A stretch of DNA of 40,268 nt from Paucidesulfovibrio gracilis DSM 16080 (lineage in GTDB: Bacteria; Desulfobacterota; Desulfovibrionia; Desulfovibrionales; Desulfovibrionaceae), in assembly GCF_900167125.1 (NCBI RefSeq), contig NZ_FUYC01000019.1:1-40268 (forward strand), given 5' to 3'. The notes below the pieces were generated by a model. That model did not search any database and was not told the DNA's origin. It saw only the letters and a list, made by a program, of their open reading frames with translations. The position numbers and the translations under genes are program-made. Below are positions 1 through 40,268 of this stretch, piece after piece; the stretch's first letter is position 1, and the number at the start of each line of letters is the position of its first letter.

Positions 1-53
1 AACCCCATTCTTCGGACTTTCAGAGATCAGGCCGCCGAACCAATTTGTTCGTG

Positions 54-466
54 GCGGCGAAGTGTGCTTCTAGGCGATCCGCCAAGTGGAGTCAAGTGCT
101 TTTTTCACTTTTTTTTCGAAGCGATCCGCCCCGAGACTCCGAAACACGTTCCGCTTGCGGCGGAGGAGCTTTCTAGGCTTTTGCCTTTTCGGAGTCAAGT
201 GCTTTTTGCAACTTTTTTTCAGGGCGTTTGCCCCGAGACTCCAATCCGCTCCCCGCTCATGCGGCGGAGGAGCTTTCTAGGCTTTTGCCTTTTCGGAGTC
301 AAGCGTTAATTTGCTTTTTTATGCGGAGCATATTGCCCCGGACGCCGAATCGCTCCCCGCCTTGTCGCGGAGGTGGATGTTTAGGCTTTCGCCCGAGTGG
401 AGTCAAGCACTTTTTTGCTTTTTTTCAAGGCGCTTGCCTTGCGACTCCGTTCACCTCCGCCGTCAG
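54..466 (+). repeat. four tandem ~104-bp structured repeat units
   Basis: Four head-to-tail imperfect copies (about 54-156, 157-259, 260-363, 364-466). The anchor GGAGTC recurs at 88, 191, 295 and 399, a period of 103-104. In each unit GGAGTC can pair with a downstream GACTCC (135, 237, 443; one mismatch at 341). Each unit also carries a GGC-loop-GCC hairpin before GGAGTC (73-83, 175-186, 279-290, 384-393), an AAGNN-T-rich-NNCTT hairpin followed by a T-run (94-110, 197-214, 301-316, 405-420), and another short hairpin (121-129, 222-233, 320-332, 427-440). In units 2-4 an outer stem closes the unit, perfect over nine pairs in unit 4 (367-375 with 452-460). Stem sequences change on both sides between units while pairing is kept, so selection on structure is likely. 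The T-runs favour the + strand. Short ORFs here are not credible genes. I infer an RNA or terminator-like or dispersed repeat element; function unknown. Confidence 0.8.
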
Positions 467-629
467 CGGCGAAGGGGGTATCTATGCAAATACGCACCTG
501 CGGTCAACCCCCCTTTGAACCACAAAACACTGTTCAAAATCTAACCACCTGTTAAAATAAGATAATTTTTTTATCTTTTCTCAACCCCTTTTGAGCCTTA
601 GACTCTATCCTTTGCCCATGCTCTTAGGC
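467..629. other. AT-rich intergenic stretch, no gene
   Basis: This stretch lies between the repeat array and the stop codon of the cPGS-like gene. It contains an AT-rich palindrome at 559-577 (AAGATAA, five T, TTATCTT). It also contains TTGAGCCT (591-598), which can pair with AGGCTCAA (626-633); the second arm covers the TGA stop of the leftward gene. No U-run follows that stem on either strand, so I do not call it an intrinsic terminator. I see no coding sequence. Confidence 0.5.
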
Positions 630-1946
630 TCAACCATTCAAGCGCCGTGTCAGACATGCCTCTAACCCATCTTCACTATTATCTTTATACGCGTACTCAA
701 CTCGAACCAAGGGTTTATCTACCTTTAGTATGCGCGTCAGGTCGATGGGAGTTGCGGACACAACGACATCGCAATCCGTTGCATTGATGGTCGCTTCCAA
801 GTCTCTGATTTGCTCCTTGGAATAGCCCATAGCCGGCAATATGGAGCCTATTTCGGGATACTTTTCAAACGTATCAAGTAATGTCCCTTGCAGGTAGGGC
901 CGTGGATCCACAATCTGCGCGACGTCATGACGCTGCGCCGCGACCACTCCGGCACCGAAGCGCATTTCTCCATGCGTAAGGGTTGGACCATCTTCCACGA
1001 CCAGAACCCGCGCCCCCCGCAACAGGTCTGGAGCGTCCACGATCAACTCGGACTCCGCCAGGATGATTTCCGCTACCGGGTTGCACTTCCGGATGGTTCG
1101 GCGCAACTGCTCAACATCTTCTGCATCGGCGCTGTCCACTTTATTGATGACCGCGATGTCACACATGCGCATATTCGTTTCACCCGGGTGGTAGGTTAAT
1201 TCATGGCCCACGCGGTGCGGATCAAAGACCACGATATTCACATCGGGGCGATAGAACGGGGTGTCATTGTTCCCGCCGTCCCAGACCACCACATCGGCCT
1301 CCTGCTCGGCACGCCGGAGGATTTTCTCGTAGTCCACGCCGGAATAAATGATGCCGCCCATGCGGATCACGGGTTCGTACTCTTCCCGCTCCTCAATGGT
1401 GCACTCGTGCCGATCCAGATCCGCATAGTCCGCAAAACGCTGGACTTCCTGTTTCAGCAGATCTCCGTACGGCATAGGGTGGCGGACAGCCACCACTCGC
1501 CGCCCCAGGGACTGCACAATCCGCATGACCTCCCGACTGGTTTGGGATTTACCGCATCCCGTGCGCACAGCACATACGGAAATCACGGGTTTAGAGGATT
1601 CCAGCATGGTATACGGCGCGCCAATGATCATAAAATCGGCACCGCACGCCGTGGCGATGGACGCTTTATGCATTACCTCCACATGCGGGATGTCGGAATA
1701 GGAAAAAACTACAAGATCTACCTGATACTTGCGAATCAGTTCTTCCAGCTGGTCGTCCGAAACAATGGGAATGCCGTCGGGATAGGCTGCTCCAGCCAGT
1801 ACGCCCGGATATTTTCGCCCATCGATATTGGGAATCTGCGTGGCTGTGAAGCAAACGACCCTGTACCGCTCGTTATTGCGGAAGTAGACGTTAAAATTAT
1901 GAAAATCCCTACCGGCGGCTCCCATGATGATGACGTTTTCGACCAT
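630..1946 (-). CDS. cyclic 2,3-diphosphoglycerate synthetase-like P-loop GTPase
   Basis: The 438-residue protein resembles the family named after archaeal cyclic 2,3-diphosphoglycerate synthetase, which has many bacterial members of unknown role. The N-terminal ~110 residues look like a Rossmann-type domain (VIIMGAAGRDFHNFN near residue 6). A P-loop (TGCGKS, about 129-134) and an NKVDS motif typical of GTP specificity (about residue 280) follow. The ATG at 1946 is chosen because GGAGGA precedes it by seven bases; an ORF extension to 1973 lacks such a site. It lies 60 bp downstream of the ornithine aminotransferase gene on the same strand, so the two are probably co-transcribed. Family assignment is firm. 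The actual substrate is not: cyclic diphosphoglycerate is an archaeal osmolyte, and nothing else here suggests its synthesis, so the name should not be read as a reaction. Confidence 0.85.
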   Translation of the reverse strand: MVENVIIMGAAGRDFHNFNVYFRNNERYRVVCFTATQIPNIDGRKYPGVLAGAAYPDGIPIVSDDQLEELIRKYQVDLVVFSYSDIPHVEVMHKASIATACGADFMIIGAPYTMLESSKPVISVCAVRTGCGKSQTSREVMRIVQSLGRRVVAVRHPMPYGDLLKQEVQRFADYADLDRHECTIEEREEYEPVIRMGGIIYSGVDYEKILRRAEQEADVVVWDGGNNDTPFYRPDVNIVVFDPHRVGHELTYHPGETNMRMCDIAVINKVDSADAEDVEQLRRTIRKCNPVAEIILAESELIVDAPDLLRGARVLVVEDGPTLTHGEMRFGAGVVAAQRHDVAQIVDPRPYLQGTLLDTFEKYPEIGSILPAMGYSKEQIRDLEATINATDCDVVVSATPIDLTRILKVDKPLVRVEYAYKDNSEDGLEACLTRRLNG

Positions 1947-2006
1947 ATTCGATTCCTCCATCAATTCATTCAACAGCGTATTTCAACAGCTGCGCCCCAT
2001 ACGCAC

Positions 2007-3206
2007 TCAGGCACTCAAAACGGACGAGATACGTTCCAAAGCCCAATCGACCTGCTCAGCCGTAATCACGAGCGGCGGAGCGAACCGAATCGTATTTTCA
2101 TGTGTTTCCTTGCACAGCAACCCCGCTTCCTTAAGCCGTTCACAATATGGCCTTGCCCCGCCAGCCGAAGGATCAAGCTCCACGGCCAGCAGCAACCCGC
2201 GCCCCCGGACGTCGCGCACGGCAGGATTTGCAATGGCCCGAAGCCCTTTCATGAACCGCTGTCCCATCAATTCCGCATTGGCAATAAGCCCCTCCTCCAC
2301 CAACACGTTCAGCGCGGCACGGGCCACGGCGCAGGCCAACGGGTTCCCTCCGAAGGTGGAACCATGCTCCCCGGGCCGGAGGATGCCCAACACCTCGGTA
2401 TTGGATAGCACGGCAGAAACCGGATACAGTCCTCCTGAAAGCGCCTTGCCGATCAACGTAATGTCCGCCTCGATCCCTTCGTGCTCCTCCGCAAGCAATT
2501 TCCCGGTCCGCCCGAGTCCTGTTTGGATTTCGTCCAGAATCAACTGGATACCGTGCGTGTCGCACAGTTCACGAACCCGGCGCAGATATCCTTCCGGCGG
2601 GATGATCACCCCGGCCTCTCCCTGGATCGGCTCCACCAACAACGCTACGGTGTGAGGAGTGATGGCTTGTTCAAAAGCCTGTGCGTCCCCGAACGGAATG
2701 ACCCGGAATCCGGGAGTGAATGGGCCGAACCCGGCACGCGCACCAGAATCCGTACTAAAACTTACGATGGAGATGGTGCGCCCATGAAAATTATTCGCAC
2801 AAACAATTATCTCGGCTTGATTTTCTGGAACGCCCTTTTCCATGTAGCCCCACTTACGCACGGCTTTGATGGCCGTTTCCACGGCTTCGGCTCCAGAATT
2901 CATGGGCAGGACTTTGTGAGAGTTGGTCAATCGGCAGAGTTCTTCATATAAAAGCCCGAGCTGATCATTGCGAAAGGCGCGGGATGTTAACGGCAACCGC
3001 TCCGCCTGCTCCTGCAACGCCGCCACGATACGCGGATGACAATGGCCCTGGTTCACGGCGGAATACGCGGAAAGGCAATCCATGTAGCGATTGTCTTCCA
3101 CATCCCAGACCCAGACGCCCTCCCCTTTGCTGAGAACCACGTCCAACGGTTTGTAGTTCTGCGCACCGTACCGGTTCTCCAGATCAATGTAATCCTGCGG
3201 CTTCAT
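2007..3206 (-). CDS. rocD: ornithine--oxo-acid aminotransferase (class III PLP enzyme)
   Basis: The 399-residue class III aminotransferase would transfer the delta-amino group of ornithine to 2-oxoglutarate, giving glutamate semialdehyde/pyrroline-5-carboxylate. Diagnostic features are the [12 protein letters not shown] phosphate-binding loop (103-114), NNFHGRT (138-143), the PLP-ring aspartate in [13 protein letters not shown] (D225) and the Schiff-base lysine in IGKALSGG (K254). Length matches RocD/OAT, and the N-terminal [10 protein letters not shown] pattern is typical of OAT rather than acetylornithine aminotransferase, though specificity is inferred. The ATG at 3206 follows AAGGAG at a six-base spacing. 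It is the first gene of a probable two-gene leftward unit with the GTPase and is divergent from an AraC/GyrI-type regulator that might control it. Confidence 0.9.
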
Positions 3207-3512
3207 GCAAACTCCTTCGGGATCTCAACGGAACTTTTCAATAAACCATTCACTATTACCATAGTGTAGCTGTTTGCTCTCCCCTTGTCCCGATGTCAAC
3301 CCGACCACACATTCCATACCACAATCCGTTCCATCTCCGACCGGAAAACAACCTTCGCCCCACGGCAAAGGGGTTGTGAGAGCGCAAATTGCGAAATACG
3401 GTCAGGTAAAGATGAATAGATTCCTCTACACGGTATGAACATACTAGGACAACAGACAAAGACGCCCCCTTCAGACATGGGTGCAGGACACAATACCCAA
3501 AACGGAACACGC
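3207..3512. promoter_or_regulatory. divergent intergenic region rocD / araC-type gene
   Basis: About 300 bp separate the two divergent starts, so promoters for both directions should lie here. The clearest local symmetry is CGCAA-A-TTGCG at 3383-3393, a possible small operator. I could not assign -35/-10 boxes with confidence. If the regulator actually starts at 3435, the gap shrinks accordingly. Confidence 0.3.
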
Positions 3513-4418
3513 ATGCGGCATTCAACGAAAACGAATTATCAAGAACGCATTCTCAAAGTTCTTCAACACATTCAGGAAAATCTGGATCAGGATTTGGATG
3601 TCCGCGAGCTGGCGAATATCGCCTGCTTTTCACAAGCTCATTTCCATCGTTTTTTCAAAGGTATGCTGGGAGAATCTCTGGGAGAACACATACGCAGGCT
3701 CCGACTGGAACGGGCCGCTCTGCGGCTGCTTGTTACGGATCAAAACGTCACGAACATCGCATTGGATGCAGGATATGAAACCCCGGAAGCATTTTGTCGA
3801 GTCTTTCGGCGCATGTTTGGTTCGCCCCCGACTGCTTACCGAAGTCGAATGCGCAACACGCTGTATCCAAAGATGCAATCAGGAGTTCATTACCTTTCTG
3901 GGGAGCAGCGTCGGACCCTCTTTGTAACACCACCCAAACCATCCACGGAGGTCGCCATGGAAATTGAAATCAAGGAAATCAGCCCGATTCGTGTGGCGTA
4001 CATGCGTCACGTCGGCCCGTACACGGAAGTGGATTCCGTTTGGAACCAACTTTGCGCATGGGCGGGAAGCAATGGCATCATCGGCCCGGAAACCCGGTTC
4101 TACGGAGTCTGCCACGACGATCCGCAAATAACCCCTCCAGACAAAATCCGATACGATGCCTGCATGAATGTCCCGCCGAGCGTCATGCCCAATGGTGCGG
4201 TCGGGATTCAGGAGGTCTTCGGCGGCAAATGGGGAATGTACCGCCACCTGGGACCGTTTGAGAATTTGGAGGACTCCTACATCCGGATCATGGGAGAATG
4301 GCTGCCCTCTTCCGGCTGTGAACTGCGCGATGGCCCGTCAGTGGAAATCTACCTCACCGATCCCAAACACACGCCGGCCGAACAACTCGTAACCGAAGTA
4401 TATTTCCCGTTGGTATAA
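3513..4418 (+). CDS. AraC-family regulator with GyrI-like effector domain
   Basis: This transcription factor of ~301 residues has an N-terminal AraC double helix-turn-helix (about residues 10-110; DVRELANIACFSQAHFHRFF, then NVTNIALDAGYETPEAFCRVFRRMFG). A C-terminal GyrI/SOUL-like small-molecule-binding domain follows (from about 145, IEIKEISPIRVAYMRHVGPY to the end). This N-to-C order is typical of Rob/BmrR-like multidrug or metabolite sensors. The start is uncertain: ATGs at 3435 and 3477 are in frame but have no good ribosome-binding site. The ATG at 3513 is preferred because family members usually begin shortly before the first HTH helix. It is divergent from rocD and ends before a clear terminator at 4450. 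The ligand cannot be read from sequence; regulation of the rocD-GTPase pair is only a guess from position. Confidence 0.85.
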   Translation: MRHSTKTNYQERILKVLQHIQENLDQDLDVRELANIACFSQAHFHRFFKGMLGESLGEHIRRLRLERAALRLLVTDQNVTNIALDAGYETPEAFCRVFRRMFGSPPTAYRSRMRNTLYPKMQSGVHYLSGEQRRTLFVTPPKPSTEVAMEIEIKEISPIRVAYMRHVGPYTEVDSVWNQLCAWAGSNGIIGPETRFYGVCHDDPQITPPDKIRYDACMNVPPSVMPNGAVGIQEVFGGKWGMYRHLGPFENLEDSYIRIMGEWLPSSGCELRDGPSVEIYLTDPKHTPAEQLVTEVYFPLV

Positions 4419-4449
4419 GCCGCCAACCAACTTGAATTTCTTAAAATGC

Positions 4450-4480
4450 AACGGTTCCTGATGCCAGGGACCGTTTTTTT
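4450..4480 (+). terminator. intrinsic terminator after AraC-type gene
   Basis: The arms AACGGTTCCTG and CAGGGACCGTT (one G-U pair) flank a short loop and are followed by seven T on the + strand. The hairpin sits 31 bp after the regulator stop, separating it from the next gene. Confidence 0.8.
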
Positions 4481-4508
4481 CTTGCCGAAGCTCCAATTCT
4501 GAATCAAA

Positions 4509-5012
4509 ATGAAGCAAATGAAAAAAGTCTCCCCCACGGAAGAACAGAATCGGCAAACGATTACAGAAGCCCGGGGCTTGCTGCAAAGACAAGACATGGG
4601 CGTTCTGGCTACGTATAATCCGGCTCAAGGACCGCACACCTCGCTCATGGCCTATGTCCACCACCCGGAACAAGATACGATCTGGTTACTAAGCCCCGGT
4701 CAAGGTAAAAAAATTGATAACCTGCGACAATCACCAAAAGCCAGTCTGCTCGTGGACTCCCGTGAACAGGAGCATCAGCGCTCACAAATCCAGGCTCTGA
4801 CTGTCAACGGTACGGTTTTGCTTCATGCTTGCCCCGCGGACAGACGAGACATTCTCCGGATATTTTCACAACAACATCAACACCTTGGAAGTTTGCTCCA
4901 GCAAGAGGGGCTTATGTTGCTGGAGCTGCAAGTCCAGTCCTACTTGCTTCTTCGCGGAGCAAACCATGCCTCATTTGTGCGCTTGCCCACGCTCCATGCC
5001 GATCAAACGTAA
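4509..5012 (+). CDS. pyridoxamine 5'-phosphate oxidase-like FMN-binding protein
   Basis: The 167-residue split-barrel protein belongs to the pyridoxamine-phosphate-oxidase-like superfamily. The beta-rich core is visible from MGVLATYNPAQGPHTSLMAY (about 31-50) through KIDNLRQSPKASLLVDSR (about 69-86) to VNGTVLL (about 99). Small single-domain members bind FMN or F420 and act as general flavin reductases or haem-related proteins. The sequence does not show the residues of true PdxH, so a vitamin B6 role is unlikely. Two ATG codons four residues apart (4509, 4518) could start it; no strong SD is visible. It is a single-gene unit between the terminator at 4450 and the bidirectional hairpin at 5043. 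Confidence 0.75.
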   Translation: MKQMKKVSPTEEQNRQTITEARGLLQRQDMGVLATYNPAQGPHTSLMAYVHHPEQDTIWLLSPGQGKKIDNLRQSPKASLLVDSREQEHQRSQIQALTVNGTVLLHACPADRRDILRIFSQQHQHLGSLLQQEGLMLLELQVQSYLLLRGANHASFVRLPTLHADQT

Positions 5013-5042
5013 CCGCCCTGCCCGCTTTGGATTGAAATATGA

Positions 5043-5077
5043 AAAGCCCCCGACCGCTCAACGCGACAGGGGGCTTT
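5043..5077. terminator. shared terminator between convergent genes
   Basis: A perfect 9-bp stem, AAAGCCCCC (5043-5051) with GGGGGCTTT (5069-5077), lies between the converging ends of the PNPOx-like gene and asnS. Short T and A runs on the flanks suggest use in both directions. Confidence 0.65.
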
Positions 5078-5119
5078 CATTATGACCGGTCTCACCACAA
5101 GCCCGATCGACTCAGCAGA

Positions 5120-6484
5120 TTAAAACTCCAGATGACGGGGCGTTCTCGGGAAAGCGATCACGTCGCGGATGTTGGTCACTCCGGTGATCAGCATGAGCAG
5201 GCGCTCGAATCCCATTCCGAACCCGGCGTGGGGAACAGAACCGAACCGGCGCGTATCCAGGTACCACCAGTATTCTTCCTCGGACAATTCCATTTCCGCC
5301 ATCCGCTCCTGCAGCACGTCCAACCGTTCCTCGCGCTGTGATCCGCCGATCAGTTCACCAATGCGGGGTACAAGCACGTCCATGGCCGCAACGGTTTCAT
5401 TGTCGTCATTGCAACGCATGTAAAACGGTTTGATGGACTTGGGATAATCATAAACCACCACCGGCCGCTTGAACTTTTCCTCGGACAAAAAACGTTCATG
5501 CTCGGTTTGCAGATCCGTACCGAATTCCACAGGATATTCAAATTTTTTCTTGGTCTTGCGCAAAATATCCACGGCCTCGCGATACGGCAAACGGACAAAT
5601 TCATTTTGCATGATATTGTCCAGCGTGGGCATAAGCTGCTTGTCCACAAACTTGGCGAACAGCTCCACATCGTCGGCGCAGGCATCAAGAACTTTGCCGA
5701 TCACACTTTTGGTCATGGACTCGGCCAATTCAATGTTATCCTCAAGATCGGCAAAGGCCATCTCAGGCTCAATCATCCAAAATTCCGCCACATGACGGGG
5801 AGTATTGGAGTTTTCCGCCCGGAACGTCGGCCCAAACGTATACACGTCGCCAAGAGCCAGAGCCATCAACTCTGCCTCAAGCTGGCCGGAAACCGTCAAC
5901 GCGGTCCGCTTGCCGAAAAAATCCTCCTCAATGTTCCGTTCCCCCGGTTCCAGAGTGGTCACCCGGAACATCTCTCCGGCTCCTTCGCAATCCGAGCCAG
6001 TCAAAATAGGAGTATGCACATAGCGGAACCCACGCTCATGGAAAAAGGAGTGGACGGCCTGCGCCGCTTCGGAACGAATGCGGAATATGGCGCCATATTT
6101 ATTGGTGCGGGGACGCAGATGCGCAATGCCCCGAAGGAATTCATCAGAATGCCGCTTTTTTTGCAGTGGAAAAGTTTCCGCATCCGCCGCCCCGAGGAGA
6201 CGGATAGTGGAGGCCCGAACCTCCCACTTTTGCCCCTTGCCCGGACTTTCCACCATGGTTCCGTCGATACGGACCGAGGCTCCGGTCGTGATCTTGTCCA
6301 GCTCCGCAACAATCTCAGGCGTGTGGTCGATGACCACCTGAACGTTTTTCAGGCAGGAGCCGTCATTGATTTCAAGGAAAGAAAAACCTTTGGAGTCACG
6401 CTTGGTGCGGACCCAGCCTTTGACGACGATCTCGCCCAGCGCCGCGTCCGCCGCCAGGACATCATGGATTTTCACGCGTTTCAT
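5120..6484 (-). CDS. asnS: asparaginyl-tRNA synthetase
   Basis: The 454-residue class IIb aminoacyl-tRNA synthetase charges tRNA-Asn. An N-terminal OB-fold anticodon-binding domain (about 15-100, [19 protein letters not shown]) precedes the class II catalytic core. Motif 1 lies in [20 protein letters not shown], motif 2 in [21 protein letters not shown] (with the arginine that contacts ATP), and motif 3 in [13 protein letters not shown] near the C terminus. Length and the [11 protein letters not shown] signature fit AsnRS rather than AspRS. The ATG at 6484 ([10 protein letters not shown]) is chosen by family alignment; an extension to 6523 is in frame, and neither start has a strong SD. It is divergent from ftsY with 115 bp between starts. 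Confidence 0.95.
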
Positions 6485-6599
6485 GGGCGGGTTTGTAGCC
6501 TTGCCGTGGACAAATGGCAACATTCTTGCGCGTCGGCCCGGCCTGGGCTACAACCTCCCCCACCAAAGACCGCACAACAGCCCGACCCAAGGAGCTTTC

Positions 6600-7916
6600 A
6601 TGGGATTTTTTACGAAACTCAAAAAACTTTGGCACGGCGACGAGCCGAAAACGGAGCAGGCTGCCGCACAACCGACGGCTGACGCGTCCCCGGACGCCCT
6701 GCACTCCGATACCGCCGATGCGCCCTGGCGCGAAGAACTGACCCTGGCTCTCCGCCAGGCCGAACCCCGGCTCTCGCAATGGCTCGAAGCCCTGTTGCGC
6801 GATGTTGAAGAGAAAGGTCAGGCTCTGGACGAACGCCTGCTCTTTCTCTTTGAGGCGCTGGGTGCCCCCATTGAAGAAGCCCGTGACTTCGTGGCCAAAT
6901 TCAACACCTGGCTTGTGGACATGGGCTATTCACAAGTGGATGAATTCCGGTCGGAACTGCAATTCCGCCTGGCCCTGGCTCTGGATCTGGAAGATGAAGA
7001 GGACGAGCGAGACCGCCTCTTCCTCAAATTATCCGAAGGGATTTCCAAAACAAAGGAACAAATTACCAAACGCATCGACTCCCTGGTTTCCAGCCATGGC
7101 GAAATGAACGACGCGTTTTGGGAAGAGCTGGAAGAAATTCTGATCATGGCCGATGTTGGTTTCGAGGCATCCCAGATGCTCATGGAGAACCTTAAAACCC
7201 GCGCCCGCAAACAGGGAACCAACGATCCGGAACAATTCCGCAGCCTGCTCAAAGCCGAACTGGAAGAAATATTCAAAGGCCCGCGACGCATCCAGGCCGT
7301 TAACCCGCCGGAAGTGCTGATGATGGTGGGTGTCAACGGCGTGGGTAAGACCACGACCATTGCCAAACTTGCCCACCGCGCCCAAATGCAGGGAAAGAAG
7401 GTGCTCATCGCAGCAGGCGATACCTTCCGAGCCGCCGCCATCGAACAGCTGGAAGTCTGGGCCAACCGCGTGGGTGCAGGCTTTTTTGCCAAAGCTCCCA
7501 ATACCGATCCCGCCGCCGTAGCCTATGAAGCCATGGACAAGGCGCTGGCCGAAGGATACGACCTGCTCCTTCTGGATACGGCCGGACGCCTGCATACCAA
7601 AGCCAACCTTATGGAAGAACTGAAAAAGATAAAGCGCGTCGTGGGCAAAAAGCATGAGGGCGCCCCACACCGAAGCGTACTGGTGGTGGACGCCACCACG
7701 GGCCAGAACGCCCTTTCCCAGACGAAACTCTTTCACGAAGCCGTGGGCGTTGATGAACTGATTCTCACCAAATTGGACGGAACGGCCAAAGGCGGCGTTG
7801 TCGTGGCTGTGGCCCTGCAATTCAACATGCCCATCACCTATGTGGGCCTCGGAGAAAAAATGGAAGACCTGCGCCCCTTTGAAGGAAGCGATTTCGCCAA
7901 GGCGCTGCTCTCCTAG
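6600..7916 (+). CDS. ftsY: signal recognition particle receptor FtsY
   Basis: The 438-residue SRP-family GTPase docks SRP-ribosome complexes at the membrane for co-translational insertion. An acidic, Gln/Ala-rich N-terminal 'A' region (about 1-90) precedes the helical N domain (about 120-220). The G domain follows, with GVNGVGKTTT (P-loop, about 244-253), DTFRAAA, DTAGRL and TKLDGTAKGG. The start is fixed by AAGGAG six bases before the ATG at 6600; upstream in-frame codons overlap asnS and are not coding. The acyl-CoA ligase gene follows after 68 bp on the same strand and may be co-transcribed. FtsY is an essential core gene with no anomaly seen. Confidence 0.97.
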   Translation: MGFFTKLKKLWHGDEPKTEQAAAQPTADASPDALHSDTADAPWREELTLALRQAEPRLSQWLEALLRDVEEKGQALDERLLFLFEALGAPIEEARDFVAKFNTWLVDMGYSQVDEFRSELQFRLALALDLEDEEDERDRLFLKLSEGISKTKEQITKRIDSLVSSHGEMNDAFWEELEEILIMADVGFEASQMLMENLKTRARKQGTNDPEQFRSLLKAELEEIFKGPRRIQAVNPPEVLMMVGVNGVGKTTTIAKLAHRAQMQGKKVLIAAGDTFRAAAIEQLEVWANRVGAGFFAKAPNTDPAAVAYEAMDKALAEGYDLLLLDTAGRLHTKANLMEELKKIKRVVGKKHEGAPHRSVLVVDATTGQNALSQTKLFHEAVGVDELILTKLDGTAKGGVVVAVALQFNMPITYVGLGEKMEDLRPFEGSDFAKALLS

Positions 7917-7984
7917 CGGGACCAGGATTCCATCAGCTGTCGGGCACCCCCGGCCACCGTCGGAACCATCCAAAGGATCAGATT

Positions 7985-9712
7985 GTGAAACAACTCGACA
8001 AACTGGAAAAACGCACCCTCAACGCCGTGCTGGAGCGAAGCGCAAGCCTCTTTGCCGACCGCCCGGCCTTGGGATTCGTGGACGGCGACCCCATGACCTA
8101 CGGTGAATTCGCCGAACAGGTCCGCGCCCTTTCCGCGCTGCTGCATAAACGCGGAATCCGTCCGGGCGATCGGGTGGCCCTGCTGAGCACCAACATGCCC
8201 AACTGGGGGGTGGCCTACTTCGCCATCACCACCATGGGCGCTGTCGTCGTCCCCATCTTGCCGGACTTTCATGACAATGCGGTGCAACACATCCTCGTAC
8301 ACAGCGAAGCCAAGGCAATTTTCGTTTCCGAAAAACTCTTGAGCAAGCTAAAGGGCGGCGAATTCCCGGAGTTGGCAAGCATCATCCGCCTGGACGACCT
8401 GCGCCTTCTCCAAGGTACGGACATGCGGGAACGGCTACGTGACACAGTGCGGGCCGGACGCGCCCAGCTCGAACGGCTCCGCCAGTACGCCATGGACGTG
8501 CTGGACCGAAAACAGCCGGAAATAGAGGAGGACGACCTCGCCTCCATCATCTACACATCGGGTACCACAGGGCATTCCAAAGGGGTGATGCTCACCCATA
8601 AAAATATCGTCTACGATGCCGAAACAACGGCTGACCTTGTAGAATTCACACCCGATGAACGCATGGTCTCGGTTTTGCCATTGGCGCATACCTACGAGTG
8701 TACCCTTGGACTGGTCATCCCCCTGTTCTACGGCGCCAGCGTCCGTTACCTCCAAAAGCCGCCCACACCGCGCACCCTGCTGCCCGCACTACAAAAGATC
8801 AAACCCACGTTCCTGCTCATCGTGCCGCTGATCATCGAAAAAATATATAAAAACAAGATCATGCCAAAGTTTCGGTCCAGTGCCATAACGCGGGGACTGC
8901 TCAAGTTCAAAGGGTCGGAAAAAGCCCTGCACCGCATGGCCTGCAAGAAACTCCACAAATCCTTTGGCGGGGCCATGCGCTGTATGTGTATCGGCGGCGC
9001 GCCCATTTCCCCCGAGGTGGAACGCTTTCTCTTCAACGGCGGCTTCCCCTATTCCGTAGGCTACGGCATGACCGAGACCTCGCCCATGGTCACAGGGGCT
9101 TCGCCGGACGAAGTCCGGTATCGCGCATGCGGCTATGCGGTCCCCGGTGTGGACATCCGCATTGAAAATCCCCACCCGGACACCGGGGAAGGCGAAATTC
9201 TCATTCGCGGTCCCATCGTGATGAAAGGCTATTACAAAGCCCCGCAACTGACGGAAAGCACCTTTGACGGGGAGTGGCTCAAGACCGGCGACCTCGGTGT
9301 GCTGGACGAAGACGGTTTTTTATACATCAAAGGCCGAAGCAAAAACGTGGTTCTCGGTCCCAGCGGGGAAAACATCTACCCCGAAGAAATCGAAGCCATG
9401 CTCAATGAGCGGGAATACGTCCTGGAATCCCTGGTCTACAGCCACGAAGGGAAACTCACGGCCCGTGTCCATCTGGATTACGAACAGCTCGACAAACTTC
9501 ACGGCCTGCATAAGATGATTGAATCCGATGTGCGGGATAAGCTCAAGGAACAGTTGGAATCCCTCCGCAGCGAGATCAACGGCATGGTGGCGTCGTTTGC
9601 CCGGATCATAAAAATCGTGGAGCATCCGGATCCCTTTGAAAAGACTCCGACCCACAAGATCAAGCGCTACCTCTACGTTGATCCCAAGGAAAATGGGCTG
9701 GCCGACACCTGA
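7985..9712 (+). CDS. AMP-dependent long-chain acyl-CoA synthetase
   Basis: The 575-residue ANL-superfamily ligase would activate a fatty acid to acyl-AMP and then the CoA thioester. Motifs in order are the P-loop YTSGTTGHSKGVMLTH (about 189-204), GYGMTETSP (about 359), TGDLG with GFLYIKGRSKN (about 432-450), and the C-terminal catalytic lysine in KTPTHKIKR (about 552). It starts with GTG at 7985, with AAAGGA eight bases upstream; no nearby ATG fits the family N terminus. The length resembles FadD-like enzymes used for exogenous fatty acids or membrane lipid recycling. Substrate chain length is inferred from family only. A strong terminator follows at 9739. Confidence 0.88.
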   Translation: MKQLDKLEKRTLNAVLERSASLFADRPALGFVDGDPMTYGEFAEQVRALSALLHKRGIRPGDRVALLSTNMPNWGVAYFAITTMGAVVVPILPDFHDNAVQHILVHSEAKAIFVSEKLLSKLKGGEFPELASIIRLDDLRLLQGTDMRERLRDTVRAGRAQLERLRQYAMDVLDRKQPEIEEDDLASIIYTSGTTGHSKGVMLTHKNIVYDAETTADLVEFTPDERMVSVLPLAHTYECTLGLVIPLFYGASVRYLQKPPTPRTLLPALQKIKPTFLLIVPLIIEKIYKNKIMPKFRSSAITRGLLKFKGSEKALHRMACKKLHKSFGGAMRCMCIGGAPISPEVERFLFNGGFPYSVGYGMTETSPMVTGASPDEVRYRACGYAVPGVDIRIENPHPDTGEGEILIRGPIVMKGYYKAPQLTESTFDGEWLKTGDLGVLDEDGFLYIKGRSKNVVLGPSGENIYPEEIEAMLNEREYVLESLVYSHEGKLTARVHLDYEQLDKLHGLHKMIESDVRDKLKEQLESLRSEINGMVASFARIIKIVEHPDPFEKTPTHKIKRYLYVDPKENGLADT

Positions 9713-9738
9713 ATCCCACTAAAAAGCACATCACATGC

Positions 9739-9769
9739 AAAGGCGCGGACACGATTCGCGCCTTTTTTT
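9739..9769 (+). terminator. intrinsic terminator after acyl-CoA synthetase
   Basis: AAAGGCGCG (9739-9747) pairs with CGCGCCTTT (9757-9765), followed by T residues to 9769. It overlaps the last codon region of the convergent pseudouridine synthase gene. Confidence 0.8.
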
Positions 9770-10649
9770 ATTCCATGGATACGGGCCAGCCATGCGGCCA
9801 AACCGCTTCAAACCGCTCGCCATCCTCCAGCGGAAAAACAAGGTGTTCGTGATGCAGGTACAACCTCTCGGCCGGACAGCCGCCATAGAAGGTGTCGCCC
9901 ACTATGGGGTGTCCTGCGGCGGCCAGATGAACCCGGATCTGATGCCTGGCCCCCCGGCCAATGCGCACCCGCACCAGGGCCAGGGAATCGTGGGAGGCAA
10001 CAGCAGACAAGACAACAGGGGTCGCCTTCAACAAATGGGTCCAGCGTGCCGGATCCGGATCGTCTGATGACATGACCCGGGTGCGACGCCGACGAGCCAT
10101 ATCCAAGGCCCGCCGCCAGGTTACACCGGTCTCCGACACCGTGCCGCCCACCACGGCGGCATATTCCTTGTCCACCTTGCCATGGGCTTCCTGTTCACGA
10201 AACCATGTTGCCGCAGCTGCCCCAAAGCCTACCAGCAGGAGTCCGGAAGTCCCCCAATCCAGACGGTTCAACAATTGCGCCGACTGCCCGGGAAACAGGG
10301 AGGGCAACAACGCTTCCACGCTCGGTCCGCCGCCCCCGGCCAGGGCTGCCGAATGCAACCCCGAAGGCTTGGCCAGCGCGACAAAGGCTCCGCACCGGGA
10401 AACCACGCGCACTTTGCCGGTCGCAGAGAGATGCTCGGACACGTCCGCCTTCGGCTCAACCGTCACATTCTGGCCGGTGCGAAGTTTGTACGCCATGGGG
10501 CGCAAAAGGCCATCCACCCGAACCAATCCCTCCTGGATCATTCGACGACGACCACGAAGCCCCAGCTCGGGCAGAATTTCTTCAAGGACGCGATCCAGAC
10601 GGATACCCGCCCAGCGCTCTGAAACAAGCATTTCCCTGCGCATGCCCAT
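9768..10649 (-). CDS. RluA-family RNA pseudouridine synthase
   Basis: The protein has ~293 residues, an N-terminal S4-like RNA-binding domain (about 15-70, RLDRVLEEILPELGLRGRRRMIQEGLVRVDG) and an RluA-type catalytic domain. The catalytic aspartate is present in NRLDWGTSGLLL; the family consensus is HRLDRxTSG, so the flanking His and Arg are changed to Asn and Trp. Later family motifs include DKEYAAVV, GRGARHQIRVHLAAAGHPIVGDTFYG and LHHEHLVF. It should isomerise a uridine in rRNA or tRNA; the target is unknown. Start choice: the ATG at 10649 has AGGA about ten bases upstream, ATGs at 10643 and 10634 are alternatives, and a TTG at 10700 is unlikely. Confidence 0.85.
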   Translation of the reverse strand: MGMRREMLVSERWAGIRLDRVLEEILPELGLRGRRRMIQEGLVRVDGLLRPMAYKLRTGQNVTVEPKADVSEHLSATGKVRVVSRCGAFVALAKPSGLHSAALAGGGGPSVEALLPSLFPGQSAQLLNRLDWGTSGLLLVGFGAAAATWFREQEAHGKVDKEYAAVVGGTVSETGVTWRRALDMARRRRTRVMSSDDPDPARWTHLLKATPVVLSAVASHDSLALVRVRIGRGARHQIRVHLAAAGHPIVGDTFYGGCPAERLYLHHEHLVFPLEDGERFEAVWPHGWPVSME

Positions 10650-10725
10650 TGGTATCCCGTCCTGGGCGAACGGGCAAGAACGCTTTACGCATTGCCGCAA
10701 AAAGCCTATTACTGAAACCCCTTAG

Positions 10726-10746
10726 CAGGGAGAAAATTGCTCCCTG
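10726..10746. promoter_or_regulatory. small inverted repeat upstream of OCD-like gene
   Basis: CAGGGA (10726-10731) pairs with TCCCTG (10741-10746) around a nine-base AT-rich loop. It lies 34 bp before the ATG of the ornithine-cyclodeaminase-like gene and upstream of the divergent pseudouridine synthase. It could be an operator or a 5' leader hairpin; no U-run follows. Confidence 0.3.
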
Positions 10747-10780
10747 TTCCGTCCACGGAAACACCGAACGGAGGTGACGC

Positions 10781-11764
10781 ATGAGCTTTGAGGTCTTGTG
10801 GCTTTCCATGCGGGATATCGAGTCATTGGGCATCGGCATGCCCGAGGTCATGGATGCTGTGGAAAACGGCTTCGCCGCATTGGGGCGCGATGAGGTGGAG
10901 ATGCCCGCCAAAATAGGCATCCACCCCCGGGAGGACTGCTTTGTCCATGCCATGCCCTGTCACATCGGGGGCGATATTGACCAAAGCGGGGTCAAATGCG
11001 TTTCCGGCTACCCCAGAAATCAAAAGAAAGGGCTGCCCTACATCACCGGCATATTCTGTCTGCTCGACCCGGAAACGGGAATAGTCAAGGCGCTCATGGA
11101 TGCCGCCTGGATCACGGCCTGGAGAACCGGCGCGGCTTCGGGCGTCTATGCCCGGCATTTCGGCGACCCGGCGACGGAAACCGTATCCATCATCGGTCTC
11201 GGGGTGCAGGGCCGGGTGAACCTCCTGGCCATGGCCGAAGTCTTCCCCAATCTCAACCGGGCACAAGTCTATGATGTGTTCCCGGCGCAGGCCGAACGAT
11301 TTGTGGCGGAGATGAAGCAACAGCTTCCAAACATGGATTTCGTGACCAGCAACGACGTACTGGCCAGCGTAACGGGCGCGGATGTGGTGGTGACCTGCAC
11401 CCCCATTGTGGAAACTCCGGATCGTTTCATTCCTCGCTCCTGGCTCAAGGAAAATGTTCTGGCCATTGCCGTGGACTACGACGCTGCCTTTGAAGCCGAT
11501 GTTTTCGCGGAAAACTTCACCGTGGACAATCGGCATCAATACCTTTGGACCCAGGATCAAGGCGTATACTTCCAACAGGGATATCCCACGTCGGAAGGAC
11601 TCTACGCGGACATGGGAGAAATCTGCTCGGGCCTGCATCCCGGTGTTCGGGAGGGACTGCGCGGAGCCGTCCTCATGGGCGTGGCGACCCACGACATCAT
11701 GACCGGCGCGTTGATTCATGAGCGGGCCTTGCAAAAAGGCATCGGCATCAAATTGGATCTGTAA
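10781..11764 (+). CDS. ornithine cyclodeaminase / mu-crystallin family protein
   Basis: The 327-residue NAD(P)-dependent protein belongs to the OCD/mu-crystallin family. An N-terminal substrate domain contains GVKCVSGYPRN and GIFCLLDPETG, and the TAWRTGAASG motif (about 111-120) precedes the Rossmann dinucleotide site IIGLGVQGRVNLLA (about 137-150). The canonical OCD region around the catalytic aspartate (GxDxPGKxEL) is not recognisable; here it reads AVDYDAAFEADVF. The substrate is therefore uncertain and could be another amino or imino acid (ketimine reductase or alanine dehydrogenase-like). A strong GGAGG seven bases before the ATG fixes the start. It opens a rightward run of six genes without visible internal terminators. 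With rocD 7.5 kb away, a link to ornithine metabolism is possible but not shown. Confidence 0.85.
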   Translation: MSFEVLWLSMRDIESLGIGMPEVMDAVENGFAALGRDEVEMPAKIGIHPREDCFVHAMPCHIGGDIDQSGVKCVSGYPRNQKKGLPYITGIFCLLDPETGIVKALMDAAWITAWRTGAASGVYARHFGDPATETVSIIGLGVQGRVNLLAMAEVFPNLNRAQVYDVFPAQAERFVAEMKQQLPNMDFVTSNDVLASVTGADVVVTCTPIVETPDRFIPRSWLKENVLAIAVDYDAAFEADVFAENFTVDNRHQYLWTQDQGVYFQQGYPTSEGLYADMGEICSGLHPGVREGLRGAVLMGVATHDIMTGALIHERALQKGIGIKLDL

Positions 11765-11814
11765 CCAGGCGGCGGGCGCATCCGTCCGCCGCCCTTGCGC
11801 AAGGAGAACCGCCT

Positions 11815-12741
11815 GTGGATCTTCGAGGTTGCTTGTACGTTCTGGCCGCCGCCTTTATGTGGGGGCTGATCGGACTCATCTCCCAATACATTTTTGCCGA
11901 AGGCATATCCCCGCTGGAAGCCGCATTCTGGCGGGCCGGTTTTGGTTGGGTGTTTTTTCTGATCCATGCCTTGCGTAACGGACAGGCCCGCATATCCCCC
12001 GTGGACACGCTCCCGTTGCTCTGCTTCGGTCTGGTCTGCATTTCCGTATTTTACGGATCATACCAAATGGCCATCAGCAAAAACGGGGTGGCCCTGGCCG
12101 CCGTCCTGCTCTATACCGCCCCCGCCTGGGTCGCTCTGCTTTCCCGTGCGGTCCTTGGTGAAGCCCTCACCCCGCTCAAGCTGGCCTGCGTCGTCATGAC
12201 CGTGGCCGGCGTGGCCGCCATCAGCCTGGGACCGCAACTCACCGGGGGTGGCGCCGATCTTGATCTGGAACCGCTGGGACTCCTCATCGGACTGATCGCG
12301 GGCTTTACCTACGCCCTCTATTATATCTTCGGGAAAAAATATTTAACCAAATACGATACGCCAACCATCTTCGTCTACGCCATGCCTGTAGGCGCGCTGA
12401 GCCTGCTGCCCTTCGTCGAGTTCGCCCACAAGACGCCCACGGCCTGGATCCTGCTCCTGCTCCTGGCTGCCGTGACCTCCTATGGCGCATTCTCCGCCTA
12501 CTATGCCGGACTCAAACGCCTGGAAGCCACGCGTGCGGCGGTGCTGGCCACTTTTGAACCCGTGGTGGCGGCGGTGCTGGCATACATCTTCTTTGGGGAA
12601 CGCTTTGGTCTTTGGGGCTACGGCGGCAGCATTCTGATCCTTGCCGCGGTATTCCTGGTGGTGGTCGGCGGAATCCGCCGGGGATCCTCCTCCGCTCCAG
12701 CCCGGGCCATGATTTCGACGAAGCATGAGGAACGCAAATGA
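11815..12741 (+). CDS. EamA/DMT-superfamily transporter
   Basis: The 308-residue inner-membrane protein has about ten hydrophobic helices arranged as two EamA repeats. The first repeat includes YVLAAAFMWGLIGLISQYIF near the N terminus, and the second begins around residue 145 (LIGLIAGFTYALYYIFG). Members export amino acids, drugs or other metabolites; the substrate cannot be read from sequence. It starts at GTG 11815, with AAGGAG eight bases upstream and 50 bp after the OCD-like gene. Its stop overlaps the addA start by four bases (ATGA), implying translational coupling. Position directly after an amino-acid-type dehydrogenase makes an amino-acid exporter a reasonable guess. Confidence 0.85.
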   Translation: MDLRGCLYVLAAAFMWGLIGLISQYIFAEGISPLEAAFWRAGFGWVFFLIHALRNGQARISPVDTLPLLCFGLVCISVFYGSYQMAISKNGVALAAVLLYTAPAWVALLSRAVLGEALTPLKLACVVMTVAGVAAISLGPQLTGGGADLDLEPLGLLIGLIAGFTYALYYIFGKKYLTKYDTPTIFVYAMPVGALSLLPFVEFAHKTPTAWILLLLLAAVTSYGAFSAYYAGLKRLEATRAAVLATFEPVVAAVLAYIFFGERFGLWGYGGSILILAAVFLVVVGGIRRGSSSAPARAMISTKHEERK

Positions 12742-15700
12742 ATTCGGAATTACGTCAGATCAAGGCTTCGGCAGGGTCGGGAAAAACCTTCATCCTGACT
12801 CGACAATTCCTGCATTTGCTACGGCAAGCCGCCCCGGAAACCGAAGGGTTTGTCTGCAAGCGCGGCGTTCCCTCGGGCCACTGCTGGCCGGAAATACTGG
12901 CCGCGACATTTACCAACAAAGCCGCCGCGGAAATGAAGGAGCGGGTTGTAAGCGCATTGAAGCGCACTGCCCTGCAATGCGACGGCGGACAAAGCGCGGA
13001 CTGGCCCAAGGAACAGGCCCGGGAGATGTTGGAACGCATCCTGCGCCGTTATCAACGGCTGAACATCCGCACCATCGACAGCCTGCTAAACATGCTCCTG
13101 CGCATGTTCGCTCTGGATGCCGGCATTCCGCCCGACTTTGAACTGGCCTTTGAAGACGAAGAATTGTTCGCCTCGGTTTTGGAGCGTTTTCAGGCGGCCT
13201 GCACGGAAGAAAACTCCCCGGAACGCCTCCTTTTGGAACATGCGCTCGACATACTGCTCCGGGAAGAACAATCCGAAGGGTTCTGGGTGGCGGATAAAAT
13301 CCGCAAACGCCTACGGGAAATCATGCTTCACCTGCGCCAGTCGGGCAATTCCCTTTGCACGAATCAGGACGAACTGTCCGAACTGCTGCGCCCCGCTCAT
13401 AAATCCATGATCCAGGCGACCGTTGCCCTGGAAAAACGTCTTGTGGACAAAGGCATTCAAAGCGACAAAAGATTTTTAACATTTCTCGGCAAGTGCCGGG
13501 ATACCGCCTTCCGGCAAGCGGCTCCACACACCTCGGCCTACGCCGCCAAGGAAGACCTCACGCCATGCGTCGTCAAAGCATCCCGCCCTCTTCTGGAACC
13601 GGAAGACGATATCCTGTATGCCCGATTCAAGGAAACACTGGCGCGATACGGACGAGAACAGGCCATCGTGTCCGGGGCCATCCATCTGGCTCCCTGCGTA
13701 CTTTTGGCCTGGCAGCTTTCTGAAAAACTTTCTGACATCGAACGGGAACGAGGCCAGATTCTCGGACAGGGATTGTCGCGTCTGGTCCGCGACCAACTCG
13801 AACAGGGCGGCGGCGCCCCGGACGCCTTCTGCCGTCTGGGCGGCCGTCTGCACCACCTGCTCATTGATGAATTCCAGGACACCAGCCTCGACCAATGGGC
13901 CGCAGTCACCCCTCTTGCCGAGGAATGTCTGTCCAAGGGCGGCAGCCTCTTTTACGTTGGCGACGTCAAACAGGCCATCTACGGCTGGCGCGGCGGAGAC
14001 GCGGAACTTTTCGATGAAATCCGGACCCGGCCGGAGCTGGACTCCGTAGCAGCAAAAAATCACACGGACCAACTGCCCCACAACTGGCGCAGCAGCGAAC
14101 GGGTGGTGGCCTTCAATAATTTCTTTTTCACCCGGCTGGCCGATCCCGACCTCAACGCGGATTTGGCAAGCCAATGCTTAAGCAATAAAGCAACGGCAGA
14201 TCAAACCGCAGAACTGGCACGCACGCTTTCTACAGAATTTCAGGACGCACACCAATCCATGCCGCCGGAACAAAAGGCCGCGCCCAAACCAGGTGGCTTT
14301 GTTCGGATCGAGCGTCTCCCTGGAAGCGACGACCGCACCGAAATGGAGCAGGAGGCTCTCGATGCCATGGCCCGATACCTGCTTGAAAACGTGCGCCCCC
14401 GAAGGCCATGGAGTGACATGGCCATCCTGGTCCGCTCCCATGATCACGCTGCCCTGGTTTGCGATCGGCTGGTCTCGGCCGGCGTCCCCGTCATCACGGA
14501 AAACAGTCTCCAATTGGACCGTCACCCGGTTGTACGCGAACTTGCGGCGCTGCTGCGTTTTTTGGAACATCCACACGATGATCTGGCCCTGGCGGAACTC
14601 CTGCTCGGGGGCAATCTTCTTGCCCCACCGCCGGGTTTGTCCCCCGAGCTAGGCACCACGGCCATGCATGACTGGCTTTCCGGCCTAGAGCGCGGTCCAG
14701 GACGGCTCCCTTTGTGGAAAGCAGTGCAGCGGGACCATTCCGCCTTGTGGGAATATGCCTTCCGTCCCTTTGCCAACAAAAGCGGTCTGCTCACTCCCTA
14801 CGACCTGATTGCGGAAATGCTGACTTTTTTCCAAATCTCGGAACGCCACCCCGGAGCGGAACTGTATGTTCGCCGCTTTCAGGAGGTGGCCCACCGCGCT
14901 GCCGAACAGGGCATGGGCTCCCTGGCCACTTTTTTGGACTTTTGGGAAAAGAAAAGCGGTGAGGAAAAGGTTCCCCTGCCGGAAAACGTGGACGCCGTTC
15001 GCATCATGACGATCCATAAATCCAAAGGGCTGGAATTCCCCGTGGTCTTCACCCCCTTCCTGTTCTGGCCCTGGCCAACGTCCCCGGAACTCATCGAAGT
15101 GGAGTTACGCGGCCGCCGGGTTCTGACGCGGCTCAAAAGCGACCTGACCGAAGAATATCAAGCCAAAACACGGCGCGGAGTATTGGAAGACCTGCACCTG
15201 CTCTACGTAACCTGGACCAGGGCACGAGAGGAATTGTATGCTTGGTTTCCCCAAAAACGCCCCCGGCAGAAAAGCCCGGCAACCAAAGCTATCGACCTGG
15301 TCCTGGATCTGCCGGACACGGAACATGTCTTTTCCTACGGAGAGGCGCCCCTGCCCACAGACCAAACAGCACCTTCCGAAGCTGCGGCTATGGATGAATG
15401 CACACCAGGTGTCCCCGCCCGGCATGTGGATCCGCCCCATGATCAACCGCCCTCATGGCAGGCACGTTTACGCGTTTATCGACACATGGAGCAGGAAGTA
15501 GCCGACCTCACGGCCCGATTACGCGGCGATGTAGCGCACAAGGCCATGGAATGCATCCGACTCTCCCAGAATACGCTGGATGCCCCGACCCCGAACGCAA
15601 TCCGGCTCGCCGCGGAACAAGCAACCCAAAACGCCATGCTGCACTTTCCCATTCTGGCCACGATCGACGAAGGGGAGCGGGAGGAGCTGCGCACCCAGGT

Positions 15701-16034
15701 AACGGACATGACGTTCTGGGCCTTGGATCACCACGAATTGCGTCCCGCCCTGGCTCTGGGGCGACATGAACCAGACATGGTGGGAATTGGAGACACCCCG
15801 GATTCCCCGGACCTCAAACGACCGGACCTGGTGTACTTCGGCCCCTCAAAAACCGTGATTCTTGAATTCAAGACCGGCGGGCGCGATGCCGCACATGCCC
15901 CCCAGCTGGGTGCCTATCAAGCCATGCTTGAACAATGGGATCCGGCCACGCCGATACGCGCACTGCTCGTTTATCTGGATCTGCATGCCGTGGATGCCGT
16001 CCCCGGTTCGACCAAATCAAGAGAGGCTCACTGA
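12738..16034 (+). CDS. addA: AddA-type helicase-nuclease, double-strand break repair
   Basis: This 1098-residue UvrD/RecB-like SF1 helicase carries a C-terminal nuclease. It is the motor and nuclease subunit that processes broken DNA ends for RecA loading. Helicase motifs in order are ASAGSGKT (Walker A, about 10-17), ATFTNKAAAEMKERV (Ia), LLIDEFQDTS (Walker B, about 374-383), GDVKQAIYGWRGGD (III), LPHNWRSS (IV), IMTIHKSKGLEFPVVF (V) and LLYVTWTRAREEL (VI, about 820). The PD-(D/E)xK nuclease is intact, with D1030 and E1043-x-K1045 followed by QLGAYQAML. It overlaps the transporter gene by four bases and is followed one base later by addB. Here addA precedes addB, the reverse of the order in many bacteria. 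RecB is the main alternative name, but the adjacent AddB-type partner favours AddA. Confidence 0.88.
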   Translation: MNSELRQIKASAGSGKTFILTRQFLHLLRQAAPETEGFVCKRGVPSGHCWPEILAATFTNKAAAEMKERVVSALKRTALQCDGGQSADWPKEQAREMLERILRRYQRLNIRTIDSLLNMLLRMFALDAGIPPDFELAFEDEELFASVLERFQAACTEENSPERLLLEHALDILLREEQSEGFWVADKIRKRLREIMLHLRQSGNSLCTNQDELSELLRPAHKSMIQATVALEKRLVDKGIQSDKRFLTFLGKCRDTAFRQAAPHTSAYAAKEDLTPCVVKASRPLLEPEDDILYARFKETLARYGREQAIVSGAIHLAPCVLLAWQLSEKLSDIERERGQILGQGLSRLVRDQLEQGGGAPDAFCRLGGRLHHLLIDEFQDTSLDQWAAVTPLAEECLSKGGSLFYVGDVKQAIYGWRGGDAELFDEIRTRPELDSVAAKNHTDQLPHNWRSSERVVAFNNFFFTRLADPDLNADLASQCLSNKATADQTAELARTLSTEFQDAHQSMPPEQKAAPKPGGFVRIERLPGSDDRTEMEQEALDAMARYLLENVRPRRPWSDMAILVRSHDHAALVCDRLVSAGVPVITENSLQLDRHPVVRELAALLRFLEHPHDDLALAELLLGGNLLAPPPGLSPELGTTAMHDWLSGLERGPGRLPLWKAVQRDHSALWEYAFRPFANKSGLLTPYDLIAEMLTFFQISERHPGAELYVRRFQEVAHRAAEQGMGSLATFLDFWEKKSGEEKVPLPENVDAVRIMTIHKSKGLEFPVVFTPFLFWPWPTSPELIEVELRGRRVLTRLKSDLTEEYQAKTRRGVLEDLHLLYVTWTRAREELYAWFPQKRPRQKSPATKAIDLVLDLPDTEHVFSYGEAPLPTDQTAPSEAAAMDECTPGVPARHVDPPHDQPPSWQARLRVYRHMEQEVADLTARLRGDVAHKAMECIRLSQNTLDAPTPNAIRLAAEQATQNAMLHFPILATIDEGEREELRTQVTDMTFWALDHHELRPALALGRHEPDMVGIGDTPDSPDLKRPDLVYFGPSKTVILEFKTGGRDAAHAPQLGAYQAMLEQWDPATPIRALLVYLDLHAVDAVPGSTKSREAH

Positions 16035-16035
16035 C

Positions 16036-18963
16036 ATGCCTTTGCCTTCACGCTCCATCCGTCTTGTAGACTGGCGGCAGGATTTCGTCCGTGCCCTGGG
16101 CCGCATGGCCGTGGAACGAGACCCGCGCTCCCTGGTCATAATTTTTCCCCACCAACGCCCGGCTCTCTATCTAAAACGTTTTTTCGCCACCGATCCCCGG
16201 GTACCCCGTCCCCGGCTCTTGCCGGAAATGCGCTCCTTTGAGGATATGGTCACGCACTTACGCCACGGCCTGGACCACACTCCACTAAAGCCCGCACGAA
16301 AACTGGATCTGGCTGCACTGCTTCACGAAATTGCCCTGCGCCTGCGACGCGATCATGGCGGTCTGCTCGGAGAGCTGCCTTTGGAGCAAGAACGCTTCCT
16401 GCCCTGGGGAATCCGTCTGGCTGCACTGCTGGAAGAAATGCTGCGGCAAGGCATCACCCCACAGGATATCCGCCACGTGGAGGGGGAAGTCATCGACTGG
16501 GCCGCGGCTCTGCTGGAACATCTTTCTCTGTTTCATACCGAATATCTAAAAGGGCTGGAACAACGCGACTGGACCACGCCCGGGCGGGATGCACACCTGG
16601 TCATGCAGCGACTGGATCAGGCTCTTGAGGCTCCCTCCCCCCTGGGATTGGGTGACAAGGATGTGGTCTGCGCGGGATTTTACGCGTTGTCCGGCGTGGA
16701 AGAAGCCATTTTCCACCGACTTTGGGAGCAAGGCAGGCTGGATGTTTTCTGGCATTCGGACCCGGCCCTGGCGCAAGGTGGAAAAACTCATTCCTCAATC
16801 TTTGAGCATCGGGCCTGGATGCGTCGATGGGGGGCTGAAGTGGAGCTGTTCGACGCCGCCCGCGCGCCACATTCAGAGCCGCAGATCACCTTTGTTGAGG
16901 GATTCGACCTGCATTCCCAGCTTGCAGCCCTCCGCAAGGAACTGGAACGGGATCCGGACGCGGCCGATACCGCCGTGGTGCTGCCCGATGAAGGGGCACT
17001 GCTTCCCGTGCTGCACCATCTGCCGGAAAATAAGGAAGTCAACGTCTCCATGGGCTATCCTCTGGAGCGCACCGCCCTGTTCCAGCTTATGGAATGCGTG
17101 CTGCGCTGCCGTGAAGGCCAGGATGAGCAAGGGCGCTATTATTGGCGGGATCTCCTGGAACTGGTACGCCATCCCTACCTGAAGATGCTGCGCGCGGAAG
17201 ATGGGACTCCGCTCCGGGCCGTGCTCCTCTGGCTTGAAGGGACCGTTCGCTCCGGTGACCCCATGCAGTATCCGAGTCAATGGCTCCCTCCCTATGGTGA
17301 AGCTCTGCTTTCGGATCTCAACGGACAGCAGGCCGACCTCGCCGACAAGCTTCGACTGGAACTGCTGGATGTCTGCCTGGACGGATTCACAACGGTCGAA
17401 ACCCTGGGTGACATGGCTCGCGCCATTCAACGACTGGCCGAAACCCTGCTTCAGGCCGGAAGCCATCTCTGGAAGGCCTACGTCACGGATGCCGAATACC
17501 TTGCTCGACTCCTCACCAGCGTCATCCCGCAACTCATGGACACGGCTCTGAGCCACGAGCCGCTCGGCTTCCGCACGCTGTCCGCACTGTTCCGCCAACT
17601 CTGCCGGGCAGAACGCGTCTCCTTCGAGGCGGAACCGCTCACCGGGCTTCAGGTCATGGGCGTGCTGGAAACCCGGTTGCTCCGTTTCCGACGACTTTTC
17701 GTACTGGACGCCGTGGAAGAAAGGCTCCCGGGAAACGCTCCCGTGGATCCGTTGCTTCCCGATCCTCTTCGTCCCCTTCTCGGCCTGCCGGACGCCAGAG
17801 AGCGAGACCATGTTTCGGCCTACAACTTTCATCGACTGGTCAAGGGTTCGGAACGCACCGTGCTTCTGTATCAAAGCGGTGTGCAACCTGGTGCGCTGGA
17901 AGGAAAAAGCGTTCGATCCCGCTACGTGGAACAACTCCTTTGGGAGGAAGAGCAGCGTCGCGGCGAACTGCTCGCCCCTGGTGACAAGCCGCCGCTCACG
18001 GCCGTCCGGTTTCGCTCCGACCCGGTCTGCCACGGCATCGCCACCATCCCCCGTTCCGCCTTCATACAGGAACGCCTGGAGCAACTCGTGGATGAAAAGG
18101 GACTCACGCCCTCCCAGCTGGACGGCTATCTGCGTTGCCCCAAACAATTTTACTATCGTTATCTCACCCCCCTGCGGTCCTTGCCACAAGTCGAGGAAGA
18201 CGGGGACCGTGCCGAATTCGGCACCGTCATCCACGACACGCTGCGGGATTTCTTTCTCCCCTACCTAAATGATCAAGCCGGAGAAGTGGATCCTTCCACC
18301 TTACCTGCGGAAAAACTCGTGCAGACCTTTTCGGCCTCGTTGGAGCAGAGCGACTTTTATCCCCGCATGCCTCTGGACGCCCAACGCGCTTTACTTGAAG
18401 CAGGCGCACTCCGGTTGCGACAGTTTTTATCCAAACAGAAAAAAACTCGCATTCTGGAACTGGAACAAACGGTTCGAGGATGCATCGAACTGCCGAACCG
18501 CTTCATAGTACTCCATGGGAGACTCGACCGGGTGGACCGTCGAGACGAGGGAGTGCTTATCATGGATTACAAAACAGGCCTGGTTTCCCGGCCACGTCGG
18601 GGTTTTTGGGACCAAACCGCTCTATGGAAACGCATGGAGCAACCCAACCCCGAAGACCCGGCCCTGCTCACGGGGATCCGTGACGCGGTTCGGGGGTTGC
18701 AGTTGCCAGCCTATCTTCGGATGTACGCGGAAGACAGAAACGAGGTTCCTTGGAACGCGGCCTGGATCCGGCTTGCAAAAGACGGCGGAGAGTACACGCT
18801 TTTCGACAAAATGCCCCCGGAAGAATGCGTGGAGCGAATCCAAACCCAATGCGCCACACTCCTTGAGGCTGTGGCCGTCCATTTGCTCAATGCCCCGGTA
18901 TTCTCTCCGCAGGAAGGGATGCATTGTGACTTTTGTGATTTTCGCGGTCCCTGCGGCAAATGA
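16036..18963 (+). CDS. addB: AddB-type nuclease subunit with Fe-S cluster motif
   Basis: The 975-residue protein is the AddA partner. The N-terminal helicase-like part lacks a recognisable Walker A, so it is probably inactive as a motor. The C-terminal PD-(D/E)xK nuclease is visible as TPSQLDGYLRCPKQFYYRY, GTVIHDTLRDFF and VLIMDYKTG (D844, K846). Four cysteines match the AddB iron-sulfur arrangement: C701, then C964-x2-C967-x5-C973 at the extreme C terminus. The Fe-S domain staples the nuclease fold in characterised AddB proteins. The start is ATG 16036, directly after the addA TGA, with GAGAGG upstream. An in-frame ORF extends back to 15862 inside addA but is not coding. lhgO-like DNA follows after 48 bp. 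Confidence 0.88.
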   Translation: MPLPSRSIRLVDWRQDFVRALGRMAVERDPRSLVIIFPHQRPALYLKRFFATDPRVPRPRLLPEMRSFEDMVTHLRHGLDHTPLKPARKLDLAALLHEIALRLRRDHGGLLGELPLEQERFLPWGIRLAALLEEMLRQGITPQDIRHVEGEVIDWAAALLEHLSLFHTEYLKGLEQRDWTTPGRDAHLVMQRLDQALEAPSPLGLGDKDVVCAGFYALSGVEEAIFHRLWEQGRLDVFWHSDPALAQGGKTHSSIFEHRAWMRRWGAEVELFDAARAPHSEPQITFVEGFDLHSQLAALRKELERDPDAADTAVVLPDEGALLPVLHHLPENKEVNVSMGYPLERTALFQLMECVLRCREGQDEQGRYYWRDLLELVRHPYLKMLRAEDGTPLRAVLLWLEGTVRSGDPMQYPSQWLPPYGEALLSDLNGQQADLADKLRLELLDVCLDGFTTVETLGDMARAIQRLAETLLQAGSHLWKAYVTDAEYLARLLTSVIPQLMDTALSHEPLGFRTLSALFRQLCRAERVSFEAEPLTGLQVMGVLETRLLRFRRLFVLDAVEERLPGNAPVDPLLPDPLRPLLGLPDARERDHVSAYNFHRLVKGSERTVLLYQSGVQPGALEGKSVRSRYVEQLLWEEEQRRGELLAPGDKPPLTAVRFRSDPVCHGIATIPRSAFIQERLEQLVDEKGLTPSQLDGYLRCPKQFYYRYLTPLRSLPQVEEDGDRAEFGTVIHDTLRDFFLPYLNDQAGEVDPSTLPAEKLVQTFSASLEQSDFYPRMPLDAQRALLEAGALRLRQFLSKQKKTRILELEQTVRGCIELPNRFIVLHGRLDRVDRRDEGVLIMDYKTGLVSRPRRGFWDQTALWKRMEQPNPEDPALLTGIRDAVRGLQLPAYLRMYAEDRNEVPWNAAWIRLAKDGGEYTLFDKMPPEECVERIQTQCATLLEAVAVHLLNAPVFSPQEGMHCDFCDFRGPCGK

Positions 18964-19011
18964 CCCGCATGTCTATCCCCCTGCAACCAACCCGCTTCAA
19001 AGGTATGCTCA

Positions 19012-20223
19012 ATGAAAGACCGCATCCATACTGATGAACAGGCTGAAATCGTCATCCTGGGCGCCGGCATTATAGGCCTGACATTGGCCAGAGAACTGGT
19101 CCGGCAGGGCGCCCCCGATATTCTGATCGTGGAAAAAGAGCCGGAGCAAGGGCTACATGCTTCCGGCCGCAATTCCGGCGTTCTCCACGCAGGCATTTAC
19201 TATACGCCAGGATCAACCCGCGCCGAACTTTGCCGCCGGGGCAACCAGGCCATGCGGGAATACTGCGAAGAACATCGCCTGCCTCTGCGGGCCGCCGGAA
19301 AGGTCATCGTGGCCCGAGATGAAAAAGAACGCCCCGCACTTCGGGAATTATACCAACGGGCCAGACAAAACGGAGCCGACGTAGAACGCATCGACGCCCG
19401 GCAATTGGCCACGCTTGAACCCAACGCCCGTACGGTGGAGGAAGCGCTCTGGTCTCCTCAAACCGCCCAGGTAGACCCGGGGGCCGTATTGCGCCGCCTG
19501 ATTCAGGAACTCAACGATACCGGCAAAGTTCGGTTTCTCTTTGGAACCGGATTCATCTCCGCGCTCGGTCCCCGTGCCATGGCCACCACCAGAGGCCGGG
19601 TGGGATTTCAGACCCTGATCAACGCGGCCGGAGCCTTCAGCGACCGAGTGGCGCGTCACTACGGGGGAGCAGAACATTATCAGCTTATCCCCTTCAAAGG
19701 GTTATACAAAAAGGTTATTCCAGAGCAAGCCGATCTGGTCAACGGCAACATCTATCCCGTGCCAGACATCCGAAATCCATTTTTGGGCGTCCACCTGACG
19801 CGATCCGTGCACGGCGAGGCCTATGTCGGTCCCACCGCCATACCCGCCTTTGGACGGGAAAATTATGGACTCTTCAAAGGGCTGGACAAAGAGGCCACGT
19901 CCATCTTATATCGTGATGCGGTTCTACTTTTTAAAAATTCAAAATTCCGCTCCGTAGCTCTCCGTGAGCCGAAAAAATATTTCGCCTCGGCCTTTTACCA
20001 CGATGCACGCCGATTGGTCCACAAACTCCGCCCCGAATGGCTCAAGGATACCCCAAAGGTGGGAATCCGCCCACAATTAGTGGACCTACGCACCAATGAA
20101 ATGGTAATGGATTTTCGCGTAGAGCAGAAAGGCTCCTGCCTGCATGTACTCAACGCTATTTCCCCGGCGTTCACCTGCTCCATTCCCTTTGCGGAAATGG
20201 TGGTTAAAAAATTTCTTGCCTGA
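19012..20223 (+). CDS. lhgO: L-2-hydroxyglutarate oxidase-like FAD enzyme
   Basis: The 403-residue DAO-fold flavoprotein fits LhgO, which oxidises L-2-hydroxyglutarate to 2-oxoglutarate with electrons passing to the quinone pool. The ADP-binding loop ILGAGIIGLTLARELV (about 15-30) is followed by EKEPEQGLHASGRNSGVLHAGIYY (about 40-65), a strong LhgO-type signature. INAAGAFSD (about 203-211) and a C-terminal HVLNAISPAFTCSIPFAE motif complete it. AAAGG lies eight bases before the ATG at 19012. It sits between addB and the flavin oxidoreductase on the same strand. Other DAO-family hydroxyacid or amino-acid oxidases are possible, but the N-terminal signature is specific. Confidence 0.85.
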   Translation: MKDRIHTDEQAEIVILGAGIIGLTLARELVRQGAPDILIVEKEPEQGLHASGRNSGVLHAGIYYTPGSTRAELCRRGNQAMREYCEEHRLPLRAAGKVIVARDEKERPALRELYQRARQNGADVERIDARQLATLEPNARTVEEALWSPQTAQVDPGAVLRRLIQELNDTGKVRFLFGTGFISALGPRAMATTRGRVGFQTLINAAGAFSDRVARHYGGAEHYQLIPFKGLYKKVIPEQADLVNGNIYPVPDIRNPFLGVHLTRSVHGEAYVGPTAIPAFGRENYGLFKGLDKEATSILYRDAVLLFKNSKFRSVALREPKKYFASAFYHDARRLVHKLRPEWLKDTPKVGIRPQLVDLRTNEMVMDFRVEQKGSCLHVLNAISPAFTCSIPFAEMVVKKFLA

Positions 20224-20297
20224 TCCACCGGCAAGCGGGTATGCCCTCACCCCGGGAGCAATACAATCTTTCGAGCACTCTTACCTGGAGTAACACA

Positions 20298-21671
20298 ATG
20301 ACCCTTCCAAGCCTTCACATCGGCGACCTTGTGGCCCGCCTGCCCATCGTACAGGGCGGCATGGGCGTGGGTATCTCCCTTTCGGGACTCGCCTCCGCCG
20401 TGGCCAATGAGGGCGGCGTGGGCGTGATCGCCACCCCCATGATCGGAATGTACGAACCCGACCGCGCCTCCAATCCGGAAGAGGCCGATCTGCGTGCCTT
20501 AAAAACTGAAATTCGCAAGGCGCGCTCACTTTCCAACGGCATCATCGGGGTGAACATTATGTGCGCCCTGACCAACTTTGCCGAGCTGGTCCGTACTTCC
20601 GTGCGCGAAGGCATCGACGTCATTTTCGCCGGTGCCGGGCTGCCCTTGGATCTGCCTGCGCACTTGCCCGAAGACCAACGCGAAAATACGCACACCAAAC
20701 TTGTTCCCATCGTTTCCTCGGGACGCGCCGCCAAGCTCATTTGTAAAAAATGGCTCAAACGCTTTGACCGTCTGCCCGATGCCTTTGTGGTAGAAGGGCC
20801 GAAAGCAGGCGGACACCTCGGCTTTAAGCCCGAGCAGATCGATGATCCGAACTTTGCCTTGGAAAAAATTCTGCCTCAAACCATCGAGGCCGTGCATGAA
20901 TTCGAAATGCAGGCACGCCGCCCCATTCCAGTGATCGCGGCGGGCGGAGTTTACTCCGGCGCAGACATTGTTCGATTCATGGACATGGGAGCCGCAGGCG
21001 TACAGATGGGCACCCGCTTCGTGGCCACCGAAGAATGCGACGCGGATATTGAATTCAAAAAGGCTTTTGTCAACGCCAAAAAAGAAGACCTGCGCGTGAT
21101 CCAAAGCCCTGTTGGATTGCCCGGTCGGGCCGTGGGCAACGTCTTCCTGGACAAGGTTAAGAACGGCTTGCTCAAGCCCCACAAATGCCCCTACAAATGC
21201 CTGGCTTCCTGCCCGCAGGAAGATGGACCATACTGCATCGCCAAGGCACTGATGAATGCTAAACGAGGTCTGCTCAAGCACGGTTTCGCCTTTGCCGGTG
21301 CCAACGCCTACCTCGTGGAAAAAATCGTAACCGTACGGGATCTTTTCTGCTCACTCAAAGAAGAAGCTGCCCGCAGCAGAGCCGAGGCCGCGGCACGGCG
21401 CTACATCGAAAGCGCTCGGCAATACATGGATCTGGTCACGGACAGCGCGGCCCGCTATCGACTTGAAGCCAAACAATACTTGGAGCAGATGCAGGCCCAG
21501 GCCAACCGGGGCAAAGAGTGCGCCCGGCAATACCTGGATCAGATGCACGAGGAAGCAACCCGACGCAGGGAAAATGCCCGAGAATACCTGGAACAAATGC
21601 AGGAGAAGGTTAGCAGCACCTTGCAGGAATACCTGCCGGAAGGCCGCCGGACCGACCCGGGGGAAGCGTAG
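20298..21671 (+). CDS. NPD-type flavin oxidoreductase with Cys motif and 18-residue repeat tail
   Basis: The 457-residue protein belongs to the nitronate monooxygenase / NAD(P)H-dependent flavin oxidoreductase family. The TIM-barrel core contains PIVQGGMGVGISLSGLASAVANEGG (about 14-38), VEGPKAGGHLG and VIAAGGVYSGADIVRFMDMGAAGVQMGTRF. A Cys-rich segment, C297-x3-C301-x3-C305-x7-C313, may bind a metal or Fe-S cluster. After about residue 350 the family fold ends and a charged helical tail begins. It contains four consecutive 18-residue repeats (373-390, 391-408, 409-426, 427-444) of the type ARQYLDQM.... The start is ATG 20298, with GGAG seven bases before; a longer ORF to 20241 has no support. 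It is the last gene before the terminator at 21702. The substrate is not known. Confidence 0.85.
   Translation: MTLPSLHIGDLVARLPIVQGGMGVGISLSGLASAVANEGGVGVIATPMIGMYEPDRASNPEEADLRALKTEIRKARSLSNGIIGVNIMCALTNFAELVRTSVREGIDVIFAGAGLPLDLPAHLPEDQRENTHTKLVPIVSSGRAAKLICKKWLKRFDRLPDAFVVEGPKAGGHLGFKPEQIDDPNFALEKILPQTIEAVHEFEMQARRPIPVIAAGGVYSGADIVRFMDMGAAGVQMGTRFVATEECDADIEFKKAFVNAKKEDLRVIQSPVGLPGRAVGNVFLDKVKNGLLKPHKCPYKCLASCPQEDGPYCIAKALMNAKRGLLKHGFAFAGANAYLVEKIVTVRDLFCSLKEEAARSRAEAAARRYIESARQYMDLVTDSAARYRLEAKQYLEQMQAQANRGKECARQYLDQMHEEATRRRENAREYLEQMQEKVSSTLQEYLPEGRRTDPGEA
21414..21629 (+). repeat. four 54-bp in-frame repeats encoding 18-residue helices
   Basis: Units start at 21414, 21468, 21522 and 21576. 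Each encodes A-(R/K)-(Q/E)-Y-(L/M)-(E/D) followed by twelve charged residues. The protein-level pattern is better conserved than the DNA. Eighteen residues equal five alpha-helical turns, so equivalent residues of each unit would align on one face of a continuous helix. Confidence 0.85.
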
Positions 21672-21701
21672 CCACGCTATTGCAAATCCTATCCATCAAA
21701 A

Positions 21702-21734
21702 GAACGGCCCGCTGTGAGCAGCGGGCCGTTCTTT
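21702..21734 (+). terminator. strong intrinsic terminator closing the addAB-containing run
   Basis: A perfect 13-bp stem (GAACGGCCCGCTG with CAGCGGGCCGTTC) encloses a TGAG tetraloop, followed by CTTT. It lies 30 bp after the flavin oxidoreductase stop. Confidence 0.85.
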
Positions 21735-21860
21735 CATTAGGCTGTTCCAAAACAAGGGACCGTCAGGCAGAGACGACATTCAAAACCAACACCTATTCCT
21801 CATTGGTAACCAGCTGAACGTCCACATCGCCACTACAGACCGCCGCCCCGGATCGGCCCA

Positions 21861-22370
21861 CTACGCCTCAAACCGTCGAACCGAATTGATGGTCACCGGC
21901 TCAACAGGGACATCGGCATGGTAGCCAACATTCTTGGTGCGTACTTTTTTAATCTTTTCAACGACATCAAGCCCGTCCACAACTTTGCCGAACACGCAGT
22001 ACCCCCAGCCGTCCGGCGTCTCGCCCTTGAAATCCAAAAACGCGTTGTCCTTCACGTTGATGAAAAACTGGCTGGACGCGGAATGCGGATCCTGTGTCCG
22101 GGCCATGGCCAGAGTACCCAACTCGTTTTTCAAACCGTTAGCGGCTTCGTTCTTGATGGGAGCTCGGGTGTCCTTGGGCTTCATCATCACGGTCATGCCG
22201 CCGCCCTGAATCATGAATCCGTTGATGACGCGATGGAAAATCAGGCCATCGTAAAACTCATCATCCACATACTGTAAAAAGTTGGCCACGGTCTCCGGGG
22301 CTTTGTCCTCATACAGTTCAATAAGCATGTCCCCCATGGAGGTTTCCATCAGTACCGTGGGATTCGCCAT
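21861..22370 (-). CDS. ppiB: cyclophilin-type peptidyl-prolyl cis-trans isomerase
   Basis: The 169-residue single-domain cyclophilin catalyses proline isomerisation in folding proteins. Characteristic segments are [27 protein letters not shown] (active-site FHR and GFMIQGG), [17 protein letters not shown] and [14 protein letters not shown]. It has no signal peptide, so it is cytoplasmic (PpiB-like). The ATG at 22370 has GGAGA six bases upstream, which sits at the very end of the recombinase gene. A longer ORF reaching 22898 is out-of-frame coding of that upstream gene. It is the last gene of a leftward run and is one base from the xerC-like stop, hence co-translated. Confidence 0.93.
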
Positions 22371-22371
22371 G

Positions 22372-23406
22372 TTATTCTCCTTCACTATCCGTTGATTCCT
22401 GGTCGAGTTCATCATGGCCGGGCCATGACGGGTCATTACCGCTGGTTGGCTCCCGCTGTTGCAAGGATCCGTCCCCGGAAAGCGGGTGCGCCCGGTCATA
22501 TACCCCCATGACGTGCCGCAAGTCCAGGCTCGTGTAGCGCTGCGTCGTGGAGATTCGTTCATGTCCGAGCAATTCCTGCACATCACGCAGATCCGCACCG
22601 GCCTGCAGCAAATGGCTGGCAAAACTCCCCCGCAAGGTATGCGGGTGCACGCTTTCCGGCAATCCAGCATCCCGCGCCAACCGAGCCACAATCCGATGGG
22701 CCTGGCGGCGGTGCAGTCGCCCGCCACGATCCCCCAAAAACAATGCCGGCTCCATGGGATCCACCAGCAATTCATGTCGATGCCGAATCCAGGCCCGAAG
22801 CCGCTTCGCGGAAGTGGCTCCAATGGGAACCAGTCGCTGCTTGCTCCCCTTGCCGTGCACGCGGATGACCCCTGCACCGGGGTCCACTTCATCGACATCC
22901 AGAGCCAAGGCCTCGCTCACGCGCAACCCCGCGCCATACAGCAATTCCACCAAGGCATGGTCCCGCAGGCCGGACGCATCCGGCGGTGTAGGCGCTTCCA
23001 TTACGGATTTGGTTTGGTCCACATTAAGCGCTCGGGGAGTGCGGCGTTCCTGTTTTGGGTTGCCCATGCCGCTGGTCGGGTCGTTATCCAGCAGACCCCG
23101 CATGTCCAGGTATCGAAAAAAAGCTCGAATCGAAGACAGCTTGCGTGACACCGTGCTTTTTTTCACGCCCCGGAGGTGCAGCCGGGCAAGCAGGCCGCGC
23201 ACATGGTCCCGCTCCACGTCACCATGGCGGGACAGGCTCAACTCCAGCGTCTGAAGGAATCCTTCAAACTCCCGTAAATCCGTAGCATATGCCCGCAATG
23301 TTGCGGGAGAATAGCCCCGCTCGGAATCCAACCAGGCCAAAAATGCACGGACCAGTTCCGGCGGATCGTTTCCAGGATCGCTATTCTTTGCGTTGATCAA
23401 TGACAT
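22372..23406 (-). CDS. xerC: XerC/XerD-type tyrosine recombinase
   Basis: The 344-residue tyrosine recombinase has a SAM-like N-terminal domain (about 15-105) and a catalytic domain with all active residues: R162, K186, H256-x-x-R259, H282 and nucleophile Y291. The usual HxLRHSFATH motif reads [10 protein letters not shown], with glycine at 260 in place of the common histidine. Resolution of chromosome dimers at dif is the expected role. XerC versus XerD cannot be told from this sequence alone, and no dif-like site was identified. An acidic, Ser/Gly-rich extension of ~40 residues follows the catalytic tyrosine domain. The ATG at 23406 overlaps the upstream receiver-GGDEF gene by 26 bases, and ppiB follows one base after its stop. 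Confidence 0.85.
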
Positions 23407-24352
23407 AACAACTTTTCTCGTCGCTCTTGGCCTTTTTTTTCAGAGCAGCGGCAATGGAGGCAGCCTCGCCCGCATGCCGAAGTTTGCCGCCCCGATTCAT
23501 GACGACGGCAATGGAAACCGCCATAAACGGAAACTTCTGCACATTGCCGCGCCGATCCGTGGAAACAATGCCGCCCGTTTTTCGATCTTCCTGGTCATAA
23601 AACCCGCGCACCAGGGAATCAAATGTCGCGATCACACGACGGCAGATATCCTCGGCCCGAAATTCCGCCACGATGAAAACAAAATCGTCCCCCCCGACAT
23701 GCCCAACGAACGAAAGCTCCCGTTTGTCGCGTACCATGTCACGTACCGTGTTCACGATCAGCCTGGCGGTCATCATGAGCACCTCGTCGCCCCTGGAAAA
23801 TCCATACTTGTCATTAAAGGACTTGAAGTGATCCAAATCAACGTAGCCCAAGGCGAATCGTTCCCCACGATCCACCAAGTCCTGCGTGCGTTGCAGGATG
23901 CTCGTGTTGCCCGGCAATTTGGAAAGCGGGTTGGCGTCCAGGGCGCGTAACGCGCGCAGGAGGGTCAGATTGATGCGATCACGCGCTTCGGCAGGAAAAA
24001 AGGGACGGAACAAAAAGTCATCCACTTCCACGTCATTCCAATCCCAAGGATACTCCATATCCTCATGGTCCAGGCAAAGGATAACGGGAAGTTGCCGGTA
24101 AACATTTTCTCCCTTGACCAGGTTCGCCAATTGCGCGCCGGTCATGTCCGGGAGTCGCTGGTCCGTCAGCAACAGGTCTGGAGGATTGCCGAACAATTGT
24201 TCCAAGGCCTCGGATGCCCTGGAAAACAGAGAAAATTCCATGCACCCTGGCCACCAAAGCCCCTCAAGCAGAGACAACAACTCCGCATCCGGCGTAACCA
24301 GATAAACCCGTTGCGGATGATTGAAATAGCAAGGCGATACGCGCGCATCCAT
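23381..24352 (-). CDS. degenerate receiver + GGDEF-like signalling protein
   Basis: The ~323-residue protein has a CheY-like receiver (about 14-125) and a C-terminal diguanylate-cyclase-fold domain (about 140-300). The receiver keeps the phospho-acceptor in LLLTDQRLPDMTG (D64), but the N-terminal acidic pair is reduced to PD and the conserved lysine before proline is arginine (FLFRPF), so signalling may be altered. In the GGDEF domain the metal-site segment YVDLDHFKSFND is intact, the signature is GGDDF (220-224), and the usual DxLTGLPNR reads NPLSKLPGNT. Cyclase activity is therefore doubtful; c-di-GMP or GTP binding is possible. The start at 24352 has a G-rich weak SD; an in-frame ATG at 24421 is the alternative. 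It follows the HDOD gene on the same strand. Confidence 0.8.
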   Translation of the reverse strand: MDARVSPCYFNHPQRVYLVTPDAELLSLLEGLWWPGCMEFSLFSRASEALEQLFGNPPDLLLTDQRLPDMTGAQLANLVKGENVYRQLPVILCLDHEDMEYPWDWNDVEVDDFLFRPFFPAEARDRINLTLLRALRALDANPLSKLPGNTSILQRTQDLVDRGERFALGYVDLDHFKSFNDKYGFSRGDEVLMMTARLIVNTVRDMVRDKRELSFVGHVGGDDFVFIVAEFRAEDICRRVIATFDSLVRGFYDQEDRKTGGIVSTDRRGNVQKFPFMAVSIAVVMNRGGKLRHAGEAASIAAALKKKAKSDEKSCYVIDQRKE

Positions 24353-24427
24353 AACACGCCCCCGCCGCGGCAGCCCTTGGTGACCACGGCATTGTTTCGG
24401 TCCCGCGACCGAATTTCTCATAGTTCG

Positions 24428-25264
24428 TCAGAATGAAAGATCCGCGACGTCCAGATAACTTTCGCCAAGTTCATCCATGATGCGTTCCAGGTCCGCCATC
24501 CGCAACCCCAAGACGTTCACGGCCTTGGGCGACAGATAGGAAATTTGATCATCCCCGGAATTGCCGAATTCAAAAGCCCTGGCCAAAAAATCGCCCACAT
24601 GCACGGCGGCCGTGATTTCAGGATAGTGCTGAGCCGTTTCCGGACGATGATGCCGGGCCATGGCTTCACGCAAATTGGCGGGCAGCCGCCAATAGCGCCC
24701 CAACCAGGCATTGATGCGATCATGGCCGAACCCCATCACGTCGCGCTCCGCCTGATAATAGGACACGTCTTTGAGCCGCACGGTTTCTGCAATCCGTTCG
24801 GTCAGCTCCGGCAATTGGACAATAGCCACCACTTTCCCCAAATCATGCAGCAATCCGGCCACGGCGAATTCTTCCGCCTCTTCGATCCCGGCGTGGCGGG
24901 CAATAATACCGCACGCCGTGGCGCAACCAAGACTGTGTTGCCACAGTCCCCGCATGGCCGCCTGCATGATATCGAAAACCGACGTGGAAATGATGATTCC
25001 GCGAATGACGTTGAAACCCAACAAAACCAAAGCGTGCTGGATGGAACTGATCCGGCCGGGGAAACCGTACACCGGAGAATTGACCATCTTAAGCACCTTG
25101 GCGGAAAGCACCTGATCACGAGAAATGGCCTTGGCGATCTGCTCCGTGGAAGAATCCGGATCCTGCACCAGCTGGGTCACCTCGTCCAGGACACCCGGCA
25201 ACGTCGGCAAATCCTTGACGGCCAGTACCTGCCCCTTGACCAGGGTATTGAGATCCTCGGACAT
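24428..25264 (-). CDS. HDOD-domain signalling protein
   Basis: The 278-residue protein consists almost wholly of an HDOD domain. Signatures are LPTLPGVLDEVTQLVQDPDSS (about 19-39), ISRDQVLSAKVLKMVNSPVYGFPGRISSIQHALVLLG (about 48-83) and GLLHDLGKVV. Many HDOD proteins lose the metal-binding HD pair; here H140-D141 is retained, and further histidines follow (HDRINAW, ARHHRP). Catalytic phosphodiesterase activity thus cannot be excluded, although HDOD proteins generally act as scaffolds in c-di-GMP, chemotaxis or stress circuits. It starts four bases after the small upstream gene's stop and precedes the receiver-GGDEF gene by 75 bp, so the three probably work together. Confidence 0.88.
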   Translation of the reverse strand: MSEDLNTLVKGQVLAVKDLPTLPGVLDEVTQLVQDPDSSTEQIAKAISRDQVLSAKVLKMVNSPVYGFPGRISSIQHALVLLGFNVIRGIIISTSVFDIMQAAMRGLWQHSLGCATACGIIARHAGIEEAEEFAVAGLLHDLGKVVAIVQLPELTERIAETVRLKDVSYYQAERDVMGFGHDRINAWLGRYWRLPANLREAMARHHRPETAQHYPEITAAVHVGDFLARAFEFGNSGDDQISYLSPKAVNVLGLRMADLERIMDELGESYLDVADLSF

Positions 25265-25267
25265 GGG

Positions 25268-25663
25268 TTACTCCGCATCCTTTTCGGACCGTTGCTCATC
25301 CTGCGGTTCGACCGCTTCTTCCTCGACCTCGGCTGCCTCGGCTGCGGCTTGGGCTGCGGCCTTCAACCGAAAATAATTGGTCAAAAATGCCTTTACCTTG
25401 CGCATCCATTGATCGTCCGCATACCCACGAAACAAGTGGTCAAGACGTGACAGACGCTGATCAAAAGCCGAAGCGCCGCCGCCTTCCAGCTGCACGGGAT
25501 TTCCCTTGACCACCACCCGTGAGATCTTCATCCCCTGCAAACGATCAATCAGGGCATCCGTCAGTTCCACCCCTTCACCCACGATGGTGATACCGTTCTC
25601 CCGGCTAACGGGCTGCGCCAGGGTCATGCCCGAACGGGCCAGTTCTAGTGGAATTTTCTGCAT
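25268..25663 (-). CDS. small protein resembling HD-GYP-associated N-terminal domain
   Basis: The ~131-residue protein has a first half (IPLELARSGMTLAQPV...GITIVGEGVELTDALIDRLQGMKISRVVV) like the short beta-rich segment found in front of HD-GYP phosphodiesterase domains. The middle is helical and basic, and the C terminus is Ala/Glu-rich and acidic, probably disordered. No catalytic residues are seen. The start at 25663 (MQKIPLE) has GAGG nine bases upstream and matches the family N terminus; an ATG at 25702 adds 13 residues but has its purine run directly abutting the start. It lies three bases before the HDOD gene. A role as a sensor or adaptor for the HDOD protein is inference. Confidence 0.65.
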   Translation of the reverse strand: MQKIPLELARSGMTLAQPVSRENGITIVGEGVELTDALIDRLQGMKISRVVVKGNPVQLEGGGASAFDQRLSRLDHLFRGYADDQWMRKVKAFLTNYFRLKAAAQAAAEAAEVEEEAVEPQDEQRSEKDAE

Positions 25664-25747
25664 CTGGTCGAACCTCTTGATCGTTTCCTCAGGATAGGCC
25701 ATCCCTTGAAGCGGGGCAATGCCTTTTCCGCTCCGGCAGGAAACAAA

Positions 25748-26020
25748 TTACAATTTGTCAAACCAAATCAACGTTCCCATGATTACGAATCCCAAGGCCG
25801 CGACTTTCTTGATCAGATTCTGGGGAACGTATTGACAAATGAGCTGCGCAAACATGACGCCCAGCAAACTTACCAACACCAACGCCAGCGAAGCCCCAAA
25901 AAAAACAGCCCAGGGCTTTTCCGAACGAGCAGCCATGAGTACGCAGGCTAGTTGGGTCTTATCGCCGAGTTCCGCCAGGAAAAGCGTTCCAAAGGCGGTG
26001 AAAAAGAGCTTCCAATCCAT
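25748..26020 (-). CDS. half-size TMEM165/GDT1 (UPF0016) family membrane protein
   Basis: The 90-residue protein has three hydrophobic helices and one copy of the family motif E-x-G-D-K-T in FLAELGDKTQLA (E17-T22). Larger members have two such repeats and transport Mn2+ or Ca2+ against protons. A single-repeat form would have to assemble as a dimer. The ATG at 26020 has AGGAG nine bases upstream; a TTG-initiated ORF to 26104 is not convincing. It ends 84 bp before the next leftward gene and may be the first member of that run. A 9-bp inverted repeat overlaps its ribosome-binding site (separate entry). Manganese export is the most likely role by family. Confidence 0.82.
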   Translation of the reverse strand: MDWKLFFTAFGTLFLAELGDKTQLACVLMAARSEKPWAVFFGASLALVLVSLLGVMFAQLICQYVPQNLIKKVAALGFVIMGTLIWFDKL

Positions 26021-26025
26021 GCGCT

Positions 26026-26062
26026 GTTCTCCTGTTGTCTTTATGTCGAACGGCAGGAGAAC
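26026..26062 (-). promoter_or_regulatory. 5'-leader hairpin covering the GDT1-like gene's RBS
   Basis: On the minus-strand transcript GTTCTCCTG (26062-26054) can pair perfectly with CAGGAGAAC (26034-26026), enclosing 19 bases. The second arm contains the AGGAG Shine-Dalgarno for the start at 26020, so the fold would hide the ribosome site. A second small hairpin, CCACG-GCTT-CGTGG, lies just upstream (about 26066-26079). I do not see the conserved bases of the yybP-ykoY Mn2+ riboswitch. Confidence 0.5.
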
Positions 26063-26154
26063 ATGCCACGAAGCCGTGGGAATGGCAAAGAGTCTTGATT
26101 TCAATTCCTCGTCAACATATCATGAAAAACATTGCTCAAAGCCAAGGGGAAACC

Positions 26155-26622
26155 ATGTCTTCCACATTGCGCCCATTCTTGACCTGGCTGGTACTGCTTT
26201 CCTTGTTTGCCTGCCCTGCCGGGGCCGGAGCCAAAACCTCCACCAGCGCGACGCTGCTCGATCACGGCATCCTTGCCTCGGGCGACGGGCTGGCAGGAAA
26301 ACGTATCAACATTGTGCGGCGCACCACCCGCATCCCCGGACGACAAGGCATGGCCTTCGGCATTCTTTTTCGTCTGGAAGCCGATTCCACGGTTCCGGTA
26401 TCCTACCACACGGTGATCAGCTTTCGACCTGCACGCGGCGTGGTCACCGGACAGCCCAACCTGCGCCTCAGCCGTACGCACCGCGCCAGCCCCGGTGAAA
26501 CCGTCGGCCTCTGGCACCGGCTGGATGCTGAACAGGCCAAACTGGCCGGTCAATGGATTCTTCGCGTTTCCTGCCAGGGACGTCGCTTGTTGGAGCAAAG
26601 CTTTTTTGTTTTTCCCGAATAA
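26155..26622 (+). CDS. exported DUF3859-like protein
   Basis: The 155-residue protein begins with a typical signal peptide (LRPFLTWLVLLSLFACPAGAGA, cleavage near residue 26). The mature part resembles DUF3859: GDGLAGKRINIVRRTTRIPGRQG, GILFRLEADSTVPVSYHTVISFRPA, and the C-terminal AGQWILRVSCQGRRLLEQSFFV. This looks like an immunoglobulin-like beta sandwich in which W...Q-x-R-x-L-x-EQ-x-F is the most conserved part. No catalytic residues are seen. The ATG at 26155 is preferred because AAGGGG lies five bases upstream and gives a compact signal peptide; ATG 26122 would lengthen it. A 2-hydroxyacid dehydrogenase gene follows after 12 bp, so they are probably co-transcribed, though no functional link is obvious. 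Confidence 0.65.
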   Translation: MSSTLRPFLTWLVLLSLFACPAGAGAKTSTSATLLDHGILASGDGLAGKRINIVRRTTRIPGRQGMAFGILFRLEADSTVPVSYHTVISFRPARGVVTGQPNLRLSRTHRASPGETVGLWHRLDAEQAKLAGQWILRVSCQGRRLLEQSFFVFPE

Positions 26623-26634
26623 TACGGAGTCGCC

Positions 26635-27618
26635 ATGTCACTGCCCAAAGTCGTCATTACTCGCCCCCTGCCCGAAGCAGGACTGTCCCAACTTCGTGAG
26701 CAAGTCCAGCTTGTTGAAAACAAGAAAGACCGCCCCATGCAGCGAACCGAACTTCTGGAGGCTGTGCAGGACGCCCACGGCGTCATCGGCCTGCTGACGG
26801 ACCGCATTGATGCGGAGTTTTTTGACGCAGCACCCAAGCTTGTGGGGTATGCCAACTACGCGGTCGGATATGACAACATCGACGTGACCGAGGCCACGCG
26901 TCGGGGCATTCCTGTAAGCAACACCCCGGATGTGCTCACCCGCGCCACTGCCGAGCTGGCCTGGGGGTTGCTGTTCGCCGTGGCCCGCCGAATCGTGGAA
27001 ACCGACGGAGTGATGCGCTCCGGCCACTGGCCCGGATGGGGACCAATGCAGTATATGGGAATGGACGTTTCCGGCCGGACCTTGGGGATTGTCGGAGCCG
27101 GACGCATTGGCACGGCTATGGCTCTGATGTCCAGAGGCTTTGATATGCCCGTGCTGTATCTCGAATCCCCTTCAGGAAGACGCAACCAGATATTGGAATC
27201 AAAAGTAAATGCCCAATGTGTTTCCTGGGAGGAACTACTGCAACGCTCGGATTTCGTGAGCGTGCATTGCCCGCTCACCCCGGCAACACGCCACCTTTTC
27301 GACCGAAGAGCCTTCCGAAAAATGAAAAACTCCGCCATTTTGATCAATACGGCCCGCGGCCCGGTGATCAAAGAGGATGACCTTGTCGCGGCCCTGCGGG
27401 AAGGAGACATTGCCGGAGCCGGGCTGGATGTCTACGAAAAGGAACCCGTCATGGCCGATGGATTGGCCGCGCTCCAGCAAGCCGTACTGCTGCCTCACGT
27501 CGGTTCGGCCACACACACCACCCGGGAAGCCATGGCCGAATTGGCGGCCCGGAATCTGTTGGCCATGCTCCATGGGACGGTTCCGCCCACGTGTCTGAAT
27601 CCCGAGGTGCTCGCGTAA
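26635..27618 (+). CDS. D-2-hydroxyacid dehydrogenase (glyoxylate/hydroxypyruvate reductase type)
   Basis: This 327-residue NAD(P)-dependent dehydrogenase has the flavodoxin-like catalytic domain split by a Rossmann domain. LVGYANYAVGYDNIDVTEATRRGIPVSNTPDVLTRATAELAW (about 73-114) is very typical of glyoxylate or hydroxypyruvate (D-glycerate) dehydrogenases. The cofactor loop is GIVGAGRIGTAM (about 150-161). Catalytic residues are expected at the Arg of INTARGP, the Glu of GLDVYEKEP and the His of LPHVGSAT. GGAG lies seven bases before the ATG at 26635. It would reduce glyoxylate or hydroxypyruvate; the exact substrate is inferred. It is convergent with dprA, with 63 bp between, in which I see no convincing terminator. 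Confidence 0.9.
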   Translation: MSLPKVVITRPLPEAGLSQLREQVQLVENKKDRPMQRTELLEAVQDAHGVIGLLTDRIDAEFFDAAPKLVGYANYAVGYDNIDVTEATRRGIPVSNTPDVLTRATAELAWGLLFAVARRIVETDGVMRSGHWPGWGPMQYMGMDVSGRTLGIVGAGRIGTAMALMSRGFDMPVLYLESPSGRRNQILESKVNAQCVSWEELLQRSDFVSVHCPLTPATRHLFDRRAFRKMKNSAILINTARGPVIKEDDLVAALREGDIAGAGLDVYEKEPVMADGLAALQQAVLLPHVGSATHTTREAMAELAARNLLAMLHGTVPPTCLNPEVLA

Positions 27619-27681
27619 CCACGCTCCTGCCAGAGGGAGATACATCCGGAAAACGCTGGAAAGGGCGAAGACAACGTTCGC

Positions 27682-28938
27682 TTAACGGGCAACGCGGGAA
27701 TATCGCATTCCTGGCCACTGACGGACATGGCCGGAAAGCTCCATGAGCAAAAGAGCCTGACTCACCCGGGCACTTTCCCAGCCCAGAAGGCGGGTCAACT
27801 CATCGATATGACAGCGCCCCTCCCCCAAAGCCTGCCAAAGGGCATGGGCATCCGGTTCAGTGCTCGGATCCGGAGGGATCACGCCTGCCGGAGCCACATC
27901 AACAGCCCCCGGCCGTGCTGGTTCGCGGGTACCCGCAGTGTGTTCGGCGCATAAAGGCACGCAGGGCGAAGCCGTCACATCAGCACTTCCCCCCTCCGTG
28001 CCACCGGGCATGGTTTTACTGGCCGGCGCACCGGACGGCACTCCCGCCAGCTCATCCTGAAACTGAAACCGCAATTCACGAAGCACGTCCTCCGCGGAGT
28101 CTGCGAGCATGGCCCCGTCGCGAATCAAAGAGTGACACCCTGTAAACGCAGCCTGTCCCGCCGGTCCGGGCAGGGCAAACACTTCCCGCCCCTGCTCCGC
28201 GGCTAAACGTGCCGTAATCAGGCTCCCGCTGCGTTTGGCGGCCTCGGCAACCACCACGGCCATGGATAATCCGCTGATGATTCGATTGCGATACGGAAAA
28301 TTGTTGGCATCCGGGCGAATGCCAGGTGCGAATTCGCTGACGACACACCCCCGCTGTTCCAACGCCGCACGCAGGTCATCGTTGCCTTTGGGATAATGCA
28401 CATCCAGCCCGCAGCCGAGCACAGCCACGGATGACCCCACACCGGCCAACCCGCCCAAATGGGCTTCACGGTCAACTCCCAAAGCCAATCCGGAAACAAT
28501 ACTCAATCCCATACGGGACAGCTCCGCGCTGATTCGCGCTGCCGCGTCCAGACCGTGACGCGTGCATTTTCGCGCCCCCACAACGCCGATACACGGTCCC
28601 GCCAACAAAGACGCATCGCCGGAAACGTAGAGCAGAGCCGGTGGGTCCGGAATTTCTCGCAATCGTTGAGGGAACAAGGGGTCATGCCAGGAAAGGGCAC
28701 ACATGCCCCGCGATCGGGCCGCACGGTATTCCGCTTCAGCTTCCTCACGCCAGGCCTCACGGCGAACAGCCTCCACCTGGTCACGTCGGGCCAGCCGCCG
28801 CTCTCGCCAGTGCGCCACATCGCGTAGCGCGACATAGGCACTGTCATAGGCGTTCAGGACCGTTTTCCAGGTACGCGGTCCCAACCCCGGCGTATGTCGC
28901 AGAGCCAAACAGGCGAAGAATTCCTTATTCCAATCCAT
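27682..28938 (-). CDS. dprA: DNA-processing protein DprA
   Basis: The 418-residue protein loads RecA on incoming single-stranded DNA during transformation; it is also widespread in non-competent bacteria. A short SAM-like N-terminal domain (about 5-75) precedes the Rossmann-like DprA core. Core motifs are GVVGARKCTRHGLDAA (about 119-134), IVSGLALGVDREAH, VLGCGLDVHYPKGN, SEFAPGIRPDANNFPYRNRIISGLS and RSGSLITARLAAEQGREVFALPG. After a Pro/Thr/Ala-rich linker a C-terminal winged-helix domain (CHIDELTRLLGWESARVSQALLLMEL) is present. The start ATG 28938 (MDWNKEFF) fits the family; a GTG at 28983 adds 15 residues. It is leftward, downstream of the CpoB-like gene with a 171-bp gap that holds no gene I can support. 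Confidence 0.93.
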   Translation of the reverse strand: MDWNKEFFACLALRHTPGLGPRTWKTVLNAYDSAYVALRDVAHWRERRLARRDQVEAVRREAWREEAEAEYRAARSRGMCALSWHDPLFPQRLREIPDPPALLYVSGDASLLAGPCIGVVGARKCTRHGLDAAARISAELSRMGLSIVSGLALGVDREAHLGGLAGVGSSVAVLGCGLDVHYPKGNDDLRAALEQRGCVVSEFAPGIRPDANNFPYRNRIISGLSMAVVVAEAAKRSGSLITARLAAEQGREVFALPGPAGQAAFTGCHSLIRDGAMLADSAEDVLRELRFQFQDELAGVPSGAPASKTMPGGTEGGSADVTASPCVPLCAEHTAGTREPARPGAVDVAPAGVIPPDPSTEPDAHALWQALGEGRCHIDELTRLLGWESARVSQALLLMELSGHVRQWPGMRYSRVAR

Positions 28939-29109
28939 AATCAACACAGCAACAGGAGCCTGCAACAAACGCCATACATGCACAGCCGTCGTTGGACAGG
29001 AGGAAATAAAGGAATCGGGACCAAAGAGGCACCGAACCGTTGTGCGGCTGTCATGAATTGCCCAAGCGCAAAGCCCAAATGTGTAAAAGCATGGGGCCAG
29101 AGCAAAAAA

Positions 29110-30009
29110 CTACTCCGGAATTTCACGCAGAAGGCGTTCCGCCATTTTGGCAGGCGAGGATCCAGGATGGTCCTCCACCAAAGTCCGCAAATAAAACAAC
29201 GCGTTATCCTTGTCGCCTACATTTCGATAGGACATGCCGATCTTGAGAAGGGCGGCCTGGGCCTTGTGATGTTGAGGATACTTGGTCACAACGTCTTTGA
29301 AGGCCAAAATGGCCTGCGGATACTGCTTGTTGCCGTACCAGCTTTCCCCGATCCAATACATGGCGTTAGGGACCAGGGAATGGCCCGGATGCTCCTTGAG
29401 AAAAGACTCCAACACCTGACGCCCCTGCTGGAGGCGTCCTGAACGAACAAGATTCAATCCTTTATTGTATTGGGAGGAATGAGAGGGCGGCGTCGAAGTC
29501 TTGGGCTGGGGTTTTCTGGCATGGGCCTCCAGAGCCGGGCCAGGCACCTGAGCCCAAGGCTTTTCCTCACCGCTTTCCGGTCCGGCTTGCACGGGCGCGG
29601 GGAGCGGTTCGGCCATTTCAGGCTCCGAGACTTGCGGCGCTCCTGGCGCCATCCCTGCCGGGGAGGACATCGCCTGCTGAGAGTCCGCCGTTGCCCCCGG
29701 TTCAAAAGGATTTTGCGCCATCCCTTCCGCCGGACGTTCCACCGGTGACTCTGCGGGCAACTCCTCACCCGGTCCCAAAATCTCGCTGACCCGGTGCTCC
29801 AGGCGGTCAAGACGATTCATGATTTCCCGGTCGGCACGGCGTTCCTCTTCAGCGGCACGACGCTGCTCCTCCTGGAAATCCAAAAAACTCTCTTCCAACG
29901 TCTGGAGCCGCCACTCCCGACTGGCATCCGCAGTAGTGCTCATATTCGCGGCACACCCCGCCGACAGCAACACGGTTCCCAACAACAGCGGCAGCAAAAT
30001 CCGATTCAT
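29110..30009 (-). CDS. CpoB/YbgF-like TPR lipoprotein
   Basis: The 299-residue protein begins with a lipoprotein signal peptide ending in LLSAGC (lipidated Cys19). A charged coiled coil follows (about 28-75, FLDFQEEQRRAAEEERRADREIMNRLDRLEHRV), then a long Pro/Ala/Glu linker (about 80-185). Tetratricopeptide repeats occupy the end (from about 190, YNKGLNLVRSGRLQQGRQVLESFLKEHPGHSL, then WIGESWYGNKQYPQAILAFKDVVTKYP). This architecture matches CpoB/YbgF, which links the Tol-Pal system to cell-wall synthesis in the periplasm. No tol or pal gene is adjacent here. The ATG at 30009 has GGAGAG five bases upstream. A longer ORF to 30075 is unsupported. Confidence 0.82.
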   Translation of the reverse strand: MNRILLPLLLGTVLLSAGCAANMSTTADASREWRLQTLEESFLDFQEEQRRAAEEERRADREIMNRLDRLEHRVSEILGPGEELPAESPVERPAEGMAQNPFEPGATADSQQAMSSPAGMAPGAPQVSEPEMAEPLPAPVQAGPESGEEKPWAQVPGPALEAHARKPQPKTSTPPSHSSQYNKGLNLVRSGRLQQGRQVLESFLKEHPGHSLVPNAMYWIGESWYGNKQYPQAILAFKDVVTKYPQHHKAQAALLKIGMSYRNVGDKDNALFYLRTLVEDHPGSSPAKMAERLLREIPE

Positions 30010-30331
30010 TACTCTCTCCGGCGGACTCTTTGTATTCACTTCATTTTCTGTAGGCCAAAGCACTGGTTTTGGCAAGGAAGGACGTTCCAGACTTGCTTTT
30101 CAGGCATTGAAATGACATGCTTCCCGCGCCTGTTCAGCTTGGTGGTACCTTTTTTTGTCGGCATTCGGCAATCCACCGTCAAGCCTCTTCCATCCTTTAA
30201 GAATGGACCTTTTTTTCAAAGAGGCACAGTATTATTTTGGATCCCGTCAGGAGGCGCTCACCGACCAGGCTTGGCCCGCTGACCGCCCTGCCCGCTCCAA
30301 GCGGCCCGCAGATTGAAATGGAGACCCTGTA
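30010..30331. promoter_or_regulatory. divergent intergenic region with leader-like hairpins
   Basis: This 322-bp gap separates the CpoB-like and membrane-protein genes. On the + strand TCCAT (30189-30193) pairs with ATGGA (30203-30207), followed by CC and seven T, like a weak terminator. It is enclosed by a longer-range pair, GCCTCTT (30183-30189) with AAGAGGC (30219-30225). GCTTGG (30269-30274) can also pair with CCAAGC (30297-30302). This could be an attenuator for the gene at 30332, but it may be chance. No ORF here is convincing. Confidence 0.35.
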
Positions 30332-31273
30332 ATGAATTCTGCCAACCTACTCCCTCTTTTTTCACAGCTCGCGGCTCCGGCTTTTTTCGATATGCTCGCT
30401 GCAGCCGGACTGGGCGCTCTTGTTCCCGCCATTGTCATGGAAATCATTTCCCTGACGTCGGGAAAAGTCATGCCCTTTAAATTCGCTCAACAAACGGCTT
30501 CCCTGTTTGTGGCGTTCATGGCCACGGCCACCATCGCCTTCCTGGGCGGCGTCATCATCCTGGGACGCTCCCTGCCCTGGCTGCACACATGGCTCCTTTC
30601 CACCCAATCCCCGGCCCTCCCGATGCTCATCGCCTGGGGGACGGCCCTGCTTTTCGGAACCGTGTACGCCTTTACCTTTCCTGCACTGCGAAACCGCAAA
30701 TTCGTCCATATTCTTATCGGGTTGCCGGGAATGCTGGCCGCCTTGAGCACCTTTCCGCTGACCATTGCCGCGGCCCCGGACCTGCTGCACGCACTGGCGG
30801 CTGGCCAGGAACCTCCCCTTCATCCCCTGGTCATACCCGGCCCGGCTTCACTGATCTGGCCTTTTGCGGTGCAGTTCCTGCTCCTGGGCGTGGCCCTTGC
30901 CGGCGGTCTAGGTATGATCTTCATTCTCTACCGCCGCAAGCGGGACGATTGGGGCAGAGACTATTACAACTACGCACTCCCGGCCGCCGCACGCTGGGCC
31001 GCTCCCTTTATGCTTCTCCAACAGGGAGGCATGGCCTGGTTGCTGGCTGGCATCAGCCCCGCTGACCGCGACTTGCTGCTGCACTCGACCTTTGGCCCGG
31101 TGCTCGGAGCAGGTGCGCTTCTGGCCGTCATTTGCTGCATCCTCTGGATCTGCGTTTGGCGCAGCCGGACCCCCATGCGGTTAAAAGGTTTGGTCATCGC
31201 TGGCGGATTGCTCTGTTGGGCCGCTCATCTTTGCGCGGTGACCATGGCGTTTGTACTCCTGCCCGCCGCTTGA
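30332..31273 (+). CDS. unrecognised eight-helix membrane protein
   Basis: I do not recognise this 313-residue protein. Hydrophobicity suggests eight transmembrane helices, beginning at about residues 18, 55, 93, 124, 170, 218, 248 and 282. A charged cytoplasmic-type loop, RRKRDDWGRDYYNY, lies between helices five and six. Several histidines sit near helix ends (PWLHTW, FVHIL, LLHAL, PLHPL, LLHSTF, AAHLC), which could mean a cytochrome-b-like or metal-binding membrane subunit, but no defined haem motif is seen. GGAGA lies eight bases before the ATG at 30332. It is a single-gene unit ended by the terminator at 31298 and divergent from the CpoB-like lipoprotein. Confidence 0.75.
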   Translation: MNSANLLPLFSQLAAPAFFDMLAAAGLGALVPAIVMEIISLTSGKVMPFKFAQQTASLFVAFMATATIAFLGGVIILGRSLPWLHTWLLSTQSPALPMLIAWGTALLFGTVYAFTFPALRNRKFVHILIGLPGMLAALSTFPLTIAAAPDLLHALAAGQEPPLHPLVIPGPASLIWPFAVQFLLLGVALAGGLGMIFILYRRKRDDWGRDYYNYALPAAARWAAPFMLLQQGGMAWLLAGISPADRDLLLHSTFGPVLGAGALLAVICCILWICVWRSRTPMRLKGLVIAGGLLCWAAHLCAVTMAFVLLPAA

Positions 31274-31297
31274 TCCCTTCACCATATTCTTTCCATA

Positions 31298-31337
31298 AAA
31301 AGAACCGCCCCGGCTGACACCCAGGGCGGTTCTTTTT
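31298..31337. terminator. bidirectional terminator, membrane protein gene / cheA
   Basis: AAAGAACCGCCC and GGGCGGTTCTTT (stem 31298-31310 with 31324-31336) have A and T runs on the two flanks, so the hairpin can end transcription from both convergent sides. Confidence 0.85.
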
Positions 31338-31363
31338 CTCCCAAAGGCGTAGCGATCGAAGAA

Positions 31364-34300
31364 TCAACTCGCGCCTTTTTCCAGCATGCGGGCCGGAGTC
31401 TGCTGCAACGTTCCCAGCTTGGGACGCTCCAACCCGCGAGCCTGCGGCCGTCCCATAGACGTTGCCAAAGAATAAATTTCATGGGGATCCAAAATAAGAA
31501 CCACGGAACCATCGCCCATGATCGTGGCGCCCGAAATTCCATCCAGCTGGAAATCGCTCAAATACTGCCCCAGGGGTTTAATCACGATTTCCTGACGTTC
31601 CAGCAATCGGTCCACCACCAACCCCACACGCCGGTCATTGTCATGGACAATCACGATGGGCAAAATGGACCGCTCCTCCTCATTACCGGGCAACTCCAAC
31701 AGCTCGGAAAGTTCCACCACACCCAACACCTCGCCCCGCAAGGTGACGGCCTTTCGGCTGTTCACATCCGACAATTTGGCGGCTTTGATCTTTGTGGTCT
31801 CGGATACCGCGTCCAGGGGGATGGCAAAGGTTTCACCCGCCACTTCCACCATGAGCGCGTCGATAATGGCCAGCGTCAGGGGCAGAGTCAGCGTCAGCTT
31901 GGTGCCTTTACCCGTTTCGGACTGGGTGTGAACACTGCCTTTAAGATTCTTAATGTTGGTCTTGACCACATCCATTCCAACGCCCCGGCCTGAGATATCC
32001 GTCACCTTTTCCGCCGAGGAAAAACCGGGATGAAAAATCAACTCCACGGCCTCACGGTCGTCCAGGTTCGCGGCTTCTTCCGGAGTGAGAACCCCCTTGC
32101 GGACAGCTACGTTGCGCATTTTTTCCGGGTCAATGCCCCGTCCGTCGTCCTCCACTTCGATGGCCACAGAGTTTCCCTTGTGGTAGGCACGCAACCAAAC
32201 ATGCCCTGTGGGGTTCTTGCCAACGGCCACCCGTTGCTCCTCATCCTCCAGGCCGTGGTCCACGGCGTTACGCACCAGATGTACCAAAGGATCGCCGATT
32301 TCCTCCACAACGCTCTTATCAAGCTCGGTCTCTTCTCCTTCGGTAATCAATTCGACCTGCTTGCCACTTTTCCGGGAAAGATCGCGAACCAAACGGGGAA
32401 ACCGGGAAAACACCGTCTGCACCGGCACCATCCGCACATTCATGATGGTATCCTGGAGATCGTCGGAAATGCGGGCCATGGCATACGTGGTTTCCGTAAG
32501 CTGCTGGGCCACTTCGTGCACTTCCTCCTGTCCTTCTTCCAGAGCGCGGGCAAGAAGCGCATAGCGATTGCGGTTGATGATCAGCTCACCGATGAGATTC
32601 ATGAGATGGTCCAGCTTGTGATGATCCACACGAATAGTGCTGGCACTCTTGTGCCGAATGCCGGAACTGCCCCCGGACGACGAAGGAGCAGTGGCAACCG
32701 TTGCTTCCTTGCCAGCCGAACGGACAGGAACCGCAACATCCTGGTTCACCGGAGCCGGCTGTGCATCCCGCATTGCCGGGGCGGAAGCAGGCGCGGGGTG
32801 CGCTTGCGATGCTCCCCTGTCCGCGGGCAGAGGCTGCTCCTGACGATCGTGCGGAGCTTCGAAAGCCGACGGCAAAGGCTCCTGTGCGGCAACGCCTTCA
32901 GACGGCTCGGACGGTACCGCCGAGACTTCGGAAGGGTCGGCCCCGTCGCTCTCGACTGTCCCCGGGGAATCCGAGGCCGACTCCACCACGGCGTGCATCC
33001 GTTCCAGAGCGTAATGCAACCGCTCGGAAATAATGTCGATTTCTTGATCCAAAATATCCAGGAGCGGCCCGAAATCCCCACCCTTTCGCCCCTGATCCAC
33101 CAGGCTGGCAGTTTGGGAAGCATAGTCACTCAAGGCCTGCAGCCCCATGTAGCCACAGGAATTACGAATCGTATTCAACGCCCGGAACATGCCATCGATG
33201 AGCCGTTCCTGCGAAGCATCCTTTCGCAATTCCGCAAGCGCCACACGAAGCGTTTCTTCCTGCTGCCGTACAGCGCCTTCAAAAATGGAAACATCTTCAG
33301 GGTCGAACGCGCCCTGAGCCAAGACGTCATCGTCATCATGCGGCACTGGCGCATTCCCGGCACCGGACGAGGCGTCGGCTTCGGCCGCCGCGTCAACAGT
33401 GCTCCCCTCCTCCGACGAATCCGAAACATTTGTGGGCGTCAAATCCGGAATTTCGCCCTGTTCGTAAGTCCGCTGCAACACCTCCACCATGCCGGATCCG
33501 TCCATGGGAGTCACCTCGCCGCTGGATGGTTCCACATGGCTGACCATCTCTTCAATGAGGTCCACCACAGCCAACAGCAGGTCGAACAACGGCTGCGACG
33601 AAGCCATCTCCCCCTTGCGAACCCGATTGAGCAAGGTTTCAGCCTCATGCGTCAAGGCGTTTAACTCCTTGAACCCGATGATGCCGCTGTTACCTTTCAG
33701 ATTGTGGAAATACCGGAAAATATCGTTGATCAATTCACCCGGTTCCTCGGGCGCTCCTTCCAACGCCACCAGGGAACGGTTCAGATCCTCAATGATGTCC
33801 TGAGCTTCTTCAAGAAAGTCTGTAAGGTGGCCTTCCCCTACCGTGGTCAGGGCATAGGGCGATGGGTCGAAATCGGGGTCACCACTCAATTCAATACGGG
33901 GAGCCGCGTGCCTGGCGGGGACGTCCTTTCCTGCGGCAGGTTCTCCTCCAGCCGGGGAAGAATCGTCCATGCGGGGTGATGCCGCCTCCCCGCTTTCAAA
34001 GTGTCCCTGATCCCCGGAATCGCCGGAGGCACTGTCCTGCGCGGCCGGTTCTCCCTGTTGCAGCGATTCAATGCGATCAATGATCTCCTTCACGTCAACA
34101 TCCCCTTCCGTGCCCGTTGCTTCGAGGTTTTCCACCAGGGTGCGCAGGGCATCCGTGGCGGAAAGGATGATATCCATCACCTGGGTCGTGACGGGGCTGA
34201 CCCCCTGCCGCAAATCATCCAGAACATTTTCTGCCTTATGCGCCAATTGATTGATTTTGTTGAGTCCAAGAAATCCGGAGGCGCCCTTCAAGGAATGCAT

Positions 34301-34444
34301 GGGGCGAAAGATCTCATTGAGCAGCTCGAGATCGTCGGGATGACTCTCCAATTGGAGCAAATTGGGTTCAATGGTTTCAAGATGCTCCTTCGCCTCGTTG
34401 AAAAAATCCGCAAGCAAATCCGGATCCATATATTCCTGACTCAT
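31364..34444 (-). CDS. cheA: CheA-type chemosensory histidine kinase with three Hpt-like modules
   Basis: This 1026-residue kinase passes phosphate from its Hpt histidine to CheY/CheB under receptor and CheW control. Hpt1 (about 1-110) has FRPMHSLKG with H50. Hpt2 (about 195-305) has FRYFHNLKG with H247. A third Hpt-like bundle (about 375-480) reads FRALNTIRN with asparagine at 424, so it cannot be phosphorylated. A long Pro/Ala/Glu linker precedes the dimerisation helices (about 605-660), the HATPase (HLVRNAVDHGLEDEEQ near 725, then DDGRGIDPEK and GRGVGMDVVKTNI) and a C-terminal CheW-like domain (from about 861). The ATG at 34444 has AGGGAG seven bases upstream. It is last in the che operon, 58 bp after cheY. 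Confidence 0.95.
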   Translation of the reverse strand: MSQEYMDPDLLADFFNEAKEHLETIEPNLLQLESHPDDLELLNEIFRPMHSLKGASGFLGLNKINQLAHKAENVLDDLRQGVSPVTTQVMDIILSATDALRTLVENLEATGTEGDVDVKEIIDRIESLQQGEPAAQDSASGDSGDQGHFESGEAASPRMDDSSPAGGEPAAGKDVPARHAAPRIELSGDPDFDPSPYALTTVGEGHLTDFLEEAQDIIEDLNRSLVALEGAPEEPGELINDIFRYFHNLKGNSGIIGFKELNALTHEAETLLNRVRKGEMASSQPLFDLLLAVVDLIEEMVSHVEPSSGEVTPMDGSGMVEVLQRTYEQGEIPDLTPTNVSDSSEEGSTVDAAAEADASSGAGNAPVPHDDDDVLAQGAFDPEDVSIFEGAVRQQEETLRVALAELRKDASQERLIDGMFRALNTIRNSCGYMGLQALSDYASQTASLVDQGRKGGDFGPLLDILDQEIDIISERLHYALERMHAVVESASDSPGTVESDGADPSEVSAVPSEPSEGVAAQEPLPSAFEAPHDRQEQPLPADRGASQAHPAPASAPAMRDAQPAPVNQDVAVPVRSAGKEATVATAPSSSGGSSGIRHKSASTIRVDHHKLDHLMNLIGELIINRNRYALLARALEEGQEEVHEVAQQLTETTYAMARISDDLQDTIMNVRMVPVQTVFSRFPRLVRDLSRKSGKQVELITEGEETELDKSVVEEIGDPLVHLVRNAVDHGLEDEEQRVAVGKNPTGHVWLRAYHKGNSVAIEVEDDGRGIDPEKMRNVAVRKGVLTPEEAANLDDREAVELIFHPGFSSAEKVTDISGRGVGMDVVKTNIKNLKGSVHTQSETGKGTKLTLTLPLTLAIIDALMVEVAGETFAIPLDAVSETTKIKAAKLSDVNSRKAVTLRGEVLGVVELSELLELPGNEEERSILPIVIVHDNDRRVGLVVDRLLERQEIVIKPLGQYLSDFQLDGISGATIMGDGSVVLILDPHEIYSLATSMGRPQARGLERPKLGTLQQTPARMLEKGAS

Positions 34445-34502
34445 GCACCGCTCCCTATGGCGTGGGGTTGAGAGGCCATGTTTCCGGGCTTTTTCCCGCA
34501 AG

Positions 34503-34895
34503 TCAAGAAATTCCCTCCTCACCGGATACGCCAAGCAACATCTTGGCGTTCTTCATCAATTTCTCAGGCTGGGCGGGCTTTACCATATAAATATTAGCTC
34601 CGATGGAAAGCGCGGATTCAATATCCCGGTCCTCGCCTTCGGTTGAAAGCACGATCACCGGTAAATCCCGATACCCTTTTTGCTCCCGCATATTTTCAAT
34701 AAAACACAGCCCGTCCATACGCGGCATATTGATATCCGCGATCACCAGATCCACATGGTTGGCACCGTACAATTTTTCCAGCCCTTCCAACCCGTCTTCG
34801 GCTGTGGTGACCTGGAAGCCCTCGCGCTTCATGATGAAGGCCACCAAGTTTCGCACGGTTTTGGAGTCATCCACGATCAAAATATGTTTAGGCAT
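34503..34895 (-). CDS. cheY: CheY-like single-domain response regulator
   Basis: This 130-residue receiver has all key residues: acidic pair D9/D10 (LIVDDSKTVRNLV), phospho-acceptor D54 (IADINMPRMDG), S84 in VLSTEG at the Thr/Ser position, and K106 in MVKPAQ. It has no output domain, so it should diffuse to the flagellar switch or another target, or act as a phosphate sink. Its ATG lies inside the end of cheW (8-base overlap) with AAGGAGG nine bases upstream, implying coupled translation. The adjacent kinase gene makes CheA the evident phosphodonor. Confidence 0.95.
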   Translation of the reverse strand: MPKHILIVDDSKTVRNLVAFIMKREGFQVTTAEDGLEGLEKLYGANHVDLVIADINMPRMDGLCFIENMREQKGYRDLPVIVLSTEGEDRDIESALSIGANIYMVKPAQPEKLMKNAKMLLGVSGEEGIS

Positions 34896-35493
34896 GGGCC
34901 AATCCCTCCTTTTCGATCATGCCTCCCATCAACCCGTGGATGGACAACAGGCTGATAAGCTCCCCACCGCAACGAACCAATGCCGACACATACCGGGCCA
35001 GGCCGCCAAGTCGGTCGGCAATGTTGAAATCCAGATCCCGGCCCGCAACTTGGCGCATGGCCACAATGGAATCCATCATGATCCCCATCTGAAGCCCCTC
35101 GTACTGACAAATGACGATGAACCGCTCCCGATCACGAGAACAATTGAGCGACAACAACTCGCGCAACCGGACCACCGGAACCACTCTCTCCCGTTTGGGA
35201 AGAATACCCGCAACATATGCCGGGGCCGCCGGAAGTCGGGTCAGGCTTTCATTGCGCACTACCTCCTGCACCGCCTCCAACGGGAGCGCCATCAAATGGC
35301 CCGACAGACGAAAGGTGATTACCCCCAGCTCCGGCAAGTCCCGCATTATTTCGCACTGATCGCGACGGGGGACGCAAGCACTGTCCGAACGCCAGTCCTC
35401 AGCACACAGGCCGCAACGAGCGGCAAACACCTCCAACCCCGCCGGAGTCGAGGCCGAGGCATTGCACGGTTCGTTGCCATATTCCGTCTGCAT
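34888..35493 (-). CDS. cheW: CheW-like adaptor with Cys-rich N-terminal extension
   Basis: In this 201-residue protein the CheW fold occupies about residues 55-195 (GVITFRLSGHLMALPLEAVQEVVRN, VAGILPKRERVVPVVRLRELL, MGIMMDSIVAMRQV). It couples chemoreceptors to CheA. The first ~50 residues are unusual: five cysteines (C10, C27, C30, C40, C47), including a CGLC pair, suggest a metal site or redox-active thiols. ATG 35493 has GAGG nine bases upstream and begins ten bases after the cheR stop. An alternative ATG at 35532 lies inside cheR. It overlaps cheY by eight bases. Confidence 0.9.
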   Translation of the reverse strand: MQTEYGNEPCNASASTPAGLEVFAARCGLCAEDWRSDSACVPRRDQCEIMRDLPELGVITFRLSGHLMALPLEAVQEVVRNESLTRLPAAPAYVAGILPKRERVVPVVRLRELLSLNCSRDRERFIVICQYEGLQMGIMMDSIVAMRQVAGRDLDFNIADRLGGLARYVSALVRCGGELISLLSIHGLMGGMIEKEGLAHA

Positions 35494-35503
35494 ACAGGCC
35501 GCC

Positions 35504-36382
35504 TCAGTCCAACCGTTTATAGATGATGGCACCGGGGTGGTGTTCGGGTTTGAACGCCCGGGAAATGTTGTGTAGCGACTCGGAATGCCCGATAAAAAGG
35601 TATCCGCCGGTGCAAAGGTTGTCGTAGAAGGCGCTGATGACGCGACGCTTCATGTCTTCGTCGAAATAAATCAGCACATTGCGGCAAAAAACAATCTCAG
35701 ACCGCTCCACACGGCGAAGTTGTGCCCGATCGCGTAAATTGATGGCATCAAAGCTCACCAGTTTCGCAACGTGAGAACGAATACGATATACGCGCTCCTC
35801 AGGAGCGAAATACTCGCGCACAACATCCGTGGGAGTGGTGCGCAGGGCGTAACTGGAATACACTCCCTGCCGAGCTACGTCCACCACGCGGCGGGACAAA
35901 TCATTGGCTGTAATCTTCACGTCCCAGAGTCGCAGTTCATTGCCAAGCACCCGGTGGACGCAAATGGCAAGAGTATACGGCTCCTCGCCCGTGGAGCACC
36001 CCGCAGACCAAATACGCAACCGCCGTCGCCCGGCCGCACGTTGTTTTGCCAGAACCTGCGGTAAGATCTTCTCTTCAAAAACCTTGATCTGCGGCGGATT
36101 GCGAAAAAAACTGGTCTCATTCGTGGTGATGACCTCGAATAATTTCTGCACCTCTGCTTCCCGAGCCGCATCATACCGCAAATAATGATAGTAATCGCCA
36201 AAGCCACTCAGATTCAAGGCCCGAATCCTGTTGGAAAGACGATTTTCCATCAAATATTGACGGTTGTCGGGGATAAAAATACCGCACTGTTCATAGATAA
36301 AGGCCCGCAGATCGTCGAATTCCTGCTGCGTAATGCCGTTTTTTCCGGCTTGGCTTCCGGTCTTGGAAAACAGCGAGGACAC
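35504..36382 (-). CDS. cheR: CheR-type chemoreceptor glutamate methyltransferase
   Basis: The 292-residue SAM-dependent enzyme methylates receptor glutamates for adaptation. The N-terminal helical CheR domain (about 15-70, ITQQEFDDLRAFIYEQCGIFIPD) precedes the catalytic part. TTNETSFFRNP (the CheR signature), the SAM loop IWSAGCSTGEEPYTLAI, FCRNVLIYFD and GYLFIGHSESL are all present. The start is GTG 36382: GGAGG lies nine bases upstream and only one base separates it from the HEAT-repeat gene's stop. A longer ORF to 36490 overlaps that gene and is rejected. No C-terminal TPR or CheW-binding extension is present. Confidence 0.93.
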   Translation of the reverse strand: MSSLFSKTGSQAGKNGITQQEFDDLRAFIYEQCGIFIPDNRQYLMENRLSNRIRALNLSGFGDYYHYLRYDAAREAEVQKLFEVITTNETSFFRNPPQIKVFEEKILPQVLAKQRAAGRRRLRIWSAGCSTGEEPYTLAICVHRVLGNELRLWDVKITANDLSRRVVDVARQGVYSSYALRTTPTDVVREYFAPEERVYRIRSHVAKLVSFDAINLRDRAQLRRVERSEIVFCRNVLIYFDEDMKRRVISAFYDNLCTGGYLFIGHSESLHNISRAFKPEHHPGAIIYKRLD

Positions 36383-36383
36383 T

Positions 36384-38309
36384 TTATTGTTCCTCCCCGT
36401 GAAGCTGCACAGCCTCAATGGCTGCCTGGGCCGCGTCCGCCAGTTCTTGGTCCTCGCCCCCGGAAATGTCCAGCAACGCCTGGAACGCAAGACTATCCCC
36501 CACTCGGCCGAGGGCGTTCACCGCTTTAATTCCCAGCAGACGATTGGGTGATGTGACCAATCCGGTCAATCGCGGAACGGCTTCGACCACCTTCATATCC
36601 CCCAGGGCTTCCATGGCGCGAATCCGCACCCAATCTTCACCGTCCTCCAGAGCACGAAGCAAATGCGGAACCACTGCCGGAAGGTCGCATGCCCCCAAAA
36701 GCCGTACCGCAGTCAGCCGCACTTCCGGCTGACCGTCATCCAGCATTCCCGCCACCAGACGCAAAACCCGCTCCTTGGTGCGGCATTGAGGGGCGACCGC
36801 CTCCAGCGCCACACGGCGGACCTCAGGAGAGACATCCCGCAGCGACTGTTCCAAGGCATCCAGATGACGCGCCGCATCCAGACGTCCGAGGGCAAAAACC
36901 CCCATCATTCGCTGTAGTTCATCATCGTCCCCGCACATGCGCAGGAAACGTTGCGTCATGCGCTCGCCCCCCACCGCAATGCAGGCCTCCAGCGCGGCCT
37001 CCTTCACATCGTTATACTTGTGTCGCAAAAAAGAGGACAACACTTCACCAGCTTCACGGTCATGCAGCTTTTCCCCCAAAAACCGCAATGCCCAGCGATA
37101 GATCTTTCCGTCGTTGTGCCGATGCAAAACATCCAGAAAAAAATCCCGGGCTTCCCATTCAGCAGTTTCATACAGCGCCGCTAAAATGGCCCGTTGCACA
37201 TCCAATGGTTTTTCCCAAAAATGCCGCATCAGCAAGGTAGGAACTTCCGAGTCGCGACAACGTGCCAGGGCCGACACAGCCGTCAGCATCAATCCCTGCT
37301 CCTTCCCGGCCAGAGCCTCGGTCAGCGCCTGGGTCAAACCGATGGAGGCCAAGGCATCAATGGCGGTCGCCAACCGTTCGGGATGGGTATCTTCATCCAG
37401 TTGTGCGGCAATGCGTACAATACTGTCGGACGCCTGCTCCCCGCCCAGCACGGAAAGCCCCTGCATGGCCGCTTCCCGGACATCCCACTCTTCATCCTCC
37501 AGCGCGCCCAGCAACCCCTGCCGCAACGTTTCACGTCCTTGGGCCGAAAGCAGGCTCAAAGATGGCGCACCCAAAATTCCCACCACGGCCGTAGCGGCCT
37601 TGTGGGCCAAAACATCGGAAAATTCATTCAACCTTGAAAGCAGACGGGATGCGGCCTTGGGCGTCCCGATGGTTCCCAATGCCTCCACGATCATGGAGAG
37701 CACCAACTCGGAGCAGCTGTCCATAGCCTTGAGCAGTTCGTCCACGGCTCCGCCATGCCCGATTTTGGCCAAGGCCTCCACCGCGGCATATTGAACCCAT
37801 TCCTCATCACGCATGGCCCGGCCAAGCGCCGGCGCTGCGTCCTCGTTGCCCAATTCGCCCAAACTCACCGCAGCCTGACAACGGACATTGACTTCAGGAT
37901 CGTGCAACAGCGCCCGGACCAGGGGTTCAACAGACCGTACGCTTCCCGTTGAACCAAGAATGTCCGACACAAAAATCCGCACGTCAGGATCTTCGTCGTG
38001 CATCAACTCCAACAAAGGCTCCAAATGCTGCACACCGACATCACGCAAAATGTCCATGGCCAGGTTGCGAACCGGCGCTTGCTCCGAACGCAGCAACGGC
38101 AGCACCTCCCGAACCGTTTTCTCGCCTCCGATGGAACGCAGGGCCGAGTCCGCCGCCTCCTGTACCCCCACATTGCCGTCAGCCAGCAACACCGTCAGCA
38201 GGGGGACAGCCTCAGCAACCCGCTCATCCCCCGCCAGAAAGGCGGCCTCGCGAACATCCCCGGTGTCGGTCCCCTGCAGGCGATGTAGCAAGCTCCCGGT
38301 ATCAAGCAT
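36384..38309 (-). CDS. HEAT-repeat protein in chemosensory operon
   Basis: The 641-residue protein is built almost entirely of HEAT/PBS-lyase-type repeats of roughly 31 residues. Typical units are EAVPLLTVLLADGNVGVQEAADSALRSIG, LEPLLELMHDEDPDVRIFVSDILG, EPLVRALLHDPEVNVRCQAAVSLGELG and, near the end, VVPHLLRALEDGEDWVRIRAMEALGD. It should form a curved solenoid used for protein binding, cytoplasmic since no signal peptide is present. ATG 38309 has GGGGGA six bases upstream. It lies between cheB (41 bp upstream) and cheR (one base downstream), so it is co-expressed and probably a scaffold or regulator of the signalling array. Its partner is unknown; the acidic surface and strict co-localisation are the only hints. 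Confidence 0.88.
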   Translation of the reverse strand: MLDTGSLLHRLQGTDTGDVREAAFLAGDERVAEAVPLLTVLLADGNVGVQEAADSALRSIGGEKTVREVLPLLRSEQAPVRNLAMDILRDVGVQHLEPLLELMHDEDPDVRIFVSDILGSTGSVRSVEPLVRALLHDPEVNVRCQAAVSLGELGNEDAAPALGRAMRDEEWVQYAAVEALAKIGHGGAVDELLKAMDSCSELVLSMIVEALGTIGTPKAASRLLSRLNEFSDVLAHKAATAVVGILGAPSLSLLSAQGRETLRQGLLGALEDEEWDVREAAMQGLSVLGGEQASDSIVRIAAQLDEDTHPERLATAIDALASIGLTQALTEALAGKEQGLMLTAVSALARCRDSEVPTLLMRHFWEKPLDVQRAILAALYETAEWEARDFFLDVLHRHNDGKIYRWALRFLGEKLHDREAGEVLSSFLRHKYNDVKEAALEACIAVGGERMTQRFLRMCGDDDELQRMMGVFALGRLDAARHLDALEQSLRDVSPEVRRVALEAVAPQCRTKERVLRLVAGMLDDGQPEVRLTAVRLLGACDLPAVVPHLLRALEDGEDWVRIRAMEALGDMKVVEAVPRLTGLVTSPNRLLGIKAVNALGRVGDSLAFQALLDISGGEDQELADAAQAAIEAVQLHGEEQ

Positions 38310-38350
38310 AAATGTCCCCCTTGCTTCGCTCCCCCGCAAAGCGGCACATA

Positions 38351-39406
38351 TCACTGATAAATTGTCTCCAAAAGCACACGCGGCATATCGTCCAGGTCTA
38401 CAACTTGATCCGAAAGTCCGGCCTCGACCACGGCCTTGGGCATGCCATACACCACGCATGTTTCATCGCTTTGGGTCAGCGCCCTGCCTCCACGCTCACG
38501 AAGCCGGGCAATACCCTCACAACCGTCATTCCCCATCCCTGTAAGAATAACCCCCAAACCACGCCGTCCAACGGCCTCGGCCACCGACTCCAACAACACA
38601 TTGGCCGACGGTTTATAAAGGGCGTCACTCGGCTGGTCCCCAACCTGCAGTTCGATGTGGGACACACGCTGCTTCAGCGTCGTATGCCGCCCTCCCGGGG
38701 CAATGTACGCGGTACCCGGCATGAACGTTTCCCCATGCTCAGCCTCCTTCACACGGATGTTGCAAACACCGTCCAGGCGCTGGGCAAATGGCCCGGTAAA
38801 AGCCATGGGCATATGTTGCGCAATGACGATTCCGGCAGGAAAATTTTTCGGCAAGGCGGACAAAATAGACTGCACTGCGGGCGGTCCGCCCGTGGAAACG
38901 CCCACCGCAATAACATCGCGCCGCACCGCCAATCGCGAAACCGACGGGGCGGGCTTGGTCACCTCGGTCTTTGCCGTGACCGGGCGTGGCCTGGCCGAAG
39001 GACGAAAGACCTTGCGGCGGGCCACGCTTTTGACCTTGGCGATAAGGTCGTCCTCAATCTTGATGATATCAAGGGAGACCCTGGACAACTGTTTCGGAAT
39101 GTAGTCCACGGCCCCAAGCTCCATGGCCCGCAGCGTGTCCTGGGCTCCTTCGGTCGTCAATGAGCTGACCATCAGCACCGGACGAGGCATTTCCATCATT
39201 ACATGCCGCAATGCGGTTAACCCATCCATCCGAGGCATCTCAATATCCATCGTAATGACATCGGGATTGAGCTTCCGGGTCAGCTCCAATCCCTCTTCGC
39301 CGTCCCGCGCCATGCCCACGACGCGGATACCGGAATCGTTTTCCAGCATGGTGCTGATGGCTTTTCGCATGAAGGCGGAATCATCCACCACGAGAACCTT
39401 AATCAA
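38351..39406 (-). CDS. cheB: CheB receptor methylesterase/deamidase
   Basis: The 351-residue protein demethylates or deamidates receptors when phosphorylated by CheA. The N-terminal receiver has acidic residues in VLVVDDSAFMRKAI, acceptor D54 in ITMDIEMPRMDG, and the lysine in VDYIPKQ. The C-terminal esterase contains the triad S171 (GVSTGGP), H198 (IAQHMPMAF) and D294 (GMGNDGCEG). The start is best placed at TTG 39406, which gives the conserved N terminus (M)IKVLVVDDS and has AAGGAG six bases upstream; the GTG at 39463 would add 19 unrelated residues. It is the first gene of the che operon; the promoter candidate lies at 39483-39510. Confidence 0.94.
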   Translation of the reverse strand: MIKVLVVDDSAFMRKAISTMLENDSGIRVVGMARDGEEGLELTRKLNPDVITMDIEMPRMDGLTALRHVMMEMPRPVLMVSSLTTEGAQDTLRAMELGAVDYIPKQLSRVSLDIIKIEDDLIAKVKSVARRKVFRPSARPRPVTAKTEVTKPAPSVSRLAVRRDVIAVGVSTGGPPAVQSILSALPKNFPAGIVIAQHMPMAFTGPFAQRLDGVCNIRVKEAEHGETFMPGTAYIAPGGRHTTLKQRVSHIELQVGDQPSDALYKPSANVLLESVAEAVGRRGLGVILTGMGNDGCEGIARLRERGGRALTQSDETCVVYGMPKAVVEAGLSDQVVDLDDMPRVLLETIYQ

Positions 39407-39432
39407 TACCAACTCCTTCCCAACATACCCTA

Positions 39433-39449
39433 TGACCAGGATATGGTCA
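39433..39449. promoter_or_regulatory. inverted repeat in cheB leader
   Basis: TGACCA-GGATA-TGGTCA is a perfect 6-bp inverted repeat with a five-base spacer, located 27 bp upstream of the cheB TTG. It could be an operator or a leader hairpin. Confidence 0.35.
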
Positions 39450-39469
39450 GATTTTCCTCTCACAGAATC

Positions 39470-39510
39470 AGGATGATATCCTATACTATTAGATTTTGCC
39501 CAGAAATCAA
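39470..39510 (-). promoter_or_regulatory. candidate sigma70 promoter of che operon with palindrome at +1
   Basis: Read on the minus strand, TTGATT (39510-39505), a 16-bp spacer and TAGTAT (39488-39483) resemble -35/-10 boxes. The predicted start near 39476 falls inside the palindrome AGGAT-GAT-ATCCT (39470-39482), a plausible repressor site. The region around it (39480-39560) is AT-rich compared with the genes. Confidence 0.45.
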
Positions 39511-39621
39511 AACAGTTCCCGATCCCAAATTTGATTTTGTAAAAAACTTTTTTATTTCAGCAACAACAGTAACTTAATTGCGTTCATAAGAAAATTTATC
39601 CTGCCAGCCCTAAATTGACCC

Positions 39622-39650
39622 TTGCGTTTTGGAATAGCTTTGGATAGAAA
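39622..39650 (+). promoter_or_regulatory. candidate promoter of tRNA-Pro
   Basis: TTGCGT (39622-39627), a 17-bp spacer and TAGAAA (39645-39650) would start transcription about seven bases before the tRNA. TTGACC (39615) is an alternative -35. The match is weak. Confidence 0.3.
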
Positions 39651-39663
39651 GCTTTTCCTCACA

Positions 39664-39741
39664 CGGGATGTGGCTCAGCCTGGCTAGAGCGCTGCGTTCG
39701 GGACGCAGAGATCGCGCGTTCGAATCGCGCCATCCCGACCA
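39664..39741 (+). tRNA. tRNA-Pro, anticodon CGG
   Basis: A full cloverleaf is present. The acceptor stem CGGGATG pairs with CATCCCG, the D stem is GCTC/GAGC, and the anticodon stem CTGCG/CGCAG encloses loop TTCGGGA, giving anticodon CGG (codon CCG). The T arm is GCGCG-TTCGAAT-CGCGC, and discriminator A is followed by an encoded CCA end. All stems are perfect, so the gene should be functional. Confidence 0.97.
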
Positions 39742-39748
39742 GATAAAT

Positions 39749-39783
39749 AAAGGGTTTACGGAAACACTCCGTAAACCCTTTTT
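39749..39783 (+). terminator. intrinsic terminator after tRNA-Pro
   Basis: A perfect 14-bp stem, AAAGGGTTTACGGA (39749-39762) with TCCGTAAACCCTTT (39768-39781), encloses a five-base loop and ends in a T-run, eight bases after the tRNA CCA. Confidence 0.9.
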
Positions 39784-39817
39784 CATTTGGTAATACTGGA
39801 CGGTAATACAAATTCTA

Positions 39818-40057
39818 GGGTCTACACCAAAAACGGGGGCAGTCACGAAAGCGAACTGTTCCGAGCATGTCCACTTACCCGCACAGCACCTTGACGCGTA
39901 AGCGGTAGTTTTCAAAATTCCTGAAGCCGTATGCACGGGGTCTACACCAAAAACGGGGGCAGTCACGAAAGCGAACTGTTCCGAGCATGTCCACTTACCC
40001 GCACAGCACCTTGACGCGTAAGCGGTAGTTCTCAAAATTCCTGAAGCCGTATGCGCG
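39818..40057. repeat. tandem 120-bp duplication of an IS element end
   Basis: Two head-to-tail copies, 39818-39937 and 39938-40057, each begin GGGTCTACACCAAAAACGGG. They are identical for about 117 bp except one base (T at 39911, C at 40031) and differ in the last few bases, where the outer copy breaks off. Each copy contains the element's outer end plus the reverse complement of the last ~19 codons of the transposase and its TAA stop. Only the inner copy is continuous with the transposase ORF. Confidence 0.9.
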
Positions 40058-40268
40058 TCGCTGGATCAGTTTCATTTTCCAGTGGAATCCTTCGGTGATC
40101 CCGTTGCTTCGCGCAAAACGAAACATGCAGGCGACCTCTTCCCGCCAGCTGTACAGCGTTCGTCCCAGGGTTTTTAGCGGGGCAAACGGAGCCTGCTTCA
40201 ATTGGGCTATCTTTTCAAGCAACTCCGCCACATGTTTACGGCAGGCTGTCTGATTGGTGCCTTTCACG
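39995..40268 (-). CDS. ISL3-type transposase, C-terminal part (runs off window)
   Basis: The last ~90 residues of a transposase are visible, reading leftward from the window edge to the TAA at 39995. The segment SNGITEGFHWKMKLIQRRAYGFRNFENYRLRV is characteristic of the C-terminal end of ISL3 (IS204/IS1001/IS1165) family DDE transposases, including the catalytic-region glutamate (TEG). The N-terminal part, with the first two catalytic aspartates, lies beyond the window, so intactness cannot be judged. A candidate element end is the GGGTCTACACC sequence at 39938, repeated at 39818. Confidence 0.85.
   Translation of the reverse strand, partial: VKGTNQTACRKHVAELLEKIAQLKQAPFAPLKTLGRTLYSWREEVACMFRFARSNGITEGFHWKMKLIQRRAYGFRNFENYRLRVKVLCG

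Follow-up and report, generated by a model that had tools for sequence, protein, structure and literature searches.

More than one promoter per operon is found in the rRNA operons of Streptomyces and Bacillus. In mycobacteria, the rrnA HMPR is described as a row of several tandem promoters before one rRNA operon, five in M. chelonae and two in M. tuberculosis, and is discussed in terms of promoter duplication (PMC10218544). The rrn P1-P2 pair of E. coli is described as tandem promoters with an AT-rich UP element and a GC-rich discriminator (PMC4696680). Among the papers listed by searches of the open-licence literature, none dealt with tandem rrn promoters in Desulfovibrio.

The DNA analysed here (the window) is a stretch of 40,268 nt from Paucidesulfovibrio gracilis DSM 16080, the contig NZ_FUYC01000019.1 (C19). 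A sequence-only reading had pointed to four tandem units of ~104 bp at 54–466; they are present, with a spacing of 102–104 bp. A DNA search of the same genome with the array returned three places (24 of 24 candidates scored): the starts of contigs C19 and C24, and the start of C42, which holds the inner end of the array. Window positions 1–199 match C42 without a single difference across the 199-base overlap. Past the overlap, C42 continues with TTGACA-17-TACAAA, a leader and a full 16S gene at 367–1920, with tRNA-Ile and tRNA-Ala downstream of 16S. The leader contains TCTTTGACAATTAAATAG, which we take to be a look-alike of the boxA antitermination site. Followed through the 199-base overlap of this draft assembly, the array is located directly before rRNA operons and in the same direction as 16S, which is probably why the assembly breaks there. 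The upstream regions of C19 and C24 are identical through base 511 and diverge from base 512; since their outer flanks are distinct, at least two rRNA operons carry the array. Identity to base 511 followed by divergence suggests gene conversion between operons, extending beyond the promoter array.

We interpret the array as the upstream control region of rRNA operons, most probably (about 0.94) a set of tandem sigma70-type promoters on the minus strand directed toward the 16S gene beyond the left edge of the window. In the direction of 16S, an A-tract precedes TTGACT in every unit, and a 17-bp spacer separates the latter from TAGAAA, TAGAAG or TAAACA. A fifth candidate promoter at 479–507 and a sixth on C42 would bring the number in tandem to six: the four ~104-bp units would lie between an outermost promoter and a final one adjoining the leader. 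The predicted features are as follows.

1–511, minus strand: stretch identical in C19 and C24 by contig comparison, the rrn upstream region that both share; beyond base 1, C42 carries promoter 6, the leader and 16S.
479–507, minus strand: promoter 1, outermost; -35 TTGACC at 502–507, 17-bp spacer, -10 TAGATA at 479–484; no A-tract.
407–428, minus strand: UP-element-like A-tract upstream of promoter 2, also supported by the position profile over 99 promoters.
378–406, minus strand: promoter 2 (unit 4); -35 TTGACT at 401–406, 17-bp spacer, -10 TAAACA at 378–383.
303–326, minus strand: A-rich sequence before promoter 3, with the A-run set farther back from the -35 than in units 1, 2 and 4 and not passing the strict test.
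274–302, minus strand: promoter 3 (unit 3); -35 TTGACT at 297–302, 17-bp spacer, -10 TAGAAA at 274–279.
199–224, minus strand: UP-element-like A-tract upstream of promoter 4.
170–198, minus strand: promoter 4 (unit 2); -35 TTGACT at 193–198, 17-bp spacer, -10 TAGAAA at 170–175.
96–120, minus strand: UP-element-like A-tract upstream of promoter 5.
67–95, minus strand: promoter 5 (unit 1); -35 TTGACT at 90–95, 17-bp spacer, -10 TAGAAG at 67–72.
399–448, minus strand: folded module of unit 4; closing stem arms at 443–448 and 399–404.
295–346, minus strand: folded module of unit 3; closing stem arms at 341–346 and 295–300, one mismatch.
191–242, minus strand: folded module of unit 2; closing stem arms at 237–242 and 191–196.
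88–140, minus strand: folded module of unit 1; closing stem arms at 135–140 and 88–93 (the latter in the -35 region), central hairpin at 116–134.

The strict pattern TTGACN-17-TA occurs six times in the 40-kb window, five times in the array (minus strand) and once elsewhere. A consensus promoter scan of window 1–640 gave no promoters in the array because it demands a final T in the -10 box; the -10 boxes TAGAAA, TAGAAG and TAAACA deviate from the E. coli consensus. The A-tracts are assigned from sequence alone: all four units have one before the -35, three of the four pass the strict test (AAAAA within 8 bases of the -35), and both the outermost promoter and the last one, on C42, are without. 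Plus-strand T-runs had earlier been noted; the meaningful strand is minus, on which these runs are the A-tracts before the -35. Farther out, a 447-aa ORF with a weak CobW/HypB/UreG-type match lies at 630–1973 on the minus strand, pointing toward the rrn promoters, and an A+T-rich palindrome near 549–575 is situated between the two.

Regions upstream of 16S were collected from the same family: 59 stretches plus our own region, of which 53 with at least 1250 nt, from 42 genomes, entered the first analysis. A second set of 19 further regions, outside that analysis, brought the total to 72. Among 85 listed 16S places, 78 were collected besides our own and 6 were left out. The 16S gene was located in at least 19 of 149 genomes with the Rfam model and in at least 64 of 247 by DNA search; at most two candidates per genome were scored, and therefore many rRNA operons were missed. 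In the 53 regions there were 98 strict promoters on the sense strand within 700 bp before 16S (92 excluding our own region), compared to 2 on the antisense strand, 1 in the far sense region and a mean of 1.2 in shuffles (largest 5), and the spacer length had its peak at 17 bp. The promoter signal holds in the 19 regions not used before, with 17 sense, 0 antisense and 1 far sense promoters (shuffle mean 0.54, largest 3). Counting within 800 bp, 15 of all 72 regions had no strict promoter, 28 had one, 29 at least two and 10 at least four. Long arrays are thus a minority among the 72 regions, and the share of multi-promoter regions is lower in the later set (only 2 of 19 with at least two).

Positions 10 to 5 before the -35 are occupied by A in 62–90% of 99 promoters, whose start regions are C/T-rich. 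Spacings between promoters cluster at 104–105 bp (about ten turns) and also at 90 bp; helical phasing of the promoters was dropped as an explanation, since the 90-bp cluster does not fit it. A third genome of the genus (89% complete, 230 contigs) gave no array match. Beyond the family, we scanned genome contigs for the two-promoter pattern and examined 80 loci among the matches listed, about 50 of them from Firmicutes and 14 from Desulfovibrionaceae, with some species repeated. A 16S motif lay within 1.5 kb downstream in 19 of these loci; in another 59 the locus itself ended within 800 bp on that side with no 16S seen, as expected where assemblies break at rRNA genes, and neither applied to 2.

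Tandem rrn promoters as such are of a known kind, here in an enlarged version; the unusual part of this array is the same set of hairpins predicted in the RNA across each unit. The stems named in the sequence-only reading are in the sequence, including GGAGTC/GACTCC with its one mismatch in unit 3 (GACGCC at 341–346). Minus-strand RNA of window 50–475 folds at -187 kcal/mol (z -7.69) and plus-strand RNA at -173 kcal/mol (z -4.85), and in neither case was any of 100 dinucleotide shuffles as good. Seven units, our four and three of a second species of the same genus, have one predicted fold in common. It consists of a start-proximal hairpin, a central hairpin, a further hairpin within the promoter spacer, and a closing stem in which the -35 region forms the 3′ arm. 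In an alignment of these units, paired cells make up 89.3%, some pairs being lost to a slight shift of register in row G001_b. The 13 G-U cells versus 4 A-C cells, counted by hand with arms picked by eye, favour sense RNA. Both-sided changes are confined to 3 pairs out of 20, each of which belongs to the central hairpin; the observed covariation measures were reached by 25 to 112 of 500 shuffles. Covariation is weak and not clearly beyond shuffles. The term covarying, used earlier for the hairpins, is thus justified only in part. Selection for a folded form, also proposed earlier, may still apply.

A covariance model built from the units, one of the checks that had been suggested, gave nine matches in our genome, each of them to a copy of the array on C19, C24 or C42, and among 39 family genomes two matched at E ≤0.01, both of this genus (101 of 1030 candidates scored). 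In the relatives' upstream regions, where the search recovered only 5 of the 7 units of its own building set, there were 19 weak matches (to E 1) outside the arrays of the genus. Seventeen overlap a strict rrn promoter, whether tandem or single, on the match strand; of the other two, one is antisense (L036) and one is without a strict promoter (L022). Shared promoter boxes may be the cause of these weak matches.

Fold tests across the family cover the first region set, excluding the 19 later regions. Pooled, 42 units from related genomes had a mean z of -1.76 in the sense and -1.14 in the antisense direction, against -0.22 in 106 controls, and DNA between promoters folded better than DNA before the first promoter (P = 3e-5). 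This P-value rises to 0.11 when genera are counted (with the better fold at internal rather than first promoters in 9 of 12), because the pooled test counts related genomes several times; sense folds better than antisense in 5 of 12 genera (P = 0.47). The wider structure trend is thus not significant by genus, and at 13 Desulfovibrionaceae loci the upstream promoter of a pair folds better than the inner one (-1.56 vs -0.77), against the trend. Pairing of the -35 with upstream RNA is not a family-wide feature either, with a mean duplex z of -0.17 for 56 internal and 0.00 for 44 first promoters (P = 0.24). Within our own array, four of the five internal promoters have duplex z values of -1.70, -0.58, -2.09 and -1.83, and the last has +0.54.

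We propose that every promoter of the array fires, that the A-tracts would be bound by alpha subunits of RNA polymerase, that the units would have arisen through duplication, and that the promoter outputs would sum to strong rRNA synthesis, probably with growth-rate control via the C/T-rich start regions. RNA begun at an outer promoter would cross the inner promoters and form a string of hairpins. A doubtful extension of this scheme is that every promoter unit would in addition specify an RNA module under selection, so that outer transcripts would carry one module per inner promoter, its closing stem containing the RNA copy of the -35. Such modules might keep the read-through RNA, which is untranslated and rich in purines, from pairing with the DNA again over A-tracts, or else prevent a Rho stop before the leader antitermination site is made, and in this manner let trains of polymerases cross working promoters. 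We give roughly even odds to the simpler version, in which these are promoters only, the RNA fold has no role, and the hairpins are a by-product of duplicated inverted-repeat units or serve as DNA sites for an activator; Fis sites are located upstream of E. coli rrn P1. The scarcity of compensatory changes, often matched by shuffles, argues for promoters only, as do the family-wide null result for -35 pairing and the genus-level fold contrasts. Against it speak the single fold common to seven units of the genus, the better folding of minus-strand RNA compared to its complement, and the central hairpin, which varies in sequence while pairing is kept, something that a protein site would not need.

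An array of small RNAs, or a family of RNAs borne by repeats (the sequence-only reading had suggested a small RNA of this kind), would account for strong folding together with a promoter in every unit, yet it appears very improbable: in window 1–1500 no Rfam model matches up to E 1, there is no terminator-like site in window 1–640, and the copies found sit at rrn contig ends. Short aborted transcripts from the outer promoters are conceivable. Palindromic units in several tandem copies had also suggested a dispersed element spread by a transposase. For such an element, of the REP or BIME type, the chance is now negligible, as the DNA search (24 of 24 candidates scored) and the model (101 of 1030 scored) found only array copies at three contig ends, and matches among 39 family genomes at E 0.01 were confined to our own and one other of the genus. 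Just as far-fetched, in our view, is a transcription stop of several hairpins serving a gene past the left edge, suggested by hairpins and plus-strand T-runs: the gene there is the rRNA operon, which starts on that side and runs leftward away from the window, and the plus-strand T-run precedes the central hairpin rather than trailing it. That the array is not a standard terminator had been said already, and none was found on either strand of window 1–640. The earlier statement that it is neither CRISPR nor coding sequence agrees with the features seen.

The opposite end of the window holds a different repeat. Two 120-bp copies, 99% alike, lie in 39818–40268, and the sequence after them recurs at the end of contig C23 and partly elsewhere (16 genome matches including its own place); the repeat resembles an insertion sequence lying where the contig breaks off. 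A tRNA gene at 39664–39738 on the plus strand, the only Rfam match over the gathering score, adjoins it.

Read as rRNA control regions, these loci add a sulfate-reducing family in which rrn promoter arrays reach six members at spacings of ~90–105 bp, and such arrays would explain why short-read assemblies break at them. If the RNA-module reading were true, it would describe a way of stacking strong promoters without interference, and the array would lend itself naturally to testing how strong promoters can be stacked and yet not block each other.

Among known systems, the array resembles the rrn operons of Streptomyces and Bacillus in having more than one promoter per operon, and many Firmicutes loci with paired promoters were among the matches listed in our scan. 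It shares with E. coli rrn P1-P2, as described, tandem promoters and an A-rich upstream element, but the number is six here and two in E. coli. Like the mycobacterial rrnA HMPR, it consists of several tandem promoters upstream of an rRNA operon; compared by description, it differs from the HMPR in its units repeated at ~104 bp, its A-tracts and its shared folded module.
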